Under the pieces are notes generated by a model. It ran no database searches. It was not told the DNA's origin and saw only the letters and a list, made by a program, of their open reading frames with translations. Below are positions 1 through 43,251 of a DNA stretch of 43,251 nucleotides, piece after piece. Position 1 is the stretch's first letter; every line of letters begins with the position of its first letter. The DNA is from Rubrivivax sp. (GTDB taxonomy: Bacteria; Pseudomonadota; Gammaproteobacteria; Burkholderiales; Burkholderiaceae_C), in contig JADLIA010000081.1 in NCBI GenBank assembly GCA_020848515.1, positions 1 to 43,251 on the forward strand, read 5' to 3'. The translations under genes and the position numbers were made by a program.

Positions 1-1
1 G

Positions 2-1558
2 GAGCTGCCGGCGCAGCCTGGGCGCCGTCTGAGGGCCGATTTGAGCAATGCCTTCACACCCAGCTTCGGGCTCATGGGGCACGAATCGTTGCTGCTGCAG
101 CAAAGCGACCTGGGCGCCATCGCCGACTCGATCAAGGACTGCCTGCGCTGCGGCAAATGCAAGCCCGAGTGCAGCACCCACGTGCCGCGCGCCAACCTGC
201 TGTACAGCCCGCGCAACAAGATCCTGGCCACCTCGCTGCTGATCGAGGCGTTTTTGTACGAAGAGCAGACGCGCCGCGGCATCAGCCTGCAGCACTGGGC
301 CGAATTCGAGGACGTGGCCGACCACTGCACGGTGTGCCACCGCTGCCTGGCACCCTGCCCGGTGAAGATCGACTTCGGCGACGTCACCATGAACATGCGC
401 AACCTGCTGCGCAAGATGGGCAAGAAGAGCGTGCGGCCCGGCAACGCCGCCGCCATGTTCTTCCTGAACGCCACCGATCCGCGCGTCATCAACGCCACCC
501 GTGCGGTGATGACCGGCGTGGCCTTCAAGGCGCAGCGCGCCGCCGTCGACGTGCTGCGCGTGGCCGGGCGCCGGCAGACCGAGCATCCGCCCGCCACCGT
601 CGGCCCGGCGCCGATCCGCGAGCAGGTGATCCACTTCGTCAACAAGAAGCTGCCCGGCGGCCTGCCCACCAAGACCGCACGCGCCCTGCTCGACATCGAA
701 GACCGCGCCTACGTGCCGGTGATCCGCGACCCCAAAGGCACCACCTCCGACAGCGAGGCGGTGTTCTACTTTCCGGGCTGCGGCTCCGAGCGGCTGTTCA
801 GCCAGGTCGGCCTGGCCACCCAGGCCATGCTGTGGCATGCCGGCGTGCAGACCGTGCTGCCGCCCGGCTACGTGTGCTGCGGCTACCCGCAGCGCGGCAG
901 CGGCCAGTTCGACAAGGCCGAGAAGATGATCGTCAGCAACCGCGTGCTGCTGCACCGGGTGGCCACCACGCTCAACTACCTGGACATCAAGACCGTGGTG
1001 GTCAGCTGCGGCACTTGCTACGACCAGCTGGCGGGCTACCAGTTCGACAAGATCTTCCCCGGCAGCCGCATCGTCGACATCCACGAATACCTGCTGGAAA
1101 AGGGCATCACGCTGCCGGCGGCCGACCAGGGCGCCTACCTGTACCACGAGCCCTGCCACAACCCGATGAAGCAGGGTGACTCGATGCAGACCGTCAAGGC
1201 GCTGATCGGCCCGCAGGTCATCAAGAGCGAGCGCTGCTGCGGCGAGTCGGGCACTCTGGGTGTGACGCGCCCCGACGTCTCGACCCAGGTGCGCTTTCGC
1301 AAGGAAGAAGAAATCCGCAAGGGCGAAGCCCAACTGCGCGCCAGCGGCGCGGTGGCCGACAAGGCCAACGTCAAGATCCTGACCAGCTGCCCGAGCTGCC
1401 TGCAGGGCCTCAAGCGCTACGAAGACGACCTGCAAAACGGCCTGCTGGAGGCCGACTACATCGTGATCGAGATGGCGCGCGCCATCCTGGGCGAAAACTG
1501 GCTGCCCGACTATGTGGCCAAGGCCAACGCGGGGGGCATCGAGCGGGTGCTGGTCTGA
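2..1558 (+). CDS. Fe-S oxidoreductase, C-terminal part of a DUF3683-type FAD/Fe-S protein (5' end outside window)
   Basis: The reading frame is open from base 2, ahead of a possible TTG start at 41, so this is read as the 3' part of a longer gene. From residue 34 (counted from base 41) there is a ferredoxin-type double cluster: C34, C37, C40, C44 and C96, C99, C102, C106, spaced as for two [4Fe-4S] centres. Two CCG-type cysteine domains of the GlcF/HdrB/LutA kind follow, recognisable by FYFPGCGSE, VCCGYPQRG, SCGTCYDQL, EPCHNPMKQG, CCGESGTLG and TSCPSCLQGL. In Burkholderiales such a C-terminal half is usually fused to an FAD-linked oxidase carrying a DUF3683 domain (from memory). The substrate is unknown; a lactate- or glycolate-like 2-hydroxyacid is plausible. 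The protein is probably cytoplasmic, feeding electrons to the quinone pool. The downstream gene is convergent. Confidence 0.85.
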   Translation, partial: ELPAQPGRRLRADLSNAFTPSFGLMGHESLLLQQSDLGAIADSIKDCLRCGKCKPECSTHVPRANLLYSPRNKILATSLLIEAFLYEEQTRRGISLQHWAEFEDVADHCTVCHRCLAPCPVKIDFGDVTMNMRNLLRKMGKKSVRPGNAAAMFFLNATDPRVINATRAVMTGVAFKAQRAAVDVLRVAGRRQTEHPPATVGPAPIREQVIHFVNKKLPGGLPTKTARALLDIEDRAYVPVIRDPKGTTSDSEAVFYFPGCGSERLFSQVGLATQAMLWHAGVQTVLPPGYVCCGYPQRGSGQFDKAEKMIVSNRVLLHRVATTLNYLDIKTVVVSCGTCYDQLAGYQFDKIFPGSRIVDIHEYLLEKGITLPAADQGAYLYHEPCHNPMKQGDSMQTVKALIGPQVIKSERCCGESGTLGVTRPDVSTQVRFRKEEEIRKGEAQLRASGAVADKANVKILTSCPSCLQGLKRYEDDLQNGLLEADYIVIEMARAILGENWLPDYVAKANAGGIERVLV

Positions 1559-1564
1559 CCGCCA

Positions 1565-1614
1565 GCGCCCACAGCCGAACGCAGAGGACGCGCAGAAGCC
1601 CTGGAAGTGGGCGC
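1565..1614. terminator. Inverted repeat between convergent genes, possible weak bidirectional terminator
   Basis: GCGCCCAC at 1565-1572 is perfectly complementary to GTGGGCGC at 1607-1614, with a 34-nt loop. It lies between the stop of the Fe-S protein and the stop of the convergent permease. There is no T tract, so intrinsic termination would be weak. Confidence 0.3.
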
Positions 1615-1629
1615 CCGCGGGGGCGGCGC

Positions 1630-2721
1630 TCAGGCTTCGGGCGGCACTGACGGGGGCGGCGTGGCCTCGGAGGCGTCGTTCTCGGCCACGCTGAACAGCG
1701 CCCAGGCGGCCACGAACAGCGCCGCGATCGCCGGGCCGATGACGAAGCCATTGACGCCGAACACCGAAATGCCGCCGATGGTCGACAGCAGCACCAGGAA
1801 GTCCGGCAGCTTGGTTTCCTTGCCCACCAGCAGCGGGCGCAGCAGGTTGTCGACCATGCCCATCACGCCCACGCCCCAGGCCGCCAGGCCGATGCCGGCG
1901 CCGGGCGAACCGGTGGCCAGCAGGTAGATCGCCACCGGCGCCCAGATCAGCGCCGCGCCCACCGCCGGCACCAGCGACAGCACGGCCATGGTGACGCCCC
2001 ACAGCACCGCGCCGTGGATGCCCAGCACCGCAAACGCCAGTCCGCCCAGCAGGCCCTGCACCAGCGCCACCACCACCGTGCCCTTGACGGTGGCGCGCAC
2101 CACGGTGGCGAACTTGTGCAGCAGGTAGCTGGCGTGCGCCGGCTGCATCGGCACGGCGCGGCGCATCAGCAGCGCCAGCTCGCGCCCGTCGCGCAGGAAA
2201 AAGAACAGCAGGTACAGCATGATGCCCAGGTTGACCAGCAGCAGCAGCGTGTTCTGCCCGATCGCCAGCGCGTGGCCGGTGATGGCCTGGCCGCCCTGCA
2301 CCAGCGCGGCCGCCAGCTTGGCGCCCACGTCCTGCATGCTGAGCAGCCCGAAGCGGCCCAGCAGCCCGCGCAGCCAGGCCGGCAGTGCGTCCAGCACCTG
2401 CTGGAAATAGGCCGGCAGGTTGAGCTCGCCCGAACGCACGCGCTGGGTGAAGCTGGCCGCCTCGTCCACCATGGCGCCGACGATGAAGCCCAGCGGCACC
2501 ACCACGATCAGCACGCAGATCAGCATGGTGGCCAGCGCCGCCAGCGTGGCGCGCCCGCGCAGGGCGGCGCGCAGGCGGCGAAACAGCGGCATGAACAGCA
2601 GCGTCAGCACCACGGCCCAGAACACCGCACCGAAGAACGGCGCGATGATCCAGAAAAACGCCAGCGTCACCCCGGCCAGCAGCAGCAGAAAGACGGCGCG
2701 TTGCAAGGCGGGGGTGTTCAC
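1630..2721 (-). CDS. AI-2E transporter / PerM family membrane protein
   Basis: A 363-residue integral membrane protein. Hydrophobic segments lie at about residues 8-30 and 31-48, a long one at 58-84, then after a soluble loop several more in the C-terminal half (around 150-175, 200-260 and 290-345). This is the usual PerM/YdiK/TqsA profile. The loop after the third segment and the glycine-rich C-terminal segments (GVMGMVDNLLRPLLVG, GGISVFGVNGFVIGPAIAALF) are characteristic. The start is a GTG at 2719-2721; an upstream in-frame extension to 2847 would read through the promoter region into low-complexity arginine-rich sequence. Members of the family have been reported as autoinducer-2 exporters or Na+(Li+)/H+ antiporters, so the substrate cannot be assigned here. 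It is divergent from the DUF971 gene. Confidence 0.88.
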   Translation of the reverse strand: MNTPALQRAVFLLLLAGVTLAFFWIIAPFFGAVFWAVVLTLLFMPLFRRLRAALRGRATLAALATMLICVLIVVVPLGFIVGAMVDEAASFTQRVRSGELNLPAYFQQVLDALPAWLRGLLGRFGLLSMQDVGAKLAAALVQGGQAITGHALAIGQNTLLLLVNLGIMLYLLFFFLRDGRELALLMRRAVPMQPAHASYLLHKFATVVRATVKGTVVVALVQGLLGGLAFAVLGIHGAVLWGVTMAVLSLVPAVGAALIWAPVAIYLLATGSPGAGIGLAAWGVGVMGMVDNLLRPLLVGKETKLPDFLVLLSTIGGISVFGVNGFVIGPAIAALFVAAWALFSVAENDASEATPPPSVPPEA

Positions 2722-2852
2722 GGCGGGTGGGTGGCGGGGTGGGCGGTGCGCGCAGTATAGGAGCCGACGCCGGACGGCGGCCGTGGGCGCACAATCGACG
2801 CACAATCGCTGCCGTCGCAGCCGAACACGCGCCGCCCCGGCGTGCACCTGCC
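2722..2852. promoter_or_regulatory. Divergent promoter region, PerM-family gene / DUF971 gene
   Basis: A 131-bp gap between divergent genes. On the minus strand TATACT (2759-2754) is a candidate -10 about 33 nt ahead of the permease GTG, though no good -35 is visible. On the plus strand GCACAATCG occurs twice in close succession (about 2790-2808). Both copies contain an ACAAT that could act as -10 for the DUF971 gene, or the pair could be an operator. Confidence 0.4.
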
Positions 2853-3275
2853 ATGTCCGCCACGCTCAAACCGCCGCCCGAATCGCTCACCGTGCACACC
2901 TTGTCGCGCATGCTGGAGCTGCGCTGGCCCGACGGCGCGCAGTTCCGCATCCCGTTCGAGCTGCTGCGCGTGTACTCGCCCTCGGCCGAGGTGCAGGGCC
3001 ATGGCCCGGGCCAGGAAGTGCTGCAGACCGGCAAGCGCGAGGTCGAGATCACCGCGCTGGCCCCGGTCGGCAACTACGCCGTGCAGCCACGCTTTTCGGA
3101 CGGGCACGAGAGCGGCATCTACACCTGGGCCTACCTGTACGAACTGGGCGAACGCCAGGACGCGCTGTGGCGCCAGTACCTCGATCGACTGGCCGCCGCC
3201 GGCCTGGACCGCGACGCCCCCATGGGCGGCAAGGCGGGCGGCGCGGTGTCGATCACCAAGACCAGGGCGTCCTGA
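2853..3275 (+). CDS. DUF971 / gamma-butyrobetaine hydroxylase-like N-terminal domain protein
   Basis: A 140-residue cytoplasmic protein consisting essentially of one DUF971 domain. Typical elements are the N-terminal LELRWPDGAQFRIPFELLRV, a GKREVEI strand, the PVGNYAVQPRFSDGHESGIY stretch, and WAYLYELG. This fold also forms the N-terminal domain of gamma-butyrobetaine hydroxylase, but the catalytic dioxygenase domain is absent. In many betaproteobacteria the gene stands directly before ubiE; here the next gene is convergent and unrelated, so that link is broken. A role in Fe-S or iron handling has been suggested for related proteins, but nothing in this sequence proves it. The ATG at 2853 is chosen because homology begins right after it. 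Confidence 0.85.
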   Translation: MSATLKPPPESLTVHTLSRMLELRWPDGAQFRIPFELLRVYSPSAEVQGHGPGQEVLQTGKREVEITALAPVGNYAVQPRFSDGHESGIYTWAYLYELGERQDALWRQYLDRLAAAGLDRDAPMGGKAGGAVSITKTRAS

Positions 3276-3346
3276 CTGCCGACCCAGGCGTTCGCGGGGC
3301 GGCCAGACCCGCCGCGGGCGCGCATGGGCGCCAGTGGCTGATTCCT

Positions 3347-3372
3347 GTCATCGCCGCTTTCGCAGGGATGAC
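3347..3372. repeat. REP-like palindrome
   Basis: GTCATC (3347-3352) pairs with GATGAC (3367-3372) around GCCGCTTTCGCAGG. This resembles the widespread proteobacterial palindrome of the form GTCATcCC-GCGAAAGCGGG-GATGAC. It lies in the 204-bp gap between two convergent genes (3276-3479), next to another repeat. Confidence 0.45.
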
Positions 3373-3418
3373 GGTGGGTTTGCTCGGACATCGCGAGCCC
3401 GTGACAGACAAGGCATGT

Positions 3419-3472
3419 GCTATCAATTAAATAGCTTCTGGCGCTCGACTGACGCCAGGTGAAGGCCGTTTG
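3419..3472 (+). repeat. Dispersed hairpin repeat, copy 1
   Basis: Member of a ten-copy family in this window. The core runs AAATAGCTTCTGGCGCT, then a loop, then a partly complementary GACGCCAG, then a T-containing tail. It sits at the 3' ends of both the DUF971 gene and the convergent lyase gene. Its first 27 bases (3419-3445) are identical to the complement of 19228-19254. Confidence 0.75.
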
Positions 3473-3479
3473 GCCATGG

Positions 3480-4340
3480 TCAGCGGTAGCGCTGCTCCAG
3501 CGCGTCCCAGCGCGGCTTGCCCACCAGGCGCTGGCGCTCGGCAAACGGCGTCACCAGGCCGCTGGATTCGAGCACCTGGCCGGTGTCACGCAGCGCCGTC
3601 AGCGCCTGCTGCATGCCGGCCAGCGCGCCCTGCAGCGCCGCGTTGGCGTACAGCACCAGGCCGTAGCCGAGCCGCCCCAGTTCGGCGGCGTCGACGATCG
3701 GCGTCTTGCCGCCGATCACCATGTTCATCAGCTGCGGCGTCGGCAGGCGCTGTGGCAGGGCGCGGATTTCTTCGGCGCGGGTGACGGCTTCGACGAACAG
3801 GATGTCGGCGCCGGCCTCGGCAAAGCGCTGCGCGCGCTCCAGCGCCGCCTCGAAACCCTGGGTGGCGGCGGCGTCGGTGCGCGCCATGACCACCAGCTCG
3901 GCGTCGCGCCGGGCATCGACGGCAGCCTTGATCTTGCTGACCGCTTCCTCGGTGCTGATGACCGCCTTGCCGTCGAAATGCCCGCAGCGCTTGGGCGCCA
4001 CCTGGTCTTCCAGCTGGATGCCGTCGGCGCCGGCGCGCTCCAGCGTGCGCACCGTGTGGTAGACGTTCAGCGCGTTGCCGAAGCCGGTGTCGGCATCCAC
4101 CAGCAGCGGCAGCTCGACCGCGTCGCGGATGCGCGCCGTGTGGTCGGCGATCTCGGCCAGGCCCATGAAGCCCTGGTCGGGCAGGCCCAGCCACATGTTG
4201 GTGACGCCGGCGCCGGTGATGTAGACGGCCTCGAAGCCCAGGTCCTCGATCACGCGCGCCGACAGCGCGTTGAAGGCGCCCGGCACCAGCGCGCCGCGCC
4301 GCGCCGCGGCCAGTTGTCTGAGTCGTTGTCGGGTGTTCAC
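3480..4340 (-). CDS. Isocitrate lyase / PEP mutase family enzyme (2-methylisocitrate lyase or oxaloacetate decarboxylase type)
   Basis: A 286-residue single-domain member of the phosphoenolpyruvate mutase/isocitrate lyase superfamily. Visible signatures are VPGAFNALSARV near the N-terminus, the metal-binding VDADTGFGNALN (about residues 81-92), LEDQVAPKRCGHFDG, corresponding to the catalytic K-x-C-G-H loop of lyases, and ARTDA. The cysteine of KRCGH is present, which favours a C-C lyase such as methylisocitrate or dimethylmalate lyase over a phosphonomutase; the exact substrate is open. The gene is the last of three co-directional genes (PrpF-type isomerase, Bug receptor, this lyase), 21 bp downstream of the receptor. 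This suggests uptake and cleavage of a di- or tricarboxylic acid. Confidence 0.88.
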   Translation of the reverse strand: MNTRQRLRQLAAARRGALVPGAFNALSARVIEDLGFEAVYITGAGVTNMWLGLPDQGFMGLAEIADHTARIRDAVELPLLVDADTGFGNALNVYHTVRTLERAGADGIQLEDQVAPKRCGHFDGKAVISTEEAVSKIKAAVDARRDAELVVMARTDAAATQGFEAALERAQRFAEAGADILFVEAVTRAEEIRALPQRLPTPQLMNMVIGGKTPIVDAAELGRLGYGLVLYANAALQGALAGMQQALTALRDTGQVLESSGLVTPFAERQRLVGKPRWDALEQRYR

Positions 4341-4361
4341 GCCAGGTGCCTTCTTTCTGGA

Positions 4362-5339
4362 TCAGTCGAGCGAGATGTTGGCGGCCTTGATGACCGGCGC
4401 CCACTTGGCGCGCTCCTGCGCCAGGAACTGGCCATAGGCCGCCGGCGTGCCGCCGGCCACGATGCCGGCGCTGCCCTCGATCATCTGGCGCAGATCGGGC
4501 TGCTTGAGCGCCTGGTTGACGGCTTCGTTCAGCCGGGCGATGACGGCATCGGGCGTGCTGGCCGGCGCGATCATGCCCAGCCAGTTGTAGGACTCGAAGC
4601 CCTTGACGCCGGCTTCGTTCAGCGTCGGCACGTCGGGCAGCACGGCCACGCGCTGGCGGCTGGAGACGGCCAGCGCCTTGATCTTGCCGGCCTGGATGGC
4701 CGGCAGGGCCGAGTAGCCCATCTCGAACATGAAGGCCAGGTGGCCACCCATCAGGTCGTTGGCGGCCAGCGCGCCGCCCTTGTAGGGGACATGGGTGGTT
4801 TCGGTCTTGGTCTGGTAGGCCAGCAACTCGGCCGACAGATGGTGGGCGCCACCCACGCCGGAGGAGCCGTAGGTCAGCTTGCCGGGGTTGGCGCGGGCGA
4901 AGTCCAGCAGTTCCTTGACCGACTTGAAGTTCTGGTTCGGCGCGGTGGACAGGAACAGCGGCGCGGTCTCGATCAGGATGATGGGCTTGAACGCCTTTTC
5001 GGCGTCGTAGGGCATCTTCTTCATCAGCATCGGGTTGGTCACCAGCGGCGCGGGCGAGCCGAAGCCGAAGGTGTGGCCGTCGGTGGCCTTGGCGATGGCA
5101 TCGGTGCCGGTGACGCCGCCGGCACCCGCCCGGTTGTCGACGATGACCGGCTGGCCCAGGGTCTTGCCCAGCGCGTCGGCGATCTTGCGCGCGCGCGTGT
5201 CGGCAAAGCCGCCGGCGGCGTAGGGCACGATCAGGCGCACGGTCTTGGTGGGCCAGGTGTCCTGCGCGGCGGCAGGCAGGGCGGCAGACAGCGCGCCCAG
5301 GGCGGCGCTGGCAAGCAGGGTGCGGCGGTGGCAGGTCAT
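4362..5339 (-). CDS. Bug-family tripartite tricarboxylate transporter substrate-binding protein
   Basis: A 325-residue periplasmic receptor. The N-terminus MTCHRRTLLASAALGALSAA followed by LPAAAQ is an export signal with a twin-arginine-like RR and an AxA cleavage region. The mature part shows Bug hallmarks: WPTKTVRLIVPYAAGGFAD, the VDNRAGAGGVTGTDAIAKA ligand loop, and HVPYKGGALAANDLMGGH. The start at 5339 is preceded by AAGGA at good spacing; a longer open frame runs up into repeat copy 2 and is rejected. Receptors of this family bind carboxylates and usually work with TctA/TctB membrane proteins, which are not encoded nearby. It lies between a PrpF-type isomerase and a PEP mutase/ICL lyase, so its ligand is probably the acid they process. 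Confidence 0.93.
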   Translation of the reverse strand: MTCHRRTLLASAALGALSAALPAAAQDTWPTKTVRLIVPYAAGGFADTRARKIADALGKTLGQPVIVDNRAGAGGVTGTDAIAKATDGHTFGFGSPAPLVTNPMLMKKMPYDAEKAFKPIILIETAPLFLSTAPNQNFKSVKELLDFARANPGKLTYGSSGVGGAHHLSAELLAYQTKTETTHVPYKGGALAANDLMGGHLAFMFEMGYSALPAIQAGKIKALAVSSRQRVAVLPDVPTLNEAGVKGFESYNWLGMIAPASTPDAVIARLNEAVNQALKQPDLRQMIEGSAGIVAGGTPAAYGQFLAQERAKWAPVIKAANISLD

Positions 5340-5405
5340 GCAGGCGTCCTTCGGATCGAAAAGACCATTATGGGCCGCCGGGACCGGCCTATTTCCATGG
5401 CGCTT

Positions 5406-5460
5406 CAAATTCAATAGCTGCTGGCGCAGACTGGTAAATCGCTGCAAGCATCTTTTTCTT
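5406..5460 (+). repeat. Dispersed hairpin repeat, copy 2
   Basis: Reads AATAGCTGCTGGCGCAGA, then a loop, then ATCGCTGCAAGCATCTTTTT. It lies in the gap between the 3' end of the PrpF-type gene and the start of the Bug receptor gene, in opposite orientation to both. On the minus-strand transcript it would be internal to the putative operon. Confidence 0.72.
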
Positions 5461-5476
5461 GCAACACAGCGGCGCG

Positions 5477-6691
5477 TCAGGCCCCGGCGCCCAGCACCTC
5501 GGCCGGCACGCGCACCCAGCCTTCCATCAGCACGCGGGCGCTGCGGCTCATGCGCACTTCGCGCACCTGCCAGTCGCCGGTCGCGCTTTGCACCGCCTGC
5601 GCGCCTACGCGCAGCGTGCCGGAGGGGTGACCGAAGCGCACCGTCGGGCGCGCGCCGCCACCGGCGGCGGCATGCACCAGGGTGCCCGCAATGGCGGCGG
5701 CGGTGGCGATGGCCACCGCCGCCGTGCCCATCATGGCGTGGTGCAGCCGGCCCATCGACAGCGCGCGCACCAGCAGGTCGATGTCGGCCGCGCGCACCTG
5801 TCGGCCACTGGCGGCGCGGTAGTCGGCCGGCGGCGCCACGAAGGCGATCTTGGGCGTGTGCTGGCGCTGGGCGGCTTCGGTCAGCGTGGCGATAAGGCCC
5901 ATCTTCAGGGCACCCTGGGCGCGGATGGCCTCGAAGCGCGCCAGCGCCTGCGCGTCGCCGTTGAGGTCGGCCTGTCGCTCGGTGCCGCTGCAGCCGACAT
6001 CGCGGGCGTTGACGAACACGGTGGGGATGCCGGCGTTGATCAGCGTGGCCGGCAGGCGACCGATGCCGGGCACGTCCAGCTCGTCGACCAGGCGGCCGGT
6101 GGGAAACAGTCCACCCGCGCCTGCGCCGCCCTCGGCCGGGTCGAGAAAGCTCAGCCCGATCTCGGCGGCCGCGAAGGCCACGCCGTCGAGCTCGAAGTCG
6201 CCCGCTTCCTGCACCTGGCCGCCGGCCATGGGCACCTGGGCGACGATGGTCTTGCCGATGTTGGCCTGCCAGATGCGCACGCTGCAGACGCCGTCGCGCG
6301 GCACGCGCGCGGGCGGCAGCAGACCGCGGGCGATGGCGAACGGCCCCACGGCGGCCGACAGGTTGCCGCAGTTGCCCGACCAGTCCACCAGCCCGCTGTC
6401 GACGCCGATCTGGGCAAACAGGTAGTCGACGTCGTGGTCGGGCCGGCTGGCCGGGGCCAGGATCACGGCCTTGGAGGTGGACGACGTGGCGCCGCCCATG
6501 CCGTCGATCTGCTGCCCGTAGGGGTCGGGACTGCCCAGCACGCGCCGCAGCAGCGCGTCGCGCACCGGACCGGGCTGGCGCGCCGCGGCGGGCAGATCAT
6601 CCAGGCAGAAGAACACGCCCTTGCTGGTGCCGCCGCGCAGGTAGCTGGCGGCAATCCGAAGCGGGGGCAGGCAGGCGTCGGGCGGGTGCAT
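5477..6691 (-). CDS. PrpF-family isomerase (2-methylaconitate cis-trans isomerase / 4-oxalomesaconate tautomerase type)
   Basis: A 404-residue protein with the PrpF double diaminopimelate-epimerase fold. Recognisable motifs are SYLRGGTSKGVFF at the N-terminus, PYGQQIDGMGGATSSTSKAV, DWSGNCGNLSAAVGPFAI, and GRLHHAMMGTAAVAIATAAA in the C-terminal half. PrpF converts trans- to cis-2-methylaconitate in the AcnD variant of the methylcitrate cycle; close relatives isomerise 4-oxalomesaconate or 3-methylitaconate. No acnD or prpC is present here, so I leave the substrate open. The gene heads a three-gene run with the Bug receptor and the lyase. It starts 67 bp after the stop of ubiD, so transcription from upstream is possible. 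The ATG at 6691 is just upstream of the conserved N-terminus. Confidence 0.88.
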   Translation of the reverse strand: MHPPDACLPPLRIAASYLRGGTSKGVFFCLDDLPAAARQPGPVRDALLRRVLGSPDPYGQQIDGMGGATSSTSKAVILAPASRPDHDVDYLFAQIGVDSGLVDWSGNCGNLSAAVGPFAIARGLLPPARVPRDGVCSVRIWQANIGKTIVAQVPMAGGQVQEAGDFELDGVAFAAAEIGLSFLDPAEGGAGAGGLFPTGRLVDELDVPGIGRLPATLINAGIPTVFVNARDVGCSGTERQADLNGDAQALARFEAIRAQGALKMGLIATLTEAAQRQHTPKIAFVAPPADYRAASGRQVRAADIDLLVRALSMGRLHHAMMGTAAVAIATAAAIAGTLVHAAAGGGARPTVRFGHPSGTLRVGAQAVQSATGDWQVREVRMSRSARVLMEGWVRVPAEVLGAGA

Positions 6692-6758
6692 GGCGCCATG
6701 GTACGCGCCAAGCGCGGCGCACGTGACGATGGCAAGCGGCCGACGGCCGTTTTGAGGG

Positions 6759-8243
6759 TTACAGCCCCAGGTCGTCGGCCAGTGCGTTCATGCGCTGGGT
6801 CACCTCGGCATCCATGGCCATGGGCCGGCCCCATTCGCGCTGCGTCTCGCCGGGCCATTTGTGGGTCGCGTCCAGGCCCATCTTGCCCCCCAGGCCCGCC
6901 ACGGGGGAGGCAAAGTCGAGGTAGTCGATGGGGGTGTTCTCGATGAGCATGGTGTCGCGCACCGGGTCCATGCGCGTGGTCATGGCCCAGACGACCTCCT
7001 TCCAATCGCGCACGTCGATGTCCTCATCGACGACGACGACGAACTTGGTGTAGAGAAATTGGCGCAGGTGGCTCCACACGCCCATCATCACGCGCCGCGC
7101 GTGGCCGGCGTAGGCCTTTCTGATGCGCACCACGGCCATGCGATAGCTGCAGGCCTCGGGTGGCAGGTAGAAGTCGATGATCTCCGGGAAGGCACGCTGC
7201 AAGAGCGGCACGAACAGCTCGTTCAATGCCAGGCCCAGCATGGCCGGCTCGTCCGGCGGCTTGCCGGTGTAGGTGCTGTGGTAGAGCGCGTCCTCGCGCT
7301 GGGTGATGCGCTCCACGGTGAACACCGGGAACTCGGCGCATTCGTTGTAGTAGCCCGTGTGGTCGCCATACGGCCCTTCGAGCGCGTGTTGCCAGCCGCT
7401 CTTGTGGCTGGCGTCGGGGTGGATATGGCCCTCGAGCACGATCTCCGCCTGGGCCGGCACTTGCAAAGGCACGCCCAGCGCGTCGGCCACCTCGGTGCGC
7501 GCGCCGCGCAAGAGGCCAGCAAACTGGTATTCGGACAAAGCGTCGGGCACGGGGGTGACCGCGCCCAGGATGGTCGCTGGGTCCGCGCCAATGGCCACGG
7601 CCACGGGGTAGGGCTGGCCGGGGTGCTGGCGGCAATGCTCGGCAAAGTCCAGCGCCCCGCCGCGGTGCGAGAGCCAGCGCATGATGAGCTGGTTCCTGCC
7701 AATCACCTGCTGGCGGTAGATGCCGAGGTTCTGCCGTGGCTTGTTCGGCCCGCGCGTGATGGTCAGGCCCCAGGTGACGAGCGGCGCCACGTCGCCGGGC
7801 CAGCAATGCTGTATGGGCAGGCGTGCCAGATCGACCTCGGCGCCCTCCCGCACGATCTGCTGGCAGGGCGGGCGGGCTACGCGCGAGGGCGCCATGCTCC
7901 ACAGGGTCTTGAGCAGGTCGCGCCGGCCCCAGAGGTCCTTGACGCCGCGCGGCGGCTCGGGCTCCTTGAGCTGGGCCAGCACCTCGCCAAAGGCGCGGAT
8001 TTCGGGCAAACCCGCCACGCCCAGCGCGCGCGCCACGCGGCCGGGTGTGCCGAACAGGTTGGCCAGCACCGGCATGCGGTGGCCCGTGGGGTTTTCAAAC
8101 AGCAGGGCCGGGCCGCCCGCGCGCAGCACGCGGTCGGCAAGGGCCGTCATCTCCAGGTGCGGCGAGACCGGGGCGGCAATGCGGCGCAGCTCGCCTGCGG
8201 CCTCCAGCTGGGCCATGAAGTCACGCAGGTCGCGGTAGGGCAT
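6759..8243 (-). CDS. ubiD: UbiD, 3-octaprenyl-4-hydroxybenzoate carboxy-lyase
   Basis: A 494-residue protein, close to E. coli UbiD in length and highly similar as I recall that sequence. Stretches such as [115 protein letters not shown] and [13 protein letters not shown] are all in family order. It decarboxylates 3-polyprenyl-4-hydroxybenzoate in ubiquinone synthesis using prenylated FMN and a divalent metal. The cofactor is made by UbiX, encoded 210 bp upstream on the same strand. The neighbourhood with ubiT, ubiV and ubiU shows that this copy serves quinone synthesis rather than aromatic catabolism. Confidence 0.96.
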
Positions 8244-8288
8244 GGTCAGGGGCGGCTTGTCAGGTGCGGCCCTGATGGCGCCTGCCGG

Positions 8289-8380
8289 CCCTCACCCCAG
8301 TCCTCTCCCGGAGGGAGTGGCAGTGAAAACCACGGCGCGCGATCGCCCCCGTCCCTCTGGAGAGAGGGTGGGTTGAGGGG
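8289..8380. repeat. Paired inverted REP-like element between ubiX and ubiD
   Basis: The left arm 8289-8316 (CCCTCACCCCAG, then TCCTCTCCCGGAGGGA) and the right arm 8352-8380 are near-complementary over about 28 bp around a 35-nt loop. Each arm contains its own small palindrome of the type TCCC-nn-GGGA. This is the form of a REP doublet (BIME-like). It lies inside the ubi transcript and could form a strong RNA hairpin affecting ubiX/ubiD expression ratio or mRNA stability. Confidence 0.6.
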
Positions 8381-8403
8381 CCTGCGAGGCAGCTGGACAT
8401 AAG

Positions 8404-8460
8404 TGCAAAACAATGCTGCAGCGCTTGTCGGACGTGCGCCGGCAGCTATGATTTCAATAG
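8404..8460 (-). repeat. Dispersed hairpin repeat, copy 3 (overlaps the end of ubiX)
   Basis: On the minus strand: CTATTGAAATCATAGCTGCC, GGCGCA, a loop, then AAGCGCTGCAGC and TTGTTTTG. The TATTGA at its left end contains the last sense codon and the TGA stop of ubiX (8456-8454). The 3' end of ubiX is therefore built from the repeat or fused to it. Confidence 0.72.
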
Positions 8461-9038
8461 TCCGTCGGCAGCCCCGGCCAGCGGGTGCTGAGCTTGTGTT
8501 CGATGCCCAGGGCGTCCAGCGCGCGTGCCACGCTGTGATCGACGATGTCTTCCAGGCTGCGCGGGCGCTTGTAGAACGCCGGTACCGGCGGGCTGACGAT
8601 GGCACCCAGCTCGGTCACCGCCACCATGTTGCGCAGGTGGCCCAGGTGCAGGGGCGACTCGCGCGCCAGCAGCACCAGGCGGCGGCGTTCCTTCAGCACC
8701 ACGTCGGCGGCGCGCGTCAGCAGGTTGTCGCCCAGGCCGTGGGCAATCGCCGCCAGCGTGCGCATGGAGCAGGGTGCCACCACCATGCCCAGCGTGACGA
8801 AGGAGCCGCTGGCAATGCAGGCGCCGATGTTGCGGATGTCGTGCGCCTCGTCGGCCAGGGCCTGCACCTGCGCCGGTGCCAGGTCCAGCTCGTAGCGCAG
8901 GCTGCGCCAGCCGGCGTCCGACACCACCAGGTGCGTGGTGACGCTGGCCAGCTCGCGCAGCACCTGCAGCAGCCGCACGCCATAAATGGCGCCGCTGGCG
9001 CCGGTGATGCCGACGATGACGCGGCGCAGCTCAGTCAT
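8454..9038 (-). CDS. ubiX: UbiX flavin prenyltransferase
   Basis: A 194-residue member of the UbiX/Pad1 family. It has the FMN-binding loop VGITGASGAIYG at residues 8-19, VVSDAG, the MVVAPCSMRTLAAIAHG region, the NLLTRAADVVLKERRRLVLL block that forms the prenyl/phosphate site, and LGAIVSPPVPAFY. The enzyme joins dimethylallyl phosphate to FMN to make prenyl-FMN, the cofactor of UbiD encoded next downstream. The start overlaps the end of the DGC gene by 8 bp, indicating translational coupling. A repeat and a REP-like inverted pair separate it from ubiD. Confidence 0.96.
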   Translation of the reverse strand: MTELRRVIVGITGASGAIYGVRLLQVLRELASVTTHLVVSDAGWRSLRYELDLAPAQVQALADEAHDIRNIGACIASGSFVTLGMVVAPCSMRTLAAIAHGLGDNLLTRAADVVLKERRRLVLLARESPLHLGHLRNMVAVTELGAIVSPPVPAFYKRPRSLEDIVDHSVARALDALGIEHKLSTRWPGLPTDY

Positions 9039-9426
9039 GGGCGGGCGCCAGCGGATGCTGCCGCAGGTCGGCTTCGATGCGCGCCAGCACCTCGGCCGCC
9101 TGGGCCGGGTCGAAGTCCTGGTGCGTGCGCTTCTTCACGCCGTACTGGTGCAGCTGATAGTGGCGCGCCGGCGCCACCCCGTGGCGTGCCAGCGAGCTTC
9201 GAACGCACGCCAGCGGGCAGCCGTCGAGCGCCACGATGGGCCGGCCGCTGGTGGCCAGCCTGACCAGCTTGGGCACGTCGCCGCCCACGCCGGCGATGCA
9301 GGACATCTCGGCCACGCCGCGGCGGTCGAGCTGCAGCGCCACGTGGTTGGCCAGTTGCGCGGCGCTGGAGCAGCCCGAGCAGGAGTACACCAGCGGCGCG
9401 TGGTCGTGCGTGCCGGACGGGTTCAT
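9031..9426 (-). CDS. DGC-domain cysteine protein, putative zinc-binding, within the ubi operon
   Basis: A 131-residue soluble protein with five cysteines: C16 and C19 in YSCSGCSSA, C43 in MSCIAGVGGD, and C70 and C74 in ALDGCPLACV. The D68-G69-C70 triplet and cysteine pattern match the DGC family, annotated as putative zinc-binding proteins of unknown function. It overlaps ubiT by 4 bp upstream (ATGA) and ubiX by 8 bp downstream, so it is translated as part of the same operon. UbiU and UbiV carry [4Fe-4S] clusters, so a metal- or sulfur-handling or redox-sensing role in oxygen-independent ubiquinone synthesis is an attractive inference. No direct evidence is visible, and a passenger gene remains possible. 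Confidence 0.85.
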   Translation of the reverse strand: MNPSGTHDHAPLVYSCSGCSSAAQLANHVALQLDRRGVAEMSCIAGVGGDVPKLVRLATSGRPIVALDGCPLACVRSSLARHGVAPARHYQLHQYGVKKRTHQDFDPAQAAEVLARIEADLRQHPLAPAHD

Positions 9427-9944
9427 CGGCGCGGCGCCGAAAACGGCGGGAAGGGCGGCAGCCGCTCGGCCAGCCCCGGCGCCCAGCGCGCCAGCACGGC
9501 GCGCGGGCTCCAGGCCGCCGGGTCGAGCACCGGCAGCTCCAGCGCGTCGAGCGCGTTCTTGACCACCAGGCCGAGCTCGGTGTCGCCCTCCATCACCAGG
9601 CGGCGGTTGAAGAACAGCGTGTCCGGGTCCTGGCGGCGCTGGGCCAGCAGCAGAAAGTCCTGCGCGTTGGCGCTGATGGCCAGGTCGGGCTCGGCGTGCG
9701 GCGCGCTGGGGGCAAAGCGCCGGCCGTTCCAAGTGAAGTCGAAACCCAGGCGGGCGTCGCGCACGCGGATCGACAGGCGCTTGTCCTTCAGCAGCGTCGT
9801 CACGTCCTCGGGCAGCTGGCGCGCCAGCGCCAGGTTGATGGCGCTGACCAGCAGCACCGAGCCGGGGTAGGCCGGCAGGCACGACAGCAGCGCACCCACC
9901 GGACGCGGCAGGGTGAAGGGGGTGGGCAGGGGGGGCGTGGTCAT
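9423..9944 (-). CDS. ubiT: UbiT, SCP2-domain accessory factor of oxygen-independent ubiquinone synthesis
   Basis: A 173-residue protein with an SCP2 sterol-carrier-like fold: LEDVTTLLKDKRLSIRV-like core (here LPEDVTTLLKDK), DFTWNGRRF, DLAISANAQDFLLLAQRRQD, LFFNRRLVMEGDTELGLVV and KNALDALE. The motif NRRLxxEGDTELGLxxKN is typical of UbiT/YhbT. UbiT is thought to bind ubiquinone intermediates through its lipid-binding pocket and, with UbiU and UbiV, supports ring hydroxylation without O2. The start at 9944 has GAGGAG about 7 nt upstream. It lies 28 bp after ubiV, and its stop overlaps the start of the DGC gene. Confidence 0.92.
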   Translation of the reverse strand: MTTPPLPTPFTLPRPVGALLSCLPAYPGSVLLVSAINLALARQLPEDVTTLLKDKRLSIRVRDARLGFDFTWNGRRFAPSAPHAEPDLAISANAQDFLLLAQRRQDPDTLFFNRRLVMEGDTELGLVVKNALDALELPVLDPAAWSPRAVLARWAPGLAERLPPFPPFSAPRR

Positions 9945-9972
9945 GACAGGCTCCTCGCGCGTGCGCCGGCGT

Positions 9973-10884
9973 TCAGGCCAGTGCCGGCTCGATCAGGTCC
10001 ATGCCGGAGCGCCCGTGCCAGTAGCCGTTGCAGGGTTCGTCGGGCATCATCGGGCGCAGGCGTGCCAGCGCGTCGGGGTCGGGCGTGTCGGCGCGGCGCG
10101 CGGCGTCGAAGGCGGCGACGATGTCGGCCATGTGCTGCGACTGCGGCGACAGGCGCAGCACGTCGACGCCCAGGGCGCGCAGCTCGGGCAGGTCGTGGAT
10201 CAGGTTGTACACGCGCGCCGACTGCGTCTGGATGCCGTTGAGCACCAGAAACGATTCGCCCTCGCGCGTCTTCAGCAACTGCCCGTCGGGGTGCTGGATG
10301 CAGGCAAAACCGCAGTCGTCCTTGGGCAGGTTGTAGTGGCGCGCGGTGAAGCAGCGCGCCGAAAACGCCAGCGGCATGCGGCCATAGGCGAACACCTCGG
10401 TTTCCAGCCCGGCTGGCCGCTCGCGCTGCAGCACGGCCAGATCGTCGCGGCGCATCTCCAGTGGCACGACCCAGCGGCTGGCGCCCAGGCTGGCCATCCA
10501 GGCCAGCGTGTCGGCGTTGAAGACGTTGAGCTGCGGCCCGGCCACGAAGGGCCGCTGGCCGGCCAGGTTGTGCACGGCGCCCATGTCGCCGGCCTCGATC
10601 AGCCAGCCTTCCTCGCGCACGATCTTGTGCATGGCGGCGACGTCGGCCGTCGATTCCAGCAGCACCATGGTCGACAACACGGCCTGCTTGCCGGCATCGC
10701 GCAGCATGCGCGCGATGTCCAGCCAGTCGCCGTGACGCAGCTCGTGGCGGCGCGAACACACGGCCTCGCCCACGTAGACGATGTCCACCGCGGTCTCGGC
10801 CATGGCCTGGTAGAACTCGAACACCGTCTCGCGTGGCCAGTAGTACAGCAGTGGGCCCAGGGCCAGTTTCATCGTCGTGCTCAT
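9973..10884 (-). CDS. ubiV: UbiV, U32-family Fe-S protein of oxygen-independent ubiquinone hydroxylation
   Basis: About 303 residues, peptidase U32 family, resembling E. coli UbiV/Yhb[101 protein letters not shown] and [12 protein letters not shown]. The four cysteines that would hold the [4Fe-4S] cluster are in place (C43, C178, C191, C195). With UbiU it hydroxylates the ubiquinone precursor ring using an oxygen donor other than O2 (prephenate in E. coli). The start is uncertain: ATG at 10884 is used, but ATG at 10893 (overlapping the ubiU stop) and at 10872 are in frame. Confidence 0.94.
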
Positions 10885-10889
10885 GTCGA

Positions 10890-11939
10890 TCATTTCCATG
10901 GCCGGTGGTAGGCGCCCAGCGTGTGCTGCTGGCCCTCGGCCACCTGGTCCAGGCTGGCCATCCAGGCGGTCTTGGGCGCGTACAGGTGGCCCTGCGCCAT
11001 GCAGTGGTCGATGGCCTCGCGCCAGACCTTGGTGACCTGCGCCACATAGGCGGGGCTGCGCTGGCGGCCCTCGATCTTGAAGGCGCGCACGCCCATCTTC
11101 ACGAGCTGGGGCAGCAGCTCCAGGGTGTTGAGGCTGGTGGGCTCCTCGAGCGCATAGTAGTTGCTCTCCTCGCCCACGTCGAAGCGGCCCTTGCACAGCG
11201 TCGGGTAGCCGGCGTTTTCGCCCTGGCCGTACTTGTCGATCAGCACGCCGTTCAGGCGCGACTCCACGCCGCTGGGCGTCTCCTTCCAGCGCACGAACTT
11301 GGCCGGCGAGCACACGCCATGGGTGTTGGGCGACTCGCCGGTGGCGTAGGACGACAGCGCGCAGCGCCCCTCGACCATCACGCACAGGCTGCCAAAGCCA
11401 AACACCTCGATCTCCACCGGCGTGCGCTGCACCACCTGCTTGACCTGCTCCAGCGACAGCACGCGCGGCAGCACCGCGCGCTGGATGTTGAATTGCTGGT
11501 GGTAGAGGTTGATGGCGTCGTGGTTGGTGGCCGAACCCTGTACCGACAGGTGCAGTCGCAGGCTGGGGTGGCGCTCGCAGGCGTAGCGCATCAGCCCCGG
11601 GTCGGCCAGGATGATGGCGTCCACACCCCAGGCGGCGGCTCGGTCCATGGCCGAGCGCCAGGGCGCCGGGTTGCTGGCCTGCGGATAGGTGTTGAGCGCC
11701 AGCAGCACCTTGCGGCCGCGCGCGTGGGCATAGGCGATGCCGGTCTGGATGGCCGCCTCGTCGAAGTTCAGGCCGGCGAAATTGCGCGCGTTGGTGGCGT
11801 CGCGCAGGCCCAGGTAGACGCAGTCGGCGCCGCCGTCGATGGCGGCTTTCAGCGCCGGCAGGCTGCCGGCCGGGCAGACCAGTTCGGGGGCGGCGCGGCT
11901 GACCTCGTTGGAGGCGGTGGGGGTCGCGGTGGCGGTCAC
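10890..11939 (-). CDS. ubiU: UbiU, U32-family Fe-S protein of oxygen-independent ubiquinone hydroxylation
   Basis: A 349-residue protein resembling E. coli UbiU/YhbU over its whole length: [142 protein letters not shown]. The cluster ligands C186, C193, C210 and C249 are present. It forms a heterodimer with UbiV. The start is a GTG at 11939-11937, preceded by AAGGAAG; a short Thr/Ala-rich N-terminal extension precedes the conserved part. It is the first gene of the ubiUVT-DGC-ubiXD run and lies about 88 nt downstream of a predicted FNR-dependent transcription start. Confidence 0.94.
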
Positions 11940-12026
11940 GGGCACTTCCTTCGGCGAACGAACGCCATGCGCTGGGCCAGCGTGCGCCGTCATGACCGGA
12001 CGAGTCAGGCCACGCAGCGCGCCCAG

Positions 12027-12075
12027 ACCGGGCACTGTAGGCCGATCGCCGGCGCCGCGTTATGACCTCGGTCAA
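12027..12075 (-). promoter_or_regulatory. Predicted FNR/ANR-type class II promoter of ubiU
   Basis: On the minus strand TTGAC-CGAG-GTCAT (12075-12062) matches the FNR-family half-site pair TTGA-N6-TCAA with one mismatch in the last base. TACAGT (12039-12034) is a good -10. With that -10 the start site falls at 12027 and the box is centred at -41.5, the standard position for class II FNR activation. No convincing -35 hexamer is needed in this architecture. The 5' leader would be about 88 nt. Confidence 0.72.
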
Positions 12076-12089
12076 CCGAAACCGGATAT

Positions 12090-12110
12090 TCCCGAAGAAA
12101 TCACTCGGGA
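12090..12110. terminator. Inverted repeat downstream of mmsB, possible terminator
   Basis: TCCCGA (12090-12095) and TCGGGA (12105-12110) are perfect complements around a 9-nt loop. They lie about 58 nt past the mmsB stop and just upstream of the ubiU promoter. A second GC hairpin, CGCCC/GGGCG, sits at about 12130-12145. There is no T tract; either may end the mms transcript or insulate the ubi promoter. Confidence 0.35.
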
Positions 12111-12167
12111 TTGCGCCACCGGCTGGGCCCGCCCCGGTCCGGGCGCGTCGTGTCGTTCAGCCTGGGC

Positions 12168-13076
12168 TCAGGGCAGCCGGGTCAACAGCTGCACGACGCC
12201 GGAGAAGTCCTGCCCGCCGCGGCCGGCCTGTTTGTTCAGGGCGTACAGGTTGCGCGCCAGCTCGCCCAGCGGAATGCTGGCGCCCACGCCCATGGCGGCC
12301 TCGACCGCCAGGCCCAGGTCCTTGAGCATCAGGTCGTTGCCGAAGCCGCCGCTGTAGCCGCGCGAGGCCGGGGCGTTGGGGTGCACGCCGGGCCAGGGGT
12401 TGCAGACTTCGGTGGCCCAGCTGCGGCTGGTGCTGACGGCCATCATGTCGGACAGCGTCTTGGCGTCCAGCCCGTGCGCCACGCCCAGGGCGATGGCTTC
12501 GCCGGTGACGGCCATGATCACGCCCAGCGCCATGTTGTTGCACAGCTTGGCCACCTGGCCGGCACCGATGGCGCCCATGTGGAAGATGTTCTTGCCCATG
12601 GCCTGCAGCACCGGGCGGGCGCGCTCCAGCGCCGCCGCCTCGCCGCCGACGATGAAGGTCAGCGTGCCGGCCGTGGCGCCGGCCACGCCGCCCGAGACCG
12701 GCGCGTCGATCATGGCCAGTCCGCGCGCGCCGGCGGCCTGGGCCACCTTCTGCGCCGACGCGGGGGCGATGGTGCTGGAGTCGATCAGCAGCGCGCCTGG
12801 CTCGATGGCGGCCAGCAGGCCCTCGGCGTCGCCCGTGCCCAGGTACAGGCCTTCGACGTGGCGGCTGGCCGGCAGCATGGAGATCACCACCTGCGCGCCG
12901 GCCACGGCCGCGCGGGCGGAGTCGGCGGTCGGCACGCCCTGGGCGCGCACGGCGGCCAGGGCGTCGGCGCTGAGGTCGAAGGCGCTGACGGCAAAGCCGG
13001 CCTTGTGCAGGTTGGTGGCCATCGGGCCGCCCATGTGGCCCAGGCCGATGAAGGCGATGCGGGTGGGGGTGCTCAT
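12168..13076 (-). CDS. mmsB: MmsB, 3-hydroxyisobutyrate dehydrogenase
   Basis: A 302-residue beta-hydroxyacid dehydrogenase. The Rossmann motif IAFIGLGHMGGPMATNLHKA is at residues 7-26, the substrate loop DAPVSGGVAGATAGTLTFIV around 124-143, and GAGQVAKLCNN carries the catalytic lysine K177 and the helper N180. The enzyme oxidises 3-hydroxyisobutyrate to methylmalonate semialdehyde with NAD+, the step before MmsA in valine degradation. The ATG at 13076 has AAGGAGA at ideal spacing; a longer frame reaching 13163 is rejected. It is last in the mms operon, 52 bp after the hydrolase gene. Confidence 0.95.
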   Translation of the reverse strand: MSTPTRIAFIGLGHMGGPMATNLHKAGFAVSAFDLSADALAAVRAQGVPTADSARAAVAGAQVVISMLPASRHVEGLYLGTGDAEGLLAAIEPGALLIDSSTIAPASAQKVAQAAGARGLAMIDAPVSGGVAGATAGTLTFIVGGEAAALERARPVLQAMGKNIFHMGAIGAGQVAKLCNNMALGVIMAVTGEAIALGVAHGLDAKTLSDMMAVSTSRSWATEVCNPWPGVHPNAPASRGYSGGFGNDLMLKDLGLAVEAAMGVGASIPLGELARNLYALNKQAGRGGQDFSGVVQLLTRLP

Positions 13077-13128
13077 GTGCTGTCTCCTTGAAGCAATGGA
13101 TGGGGTGTGTACGGGTGCGGGGGCTCGC

Positions 13129-14265
13129 TCAAGCCAGGTCGGCCAGCGGGTGCGCGCCGGCAAAGCGCGGCCGCAGGTGGTCTTCGATCCACTGCGGCGT
13201 GACCTGCTCCAGCGTGGCCGGCTGCCAGCGCGGCGCCTTGTCCTTGTCGATCAGCAGGGCGCGCACGCCTTCGGCGAAGTCCTGGTGCGCGCAGCAGCCC
13301 ACCGAGGCCTGCCATTCGAGCCGGAAGGTGTCGGCCAGCGACAGGTGGCGGCAGCGCCGCTGCAATTCCAGCCCCAGGGCGGCCGAGGTGGGCGAGCCCT
13401 TGACGAAGCTGGCGCCGGCCTGCGCCAGCCAGGGGTCGGCGTCCTGCGCCAGCGCCGCCAGGCGCGGGGCGATGTCGCTCAGGCGGTCGTGGCCGATGAC
13501 GGCGTTGATGCGGTCCAGGTGGGTGCGCAGGGGCGATGCGGGCAGCGCCGTGCCTTCACCCAGCCGCTGCAGCAGGTGGCTGAGCTGGGCGCCGTCGGCG
13601 CCGCATTCGCCCTGCCAGCGCGCGCCGCCGATGGCCTGCAGCAGCGCGCCGTGCTGCTCGTGCGGCAGCACGAAGTCGGCCATGCCGGCAAACAGCGCGT
13701 CGGCGGCGTTGATCGAGGCGCCGGTCAGCGCCAGGAAGGCACCGGTGCGGCCCGGCATGCGCCCCAGCAGCCAGGAGCCGCCGACGTCGGGGTACAGGCC
13801 GATGCCGATCTCGGGCATGGCCAGGCGTGTCTTGGGCGTGGCCACGCGGTGCGAGGCGCCGGCCATCAGGCCGATGCCGCCGCCCATGACGATGCCGTGC
13901 CCCCACACCAGCAGCGGCTTGGGGTAGCGGTGGATGCGGTGGTCGAGCCGGTATTCGCGCTCGAAGAAGTCGGCCGCCGCCTGTGGCACGGCGCCGGGCT
14001 GCTGCGAGTGCAGGGCAAGGATCTCGCGCGCCAGCGCCACCACGTCGCCGCCGGCGCAGAAGGCCTTGTCGCCGGCGGCGTCGAGCAGCACGCCGGCGAT
14101 CTGCGGGTCGGCGGCCCAGGCGGCCAGTTGCGGGTCGAGCAGATCGACCATGGCCAGCGACAGCGCGTTCAGGCTGGCCGGGGTGTTGAGCGTGGCGCGG
14201 CCGAAGCGGTGGCCGCTGGCGGTGGCGAGGGTGTCGAACAGGACGGGGGCTTGGGTGGTGCTCAT
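13129..14265 (-). CDS. 3-hydroxyisobutyryl-CoA hydrolase (enoyl-CoA hydratase/isomerase family)
   Basis: A 378-residue protein, longer than ordinary enoyl-CoA hydratases and of the HIBYL-CoA hydrolase subgroup. LNTPASLNALSLAMV opens the crotonase core, AGGDV (about 71-75) and GIVMGGGIGLM form the oxyanion hole, and MPEIGIGLYPDVGGSWLL carries the catalytic E152 and D160 found in hydrolases but not together in hydratases. It releases CoA from 3-hydroxyisobutyryl-CoA, giving the substrate of MmsB. It lies 17 bp after the acyl-CoA dehydrogenase gene and 52 bp before mmsB, matching the order of reactions in valine breakdown. No separate enoyl-CoA hydratase gene is seen in the operon. Confidence 0.92.
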   Translation of the reverse strand: MSTTQAPVLFDTLATASGHRFGRATLNTPASLNALSLAMVDLLDPQLAAWAADPQIAGVLLDAAGDKAFCAGGDVVALAREILALHSQQPGAVPQAAADFFEREYRLDHRIHRYPKPLLVWGHGIVMGGGIGLMAGASHRVATPKTRLAMPEIGIGLYPDVGGSWLLGRMPGRTGAFLALTGASINAADALFAGMADFVLPHEQHGALLQAIGGARWQGECGADGAQLSHLLQRLGEGTALPASPLRTHLDRINAVIGHDRLSDIAPRLAALAQDADPWLAQAGASFVKGSPTSAALGLELQRRCRHLSLADTFRLEWQASVGCCAHQDFAEGVRALLIDKDKAPRWQPATLEQVTPQWIEDHLRPRFAGAHPLADLA

Positions 14266-14282
14266 GGCGTCGGTCGTGGGGG

Positions 14283-15446
14283 TCAGCCGGTCAGCCCGTC
14301 CATGGGGCTGTCCTGCAGCAGGCGGCGCGCGATGATGACGCGCATGATCTCGTTGGTGCCTTCCAGGATCTGGTGCACGCGGGCGTCGCGCAGCAGGCGC
14401 TCGAGCGGGTACTCGCGGATGTAGCCGTAGCCGCCGTGCAGCTGCAGGGCGTCGTTGATGACGCCAAAGCCGGCGTCGGTGGCAAAGCGCTTGGCCATGG
14501 CGCAGTAGGTGCTGGCGTCGGGCGCGCCGCGGTCCAGCTTGCTGGCGGCCAGGCGCACCATCTGGCGCGCCGCCACCAGCTCGGTGGCCATGTCGGCCAG
14601 CTTGAACTGCAGCGCCTGGAAGCTGGCCAGCGGCTGGCCGAACTGCTGGCGCTCGTGCAGGTAGCGCTGGGCGTGCTGCAGCGCGCCCTGGGCGGCGCCG
14701 ACCGAGCAGGTGGCGATGTTGATGCGCCCGCCGTCCAGCCCCTTCATGGCGATGCGAAAGCCTTCGCCCTCCTGGCCCAGCAGGTGGTCGGCCGGCACGC
14801 GCACGCCGTCGAAGGCGATCTGGCGCGTGGGCTGGCTGTTCCAGCCCATTTTTTCTTCCTTCTTGCCGTAGTGGATGCCGGGCAGATCGGCCGGCACCAC
14901 GAAGGCGCTGATGCCACCGGCGCCGCCGCCGCCGGTGCGCGCCATCAGCACCAGCACGTCGGTGCTGCCGGCGCCGCTGATGAAGGCCTTGCCGCCGTGG
15001 ATCACGTACTCGCCGCCCACCCGCTCGGCGCGCGTCTTGAGCGAGGCGGCGTCGGAGCCGGCGCCCGGCTCGGTCAGGCAGTAGCTGGCCAGCTTCTGGC
15101 CGCTGGTCAGCAGCGGGCCCCAGTGCTCGCGCAGCGCCGGCGTGGCCCAGGTGCCCAGCATCCAGGTGGCCATGTTGTGGATGGTGATGAAGGCGGTGGT
15201 GGAGGGGTCGACCGCTGCCATCTGCTCGAACACCAGGGTGGCGTCGAGCCGCGGCAGCGCCAGGCCGCCGGCGGACTCGGGTGCGTACAGGCCGCAGAAG
15301 CCCATCTCGCCCGCCTTGGCGATGGCCTCGCGCGGAAAGTGCGCCTCGGCGTCCCAGCGCGCGGCGTGCGGGGCCAGCTCGGCCTCGGCAAACTGCCGCG
15401 CGGTGTCGGCGAAGGCCCGTTGCTCCTCGCTCAGTTCAAAGTCCAT
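14283..15446 (-). CDS. Acyl-CoA dehydrogenase, probably isobutyryl-CoA dehydrogenase
   Basis: A 387-residue flavoprotein with the three-part acyl-CoA dehydrogenase fold. FELSEEQRAFADTARQFAE starts the helical domain, YCLTEPGAGSD (about 129-139) and GGKAFISGAGSTDVLVLMA mark the FAD/beta domain, and LHGGYGYIREYPLERLLRDA plus ILEGTNEIMR give the C-terminal part with the predicted catalytic base E362. That base position fits short-chain and isobutyryl-CoA dehydrogenases. It oxidises isobutyryl-CoA to methacrylyl-CoA with electrons passed to ETF. The location between mmsA and the hydroxyisobutyryl-CoA hydrolase gene supports the branched-chain assignment; a more general short-chain enzyme is the alternative. 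Confidence 0.92.
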   Translation of the reverse strand: MDFELSEEQRAFADTARQFAEAELAPHAARWDAEAHFPREAIAKAGEMGFCGLYAPESAGGLALPRLDATLVFEQMAAVDPSTTAFITIHNMATWMLGTWATPALREHWGPLLTSGQKLASYCLTEPGAGSDAASLKTRAERVGGEYVIHGGKAFISGAGSTDVLVLMARTGGGGAGGISAFVVPADLPGIHYGKKEEKMGWNSQPTRQIAFDGVRVPADHLLGQEGEGFRIAMKGLDGGRINIATCSVGAAQGALQHAQRYLHERQQFGQPLASFQALQFKLADMATELVAARQMVRLAASKLDRGAPDASTYCAMAKRFATDAGFGVINDALQLHGGYGYIREYPLERLLRDARVHQILEGTNEIMRVIIARRLLQDSPMDGLTG

Positions 15447-15465
15447 GGGCGGCTTCTCCTGCTCT

Positions 15466-15526
15466 CGTTTTAATAGCTGCTAGCTCTTGCTGGTCGTGCG
15501 CTACAGCCTGTTTTGATGCATTTTTC
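15466..15526 (+). repeat. Dispersed hairpin repeat, copy 4
   Basis: Reads TTTTAATAGCTGCTAGCTCT, a loop, GCGCTACAGCCTGTTTTGAT, then ATTTTT. It lies in the 209-bp gap between mmsA and the acyl-CoA dehydrogenase gene (15447-15655), opposite to the direction of the operon. The rest of that gap is GC-rich and carries no gene I can support. Confidence 0.75.
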
Positions 15527-15655
15527 CAGGCCCTTGGGGAGAAGGCTTGCGCGCGGCCGGCGGCCCATGCCCGGCCGCGCGGATGGGCCGCGCCGCCGCG
15601 CCCTTCCCAAAAAGAGGTGGGCAGGAGGCGGCCGGCCTCCTGCCGGGCGCGTGGC

Positions 15656-17173
<1,518 letters not shown>

Positions 17174-17198
17174 GGGTGTCTCCTGGGGTGGGATGGAA

Positions 17199-17272
17199 TG
17201 GACGCATGGTAGCTGTGCGAATTTGCCATGACAATGCGCAGGCACGCACTCTTGATCTGCAAAAATGCACAA
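17199..17272 (-). promoter_or_regulatory. mmsA promoter with LysR-type operator
   Basis: On the minus strand TTGTCA (17234-17229), a 17-nt spacer and TACCAT (17211-17206) form a good sigma-70 promoter, giving a start at about 17199 and a leader of about 26 nt. An AT-rich palindrome TGCA-AAAA-TGCA at 17258-17269, inside a wider TTG...CAA frame (17252-17272), is centred at about -65. That is the usual recognition site position for LysR-type activators. A smaller dyad TTG-CCATGA-CAA (17223-17234) overlaps the -35 and could be the activation site. Confidence 0.65.
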
Positions 17273-17287
17273 CGCGGCGAGGTCGGC

Positions 17288-18178
17288 ATGGACTGGGACA
17301 ACCTGCGCTTCTTTCTGGAACTGGCGCGCACCGGCACGCTGACGGCCGCCGCGCGCCGCCTGGCGGTGGACCACACCACGGTGGCGCGGCGCCTGCAGGC
17401 GCTGGAAAAGCAGGCCGGCGCCACCCTGTTCACGCGCGAGGCCGACGGCCACCGCCTGACCGAGGCTGGCCAGCGCCTGCTGCCCGGCGCCCAGGTCATG
17501 GAGCGCGCCGCCCAGCAACTGGCGCTGGGCGCACCGGCCGGCGGCGACGGCCCGGCCGGCGTGGTGCGGCTGGGCGCCACCGAGGGCTTCGGCACCGCCC
17601 TGCTGGCGCCGCGGCTGGCCTGGCTGACGCGCCAGCACCCGGGGCTGACGCTGGACCTGCTGGCGCTGCCGCGGCTGCTGCACCTGTCGCGGCGCGAGGC
17701 CGACATCGTCATCTCGCTGGAGCGCCCGCGCCACGAGACGGTGGTGGTCACCCGCCTGAGCGACTACGCCCTGCACCTGTACGGCCAGCGCGAGTATCTG
17801 GCGCGCCGGCCGCTGATCCAGCGGCGCGAGGACCTGCGCCACCACGCCTTCGTCAGCTACGTCGACGACCTGCTGTTCACCAAGGAGCTGCAGTTTCTGG
17901 GCGAGCTGCACCAGCCGGCGCGTTTTGCGCTGCGCAGCACCAGCATCAGCGCGCAGTTGGAAGCCGTGCGTGCCGGCGCCGGCCTGGCCGTGCTGCCGGC
18001 CTTTCTGGCCGACCAGGACCCGACGCTGGCGCGCGTGCTGCCGGCCGAAGGGCGCTTCATCCGCACCTTCTGGATGAGCATGCCGGGCGAAATCCGCCAC
18101 CAGCCGGCGATCCAGACCGTGTGGGGCTTTCTGCGCCAGGCGGTGGCCGAAATGCAGCCCCGCCTGCTGCCGCCATAG
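17288..18178 (+). CDS. LysR-family transcriptional regulator, likely regulator of the mms operon
   Basis: A 296-residue LysR-type regulator. The N-terminal winged helix-turn-helix is [20 protein letters not shown], then [32 protein letters not shown] and [12 protein letters not shown]. The C-terminal effector domain includes [30 protein letters not shown] and [19 protein letters not shown]. The start at 17288 matches the normal LysR N-terminus; an in-frame ATG at 17228 would extend it into the mmsA promoter. It is divergent from mmsA with a 114-bp gap containing a LysR-like operator, so control of valine/hydroxyisobutyrate degradation and autoregulation are likely. The inducer is unknown. Confidence 0.92.
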
Positions 18179-18188
18179 TGTCTGAAAC

Positions 18189-18225
18189 GCTATTGAAATA
18201 AGAGCTGCTGGCGCAAGCTGCGAGG
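18189..18225 (+). repeat. Dispersed hairpin repeat, copy 5 (short, degenerate)
   Basis: CTATTGAAATAAGAGCTGCT followed by GGCGCAAGCTGCGAGG retains the left half and part of the right arm but not the T-rich tail. It fills the 54-bp gap between the convergent LysR and AraC/methyltransferase genes. Confidence 0.55.
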
Positions 18226-18232
18226 TCATCCG

Positions 18233-19075
18233 TCATGCGTCATTGTTCAACGCAGGTTCGTGCCAGCCCTCACTTTCGAGCAGCGCCTGCTTGCGCGCCA
18301 CGCCCCAGCGATAGCCGGCCAGCGCGCCGTCGCCGCGCACCACGCGGTGGCAAGGGATGGCCACGGCCAGCACGTTGCTGGCGCAGGCGCGCGCCACGGC
18401 GCGGGCGGCGCGCGGCTGGCCGATGCGGCGCGCCAGCTCGGCGTAGCTCAGCGTCTGGCCGGCCGGCACCGCGCGCAGCGCCTGCCACACGCGCTGCTGG
18501 AAGGCGCTGCCGCGCACGTCCAGCGGCAGCTCCAGCCCCAGGGCCGGCTGCTCGACGAAACCCACCACCTGCGCCACGCGGCGCTCGAAGGCGGCGTCGC
18601 CACCCACCAGGTCGGCGCGCGGAAACTGCGCCTGCAGCTGCGCCAGCAGCGGCTCGGGTGCGTCGCCCAGGGCAATGCTGCAGATGCCCTGGTCGCTTTC
18701 GGCCACCAGGATTGCGCCCAGCGAACACTGGCCGAGCGCGAAGCGGATCGTCTCGCCCGCGCCGCCGGCGCGCCAGCGGCTGGGCGTCATGCCGATCAGC
18801 TCGCGTGCGTTTTCGTAGAAGCGGCTGGGCGCATTGAAGCCGGCGTCGTAGATGGCCTCGGTCACGCTGGCCGCCTGGGTCAGCCGGGCGCGCAGCCGGC
18901 GTGCGCGCTGGCCCTCGGCATAGGCGCGCGGTGTCACCCCGGTGTGGGCCTTGAACAGGCGCTGGAAGTGGTGCGGCGACAGCCCCGCCGCCTGCGCCAG
19001 CGCGGCCAGCGAAGGCGGCGCCTCGGCCGCCTCGATCTGGCGGCAGGCGCGGATGATCAGCTCGGCATGGCTCAT
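18233..19075 (-). CDS. AraC-type regulator fused to methylated-DNA-protein-cysteine methyltransferase (Ada-like, lacking the N-terminal metal domain)
   Basis: A 280-residue fusion. Residues about 1-100 are an AraC helix-turn-helix pair (SLAALAQAAGLSPHHFQRLF, then VTEAIYDAGFNAPSRFYENA). Residues about 107-280 are an O6-alkylguanine-DNA alkyltransferase with FQQRVWQALRAVPAGQTLSY, ASNVLAVAIPCHRVVRGDG and acceptor cysteine C242. E. coli Ada has in addition an N-terminal zinc domain that accepts methyl groups from phosphotriesters and converts it into an activator; that domain is absent. The protein should therefore repair O6-methylguanine, but whether it senses methylation is doubtful. The start at 19075 gives a normal AraC N-terminus. 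It is convergent with the LysR gene. Confidence 0.9.
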   Translation of the reverse strand: MSHAELIIRACRQIEAAEAPPSLAALAQAAGLSPHHFQRLFKAHTGVTPRAYAEGQRARRLRARLTQAASVTEAIYDAGFNAPSRFYENARELIGMTPSRWRAGGAGETIRFALGQCSLGAILVAESDQGICSIALGDAPEPLLAQLQAQFPRADLVGGDAAFERRVAQVVGFVEQPALGLELPLDVRGSAFQQRVWQALRAVPAGQTLSYAELARRIGQPRAARAVARACASNVLAVAIPCHRVVRGDGALAGYRWGVARKQALLESEGWHEPALNNDA

Positions 19076-19227
19076 GGCGCCACTGTACGGCGCGCCCACG
19101 GGGCCGGCCATCCGTTTCTTGCGGCCATGTCCCCGCTCATGTCCTGCAGGGATGCGGCCTGCCCGAAGATGACACGCGGATCACGGCCTTTTCTAGGATC
19201 GAATCCGGCGTCGGTGCCTGCCTGGCA

Positions 19228-19254
19228 AGCGCCAGAAGCTATTTAATTGATAGC
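19228..19254 (-). repeat. Dispersed hairpin repeat, copy 6 (left part)
   Basis: The minus strand begins GCTATCAATTAAATAGCTTC and is identical over all 27 bases to repeat copy 1 (3419-3445). It continues less clearly as TTGCCAGGCAGG. It starts 9 nt after the stop codon of the YqaA-like gene, in the 188-bp gap 19076-19263, whose remainder shows no gene. Confidence 0.65.
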
Positions 19255-19263
19255 ATATCCAGG

Positions 19264-19734
19264 TTACTTCGGCCACAGGTAGAGCAGCCCCAGGGTCATG
19301 CCGGTGTAGCGCAGCAGCTTGCCAGCCGCCATCCAGACGGTGCAGGGCAACAGCGGCAGACGCAACCAGCCGGCCACGGCGCACAGCGGGTCGCCGATGA
19401 TGGGCAGAAACGACAGAAAGCAGGCGCGCGGGCCGATGCGCTGCAACCAGTCCAGCGCCCGCAGGTGGGTGGGCGAATGGCGATAGCGGTCGGCCACGTG
19501 ATGGGCGCCCAGTCCCATCCACCAGCTCACCACGCCGCCCAGCGTGTTGCCGACGGTGGCCACCCCGATGGCCGGCCACAGCAGTGCGGGGTTGAGCTGT
19601 ACCAGGCCGAACACGGCCGGCTCGGAGCCGACCGGCAACAAGGTCGCCGAGATGAAGGCGACCACGAACACGCTGGACAGCCCGAACTCGGGCAGCGCCA
19701 GCGCGGCCAGCAGCGATTGCAACCAGGCTTCCAT
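19264..19734 (-). CDS. YqaA-like small membrane protein (DedA/SNARE-associated family)
   Basis: A 156-residue hydrophobic protein with about four membrane segments: LSSVFVVAFISATLLPVGSE (residues about 18-37), LWPAIGVATVGNTLGGVVSW (about 51-70), FLSFLPIIGDPLCAVAGWLR (about 105-124), and a C-terminal LLRYTGMTLGLLYLW. The GN-T-GG and FxPxxGDPL motifs are characteristic of the YqaA branch of the DedA superfamily, whose members support membrane lipid turnover and envelope homeostasis. The start at 19734 begins right before the conserved part; a frame extending to 19866 would overlap the dusB promoter. It is divergent from dusB. Confidence 0.87.
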   Translation of the reverse strand: MEAWLQSLLAALALPEFGLSSVFVVAFISATLLPVGSEPAVFGLVQLNPALLWPAIGVATVGNTLGGVVSWWMGLGAHHVADRYRHSPTHLRALDWLQRIGPRACFLSFLPIIGDPLCAVAGWLRLPLLPCTVWMAAGKLLRYTGMTLGLLYLWPK

Positions 19735-19783
19735 CAAGGCGCGAGTGTAGGGATCGCGGCTGGCGGCGCGGCGTTTCGATTGC

Positions 19784-19805
19784 TGAAATTTTGGGCAGTT
19801 AGAAT
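19784..19805 (+). promoter_or_regulatory. Candidate dusB-fis promoter
   Basis: The only AT-rich island in the 130-bp gap between the YqaA-like gene and dusB. TAGAAT (19800-19805) is a good -10 about 60 nt ahead of the dusB ATG. The preceding TTGCTGAAATTTT stretch lacks a -35 at ideal spacing (the TTGCTG is only 14 nt away). Confidence 0.4.
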
Positions 19806-19864
19806 CCGCTTCCCTGTCGCGCACCCCCGGCTCATCGAGGCCGACGCCGCTGCGCCCCGTGCCC

Positions 19865-20905
19865 ATGCGAATCGGTCCCTACACCCTTCCCAACGCCCTG
19901 TTCGTGGCCCCCATGGCGGGGGTGACGGACCGGCCGTTTCGCCAGCTGTGCCGCGCCTTCGGGGCCGGCTACGCGGTCAGCGAGATGGTGACCTCGCGGC
20001 GCGATCTGTGGCACACGCTCAAGACTTCGCGCCGCGCCGACCACGTCGGCGAGCCCGGCCCGATCGCGGTGCAGATCGCCGGCACCGACGCGCCCATGAT
20101 GGCCGAGGCGGCGCGCTACAACATCGAGCGCGGCGCCCAGATCATCGACATCAACATGGGCTGCCCGGCCAAGAAGGTGTGCAACCAATGGGCCGGCAGC
20201 GCGCTGATGCAGGACGAGGCGCTGGCGCTGCAGATCATCGAGGCCGTGGTGGCCGCCTGCGCGCCGCACGGCGTGCCGGTGACGCTCAAGATGCGCACCG
20301 GCTGGTGCGCCGCCCACAAGAACGCCCCGGCGCTGGCGCGCGCCGCCGAAAGCGCCGGCGTGCAGATGGTGACGGTGCACGGCCGCACGCGCGAGCAGGG
20401 CTATCGGGGCGAGGCCGAGTACGACACCGTCGCCGCCATCAAGGCCGCGCTGACGATCCCGGTGGTGGCCAATGGCGACATCGACTCGCCCGCCAAGGCG
20501 CGCGCCGTGCTGGCCGCCACCGGGGCGGACGCGCTGATGATCGGCCGCGCCGCCCAGGGCCGGCCCTGGATCTTTCGCGAGATCGCGCACTTTCTGGCCA
20601 CCGGGCGCGAGCTGGCGCCACCGCTGGTGCTGGAGGTGCGGCGCGCGCTGCTGGCGCACCTGCAGGACCACTACGGCCTGTACGGCGAATGCACCGGCGT
20701 GCGCTCGGCGCGCAAGCACATCGGCTGGTATGTGCGCGGCCTGCCCGGTGGCGAAGCGTTTCGCCAGCGCATGAACAGCGTCGAGAGTGCCGCCCTGCAA
20801 TGGCAGTTGGTGGCCGACTATTTTGAAGAACTGGCCGACACGCACGAGCGCCTGCCCGCTCAGCCCCTGCGGCCCCAGCCTGCACCCGGGGTGCAGGCCC
20901 ACTGA
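19865..20905 (+). CDS. dusB: DusB, tRNA-dihydrouridine synthase B
   Basis: A 346-residue FMN enzyme of the Dus family. The N-terminus MRIGPYTLPN and VAPMAGVTDRPFRQLCR are close to E. coli DusB; VQIAGTD, the catalytic loop DINMGCPAKKVCNQWAGSAL with C100, MRTGW, VTVHGRTREQGYRG, VVANGDI and MIGRAAQGRPWIFREI follow in order, with RSARKHIGWY in the C-terminal tRNA-binding domain. It reduces specific uridines in the tRNA D-arm using NADPH. A GTG six bases upstream (19859) is an alternative start. It is followed 3 bp later by fis, the dusB-fis arrangement conserved in proteobacteria. Confidence 0.96.
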   Translation: MRIGPYTLPNALFVAPMAGVTDRPFRQLCRAFGAGYAVSEMVTSRRDLWHTLKTSRRADHVGEPGPIAVQIAGTDAPMMAEAARYNIERGAQIIDINMGCPAKKVCNQWAGSALMQDEALALQIIEAVVAACAPHGVPVTLKMRTGWCAAHKNAPALARAAESAGVQMVTVHGRTREQGYRGEAEYDTVAAIKAALTIPVVANGDIDSPAKARAVLAATGADALMIGRAAQGRPWIFREIAHFLATGRELAPPLVLEVRRALLAHLQDHYGLYGECTGVRSARKHIGWYVRGLPGGEAFRQRMNSVESAALQWQLVADYFEELADTHERLPAQPLRPQPAPGVQAH

Positions 20906-20908
20906 ACC

Positions 20909-21157
20909 ATGAGCAAGAAACACATCGACGAGTGCCTGCGCGAGAACCTGGAGGCCTACTTCCGCGACCTGCGCGGCACCGAGCCGGGGGGGCTGTACGA
21001 CATGATGCTGCGCGCGATGGAAAAGCCGCTGCTCGACGTCGTCATGCAGCACGCCGGCCACAACCAGAGCCGCGCCGCCGAATGGCTGGGCATGAACCGC
21101 AACACCCTGCGCAAGAAGCTGATCGAGCACGGCCTGATGGCTGGCGAGAAATCCTGA
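20909..21157 (+). CDS. fis: Fis-family nucleoid/DNA-binding protein
   Basis: An 82-residue basic protein, a little shorter than E. coli Fis (98). The C-terminal half GGLYDMMLRAMEKPLLDVVM, QHAGHNQSRAAEWLGMNRNT, LRKKLIEHGL is the canonical Fis helix-turn-helix. The N-terminal beta-hairpin region that contacts Hin/Gin invertase is shortened, as usual in betaproteobacteria. It acts as a dimer that bends DNA and influences growth-dependent transcription. It is translated together with dusB (stop and start 3 bp apart). A hairpin repeat with T tail begins right at its stop codon and may terminate the transcript before purH. Confidence 0.95.
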   Translation: MSKKHIDECLRENLEAYFRDLRGTEPGGLYDMMLRAMEKPLLDVVMQHAGHNQSRAAEWLGMNRNTLRKKLIEHGLMAGEKS

Positions 21158-21210
21158 ATTGATAGCGTCTTGCGCAAGCAGCACAAGCGCTGGAGCCATT
21201 TTTGACTTGA
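21157..21210 (+). repeat. Dispersed hairpin repeat, copy 7 (fis-purH gap)
   Basis: AATTGATAGCGTCTTGCGCA, a loop, CAAGCGCTGGAGCCATTTTT. Same orientation as the genes. The hairpin plus T5 directly after the fis stop codon has the form of an intrinsic terminator, only about 15 nt ahead of purH. Confidence 0.72.
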
Positions 21211-21223
21211 AGAAAGTGCGTCC

Positions 21224-22852
21224 ATGACCACCGCCCTGATCTCCGTCTCCGACAAGACCGGCATTGTTGATTTCGCGCATGCGCTGCACGTGCTGGGCGT
21301 GCGCCTGCTGTCCACCGGCGGCACCGCCCGCCTGCTGCGGGACGCGGGCCTGCCCGTCACCGAGGTGGCCGATCACACCGGATTCCCCGAAATGCTCGAT
21401 GGCCGCGTCAAGACCCTGCACCCCAGGATCCACGGCGGCCTGCTGGCGCGGCGTGACCTGCTGGAGCACATGGCGGCGCTCAAGACCCACGGCATCGCCA
21501 CCATCGACCTGCTGGTGGTCAACCTCTACCCGTTCGAGGCCACGGTGGCCCGGCCCGACTGCACGCTGGCCGACGCCATCGAAAACATCGACATCGGCGG
21601 CCCGGCCATGGTGCGCAGCGCGGCCAAAAACTGGCAGGGCGTGGCGGTGCTGACCGACGCCTCGCAATACGATGGCGTGCTGGCCGAGCTGAAGGCCGGC
21701 GGCATTAGCCAGAAGACCAGGTTCCAGCTGGCGGTGGCTGCCTTCAACCGCATCAGCGACTACGACGGCGCCATCAGCGACTACCTGTCTGCTATTGATT
21801 TCGAAGCTGGTGGCGCTGACCGGGTGCCCGTCAGAAGCCTTTTTCCTGCACAGAGCAACGGCCGCTTCGTGAAGCTCCAGGACCTGCGCTACGGCGAGAA
21901 CGCGCACCAGCAGGCCGCCCTGTACCGCGACCTGCACCCGGCGCCCGGCGCCATCGTCAGCGCGCAGCAGCTGCAGGGCAAGGAGCTGTCCTACAACAAC
22001 ATCGCCGACGCCGACGCGGCCTGGGAATGCGTCAAGCAGTGGGCCACGGGAGCGTCAGCGACCCCAGGTCAGGCGGCGGCCTGCGTCATCGTCAAGCACG
22101 CCAACCCCTGCGGCGTGGCCGTGGGCGAGAGCGCACTGGCGGCGTATCAGAAGGCTTTCAAGACCGATCCCACCAGCGCTTTCGGCGGCATCATCGCCTT
22201 CAACGTGCCGCTCGACGGCGCGGCCGCCGAGGCGGTGAGCAAACAGTTCGTCGAGGTGCTGATGGCGCCCGGCTTCACCCCCGAGGCGCGGGCGGTGTTT
22301 CAGGCCAAGCCCAACGTGCGCCTGCTGCAGATCGATCTGAGCGGCGTGCAGCCGGGTGGCGCCACGCCCTGGGCGCGCGGCCAGAACGCCATCGACGTCA
22401 AGCGCGTCGGCTCGGGCCTGCTGATGCAGACCGCCGACCACCACGAGCTCAAGGCTGCCGACCTGAAGGTGGTGACGAAGAAGCAGCCCACGCCGGCGCA
22501 GATCGAAGACCTGCTGTTTGCCTGGAAGGTGGCGCAATACGTCAAGAGCAACGCCATCGTGTTCTGCGCCGGTGGCATGACGCTGGGCGTGGGCGCCGGG
22601 CAGATGAGTCGGCTGGATTCGGCGCGCATCGCCAGCATCAAGGCCGAAGCGGCGGGCCTGTCGCTGCAGGGCTCGGCGGTGGCCAGCGACGCCTTCTTTC
22701 CGTTCCGCGACGGACTGGACGTGGTGATCGACCACGGCGCGGCCTGCGTCATCCAGCCGGGCGGCTCGATGCGCGATCAGGAAGTGATCGACGCTGCCGA
22801 CGAGCGCGGCGTGGCCATGGTGTTCACCGGGGTGCGGCACTTCCGCCACTGA
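21224..22852 (+). CDS. purH: PurH, bifunctional AICAR formyltransferase / IMP cyclohydrolase, with a repeat-derived linker
   Basis: A 542-residue enzyme for the last two steps of IMP synthesis. The N-terminal cyclohydrolase shows [46 protein letters not shown] and [17 protein letters not shown]. The C-terminal transformylase shows [30 protein letters not shown] with the catalytic K291-H292 pair, [37 protein letters not shown] and [11 protein letters not shown]. Between the domains, residues about 189-209 are encoded by sequence matching the dispersed hairpin repeat (21788-21850), in frame and without stop codons. The linker is variable in the family, so activity should be kept. It overlaps the convergent acyltransferase gene by 29 bp at the 3' end. 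Confidence 0.96.
21788..21850 (+). repeat. Dispersed hairpin repeat, copy 8, inside purH
   Basis: TCTGCTATTGATTTCGAAGC, TGGTGGCGCTGAC, a loop, GTCAGAAGCCTTTTTCCTGC. It aligns with the intergenic copies from the left arm to the T5 tail and is read through as [25 protein letters not shown] and GTCAG still pair around a 9-nt loop. Confidence 0.68.
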
Positions 22853-23702
22853 GCGGGTGGCCGGACGCGAGCTGCGCAAAGCGCGCGTCCTTGGCCTGCC
22901 AGCGATCACCCAGCCAGGCCTGCAGCGCGGCCGTATCCAGCGGCCCGCCATCTGCGGCCAGCGGCACCGGCAGCCGCTCGACGTGCACGCGCACGTGCGG
23001 CACGCGGCCGCACAGCACGTCGATGAAGCGCGGCACCTGGCCGGGATAGACGATGGTCACGTCCAGCACGGCGTCGAGCCGGTCGCCCAGCACCTCCAGC
23101 GCGCTCATCACCCCGCCGGCCTTGGGGCGCAGCAGGTGCCGGAAGGGCGACTGCTGGGCCTGCTGCTTGGCCGGCGTGAAGCGCGTGCCCTCGACGAAGC
23201 TCATCACCGACGTCGGCAGCGCGCGGAAGCGGGCGCAGGCGGCGCGCGCCGTGGCCAGGTCCTGCGCCCCGCTGGCACCGCCGCGCCGGCGCAGGAAGGG
23301 AAAGTCCAGCGCCCACCACACCAGGCCCACCAGCGGCACCCAGATCAGCTCGCGCTTGATGAAGAACTTGAGAAACGGCGCGCGCCCCTGCAGGCTGCGT
23401 TGCAGCACCAGAATGTCGACCCAGCTCTGATGGTTGCAGATCACCAGGTACCAGGCCTGGCGGCTCAGCCCTTCCGGCAGGCTGAGTTGCCAGCGCGTGC
23501 CACTGGCCCACTGCATGCCGGCGGCGTTGAGGCGGTTCCAGGTGTCGGCAATCGCCACCACGGCGGCGTCCAGCGGCGCGATCGGTGGCAGCGGGCGCGT
23601 CAGCAGCTTCAGCAGAATCAGCGGCGCCAGCAGCGCAAACAGCAGCAGCGTGTACGCCGTCAGCAGCGCCACGGCGAGGGTGCCGGTCAGGAGCGCACGC
23701 AC
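22824..23702 (-). CDS. Lysophospholipid acyltransferase family protein (1-acylglycerol-3-phosphate acyltransferase-like)
   Basis: A 292-residue PlsC-superfamily acyltransferase. An N-terminal membrane anchor (about residues 5-35, [20 protein letters not shown]) is followed by the catalytic NHQSWVD motif (the NHx4D box), [31 protein letters not shown] (the EGTR acyl-acceptor box) and a later conserved Pro region VTIVYPG. The pattern resembles the YihG/YihG-like branch, which differs from housekeeping PlsC. It should acylate a lysophospholipid at the inner membrane. The start is a GTG at 23702 with no clear ribosome site, so it is moderately uncertain. Its 3' end overlaps purH by 29 bp. Confidence 0.9.
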
Positions 23703-23761
23703 GGCAGGTCGGTCAGCAGAAGCGGCCAGAAGGTGGGCATGCGGGGCCCGTTCACACCTTC

Positions 23762-25075
23762 TCAGTGCTGGCCCAGCTGCGCCAGCACCGCGCGCGCCGC
23801 GTCGATGGTGGCGTCGATGTCGGCGTCGCTGTGCGCGCTGCTGACGAAGCCCGCCTCATACAGGGCCGGCGCGATGTACACGCCGCGCTCCAACAGGCCG
23901 TGGAACAGTCGGTTGAAGCGCGCACCGTCGGACTTCATCACTTCGCCGTAGTTGCGCGGCAGCTCCGGCAGAAGGAAGAAACCGAACATGCCCCCTTCGG
24001 AATCGGCCGAAAACGGCACGCCGGCGGCACGCGCGGCGGCCACCAGGCCATCGACCAGGCGCTGCGTCCTGGCCGTGAGCGCCTCGAAGAAGCCGGGCTT
24101 GCGGATTTCGCGCAGCGTGGCCAGGCCGCAAGCGGTGGCCACCGGGTTGCCGCTCAGCGTGCCGGCCTGATACACCGGGCCCAGCGGGGCCAGCTGCTCC
24201 ATCACCGCGCGCTTGCCGCCGAAGGCCGCCAGCGGCATGCCGCCGCCGATCACCTTGCCCATCACCGTCAGGTCGGGCTCGAAGCCGGGGATGGCCGCCG
24301 CATACACGCTCTGCGCGCCGCCCAGCGCGACGCGAAAGCCGGTCATCACCTCGTCGTAGATCAAGAGCGCGCCATGCTGCGTGCACAGTTCGCGGCAGCG
24401 GCGCGTGAAGTCGACGCTGGCGCGCACGAAGTTCATGTTGCCGGCAATCGGCTCCATGATCAGGCCGGCGATCTGCGGCCCGTGCTCGGCAAAGGCCTGT
24501 TCCAGCTGCGCCAGGTTGTTGTATTCCAGCACCATGGTGTGCTGCACCACCTCGGGCGGCACGCCGGCGCTGGTCGGGTTGCCGAAGGTGGCCAGGCCGG
24601 AGCCGGCCTTGACCAGCAGGGCGTCGGCGTGGCCGTGGTAGCAGCCCTCGAATTTGATGATGGCGCTGCGTCCGGTGGCGCCGCGCGCCAGGCGGATGGC
24701 GGTCATGCCGGCTTCGGTGCCGCTGGAGACCAGGCGCAGCATCTCCATGCCGGGGCGCAGGCTGAGGATTTCCTCGGCCAGCTCGATCTCGCGCTCGGTG
24801 GGCGCGCCAAAGGAAAAGCCCTCGGCGGCGGCCTTCTGCACCGCTTCCAGCACGGCCGGGTCGCCGTGGCCCAGGATCATCGGGCCCCAGGAGCCGATGT
24901 AGTCGATGTAGCGTGTGCCCGCCGCGTCCCAGAAGTAGGGGCCCTGGGCGCGCTGCACGAAGCGCGGCGTGCCGCCGACGGCGCGAAAGGCCCGCACGGG
25001 CGAGTTGACGCCGCCGGGAATCACGCGGCGGGCGCGCGCCATCAGCGCGTCGTTGGGGTCAGTGCTTGGTTTCAT
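23762..25075 (-). CDS. hemL: HemL, glutamate-1-semialdehyde 2,1-aminomutase
   Basis: A 437-residue class III aminotransferase: [104 protein letters not shown] and [17 protein letters not shown] with PLP lysine K274. It moves the amino group of glutamate-1-semialdehyde to make 5-aminolevulinate, the first committed tetrapyrrole precursor in the C5 pathway. The ATG at 25075 lies within the 3' end of the ThiD-like gene (17-bp overlap), so the two are translationally coupled. A longer open frame to 25141 is rejected. Confidence 0.96.
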
Positions 25076-26003
25076 TGAAGGGTTCCGGGAAAGGGGGAAG
25101 GGCTGGGCCGTCGTCGGCAGTGTCCGCCTGGTCGTCGGCATCGGAGGCGGCCCAAAACAGCCGGTCGGCCAGCGCCCGGCCCATGCCGGGGCGAAAGCCG
25201 TGGTCCAGGGCCTGGTCCAGGTATTGCAGGGCTTCGCTGGTCGCTTCGGTGAGCTCGCTGCCGGTGGCGATCAGCGCCGCCAGCGCCGCCGAGAGGATGT
25301 CGCCGGCACCCAGAAAATCGGCATCGATGCGTTCGAAGCTCTGGCTGAACAACTCGGCCTCGGGCGACGCCAGCACGTTGCCCAGTCGGTCGCCGGCCAG
25401 CGGCAGCCCGGTCACCAGCACGAACGCCACGCCGCGCTCGGCCGCCGCCCGTGCCAGGTCGGTGGCGCGCGCATGGCGGTCGGTGGTGGATTCGGGCAGC
25501 AGCCAGTGGCGCAGCGTGGCGTTGTTGCCGACCAGCACGGTGGTCTGCGGCAGCAGCAGCTCGCGGCACGCGTCCAGGTAGTGGTCGATTTCGGCTTCGG
25601 ACCACCACGACAGGTCGGGCATGTAGGCCACCACCGGCACCGACGCGTAGTCCGAGGTGAAGGCGGCAATGGCCGACACCGCCTCGGCACTGCCCACGAA
25701 ACCCACCTTGATCACGTGCAACGGCACGTCCTCGGCCACGGCGGCCGCCTGTTCGGCCACGGCCGCCTCATCGATGGCGCAGTGGCTCATGGTTTCGCGC
25801 GTGTCGCGCACGTACACGCCGGTGACCACCGGCAGCGCATGGGCGCCGATGGCGGCTATCACCGTGGCATCGCTGCCCGAGCCGCCGGCACCGGTGGGGT
25901 CTCCGGCGTTGAAGCTCAGGACGTTGGGCAAACTGTCGTATTCAGCCAACAAATCTGGCGCGATCGCGCCGCCGGACGCATCGGCCGGTGTGGAACTGCT
26001 CAT
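25059..26003 (-). CDS. ThiD-like hydroxymethylpyrimidine / phosphomethylpyrimidine kinase
   Basis: About 314 residues, ribokinase-like fold of the ThiD/PdxK group. [20 protein letters not shown] resembles the ThiD N-terminal substrate loop, and [24 protein letters not shown] and the C-terminal [20 protein letters not shown] match the phosphate-binding region. Two things differ from E. coli ThiD: the anion-hole reads GAGD (the PfkB/ribokinase form) instead of GTGC, and the protein has extra acidic residues at both ends. It may phosphorylate HMP for thiamine, but a pyridoxal-type or other substrate is possible. ATG at 26003 is used; a GTG at 26012 is alternative. It overlaps hemL and is divergent from rubredoxin. 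Confidence 0.82.
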
Positions 26004-26103
26004 AGGACACACATTGGCGGGCCGACTGTGACAGAGTGTCGTATGTAGGCGAAAGCCGTCGATACAATCGATTGCATTCTAGGTAATTGCAACTTAAGCT
26101 GTA
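26004..26103. promoter_or_regulatory. Divergent promoter region, thiD-like / rubredoxin-pil
   Basis: A 100-bp AT-richer gap. On the plus strand TACAAT (26063-26068) is a good -10 for rubredoxin, giving a leader of about 30 nt. It overlaps the 10-bp palindrome CAATCGATTG (26066-26075). A second dyad, TTGCATT...TAATTGCAA, follows at about 26072-26091. These may be operators or the minus-strand promoter (TTGCAA at 26091-26086 as -35). Confidence 0.42.
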
Positions 26104-26274
26104 ATGAATCCCAAGACTTGGATGTGCGTGATCTGCGGTTGGCTTTACGACGAAGCCGCGGGAGCACCTGATCATGGTATCGCGCCAGGCACGCCTTGGG
26201 AGCAGGTTCCGGCCGACTGGTGCTGCCCAGAGTGCGGCGCCCACAAGCTGGATTTTGAAATGGTGCAGATCTGA
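26104..26274 (+). CDS. Rubredoxin
   Basis: A 56-residue protein. MCVICGWLYDEAAGAP and WCCPECGAHK give the two C-x-x-C knuckles (C8, C11, C41, C44) that hold one iron, with the rubredoxin aromatic and glycine pattern between them (G12, Y15, D16, GIAPGTPWEQVPADW). It is a small cytoplasmic one-electron carrier that may serve an alkane hydroxylase, rubrerythrin or detoxifying enzyme elsewhere. It stands 79 bp ahead of pilG and shares its direction, so it probably leads the pil-chp transcript. I know this arrangement from other betaproteobacteria, though the functional reason is unclear. Confidence 0.95.
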   Translation: MNPKTWMCVICGWLYDEAAGAPDHGIAPGTPWEQVPADWCCPECGAHKLDFEMVQI

Positions 26275-26353
26275 GCCTGCGAAATGCGTGGTCTGTATGG
26301 ACGGCAAAGCCGGGGGCGTCCAGGGGCGTCCACGCTACAACCGAGAGGGTGCG

Positions 26354-26740
26354 ATGACATCAAGGCGGGTGCTGGTCATTGACGACAGCAACACCATTCG
26401 GCGCAGCGCCGAAATCTTCCTCAAGCAGGGAGGGCACGAGGTCATGCTGGCCGAAGACGGTTTTGACGCCTTGGCCAAGGTCAACGACGCCCAGCCTGAC
26501 CTGATCTTCTGCGACATCCTGATGCCGCGGCTGGATGGCTATCAGACCTGTGCCATCATCAAACGCAACGAAAAGTATTCATCCATACCCGTGGTCATGT
26601 TGTCGTCCAAGGATGGTGTGTTCGACAAGGCGCGCGGCCGCATGGTCGGCTCGCAGGACTACCTGACCAAACCCTTCACCAAGGATCAACTGCTGCAGGC
26701 GGTGCAGCAGTTCGGAAACGCCAATCAAGGAGCCGTGTGA
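26354..26740 (+). CDS. pilG: PilG, CheY-like response regulator of twitching motility
   Basis: A 128-residue stand-alone receiver domain. VLVIDDSNTIRRSAEIFLKQ carries the acidic pair D10/D11, LIFCDILMPRLDG the phospho-acceptor D54, VVMLSSKDG the switch Ser/Thr, and YLTKPF the conserved K106. It is phosphorylated by ChpA and promotes pilus extension (with PilB and cAMP signalling in Pseudomonas). The start at 26354 has GAGAGG 6 nt upstream. Its TGA overlaps the ATG of pilH. First of five chemosensory genes in the order pilG, pilH, pilI, pilJ, chpA. Confidence 0.95.
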   Translation: MTSRRVLVIDDSNTIRRSAEIFLKQGGHEVMLAEDGFDALAKVNDAQPDLIFCDILMPRLDGYQTCAIIKRNEKYSSIPVVMLSSKDGVFDKARGRMVGSQDYLTKPFTKDQLLQAVQQFGNANQGAV

Positions 26741-27105
26741 TGTCGATCCGCAACGTGCTGATCGTGGACGATTCGAAGACTGAGTTGCTGCACCTGAGCG
26801 AAATGCTCAAGAAGGCGGGCTACGCCGTGAGCACCGCAGAAAACGCCGAGGAGGCCCTGCGCCGTCTGGAGCAGGCCAAGCCCGATCTGATTCTGATGGA
26901 CGTCGTGATGCCGGGCCAGAACGGTTTTCAGCTCACGCGCGCCATTTCGCGCGATCCGCGCTACGCCGACGTGCCGATCATCATGTGCACCAGCAAGAAC
27001 CAGGAAACCGACCGGGTCTGGGGCATGCGCCAGGGTGCGCGCGATTACGTCACTAAGCCGGTCGACCAGGCCGAGCTGATGGGCAAGATCAGAGCCTTGG
27101 GCTGA
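26740..27105 (+). CDS. pilH: PilH, CheY-like response regulator of twitching motility
   Basis: A 121-residue receiver domain: NVLIVDDSKTELLHLSEMLK with D10/D11, LILMDVVMPGQNG with D54, IIMCTSKNQETD, and RDYVTKPV with K106. PilH is the second phospho-acceptor for ChpA; in Pseudomonas it counteracts PilG by favouring pilus retraction or acting as a phosphate sink. AAGGAG lies about 9 nt upstream of the ATG at 26740, which shares its A with the pilG stop codon. A GTG directly before (26737) is also in frame. PilI follows after 5 bp. Confidence 0.95.
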   Translation: MSIRNVLIVDDSKTELLHLSEMLKKAGYAVSTAENAEEALRRLEQAKPDLILMDVVMPGQNGFQLTRAISRDPRYADVPIIMCTSKNQETDRVWGMRQGARDYVTKPVDQAELMGKIRALG

Positions 27106-27110
27106 TCGAC

Positions 27111-27644
27111 ATGTCCAACAAGCAGGCACTGCGCGAATTCCAGAGCCGTCTGGCGGCGCGGCTGCAGTCGGCCCAGACCGGGGGCGTGGCGGCGTCGTGG
27201 CTGGCGGTGGAAGCCGGATCGCAGCGTCTGCTGTTTCCGCTCAGTCATGCGGGCGAAATCTTCTCCTGGACCGACGTGCAGCGCGTCCCTTACGTTCAAC
27301 CTTGGTTTTTGGGTGTGGCCAATCTGCGCGGTGGGTTGTCGGGCGTGATCGATCTTGCGCGTTTCGTCGGCGGCGCAGAACCTGTGGCGGGCCGCAGCGA
27401 GGCGGATCTCGCGCAATGTCGTCTGGTGGCGCTCAATCCGGTGCTTGGCGCCAACTGCGCGTTGCTGGTCGATCGCCTGTTGGGATTGCGCACCACCGAA
27501 GCCTTTGCGTCCTCGGAGTCGGCAGACCCGATCGCGCCTGCGTTTTTCGGGCACCGGTACGCCGATGCCGATGGTCAGTCCTGGCAGGAGTTGAACCTGC
27601 AGCTTCTCTCGCAGCACCCGGCCTTTCTGGGTATCGGGGTGTAA
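27111..27644 (+). CDS. pilI: PilI, CheW-type adaptor of the Pil-Chp system
   Basis: A 177-residue CheW-domain protein. SWLAVEAGSQRLLFPLSHAG, EIFSWTDVQRVPYVQPWFLG, VANLRGGLSGVIDLARFVGG and NCALLVDRLLGLRTTEAF match the CheW pattern in order (the VxNxRGxxxxVxDL core is clear). It links the receptor PilJ to the kinase ChpA. The gene fits tightly between pilH (5 bp) and pilJ (21 bp). Length and position agree with PilI of Pseudomonas. Confidence 0.93.
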   Translation: MSNKQALREFQSRLAARLQSAQTGGVAASWLAVEAGSQRLLFPLSHAGEIFSWTDVQRVPYVQPWFLGVANLRGGLSGVIDLARFVGGAEPVAGRSEADLAQCRLVALNPVLGANCALLVDRLLGLRTTEAFASSESADPIAPAFFGHRYADADGQSWQELNLQLLSQHPAFLGIGV

Positions 27645-27665
27645 TTTGTCTTACGGGGTCACGAC

Positions 27666-29927
27666 ATGGCACTCGCTTCTCAACTCACCAATCTGTTCCG
27701 CTCCAAGTCTCAGGATTCCTCAACTGGCGGTGACGAGGCCGCGGTTCATGAAGAGCTGCTGAGCACGCCGCCAACGTCGCATGCTGACGATTCGCGCGCC
27801 GCAGCGGAGAGTTCGGTGATGGTCTCGGCAATCGATGATTCCGACGACGGCGCTACGCCCGGAGACGATGTGTTTTCCGTCCCCCTGCTGGGTACCCGGA
27901 CGGCGGCACAGCATCAGCGCCTGCTTTCGATACTGCTGGGACTGGCGTTGTTCGCCCTGGTGATCGTGGGTTTCTGGACGGTGTCGCGCACCGACAAGGG
28001 TGCGCGCCAGGTGGGTGCGATAGGTCAGTCGCTGATGCAGTCGCAACGTTTGGCCAAATCGGTATCACAGGCGCTGGTCGGCAGTCCCGAGGCTTTCGGT
28101 GAGGTGAAGGAAAGCGCCGCCGCCTTGTCGGCCAACGTGCGAGGCCTGCAGGATGGCAGTGATGTGGTGCCTGCGCTGAGCGACGCCTTCAGTGACGAGC
28201 TGGGCAAGATCGGGCCGCTGGCTCAGCGTGCTGATAAGAGTGCGGCGGTCGTGATGGCGCAGCAGCAGATCCTGACCCAGGTCGGTGCCGCCCTGCGCGC
28301 GGTCAGTCGACAGTCCACCGAGTTGCTGGAAGTGGCCGAAACCGTGTCGTCGCTCAGGTTGCAGCAGAACGCATCCGTCAGTGAGATTTCCGCGGCAGGG
28401 CAACTGGTGATGCTGACGCAGCGTATCGGCAAGTCGGCCAATGAATTCCTGACCATCGAGGGCGTGAGCCCAGAGGCGGTGTTCCTGCTGGGTAAGGACC
28501 TCAATACCTTCAAGGAGATCGCCGAGGGGCTGCTCAACGGCAGCGCAGACTTGCGTCTGGCGCCGGCCCGTGATCCGCAGACTCGCGAACGTCTGACGGA
28601 ACTGCTCAAGCTTTACGAGGAAACCCGCACTCAGGCCGGTGGCGTGCTGGGCAACCTGCAGGGTCTGGTCGCAGCACGTGAAGCGCAGACCACCATCGTG
28701 TCCGACAGCGAGCCGTTGCGCAAGGCACTGGAAGGTCTGCAGGACAAGTTGTCGGGCACCTCGGGTGTCGGATTCGGCAACCTGATGATGCTGGTCATTC
28801 CGGCGATTCTGCTGTTGCTGGCTGCCGCTGGCCTGGTTGCCGTGCAACTGCGCGATAGTCGCAAGCGCCAGACGCTGGCTGAGCAGCAGCGTCGTTCCGC
28901 CGAGCAGGATCAGCAGGAAGCCAAGCGCGTCAATGACGCCAATCAGGCGGCCATCTTGCGGCTCATGAACGAACTGCAGACGGTGGCTGAAGGCGATCTG
29001 ACCCAGGAAGCCACGGTGACCGAGGACATCACCGGCGCCATCGCCGACTCGGTGAACTACACGGTGGAGGAACTGCGCTCGCTGGTGGGCAACGTGCAGA
29101 GTACGGCCACCCGCGTGGCGCAGACCACGACCCAGGTGGAAGCCACGTCGACCGAGCTGCTGGCGACTTCTACCGAGCAGCTGCGCGAGATCCGCGAGAC
29201 CGGCCAGTCGGTGCTCGACATGGCCACGCGCATCAACGAGGTGTCATCGCAGGCCCAGCAGTCGGCCACGGTGGCGCGCCAGTCGCTGCAGGCAGCGGAA
29301 TCCGGGTTGACCGCCGTGCAGAACGCCATTGGCGGCATGAACGCCATCCGCGACCAGATCCAGGAAACGTCCAAGCGCATCAAGCGGCTGGGTGAGTCCT
29401 CGCAGGAGATCGGCGAGATCACCGAACTGATTGCCGACATTACCGAACAGACCAACGTGCTGGCCCTGAACGCGGCCATTCAGGCGGCGTCCGCGGGCGA
29501 AGCCGGGCGCGGCTTCTCGGTGGTGGCTGAGGAAGTGCAGCGGCTGGCCGAACGTTCCGGTGATGCGACGCGCCAGATCGCGGCGCTGGTGAAGGCGATT
29601 CAGACCGATACCCAGGACGCGGTGGCGGCCATGGAGCGCTCCACCCAGGGTGTGGTCGAGGGAGCGCGTCTGTCCGACAACGCGGGCACCGCACTGTCGG
29701 AGATCGACCGCGTGTCGCGTCAGCTGGCCGAGCTGATCGAACGGATTTCTGCTTCTGCCTCCAAGGAGGCCGATCAGGCCAACGAGGTTGCCGGCAACAT
29801 CCAGCACATCTTCGCGGTGACCGAACAGACGGGGGAAGGTACACGCACCACGGCCACCCAGGTGCGCGAACTGGCTCGCATGGCCGACGAACTGCGTCAG
29901 TCGGTGGCGCGTTTCAAGATCGCCTGA
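27666..29927 (+). CDS. pilJ: PilJ, methyl-accepting chemotaxis receptor for type IV pili
   Basis: A 753-residue receptor. A cytoplasmic N-terminal tail (about 1-84) precedes TM1 (about 85-107, LLSILLGLALFALVIVGFW). The periplasmic part (about 108-372) holds two PilJ-type helical modules with repeated SQRLAKSV and LTQRIGKSANEFL motifs, and TM2 is about 373-395 (LMMLVIPAILLLLAAAGLVA). HAMP-like and coiled-coil signalling helices follow. The hairpin tip includes ITEQTNVLALNAAIQAASAG and GRGFSVVAEEVQRLAERS. It senses surface contact or pilin in Pseudomonas and controls ChpA through PilI. No pilK methyltransferase gene follows it here. Confidence 0.95.
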   Translation: MALASQLTNLFRSKSQDSSTGGDEAAVHEELLSTPPTSHADDSRAAAESSVMVSAIDDSDDGATPGDDVFSVPLLGTRTAAQHQRLLSILLGLALFALVIVGFWTVSRTDKGARQVGAIGQSLMQSQRLAKSVSQALVGSPEAFGEVKESAAALSANVRGLQDGSDVVPALSDAFSDELGKIGPLAQRADKSAAVVMAQQQILTQVGAALRAVSRQSTELLEVAETVSSLRLQQNASVSEISAAGQLVMLTQRIGKSANEFLTIEGVSPEAVFLLGKDLNTFKEIAEGLLNGSADLRLAPARDPQTRERLTELLKLYEETRTQAGGVLGNLQGLVAAREAQTTIVSDSEPLRKALEGLQDKLSGTSGVGFGNLMMLVIPAILLLLAAAGLVAVQLRDSRKRQTLAEQQRRSAEQDQQEAKRVNDANQAAILRLMNELQTVAEGDLTQEATVTEDITGAIADSVNYTVEELRSLVGNVQSTATRVAQTTTQVEATSTELLATSTEQLREIRETGQSVLDMATRINEVSSQAQQSATVARQSLQAAESGLTAVQNAIGGMNAIRDQIQETSKRIKRLGESSQEIGEITELIADITEQTNVLALNAAIQAASAGEAGRGFSVVAEEVQRLAERSGDATRQIAALVKAIQTDTQDAVAAMERSTQGVVEGARLSDNAGTALSEIDRVSRQLAELIERISASASKEADQANEVAGNIQHIFAVTEQTGEGTRTTATQVRELARMADELRQSVARFKIA

Positions 29928-30003
29928 CCGATCGCGGGCATGGGGCGGCGGATCAGGTTCCGGCGCGCGCCTGTACGAGACTGCTACTGGAGTGCACGAC
30001 ATC

Positions 30004-33000
30004 ATGGTGATGAGTCCCGCAGCCGAAATGCGCGACAGTGGCGCGTCTGCCGTCAGGGATCTGGGGCCGCTGGCCTGGGTGCTGGACGAAACCCGCAGGT
30101 CGATCGAAGCGGCCAGCAAGTCGCTCAAGCGTTTTGCGCGTGAAACCGATGCGGCGCGCGGCATCGATCTGGGGTCGGTGGACGCCAGTCCGCTGCGCAT
30201 GGCGCGCCAGCAGCTTCACCAGGTGGCTGGCGCGCTGGACATGGTCGACCAGTCGGTGGCGGCACTGATGGTGCGTGGGATGGAGGGTGCAGTTCAGCAG
30301 TTTGTGCAGCGGCCCGACAAATGCACCGAGGAAACCGCACAGGCCCTTGAGCGCGCCGGTTTCGCGCTCATGGAATACCTGGAAGCCCAGATGGGGTCGC
30401 ACCCACGCTCGGCGGTTGGGCTGTTTCCGCAATACCGCCGAGTCCAGGAACTGGCGGGCGCCGATCGCATCCATCCGGCGGATCTGTGGTCGGTGCCCTG
30501 GAGTTGGGCCGATCCGGTGGTGCCTGCATCGGCGCAGCCGTTGTCCTACGACCCCGAAGTGCGCCACCGACTGGATCAGCGCGTACTCAAGATCTTGCGG
30601 CATCCTGCTGCCCACGCGGCCGACGAACTCGCCGTCATCAGCCTGAGCCTCGCGGCCGGCCAGATGCAGCGGCAGGCGACCGTGTTCTGGCTGCTGTCTG
30701 CAGGCTTCTTCGAGGCCCTGGGGCGTGGATTGATTGTCAAGGACGTCTATGCCAAGCGGGCGGCGTCACGCATCCTGATGCAATACACCTCGCTGGCACG
30801 CGGTGGTCAGGTGGTGTCCGAGCGATTGGCGCATGACTTGCTGTTCTTCTGTTCGCAGGCCAGGTTCGATGCTGATGCGAACACCCCGGCACTGCAGGCC
30901 GTGCGCAAGGCTTGGTCGCTTGATGCGCAGCAGGCGACGTCGTACGAGCAGGCCATGTTTGGACTTTACGACCCGGCGATACTGGCCCAGGCGCGTCGCC
31001 GGATCGAGTCGGTCAAGGAAAACTGGTCGGCCCTGACCGGCGGTGATCTGGCCCGCATGAAGGCGTGCGTCGACCAGTTCAGCCTGGTGGCCGAGTCGCT
31101 CGACAAGCTGCACGAGCAGGGATCGGTGCTTGGTGAGGTATTGAACCGAGTGGCCCAGCAGACCGCGCAATCGGGGCGACCTCCTGGCCCGGAACTGGCG
31201 ATGGAAACCGCAACCGCGGTTTTGTTTCTGGAGGCTTCGTTCGCCGATTTCCACCCGGGCGATGCCATGTTTTCCACCCGCCTGGCCCAGTTGGCCGCGC
31301 GGCTCGATGCGGTTCGTGCCGGCGCATCAGCGCCACCGCTGGAGCCGTGGATGGAGGAGCTGTACCGCAACGTCAGCGATCGCCAGACCATGGGCACGGT
31401 GGTGGGCGAGTTGCGCACCACCCTGGGTGAGGTGGAGCATCTGCTGGATCAGTTCTTCCGTCAACCCGCTGACCGCAGCACGCTGGTGTCGGTGCCGGGC
31501 CTGATGGGGCAGATGCGTGGGGTGCTGTCGGTGCTGGGCCTGGATCAGGCTGCCCTGGCAGTGGGCCGCATGCGCGATCTGGTCGACGAACTGCTGGCCG
31601 CGCAGCCCGACACCAAGTTGGCCGACAGCGCGCCTTCGTTCGAAAAGCTCGGGGACACCCTGGGCGCGTTGGGGTTTCAGATCGACATGCTGAGCTACCA
31701 ACCGGTGCTGGCACGCAAGCTGTTCGTGTATGACGCCGATGCCGGCGAACTCAGGTATCGGTCAGGCCGCGCCGCAACTCAGGTCACGACGGAGCAGAAT
31801 TCGGTGGCCTCGGCCACCACCGACATCGATCTGCTGCTTGACGCCGGCACCGAACTGACGGTGCCGACATCGGGGCCCGGCTCCCTGGTGGACGAATCGC
31901 TGCCATCCGAAACCATCTCTGGCCAGCTTGACGAGATCGCCACCATGGCAGCCCTGGCCGAGCAGCGGGCTCTTGCCGACGCGGCGCAGCGCGCTGCCGA
32001 CGCGGCGCGCCGTCACGACGAAGCTGGCCTGAGCGGCGCGCTGGATGCCCTGCAGGCACTCACCGCTGCATCGACGCCGCAGCCCACGTCCACGACCGTC
32101 GAAGGCGGCGGTGCGGATGATGATGATCTGCAGGCCATTTTCCTTGAGGAAGCGCAGCAGGTGATGGACACCGGGTGCGAAGTCGTGCAGGCGCTGTTGA
32201 CCGCGCCCGGTGACATGGAGCTGCAGACCGCCTTGCGTCGTGCGTTCCATACCCTGAAGGGCAGTTCTCGCATGGTCGGGTTGACCGAGTTTGGCGAGGC
32301 CGCCTGGGCCATGGAGCAGCTGTTCAATGCCTGGCTGCCCGAGCAGAAGCCGGTGACCGAGGACATGCGAGGGTTGGCACTTGAAGCACTGCAAGGCCTG
32401 CACGCCTGGACGGAAGCCATCGCTGGTCGGAACGACCACGGTTGGACCAGCGCGCCGTTCCGGCAGGCAGCCGATGCCCTGCGACTCAGCGGTCAACGTG
32501 TGTCGCTGAGCTGCTGGCCCGATGCTCAGGTCGTTGTGGACGCAGGCGCCGGCCATGCGGATGTGGTCGGGGACGGCGCCGCGCCTGCCGAGCAGCCGCA
32601 TGAGGTGTCGTCGGAGTCCATTCCGGCGGTGCAACCGGCGCCACCTGGAGAGCGGGGTCTGCCGGATCCACAGGTGCCCGAGTTGGCTGAGGGTGTCGTC
32701 GAAGTTGACGCCACGCCAGCGGATGTGGCTTCGGAGTTGGAGCAGCAGCCCGCGATCGAGCTGACGGAACTGAATCTCGATGCTGGTGACGACCCCGATG
32801 CCGGTTCCGGCCTCGAAGTCATCGACCTGAGCGTGAGTCGATGGGGCCCGATATCCGAAACACCCAAGCCGCAGGGGCTGGCGAGCGGCGAACCCACGCA
32901 ACCACCCGTTGAGCTCGAGCTCCCCAGCGCGGTCGACGTGCAGATGCCCGTGGCATTCTGGCCAGCCACCGAGACGGCGGAATCGATCCCGCCGGTGGGT

Positions 33001-36000
33001 GGGATGGTGGGGGATGAAGCGGCGCTGCCGGAGGCGACGCTGGTCAGCCCGGAGGGTCTGAGCGCGCCACAGGAGGGTGCCGAAGATGGGCAGACTGCCG
33101 ACGTCGCTGCGCAGGACGCCGAGCTCTACCGTCAGATCGGGGACCTGCGCGTCAGCACTGCGCTCTACAACGTGTACCTGAATGAGGCCGACGAGTGGTC
33201 GCGGCAACTGGCAACCGACCTGTCGGAGTGGGCGCTGGAGCTTGATCGGCCGGTGCCCGACGCTGCCGTCGCGCGCGCCCACTCGCTGGCGGGCAGCTCG
33301 GCCACGGTGGGTTTCGCTGCGCTGTCGGAGCTGGCGCGTGCGGTGGAGCACGCCCTGCAACGTCTGGTCGGGCAATCGCGCGGCACGACCGAGCAGGCGC
33401 AATGTCTCAACGAAGCGGCGCAGGACATCCGGCGTGTGCTGCATCAGTTTGCAGCTGGCATGCTGAAGACTCCGAACCCGGACATCCTTGCGGCGGTGCA
33501 GGCGCTGGAACCGGTGGTTGCCGGCGACGAAGTCGCTCCGGCGCTGGCGCAAGCGTCGGCCTCGACCTGGATGGATCTTGCCGAGACGGTGCCCTTGTCG
33601 TCCACGAAAGACGAAGCTCAGCCGCCGGTGGTCACCCGGGATTCGTTGCAGTCGCTGCGTGCCCTGGGTGACGATATCGACGTCGCCGACGTGATCGATC
33701 CCGACCTGTTCCCCATCTTTGAGGAAGAGGCGGAAGAACTTCTGCCGCAGATGGGCACGGCCTTGCGCCGCTGGGTGGCGCACCCGGACGATCGTGAGGC
33801 ACGTGCTCAGGCCCTGCGTGCCCTGCACACGCTCAAGGGCAGCGCACGGCTCGCCGGCGCGTTGCGGCTGGGCGAGCTGGCACACCGGACGGAATCGGCC
33901 GTCGAGACCCTGGGGCTGGACCAGCTCGTTTCCGCCGACCTGGAGCCGCTGCTGGATCACTTCGATGAGTTGCAGGCTGGGTTCCGCCGGCTGCAGGCGG
34001 GCGAGCAGGGCGTGGAGACCAGCCAGGTGGCGTCGGTGCCGGATGTTGCCACGGCGGAAGATGCAAGGCCGGCGGAGGAGCCGTCTGCCGAGGCCGGTCA
34101 GGGCGAGTCGCGCGTCGTCGTGCCGACGGTCACACGGGGGGACATCGCTTCGCCGGCCGCGCTGTCGCTGGTGTCGGCACGCGCCGCCGCCAGCCAGGCG
34201 GTGCGGGTGCGCTCACAGCTGCTCGATCGGCTGGTGATGCAGGCCGGCGAGGTGGCCACCTCGCGCGCCCGGCTGGAAGCCGAAATCGGCCAGTTGCGCG
34301 GGCTGCTGGGGGAGCTGACCGGCAACCTCGACCGCCTGCGTGGCCAGTTGCGCGACGTCGAGCTGCAGGCCGAGACGCAGATGCAGTCGCGGCTGGCGCT
34401 GTCCCGGGACGCGCAGCAGAACTTCGATCCGCTGGAGTTCGACCGATTCACGCGCATGCAGGAACTCACCCGCATGATGGCCGAGTCGGTCAACGACGTC
34501 GCCACCGTGCAGCGCAGCCTGCAGCGCGCCGTCGAGGGCAGCGAAGACAACCTGGCGGCGCAGGCGCGCCAGTCGCGCGAGTTGCAGCGCGAGCTGCTGC
34601 GCACCCGCATGGTGGAGTTCGACAGCATTGCCGAACGCCTGTATCGGGTGGTGCGCCAAGCCAGCAAGGAAACCGGCAAGCAGGTGCGGCTCGACATCGT
34701 GGGCGGCGCGACCGAGATCGATCGCGGCATCCTGGAGCGCATGACGCCGGCCTTCGAGCACCTGGTGCGCAACTGCGTGGTGCATGGCATCGAGCCACAG
34801 GCCGAGCGCAGCGCGCGTGGCAAGGAAGCCACCGGACTGATCAGCATCCAGCTGCAGCAGGCCGGCAACGACGTGTCGGTGGCGTTCCGCGATGACGGCG
34901 CCGGTCTCAACCTGTCGCGCATCCGCGAACGCGCTCTGCAGTTGGGCATCGTGGCGGCCGATCGTGAACTGAGCGATGCCGAGGTGGCCAACCTGGTGTT
35001 CATGCCGGGCTTTTCCACCGCCAGCGAAGTCACTGAACTGGCCGGTCGCGGCGTCGGCATGGACGTGGTGCGCTCGGAGGTCCAGGCCCTGGGCGGCCGG
35101 ATCGAGACGCAGACCACCGAGGGCCAGGGGGCGGCGTTCCGGCTGGTGCTGCCGTTGACCACCGCCGTCACCCACGTGGTCATGCTGCGCTGCGGCGCGC
35201 TGGCGATCGGCGTGCCGTCCAACGTGGTCGAGATCGTGCAGCGCGCATCGGCCAAGGACCTGTCGCGGGCCTACGAGACGGGGCACTACCGCTATGGCGA
35301 CGAGTCGCTGCTGTTCTTCTGGCTGGGCGCGCTGCTGCAGGATTCGCCCCACAGCAGCGAGCCGCCCGGGCGGACCTTGCCGGTGGTGGTGCTGCGTTCG
35401 GCCGATCAGCGTGTGGCGGTGCACGTCGACGAGGTGCTGGGCAACCAGGAAGTGGTGGTCAAGGCCCTGGGGCCCCAGCTGTCGGGCCTGCCTGGCCTGG
35501 TGGCCATCACCGCCCTGGCTTCCGGTGCGGTGGCGCTGATCTACAACCCGGTGGCGCTGGCCAGCGTGTACGGCGTTCAGGCACGCGCGATGGTCGAGCT
35601 GCCGCAGGCGGCGCCCGCCGAGGTGCCGGTGCCGCAAGGGCCGGTGCCGACACCCGCACTGGCGCCTTCGGGCATTCCCCTGGTGCTGGTGGTCGACGAC
35701 TCGATCACCGTGCGCCGCGTCACCCAGCGCCTGCTGCAGCGCGAAGGCTACCGCGTGGCCTTGGCCGCCGATGGTCTGCAGGGGCTGGAGCGCCTGCAGG
35801 CCGAGCGGCCGGCGGTGGTGCTGTCCGACATCGAGATGCCGCGCATGGACGGCTTCGACTTCGTGCGCAACATTCGTGCCGACGAAGCGCTGCGCGATCT
35901 GCCGGTGATCATGATCACCTCGCGCATCGCCGAGAAGCACCGCGAACACGCGCGCGAACTGGGCGTCGACCACTACCTCGGCAAACCGTACTCCGAGGAC

Positions 36001-36060
36001 GAACTGCTGGGGCTGATCCGCAACTACACCCGCGCGGCGGCTCCCGTCGGCGCCGCCTGA
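30004..36060 (+). CDS. chpA: ChpA/PilL, multi-Hpt hybrid CheA-type histidine kinase of the Pil-Chp system
   Basis: A 2,018-residue kinase. Early on, LHQVAGALDMVDQ (H72) is an Hpt-like motif, followed by FimL-like helical domains. Three clearer Hpt domains carry H749 (FHTLKGSSRMVG), H1093 (AHSLAGSSATVG) and H1275 (LHTLKGSARLAG). A Pro/Glu-rich linker spans about 850-1035. The dimerisation helices begin near 1400; the ATPase core has HLVRNCVVHGIE (about 1585), RDDGAGLN (about 1628) and GRGVGMDVV (about 1681). A CheW-like domain spans about 1720-1860 and a C-terminal receiver about 1895-2015, with D1898/D1899 and phospho-acceptor D1942. It phosphorylates PilG and PilH. The start is uncertain: ATG 30004 is used, with GTG 29992 or ATG 30010 possible. 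ChpB and PilK genes are absent. Confidence 0.94.
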   Translation: MVMSPAAEMRDSGASAVRDLGPLAWVLDETRRSIEAASKSLKRFARETDAARGIDLGSVDASPLRMARQQLHQVAGALDMVDQSVAALMVRGMEGAVQQFVQRPDKCTEETAQALERAGFALMEYLEAQMGSHPRSAVGLFPQYRRVQELAGADRIHPADLWSVPWSWADPVVPASAQPLSYDPEVRHRLDQRVLKILRHPAAHAADELAVISLSLAAGQMQRQATVFWLLSAGFFEALGRGLIVKDVYAKRAASRILMQYTSLARGGQVVSERLAHDLLFFCSQARFDADANTPALQAVRKAWSLDAQQATSYEQAMFGLYDPAILAQARRRIESVKENWSALTGGDLARMKACVDQFSLVAESLDKLHEQGSVLGEVLNRVAQQTAQSGRPPGPELAMETATAVLFLEASFADFHPGDAMFSTRLAQLAARLDAVRAGASAPPLEPWMEELYRNVSDRQTMGTVVGELRTTLGEVEHLLDQFFRQPADRSTLVSVPGLMGQMRGVLSVLGLDQAALAVGRMRDLVDELLAAQPDTKLADSAPSFEKLGDTLGALGFQIDMLSYQPVLARKLFVYDADAGELRYRSGRAATQVTTEQNSVASATTDIDLLLDAGTELTVPTSGPGSLVDESLPSETISGQLDEIATMAALAEQRALADAAQRAADAARRHDEAGLSGALDALQALTAASTPQPTSTTVEGGGADDDDLQAIFLEEAQQVMDTGCEVVQALLTAPGDMELQTALRRAFHTLKGSSRMVGLTEFGEAAWAMEQLFNAWLPEQKPVTEDMRGLALEALQGLHAWTEAIAGRNDHGWTSAPFRQAADALRLSGQRVSLSCWPDAQVVVDAGAGHADVVGDGAAPAEQPHEVSSESIPAVQPAPPGERGLPDPQVPELAEGVVEVDATPADVASELEQQPAIELTELNLDAGDDPDAGSGLEVIDLSVSRWGPISETPKPQGLASGEPTQPPVELELPSAVDVQMPVAFWPATETAESIPPVGGMVGDEAALPEATLVSPEGLSAPQEGAEDGQTADVAAQDAELYRQIGDLRVSTALYNVYLNEADEWSRQLATDLSEWALELDRPVPDAAVARAHSLAGSSATVGFAALSELARAVEHALQRLVGQSRGTTEQAQCLNEAAQDIRRVLHQFAAGMLKTPNPDILAAVQALEPVVAGDEVAPALAQASASTWMDLAETVPLSSTKDEAQPPVVTRDSLQSLRALGDDIDVADVIDPDLFPIFEEEAEELLPQMGTALRRWVAHPDDREARAQALRALHTLKGSARLAGALRLGELAHRTESAVETLGLDQLVSADLEPLLDHFDELQAGFRRLQAGEQGVETSQVASVPDVATAEDARPAEEPSAEAGQGESRVVVPTVTRGDIASPAALSLVSARAAASQAVRVRSQLLDRLVMQAGEVATSRARLEAEIGQLRGLLGELTGNLDRLRGQLRDVELQAETQMQSRLALSRDAQQNFDPLEFDRFTRMQELTRMMAESVNDVATVQRSLQRAVEGSEDNLAAQARQSRELQRELLRTRMVEFDSIAERLYRVVRQASKETGKQVRLDIVGGATEIDRGILERMTPAFEHLVRNCVVHGIEPQAERSARGKEATGLISIQLQQAGNDVSVAFRDDGAGLNLSRIRERALQLGIVAADRELSDAEVANLVFMPGFSTASEVTELAGRGVGMDVVRSEVQALGGRIETQTTEGQGAAFRLVLPLTTAVTHVVMLRCGALAIGVPSNVVEIVQRASAKDLSRAYETGHYRYGDESLLFFWLGALLQDSPHSSEPPGRTLPVVVLRSADQRVAVHVDEVLGNQEVVVKALGPQLSGLPGLVAITALASGAVALIYNPVALASVYGVQARAMVELPQAAPAEVPVPQGPVPTPALAPSGIPLVLVVDDSITVRRVTQRLLQREGYRVALAADGLQGLERLQAERPAVVLSDIEMPRMDGFDFVRNIRADEALRDLPVIMITSRIAEKHREHARELGVDHYLGKPYSEDELLGLIRNYTRAAAPVGAA

Positions 36061-36090
36061 GGCCACGGGTGCGGCCCCGGCAGCGGCCGG

Positions 36091-36096
36091 TAAAAT
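36091..36096 (+). promoter_or_regulatory. Candidate -10 element ahead of algH
   Basis: TAAAAT within GGCCGGTAAAATCGCTGCATG, 6 nt before the algH start codon, in the 42-bp chpA-algH gap. If used, the transcript would be leaderless or nearly so; no -35 is visible. The GC-rich sequence before it (GGCC...GGCCGG) could pair as a weak hairpin. Confidence 0.3.
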
Positions 36097-36102
36097 CGCT
36101 GC

Positions 36103-36702
36103 ATGGCCGATGACGCGCAGCCGATCAACCTGACGAATCACTTCCTCATCGCCATGCCGGGCATGGTCGACGGGACGTTTTCGCGCAGCGTGGTCTACGT
36201 GTGCGAGCACAGCCAGCGCGGCGCCCTGGGCCTGATCATCAACAAGCCGGGCGACATCAGCCTGGCCGACCTGTTCGAGCGGGTCGATCTGCCCCTGTCG
36301 CGCCCCGAACTGGGCGCGCAGCCGGTGTTTCAGGGCGGCCCTTTGCAGACCGAGCGCGGCTTCGTGCTGCACGACCCGATCGTGGCCGAGGGTCTGGCGC
36401 CGGACCAGACGGTGTACGCCTCCACGCTGGCGGTGCCCGGCGGGCTGGAGATGACCACGTCCAAGGACGTGCTGGAGGCCCTGTCCTCCGGTGCCGGGCC
36501 GCGGCGCGTGCTGGTCACGCTGGGCTATGCGTCCTGGGGCGAGGGTCAGCTCGAATCCGAGATCGCGCGCAACAGCTGGCTGACGGTGGACGCCGACGCC
36601 GACCTGATCTTCGAAGCACCGATCGCGCAGCGCTACGACCTGGCCCTGCGGCGGCTGGGACTGGAGGCGTGGATGCTGTCACCGGACATCGGTCACGCAT
36701 GA
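36103..36702 (+). CDS. algH: YqgE/AlgH family protein
   Basis: A 199-residue protein of the UPF0301 (YqgE/AlgH) family. LTNHFLIAMPGMVDGTFSRS, VVYVCEHSQRGALGLIINKP, VFQGGPLQTERGFVLHD, ALGYASWGEGQLESEI-like (here VTLGYASWGEGQLESEIARN), SWLTVDADADLIFE and YDLALRRLG are its hallmarks. The molecular function is unresolved; in Pseudomonas it was linked to alginate regulation. The stop overlaps the ruvX start (ATGA), and the algH-ruvX pairing is very widely conserved. Its position downstream of chpA mirrors Pseudomonas aeruginosa. Confidence 0.94.
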   Translation: MADDAQPINLTNHFLIAMPGMVDGTFSRSVVYVCEHSQRGALGLIINKPGDISLADLFERVDLPLSRPELGAQPVFQGGPLQTERGFVLHDPIVAEGLAPDQTVYASTLAVPGGLEMTTSKDVLEALSSGAGPRRVLVTLGYASWGEGQLESEIARNSWLTVDADADLIFEAPIAQRYDLALRRLGLEAWMLSPDIGHA

Positions 36703-37118
36703 GCGCCAGCGCGTCCGCGCCCGAGGTGCCGCCCCATCTGGGCAGCTTTCTGGCCTTCGACTTCGGTCTGAAACGCACCGGCGTGGCGGTCGGCAACCGG
36801 CTCACGCGCAGCGCCACGCCGCAACCCACCATCCGTGCCGAAGGCCAGGCGCGCTGGGCGCCGCTGGCGGCGCGCATTGCCGAATGGCAGCCCGATGCGC
36901 TGGTGGTGGGCGTGCCCTGTCACCCCGACGGCGCGGCACACGACAACACACGCCGTGCGCAGCGCTTCGCGCGCCAGCTGCGTGGGCGCTTCGGGCTGCC
37001 GGTGTACGAGGTGGACGAGCGCTACAGCACCACCGAGGCCCATGCGGCCGGCGCCCGTGACGCCGACGCCGGTGCGGCGGTGGTCATCCTGGAGCAGTTT
37101 CTGAGGAGTCTTGCATGA
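36699..37118 (+). CDS. ruvX: RuvX/YqgF, Holliday junction resolvase-like 16S rRNA processing nuclease
   Basis: A 139-residue RNase H-like protein. [20 protein letters not shown] gives the first catalytic aspartate and the FDFGxKxxGVA signature, [10 protein letters not shown] the second strand, [14 protein letters not shown] the conserved DERYST block, and [15 protein letters not shown] the C-terminal aspartate helix. YqgF proteins process the 5' end of 16S rRNA, and a role in junction resolution was proposed earlier. The gene overlaps both neighbours by 4 bp (algH and pyrR), so all three are translated in one run. Confidence 0.94.
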
Positions 37119-37615
37119 GTGCACTGGCGCTGGACGCCGAAGCCCTGTACGCCGAGCTGCTGCGCGGCGTGCGGTCCCTGGTCAACCCGCAGACGCGGCT
37201 GGTCGGTATCGTCTCGGGCGGGCGGTGGCTGGCCGAGCGCCTGCAGTCCGATCTGGGGCTGGCCGCCCCCGCGGGGGCGATTTCCTCGGCCATGCACCGC
37301 GACGACTTCGCCAAGCGCGGCCTGGCCGCCAGTGGCCAGACCGTGCTGCCGTTCGACGTCGACGGCGCCGACATCCTGTTGCTCGACGACGTGCTCTACA
37401 CCGGACGCACCCTGCGCGCCGTGCTCAACGAGCTGTTCGACTACGGCCGGCCGCAGCGCGTGCGGCTGGCGGTGCTGGTCGACCGCGGCGGCCGCCAGCT
37501 GCCGGTGGCGGCCGAATTCGCCGCCGCGCGGGTGGCGTTGCCGGCCGACCAGTCGCTGGAGCTGGCGCGCAGCGAGGACGGCCGCTTCAGTTTCCGTGTC
37601 GAACAACGAGGCTGA
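37115..37615 (+). CDS. pyrR: PyrR, bifunctional pyr operon regulator / uracil phosphoribosyltransferase
   Basis: A 166-residue type I phosphoribosyltransferase. [31 protein letters not shown], and the PRPP loop [20 protein letters not shown] are diagnostic, as is [18 protein letters not shown]. In Bacillus it binds pyr mRNA and attenuates transcription; in Gram-negatives its regulatory role is less clear. No attenuator-like structure is visible in the 2-bp gap to pyrB, so RNA-level control at this site is unlikely here. It overlaps ruvX by 4 bp. Confidence 0.94.
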
Positions 37616-37617
37616 CC

Positions 37618-38580
37618 ATGCTGGAGCGGCGCAACCCCCAACTCAACCGCCACGGCGAGCTGATCCACCTGCTGTCCACCGAAGGGCTGTCGCGTGAGCT
37701 GCTCACCCACATCCTGGACACCGCGGCGCAGTTCGTCAGCGTCAGCGACCGCGAGGTCAAGAAGGTGCCGCTGCTGCGCGGCAAGAGCGTGTTCAACCTG
37801 TTCTTCGAAAACAGCACCCGCACCCGCACCACCTTCGACATCGCCGCCACCCGGCTGTCGGCCGACGTCTACACGCTGGACATCGCGCGCTCGTCGACCA
37901 ACAAGGGCGAATCCCTGCTCGACACGGTGGCCAACCTGAGCGCCATGGCGGCCGACATGTTCGTGGTGCGCCACAGCGAAAGTGGCGCGCCCTACCTGCT
38001 GGCCCAGCACGTGGCGCCGCATGTGCACGTCATCAATGCCGGCGACGGGCGCCACGCGCACCCGACGCAGGGGCTGCTCGACATGTTCACCATTCGCCAC
38101 TACAAGAAGGATTTTTCCAACCTGGTGGTGGCCATCGTGGGCGATGTGCTGCATTCGCGCGTGGCGCGCTCCGACATCCACGCCCTCACCACCCTGGGTG
38201 CCGCCGAGGTGCGGGTGGTCGGCCCGCGCACGCTGGTGCCGGGCGATCTGGCGCCCCTGGGCGTGCGCGTCTGCCACACGCTGCAGGAGGGCATTCAGGG
38301 CGCCGACGTGATCATCATGCTGCGCCTGCAGAACGAGCGCATGAGCGGCGCGCTGCTGCCGTCGAGCCAGGAGTTCTTCAAGAGCTTCGGCCTCACGCCC
38401 GACAAGCTGCACTGGGCCAAGCCCGATGCCATCGTCATGCATCCCGGGCCGATCAACCGCGGGGTCGAGATCGATTCGCGGGTGGTCGATGGTGGTCAGA
38501 GCGTGATCCTGCCGCAGGTCACCTTCGGCATCGCGGTGCGCATGGCGGTGATGAGCATCGTGGCCGGCAACGAGGCGTGA
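37618..38580 (+). CDS. pyrB: PyrB, aspartate carbamoyltransferase catalytic chain
   Basis: A 320-residue enzyme joining carbamoyl phosphate and aspartate, the committed step of pyrimidine synthesis. The carbamoyl phosphate loop is [34 protein letters not shown] is the lysine loop, [11 protein letters not shown] and [20 protein letters not shown] follow, and [14 protein letters not shown] gives the 240s-type aspartate region. The N-terminus ([18 protein letters not shown]) matches the Pseudomonas-type enzyme that assembles with an inactive dihydroorotase-like chain, encoded 101 bp downstream. The ATG at 37618 follows the pyrR stop by 2 bp. A hairpin repeat lies after the gene. Confidence 0.96.
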
Positions 38581-38620
38581 ACCGACGCGGTGCGGCATGC
38601 CTGGCCCATCGAAAAAGTTC

Positions 38621-38673
38621 GAAAATGATAGCTGCTGGCGCTTGCTGGATAAGCGCCGCAGCCTGTTTTGATG
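38621..38673 (+). repeat. Dispersed hairpin repeat, copy 9 (pyrB-pyrC gap)
   Basis: The clearest copy: ATAGCTGCTGGCGCTT, loop GCTGGAT, AAGCGCCGCAGC, then CTGTTTTGAT. The arms pair over 12 bp with one bulge and are followed by T4, like an intrinsic terminator. It lies between the pyrB stop and the pyrC-like start, 8 nt ahead of the latter. Confidence 0.8.
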
Positions 38674-38681
38674 TGTAAACC

Positions 38682-39992
38682 ATGAAGATCCTGATCGAGC
38701 AAGGGCGCATCATCGATCCGGCCTCGGGCCGTGACGAAACGGGCGACATCGCCATCGCCGCCGGACGCATCCTGAGCATCGGTCGGGCGCCGGCCGACTT
38801 CACGCCCGCCCGCCGCGTCAATGCGCGCGGCTGCTGGGTGTTGCCCGGTCTGGTCGATCTGGCGGCGCGCCTGCGTGAGCCCGGCCACGAGCACGCGCGC
38901 ATGCTCGAAAGCGAAATGGCCGCCGCGGTGGCGGGCGGCGTCACCAGCCTGGTCTGCCCGCCCGACACCGATCCGGTGCTGGACGAGCCCGGCCTGGTCG
39001 AAATGCTCAAGACCCGCGCCGAGCGCCTGCATCAGGCGCGCGTGCTGCCGCTGGGCGCGCTCACGCGTGGCCTCAAGGGCGAGGTGCTGACCGAAATGGG
39101 CCTGCTCACCGACGCCGGCTGTGTGGCCTTCGGGCAGGCCGAGGCGCCCATCGTCAACACCCAGGTGCTGCAGCGCGCGCTGCAATATGCCAGCAGCTTC
39201 GGCTACGCGATCTGGTTGCGCCCGCTCGACCCCTGGCTTGGCGGCGGCGTGGCCGCCAGTGGGCCGCTGGCGATGCGCATGGGGCTGGCCGGCGTGCCGG
39301 TGGCGGCCGAAACCGTGGCCCTGCACACCGTGTTCGAGCTGCTGCGCGCCATGTCGGGCGGCGCCACGGCGCCGCGCGTGCACCTGTGCCGGCTGTCCAG
39401 CGCGGCCGGCGTGGCGCTGCTGCGCGCCGCCAAGGCCGAGGGCCTGCGCGTGACGGCCGACGTCAGCATCCATTCGCTGCACCTGAGCGACGAGGACCTG
39501 GGCTACTTCGACAGCCGCGCCCGCCTCAACCCGCCGCTGCGCCAGCCGCGTGACCGCGAAGCGCTGCGGGCGGCGCTGGCCGACGGCACCCTGGACGCCC
39601 TGGTGTCCGACCACACCCCGGTCGAGGCCGACGCCAAGCAGTTGCCGTTTGCCGAAGCCGAGCCCGGCGCCACCGGGCTGGAGCTGCTGCTGCCGCTGGC
39701 GCTGCAATGGGGCCAGGCGCCGGACGGGCCCGGCATCGTGCGCGCGCTGGCCTGCGTCACCCAGGGGCCGGCCCGGGTGCTGGGCGCGGCGCTGGGCACC
39801 TTGCAGGCCAGTTGCGGCCGCCTGGTGGAAGGCGGCGTGGCCGACGTCTGCGTGTTCGACCCCGAAGCGCGCTGGGCCGTCGATGCGGCCGCGCTGCGCA
39901 GCCAGGGCAAGCACACGCCGTTTGGCGGCCTACAGCTGACCGGCCGGGTGCGCTGCACCCTGGTGGCAGGGCAGCTGGCGCACAGTGCCTGA
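38682..39992 (+). CDS. PyrC-like inactive dihydroorotase (pseudo-DHOase, PyrC'/PyrX type)
   Basis: A 436-residue amidohydrolase-fold protein in the dihydroorotase family. The metal site is lost. The N-terminal HxH that normally follows GLVDL is AAR (LPGLVDLAARLREPGHEHAR); the usual histidine in the HVCHVS-like motif is arginine (VHLCRLSS); and the PHH of the third metal motif reads IHS (VTADVSIHSLHLSDEDL). The aspartate motif SDHTP is kept. In Pseudomonas such a PyrC' chain is catalytically dead and needed to assemble active aspartate carbamoyltransferase with PyrB. The location directly after pyrB fits that role, and an active dihydroorotase should be encoded elsewhere. Confidence 0.9.
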   Translation: MKILIEQGRIIDPASGRDETGDIAIAAGRILSIGRAPADFTPARRVNARGCWVLPGLVDLAARLREPGHEHARMLESEMAAAVAGGVTSLVCPPDTDPVLDEPGLVEMLKTRAERLHQARVLPLGALTRGLKGEVLTEMGLLTDAGCVAFGQAEAPIVNTQVLQRALQYASSFGYAIWLRPLDPWLGGGVAASGPLAMRMGLAGVPVAAETVALHTVFELLRAMSGGATAPRVHLCRLSSAAGVALLRAAKAEGLRVTADVSIHSLHLSDEDLGYFDSRARLNPPLRQPRDREALRAALADGTLDALVSDHTPVEADAKQLPFAEAEPGATGLELLLPLALQWGQAPDGPGIVRALACVTQGPARVLGAALGTLQASCGRLVEGGVADVCVFDPEARWAVDAAALRSQGKHTPFGGLQLTGRVRCTLVAGQLAHSA

Positions 39993-40054
39993 GCCTGGGC
40001 CGGGCCGCGCACGCGGGCGTTGCGCGCCGCCGTCGGGCGCGCCCGGGCTCAGGC
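39987..40054. terminator. Long inverted repeat between pyrC-like and scpA, candidate bidirectional terminator
   Basis: GCCTGAGCCTGGGC (39987-40000) pairs with GCCCGGGCTCAGGC (40041-40054) at 13 of 14 positions around a 40-nt GC-rich loop that can itself fold. It includes the stop codon of the pyrC-like gene and reaches the 3' end of the convergent scpA. There is no T tract. Confidence 0.5.
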
Positions 40055-40900
40055 GGGCGTGAACGCCAGCCGCACGTAGATGGGCGCGTAGGCCTCGGCC
40101 TGGGTGACCTCGACCAGGCTTTCCTTGGCCAGCTCCAGCAGCGCGATCAGCGTCACCACCAGCACCGGCACGCCGCGGCTGGGGTCGAACAGGTCCTCGA
40201 ACAGCGCAAAGCGCCGGCCCTGCAGCTTCTTGAGCACGATCGACATGTGCTCGCGCACGCTCAGTTCTTCGCGCGAGATCTTGTGGTGCTGCACCAGCCG
40301 GGCGCGCTTGAGGATGTCGGCCCAGGCCTGCTGCAGCTCCACCAGTTCGACGTCGGGAAAGCGCGGTTTGAGCGCCTGCTCCACATACACCTGGGCACGC
40401 AGGAAGTCGCGCCCGTACTGCGGCAGCTCGGCCAGCCGGTGGGCGGCCAGCTTCATCTGCTCGTATTCGAGCAGGCGGCGCACCAGCTCGGCGCGCGGAT
40501 CTTCGGGCTCCTGGCCTTCCGCCGTCTTCTTGGGCGGCAGCAGCATGCGCGACTTGATCTCGATCAGCATGGCGGCCATCAGCAGGTATTCGGCCGCCAG
40601 CTCCAGGTTGCGGCTGCGCACCTCGTCGACGTAGCTCAGGTACTGGCGCGTCACCGCCGCCATCGGGATGTCGAGGATGTTGAAGTTCTGCTTGCGGATC
40701 AGGTACAGCAGCAGGTCCAGCGGGCCTTCGAAGGCCTCCAGAAAGACTTCCAGCGCATCGGGCGGGATGTACAGATCCTGCGGCAGCGCGAACAGCGGCT
40801 CGCCGTACAGGCGCGCCACCGCCACGTGGTCCACCACCTCGGGCAGCGGCGCCTGCTCAGGCGCCTCGGGCAGCAAGGACGCGGTTTCGGCAGCCTGCAT
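40049..40900 (-). CDS. scpA: ScpA, segregation and condensation protein A
   Basis: A 283-residue kleisin. After a 45-residue variable N-terminus, VFLEAFEGPLDLLLYLIRKQ, NFNILDIPMAAVTRQYLSYV, LAAEYLLMAAMLIEIKSRML and LPPKK are the classical ScpA N-terminal block that binds the SMC neck; the C-terminal winged helix includes LFEDLFDPSRGVPVLVVTLI and ALLELAKESLVEVTQ. It bridges SMC heads with ScpB during chromosome segregation. scpB is not in the window. The DUF3460 gene lies 57 bp upstream, a pairing usual in betaproteobacteria; a hairpin repeat fills the gap. Confidence 0.95.
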   Translation of the reverse strand: MQAAETASLLPEAPEQAPLPEVVDHVAVARLYGEPLFALPQDLYIPPDALEVFLEAFEGPLDLLLYLIRKQNFNILDIPMAAVTRQYLSYVDEVRSRNLELAAEYLLMAAMLIEIKSRMLLPPKKTAEGQEPEDPRAELVRRLLEYEQMKLAAHRLAELPQYGRDFLRAQVYVEQALKPRFPDVELVELQQAWADILKRARLVQHHKISREELSVREHMSIVLKKLQGRRFALFEDLFDPSRGVPVLVVTLIALLELAKESLVEVTQAEAYAPIYVRLAFTPA

Positions 40901-40904
40901 GAAT

Positions 40905-40960
40905 GCTACTGAAAAGATAGCTTGTGGCGCTTACTTGGCGGGCGCCACAGCCGCTTTTCA
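40905..40960 (+). repeat. Dispersed hairpin repeat, copy 10 (overlaps the end of the DUF3460 gene)
   Basis: GATAGCTTGTGGCGC, a loop, GGCGCCACAGCCGCTTTTCA. TGTGGCGC and GCGCCACA pair perfectly. The TTTTCATTG tail, read on the minus strand, supplies the TGA stop of the DUF3460 gene (40960-40958). Confidence 0.72.
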
Positions 40961-41179
40961 TTGTGAATCGCTGTAGGCGTAGTACACGTAGGCCTGCTGC
41001 GCCACACGGCCGGCGCGGAACTCGTCCTGCAGTTCGCGATTGACCGTCTTGTCCCACAGCAGGGCGCGCCCCTGGCGCTGCTGCAGATCCAGCTCGGGCC
41101 GGGCGCGCTTGAGCTCATCGATGAAATCGGTGGCGTCCGACTGGTAATGCGGGCGCTGAAACAGGCGGGCAAGGGACAT
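40958..41179 (-). CDS. DUF3460 family protein
   Basis: A 73-residue soluble protein: SLARLFQRPHYQSDATDFID, ELKRARPELDLQQRQGRALL, WDKTVNRELQDEFRAGRVAQ, QAYVYY. This is the DUF3460 pattern, a small family restricted to betaproteobacteria and of unknown function. Its regular position just upstream of scpA suggests co-expression with the condensin subunit. The start at 41179 matches the family N-terminus; the ribosome site is weak. Its stop codon lies in a dispersed repeat. On the minus strand TAAAAT (41266-41261) may be its -10. Confidence 0.88.
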   Translation of the reverse strand: MSLARLFQRPHYQSDATDFIDELKRARPELDLQQRQGRALLWDKTVNRELQDEFRAGRVAQQAYVYYAYSDSQ

Positions 41180-41272
41180 ACACTGGAGCTTTCGTGATCG
41201 GTGCCACGGAGGCTGGCACAGGCGCCGCGCGGGCCACCGGCACGCACGCGTCAACCGATCATTTTACCGGGC
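41180..41272. promoter_or_regulatory. Divergent region, DUF3460-scpA / BamE-like lipoprotein
   Basis: A 93-bp gap. Minus-strand TAAAAT (41266-41261) is a candidate -10 for the DUF3460-scpA transcript. No -35 is clear on either strand, and nothing convincing is seen for the plus strand. Confidence 0.3.
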
Positions 41273-41803
41273 ATGAGCATCGTGAAACCTGACTTTTCCC
41301 ATCCGCGCGCGCGGGCGCTGGGCGCCGTGCTGGGGGCCGCACTGGCGCTGGCGGGCTGCGACCCGCAGGCCATTGCCGAACTGGAAGAGGGCGTGGCCAC
41401 CGAAGCCGACGTGGTGCAGCGCTTCGGCCAGCCCGAGCGGGTGTGGCCGGAGACCGGCGGTGCCAGAACCTACGAATACAACCGTCAGCCCGAGGGCCTG
41501 CGCAACTACATGATCACCATCGGCCCCGACGGCAAGATGAGTGCGCTGCGCCAGGTGCTGACGCCCGACAACTTCCGCCGCGTGCAGCCCGGCATGGGCG
41601 TCGAGGAGGTGCGCCGCCTGCTCGGCAAGCCGGCCCGGCAGGTGCCCTACGAGCTCCGGCGCGAAATCGTCTGGAGCTGGAAGTTCCTGGAACCGCCGAG
41701 CGAGAAGAAGGCCTTCAACGTTGTCTTCAGCCCCGACTACCGCGTGCTGCGCACCGAAGTCGGCCCCGACCCGGACGGGCCCGACATGCGGGGCGGCGGT
41801 TAG
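41273..41803 (+). CDS. BamE/SmpA-like outer membrane lipoprotein with two repeated domains
   Basis: A 176-residue lipoprotein. The signal sequence ends in a lipobox LALAGC with lipidated C29; the following D30 (CDPQ) is an Asp at +2, which in E. coli would favour inner-membrane retention. Two BamE-like units are visible: EEGVATEADVVQRFGQPERV (about 37-57) with a YEYNRQPEG strand, and VQPGMGVEEVRRLLGKPARQ (about 106-125) with WSWKFLE. Each has the G-x-(S/T)-xx-(D/E)V-xxxFG-x-P signature of SmpA/OmlA. True BamE has one unit, so this is a tandem relative and not the core BAM subunit. The start at 41273 gives a normal signal peptide. Its stop overlaps that of the convergent SulP gene. Confidence 0.87.
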   Translation: MSIVKPDFSHPRARALGAVLGAALALAGCDPQAIAELEEGVATEADVVQRFGQPERVWPETGGARTYEYNRQPEGLRNYMITIGPDGKMSALRQVLTPDNFRRVQPGMGVEEVRRLLGKPARQVPYELRREIVWSWKFLEPPSEKKAFNVVFSPDYRVLRTEVGPDPDGPDMRGGG

Positions 41804-43251
41804 GTCCGCGCGGGGCCCGGCTCGGCGTCGCCCTGGGCGGTCGCGGGGGCATCGACGGGCGCCAGGCCTGCCACTGCCGTGTCGATGGCGCTGGCCACAT
41901 CAGGCTGCAGATCCTGGTCCGACTGCGCCTGCAGCCGCTCCAGCAGCCCGGTGCGGCGCGCGATGTCCAGCGGCTGCGCCATCAGGCCCGAGACGACCAG
42001 CCGCACACCCTGACGGCGGCAGGTCTGCAGCAGGTTTTCCAGCGCCTCGGCGCCGGTCGAATCGACGTAGATGACGTTCTTCAGGTCCAGCACCAGGACG
42101 CGCGCGGGCAGTGCGTCCTCCAGCGCTTCGACCAGCTTGGTGGCGCCGAAGAACAGCGCCCCGTACAGGCGCCAGACCTGCAGCGCCGCGTCGTGGCCGG
42201 CCAGCGCCGGCTGATCGGCGGCCGTCAGGCGCTCGCCCCGCGACAGGCTGGAGATGCGGTAGATGAACACCACGCAGGCCGCCAGGATGCCGAACTCCAC
42301 CGCCACCGTGAGATCGAAGATCACCGTCAGCAGGAACACCGCCACCAGCGTGACGCGGTAGGGCATGCGGTAGCTCTTCAGGCGCGCGAACTCGCGCCAC
42401 TCGCCCATGTTCCAGGCCACATGCATGAGGATGGCCGCCAGGCAGGCCAGCGGAATGGAGCTGGCCAGCGGCGCCGCCACCAGGATCACCACCAGCAGCA
42501 CCAGCGCATGCGTCATGCCCGCGACGGGGCTGGTGGCGCCGTTCTTCACGTTGGTGACGGTGCGCGCAATCGTGCCCGTGGCCGGCATGCCGCCGAAGAA
42601 CGGCGTGATGAAGTTGGCCACGCCCTGGGCCATCAGCTCCTGGTTGGGGTCGTGGCGGTCGCCGATCATGCCGTCGGCCACGCGCGCGCACAGCAGCGAC
42701 TCGATGGCGCCCAAGAGCGCCAGCGTGATGGTGGGCATGAGCAGAAAGCGCGCCGACTCCCAGCTGAACGCCGGCCAGGCGAAGGCCGGCAGCGCGCCCG
42801 GTATGCCGCCAAAGCGGCTGCCGATGGTTTCCACCGGCAGGCCGAGCAGACCCACCGCCGCCGTCGCCAGCACCAGCGCCACGATGGAGCCCGGCACCAC
42901 GCTGAGCTGGCCCGAGAACTGTACCCGCGGCCCGAGCGCCGGCAGCCAGCGCTGCCAGCCGACGATGATGGCGAGCGAGGCCAGCGCCACCCCCAGCGCC
43001 CAGGCGTTGAAGCTGTGCAGGTGGCCCCACAGCGCACCCAGGATGCCGAAGAAGTCGCCCGGCATTTTGGCAATCGACAGGCCGAGAAAATCCTTCACCT
43101 GCGACAGCGCGATCAGCACCGCGATGCCGTTGGTGAAGCCGATGATCACCGCGATCGGGATGAAGCGCACCAGCGTGCCCAGGCGCAGCAGCCCCATCAG
43201 GAACAGCAGCACGCCCGACAGCGCCGTGGCCAGGATCAGGTTGGCCACGCC
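41800..43251 (-). CDS. SulP/SLC26 family anion transporter with STAS domain (5' end outside window)
   Basis: The frame runs off the window end, so the N-terminus is missing (probably the first 80-100 residues); at least 483 residues are present. Multiple membrane segments run through about residue 310, including the family stretch FIPIAVIIGFTNGIAVLIAL, the motif ELMAQGVANFITPFFGGMPA followed by TGTIARTVTNVKNGATSPVA, and FDLTVAVEFGILAACVVFIY. The cytoplasmic STAS domain follows with RVLVLDLKNVIYVDSTGAEA. SulP proteins carry sulfate, bicarbonate or dicarboxylates, and the substrate cannot be read here. The C-terminal tail is Ala/Pro-rich. Confidence 0.93.
   Translation of the reverse strand, partial: GVANLILATALSGVLLFLMGLLRLGTLVRFIPIAVIIGFTNGIAVLIALSQVKDFLGLSIAKMPGDFFGILGALWGHLHSFNAWALGVALASLAIIVGWQRWLPALGPRVQFSGQLSVVPGSIVALVLATAAVGLLGLPVETIGSRFGGIPGALPAFAWPAFSWESARFLLMPTITLALLGAIESLLCARVADGMIGDRHDPNQELMAQGVANFITPFFGGMPATGTIARTVTNVKNGATSPVAGMTHALVLLVVILVAAPLASSIPLACLAAILMHVAWNMGEWREFARLKSYRMPYRVTLVAVFLLTVIFDLTVAVEFGILAACVVFIYRISSLSRGERLTAADQPALAGHDAALQVWRLYGALFFGATKLVEALEDALPARVLVLDLKNVIYVDSTGAEALENLLQTCRRQGVRLVVSGLMAQPLDIARRTGLLERLQAQSDQDLQPDVASAIDTAVAGLAPVDAPATAQGDAEPGPART

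Follow-up and report, generated by a model that had tools for sequence, protein, structure and literature searches.

Schemes of ubiquinone synthesis usually show UbiX and UbiD as common to the aerobic and the anaerobic routes, and a locus in which their genes follow those of the oxygen-independent route raises the question whether they may be governed by the same low-oxygen switch. This arrangement occurs in a window of 43,251 nucleotides, the whole stretch of DNA that was analysed, from a draft genome of 2.48 Mb that is 77% complete. The window contains an O2-independent ubiquinone locus, in which UbiU, UbiV and UbiT are encoded adjacently and each score above the curated cut-off. A preliminary description of the sequence had named ubiU, ubiV, ubiT, ubiX and ubiD and had proposed a class II FNR-type promoter for the entire run. 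All five names were confirmed by matches above the curated HMM cut-offs, and the fourth gene of the run carries a DGC domain. In the direction of the genes, the features are:

12062 to 12075, minus strand: FNR/DNR-type box TTGACCGAGGTCAT, matching 9 of 10 consensus positions and conserved in register in relatives
12034 to 12039, minus strand: -10 element TACAGT, 22 nt downstream of the box; TANNNT in relatives, mostly TAAGGT
12027, minus strand: putative transcription start, deduced from the geometry, with the box centre at -41.5
10890 to 11939, minus strand: ubiU (NF047963, 559.6 bits, cut-off 440), with a GTG start at 11939
9973 to 10893, minus strand: ubiV (NF047965, 407.7 bits, cut-off 275), its start overlapping the ubiU stop (ATGA)
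9423 to 9944, minus strand: ubiT (SCP2 domain, PF02036; NF047962, 143.7 bits, cut-off 46.9), 28 nt from ubiV
9031 to 9426, minus strand: DGC-domain gene (PF08859, 119.2 bits, cut-off 27), its start overlapping the ubiT stop (ATGA)
8454 to 9038, minus strand: ubiX, flavin prenyltransferase (NF004685, 280.6 bits, cut-off 188), overlapping the DGC gene by 8 nt
8244 to 8453, minus strand: ubiX-ubiD gap of 210 nt with a hairpin-forming repeat (z -2.9)
6759 to 8243, minus strand: ubiD, 4-hydroxy-3-polyprenylbenzoate decarboxylase (NF008175, 817.2 bits, cut-off 788)
5477 to 6691, minus strand: prpF-like gene (TIGR02334)

Counted from the inferred +1, the leader of ubiU comprises about 88 nt, and the HMM match of UbiU begins at residue 19. 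The gene upstream of the promoter on the same strand encodes a 3-hydroxyisobutyrate dehydrogenase. At the far end, a prpF-like gene also follows ubiD in the loci L044 and L165 and is possibly a lineage-specific tail of the run. Partial relatives of the repeat in the ubiX-ubiD gap lie at the corresponding position in L052 and L060, and after ubiX in L054; in the near relative L044 this gap measures only 61 nt.

The box and the TACAGT element were both located on the minus strand at the positions given in the preliminary description (12075-12062 and 12039-12034), 22 nt apart, and with a start at 12027 the box centre (12068/12069) indeed comes to lie at -41.5, which is the class II position of FNR-type activators. 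TTGACCGAGGTCAT departs from the palindrome TTGAT-N4-ATCAA by a single base (TCAT instead of TCAA). Three sites with at most one mismatch occur in the window, compared to 1.17 expected, a number equalled in 10 of 100 shuffles, and the window box taken alone is within chance. No site with at most one mismatch was obtained in the window when the motif was read backwards. The gene run itself contains no second 9/10 box besides the site before ubiU, and neither of the other two boxes of the window is followed by TANNNT at 22 nt, whichever strand is read. A hairpin that resembles a terminator and has a short T stretch (12082-12095, minus strand) lies immediately upstream of the box and could terminate messages from the upstream dehydrogenase gene. 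Across 5400-12400, three terminators were found compared to 2.5 expected, thus not above chance, and neither of the coding-strand candidates, at 7079-7062 inside ubiD and at 12095-12082 just before the box, is convincing.

The preliminary description had looked to close relatives for conservation of the promoter. The 450 nt upstream of ubiU were compared for 54 loci, the best 30 from one search and 24 from another; removal of six duplicates left 48, comprising 32 of Comamonadaceae type (L013-L032 and L043-L060, a label that we assigned from record titles) and 16 others. A box of at least 9/10 was present in 30 of the 32 Comamonadaceae-type upstream regions, while 200 Markov shuffles of these regions yielded such a box in 0.8 on average and in three at most; among the other loci it was rarer (7/16). 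The box was kept in register with the -10 element: within the 30 loci, TANNNT occurred at 22 nt from the box in 23 and at 21 nt in two, and at any other offset between 0 and 40 in no more than one locus each. By this strict count, the 21-22 nt geometry is missing in 7 of the 32 loci, and in the two loci below 9/10 an 8/10 box is followed by TANNNT, at 22 nt in L021 and at 21 nt in L060. As the distance between box and gene differs widely among the loci, the conserved feature is the geometry of box and -10 element, and this conservation in register indicates that the window box is non-random despite the chance-level score of the single site. A class II FNR-type promoter before ubiU, as claimed earlier, is therefore well supported by a palindrome-like box and a fixed -10 spacing, both in the window and in its relatives, and the element is very probably a low-oxygen (FNR-type) switch ahead of the oxygen-independent ubiquinone genes. 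Of 29 boxes chosen by hand and aligned, 19 end in G, six in T and four in A, and the -10 element of these loci was mostly CCTAAGGT; the imperfect half-site thus appears to be conserved, perhaps reflecting a tuned affinity.

Sites of this type also occur elsewhere in the window's own genome. The perfect palindrome was found at 12 places, compared to two for the backwards motif, which suggests that a regulator of the FNR/DNR type operates there. One perfect box is located about 50 nt upstream of ccoN (L005), a gene often under FNR control, and lacks TANNNT at 22 nt. Only two of the 12 boxes have TANNNT at this distance (2 of 24 strand-readings). Their other neighbours are mixed and encode PhaC, a YeeE-like transporter, a YbiB-like protein, a Macro-domain protein, MarR and TctC proteins, zinc-type dehydrogenases and a COX1-family protein, and several of the boxes may be intragenic. 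Given the mixed neighbours and the rare TANNNT, the regulon in this genome rests on the number of sites more than on gene content. The perfect box before the Macro-domain gene (L007, 1084-1125) has TAAGGT at 22 nt, the promoter form seen in most ubiU relatives. A gene for a CRP/FNR-family regulator with an APETLSR helix, possibly of DNR type, lies just downstream of another perfect box (L002, 1501-2181). A clear FNR was not found in this 77%-complete genome, where a full UbiA was not found either. Across the genomes compared, an FNR HMM match above the curated cut-off is present in 103 of 149, and within the genus 11 of 13 UbiU-positive genomes score at least 219 bits. In a further UbiU-positive genome of the genus (G017), whose record is partly unreadable, protein search identified an FNR that is 84% identical to that of the close relative G010, which has a CSNCNLRELC cysteine cluster near the N-terminus and an LETVSR recognition helix. 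DNR and NnrR proteins read the same type of box as FNR; the boxes are indistinguishable, and hence the regulator is named only as FNR-type.

The extension of the run to ubiX and ubiD was followed in 29 informative Comamonadaceae-type loci, including the window, that reach far enough downstream and were counted by hand; G010/L043, L048, G026 and G028 were left out for insufficient reach. In 27 of these, ubiX and/or ubiD follow ubiUVT on the same strand, and in 22 both do so in this order. Cultured relatives with the run include Diaphorobacter nitroreducens DSM 15985 (L056) and Paenacidovorax caeni R-24608 (L053). UbiUVT without UbiX and UbiD was found in G001 and G027. Outside the Comamonadaceae-type set, DGC, ubiX and ubiD followed ubiUVT in none of 12 loci within the stretch fetched. 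Among 19 non-duplicate loci, the match ends of ubiX and ubiD lay 30-82 nt apart in 14 and 189-229 nt apart in the other five (the window, L052, L059, L060 and G053), so that ubiD may be partly uncoupled by the structured gap of 210 nt in the window. In G005, ubiD is located apart from the run and lacks a 9/10 box. No such box was detected within 450 nt before ubiD in 30 loci, taken from 88 genomes with a match, where chance predicts few anyway.

An apparent deletion in the finished genome G031 (one contig, 99% complete, UbiU-negative) bears on the run as a unit. This genome retains an FNR-type box, TTGACAAGGATCAG, and roughly 30 codons from the start of ubiU, which run straight into the ubiD end (L271, 7304-7787). 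Compared to L053, one block of about 4.6 kb is missing, and everything from early ubiU to late ubiD seems to have been lost in one event. The TANNNT at 22 nt is gone as well, with TGTGGT in its place. UbiA is present in G031, along with a weak UbiX-like match only and no whole UbiD. A second fragment of a ubiD end occurs about 2.5 kb further along (L271, 10253-10585).

UbiX and UbiD also follow UbiU across genomes. Within the genus (29 genomes), 13 are UbiU-positive; eight genomes have both UbiD and UbiX, all of them UbiU-positive, and none of the 16 UbiU-negative genomes carries either. The wider pattern was placed on a UbiA tree with 93 rows, five of them outgroup rows and the other 88 taken from the 89 family relatives; G067, with no UbiA match, and the window's own genome are not in it. 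This tree was built rapidly from a single gene, with frames chosen by alignment, and many of its forks are weak. The enclosing clade of 64 genomes has a support of 86. In this clade, UbiD and UbiX occur in 15 of 20 UbiU-positive genomes compared to 1 of 44 UbiU-negative ones (Fisher p 1.4e-9, ignoring kinship), and the place of that sole exception, G060, in the tree is unsure. When kinship was taken into account, 10 independent pairs on starred branches gave seven changing together, none in opposite direction and three without difference (p 0.016). Dropping the genomes that are less than 90% complete left 49, 15 with both, 31 with neither, two with UbiU only and one with UbiD only, and six pairs, five together, none opposite and one without difference (p 0.06, not significant). 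All rows of the tree carry UbiA by construction, and the UbiU-negative genomes presumably make ubiquinone. UbiD occurs without UbiU in 17 genomes of the family that lie outside the genus, including G060, and the tie of UbiU to UbiD and UbiX thus belongs to this clade and not to UbiD at large. Within it, UbiX and UbiD look tied to the anaerobic route, which implies another aerobic decarboxylation. A COQ4-type aerobic substitute (PF05019) was rejected for the family, as it occurred in 1 of 149 genomes, G111, which lies outside the family.

The DGC protein, with its cysteines in CxxC and DGCPLAC, shows a comparable distribution. PF08859 was found in 22 of the 149 genomes, 21 among 48 UbiU-positive and one (G071) among 101 UbiU-negative ones (p 2e-11, ignoring kinship). 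In several genomes the gene is distant from ubiUVT, and linkage alone is therefore insufficient to account for the co-occurrence, which a shared anaerobic lifestyle could cause. In G102, from another family of the order, a ubiUVT-DGC run is present (L276, 6856-9538), and the link to DGC may predate the extension to ubiXD. DGC also occurs in plasmids, in 30 records; in the 10 of these that were viewed, the annotation is mostly putative zinc-binding protein. A search for similar solved structures returned none with E below 0.9.

Taken together, we hold it probable that these observations have a joint explanation, FNR-type class II activation of ubiUVT-DGC-ubiX, and probably ubiD, at low oxygen. 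When oxygen falls, an activator of the FNR family (the oxygen-sensing FNR being the most likely one) would bind the box at -41.5 and contact RNA polymerase as class II activators do, with transcription starting near 12027, and a single message would span ubiU-ubiV-ubiT-DGC-ubiX and probably ubiD too. UbiU and UbiV would then substitute for the oxygen-using hydroxylases and UbiT for the aerobic lipid-binding factor, and UbiX and UbiD would provide the decarboxylation that is required without oxygen. We infer binding, activation, the extent of the transcript and a mainly anaerobic expression of ubiXD from the sequences; that the promoter would govern the run in full, ubiX and ubiD included, as previously proposed, is suggested by the gene overlaps, the gene order, the co-occurrence, the deletion in G031 and a parallel in Hyphomicrobium. 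As a broader proposal, the UbiX-UbiD of Comamonadaceae may be an anaerobic enzyme that FNR switches on along with UbiUVT, with a different aerobic decarboxylation step, probably oxygen-using and neither UbiD nor COQ4, and with DGC as a further part of the anaerobic module; for this proposal as a whole we see the chances as about even.

That the box is a chance similarity and the true promoter lies elsewhere would fit the chance-level score of the single site and a -10 element, TACAGT, that matches only 4 of 6 positions, but the conservation in register refutes it in the main and renders it very improbable. A different possibility concerns the signal: the box may be read mainly by a nitric-oxide-responsive regulator of the DNR/NnrR type, so that the operon would track denitrification and not oxygen itself. 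DNR and NnrR share the box type, and the APETLSR-helix regulator gene in the window's own genome follows a perfect box; conversely, FNR itself occurs widely across the genus, and a box of the same type precedes ccoN here, a gene often under FNR. The published parallels likewise point both ways, as ubiXDTUV of Hyphomicrobium tracks denitrification (PMC12423496), while FNR controls ubiUVT in E. coli (PMC10470549). We regard a mainly nitric-oxide-dependent control as rather unlikely, and it would be compatible with control by FNR.

The part of ubiX and ubiD can be questioned in two further ways. Both genes may merely neighbour the FNR operon and be expressed from a constitutive promoter of their own inside or after ubiX, as might be expected from E. 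coli, which uses the same UbiX and UbiD with and without oxygen (PMC6747719), from the long gap in the window and four others of the 19 loci and from the separate ubiD in G005. The short ubiX-ubiD spacing in 14 of the 19 loci and the overlap of DGC and ubiX in the window argue against such a promoter, and no sigma-70-like site was found on the coding strand within 5400-12400, which is a weak test. In addition, UbiX and UbiD are missing from 43 of the 44 UbiU-negative genomes of the clade, so aerobic life there seems not to need them, and a constitutive ubiXD appears doubtful. Alternatively, UbiX and UbiD may have been lost along with UbiUVT through physical linkage, with no functional bond. 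The junction in G031 does represent a linked loss; the losses look repeated, however, with seven of 10 independent pairs changing together and none opposite (five and none of six, with one showing no difference and without significance, once genomes less than 90% complete are removed). We therefore take mere linkage as possible but not likely. Linked loss of the sole UbiX and UbiD would also be unsustainable if aerobic ubiquinone synthesis needed them, and an aerobic alternative is thus implied either way.

If a large bacterial group ties UbiX and UbiD to the anaerobic route, a further decarboxylase must act in its aerobic route; the UbiA-positive genomes without UbiD and UbiX, of which some are finished, are already available for a search. 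Such a tie agrees with work on E. coli, where ubiD and ubiX mutants are described to make limited ubiquinone, and only with oxygen (PMC6747719). Bacteria without UbiD-UbiX have been reported (PMC8854274).

Regulation of ubiUVT by FNR, which the preliminary description had treated as prior knowledge, is already in print (PMC10470549 for E. coli; PMC11707229). In E. coli, fusions showed activation by FNR at both the ubiUV and the ubiT promoter, which was lost when the box was mutated (PMC10470549). FNR-type boxes precede the UbiUVT genes there as they do here; however, ubiT and ubiUV of E. coli are expressed from one intergenic region with two boxes (PMC10470549), whereas in the window a lone box precedes one run, which includes DGC, ubiX and ubiD as well. 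The window site is of the same kind as the conserved sites predicted for 1362 of 1566 ubiTUV triplets across Pseudomonadota (PMC11707229); that study positions the sites relative to the start codons, its section on FNR sites gives no -10 spacing, and the words ubiX and ubiD do not appear in its main text. Among the open-licence papers listed by the literature searches, no title or abstract dealt with loss of ubiX or ubiD in Comamonadaceae or with DGC alongside ubiUVT. A published parallel is Hyphomicrobium denitrificans, in which single-copy ubiX and ubiD are clustered with the anaerobic genes (ubiXDTUV) and co-regulated with denitrification, and for which the authors propose an alternative aerobic decarboxylase (PMC12423496). 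This resembles the Comamonadaceae loci in the association of ubiX and ubiD with the anaerobic ubi genes, and differs in that it concerns one organism, an alphaproteobacterium with another gene order, studied with sHdrR and SoxR mutants rather than with FNR; the main text makes no use of the term DGC (PMC12423496). Thus, the FNR promoter before ubiUVT is known in kind, and the new part is its extension to ubiX and ubiD, together with the pattern across the clade.
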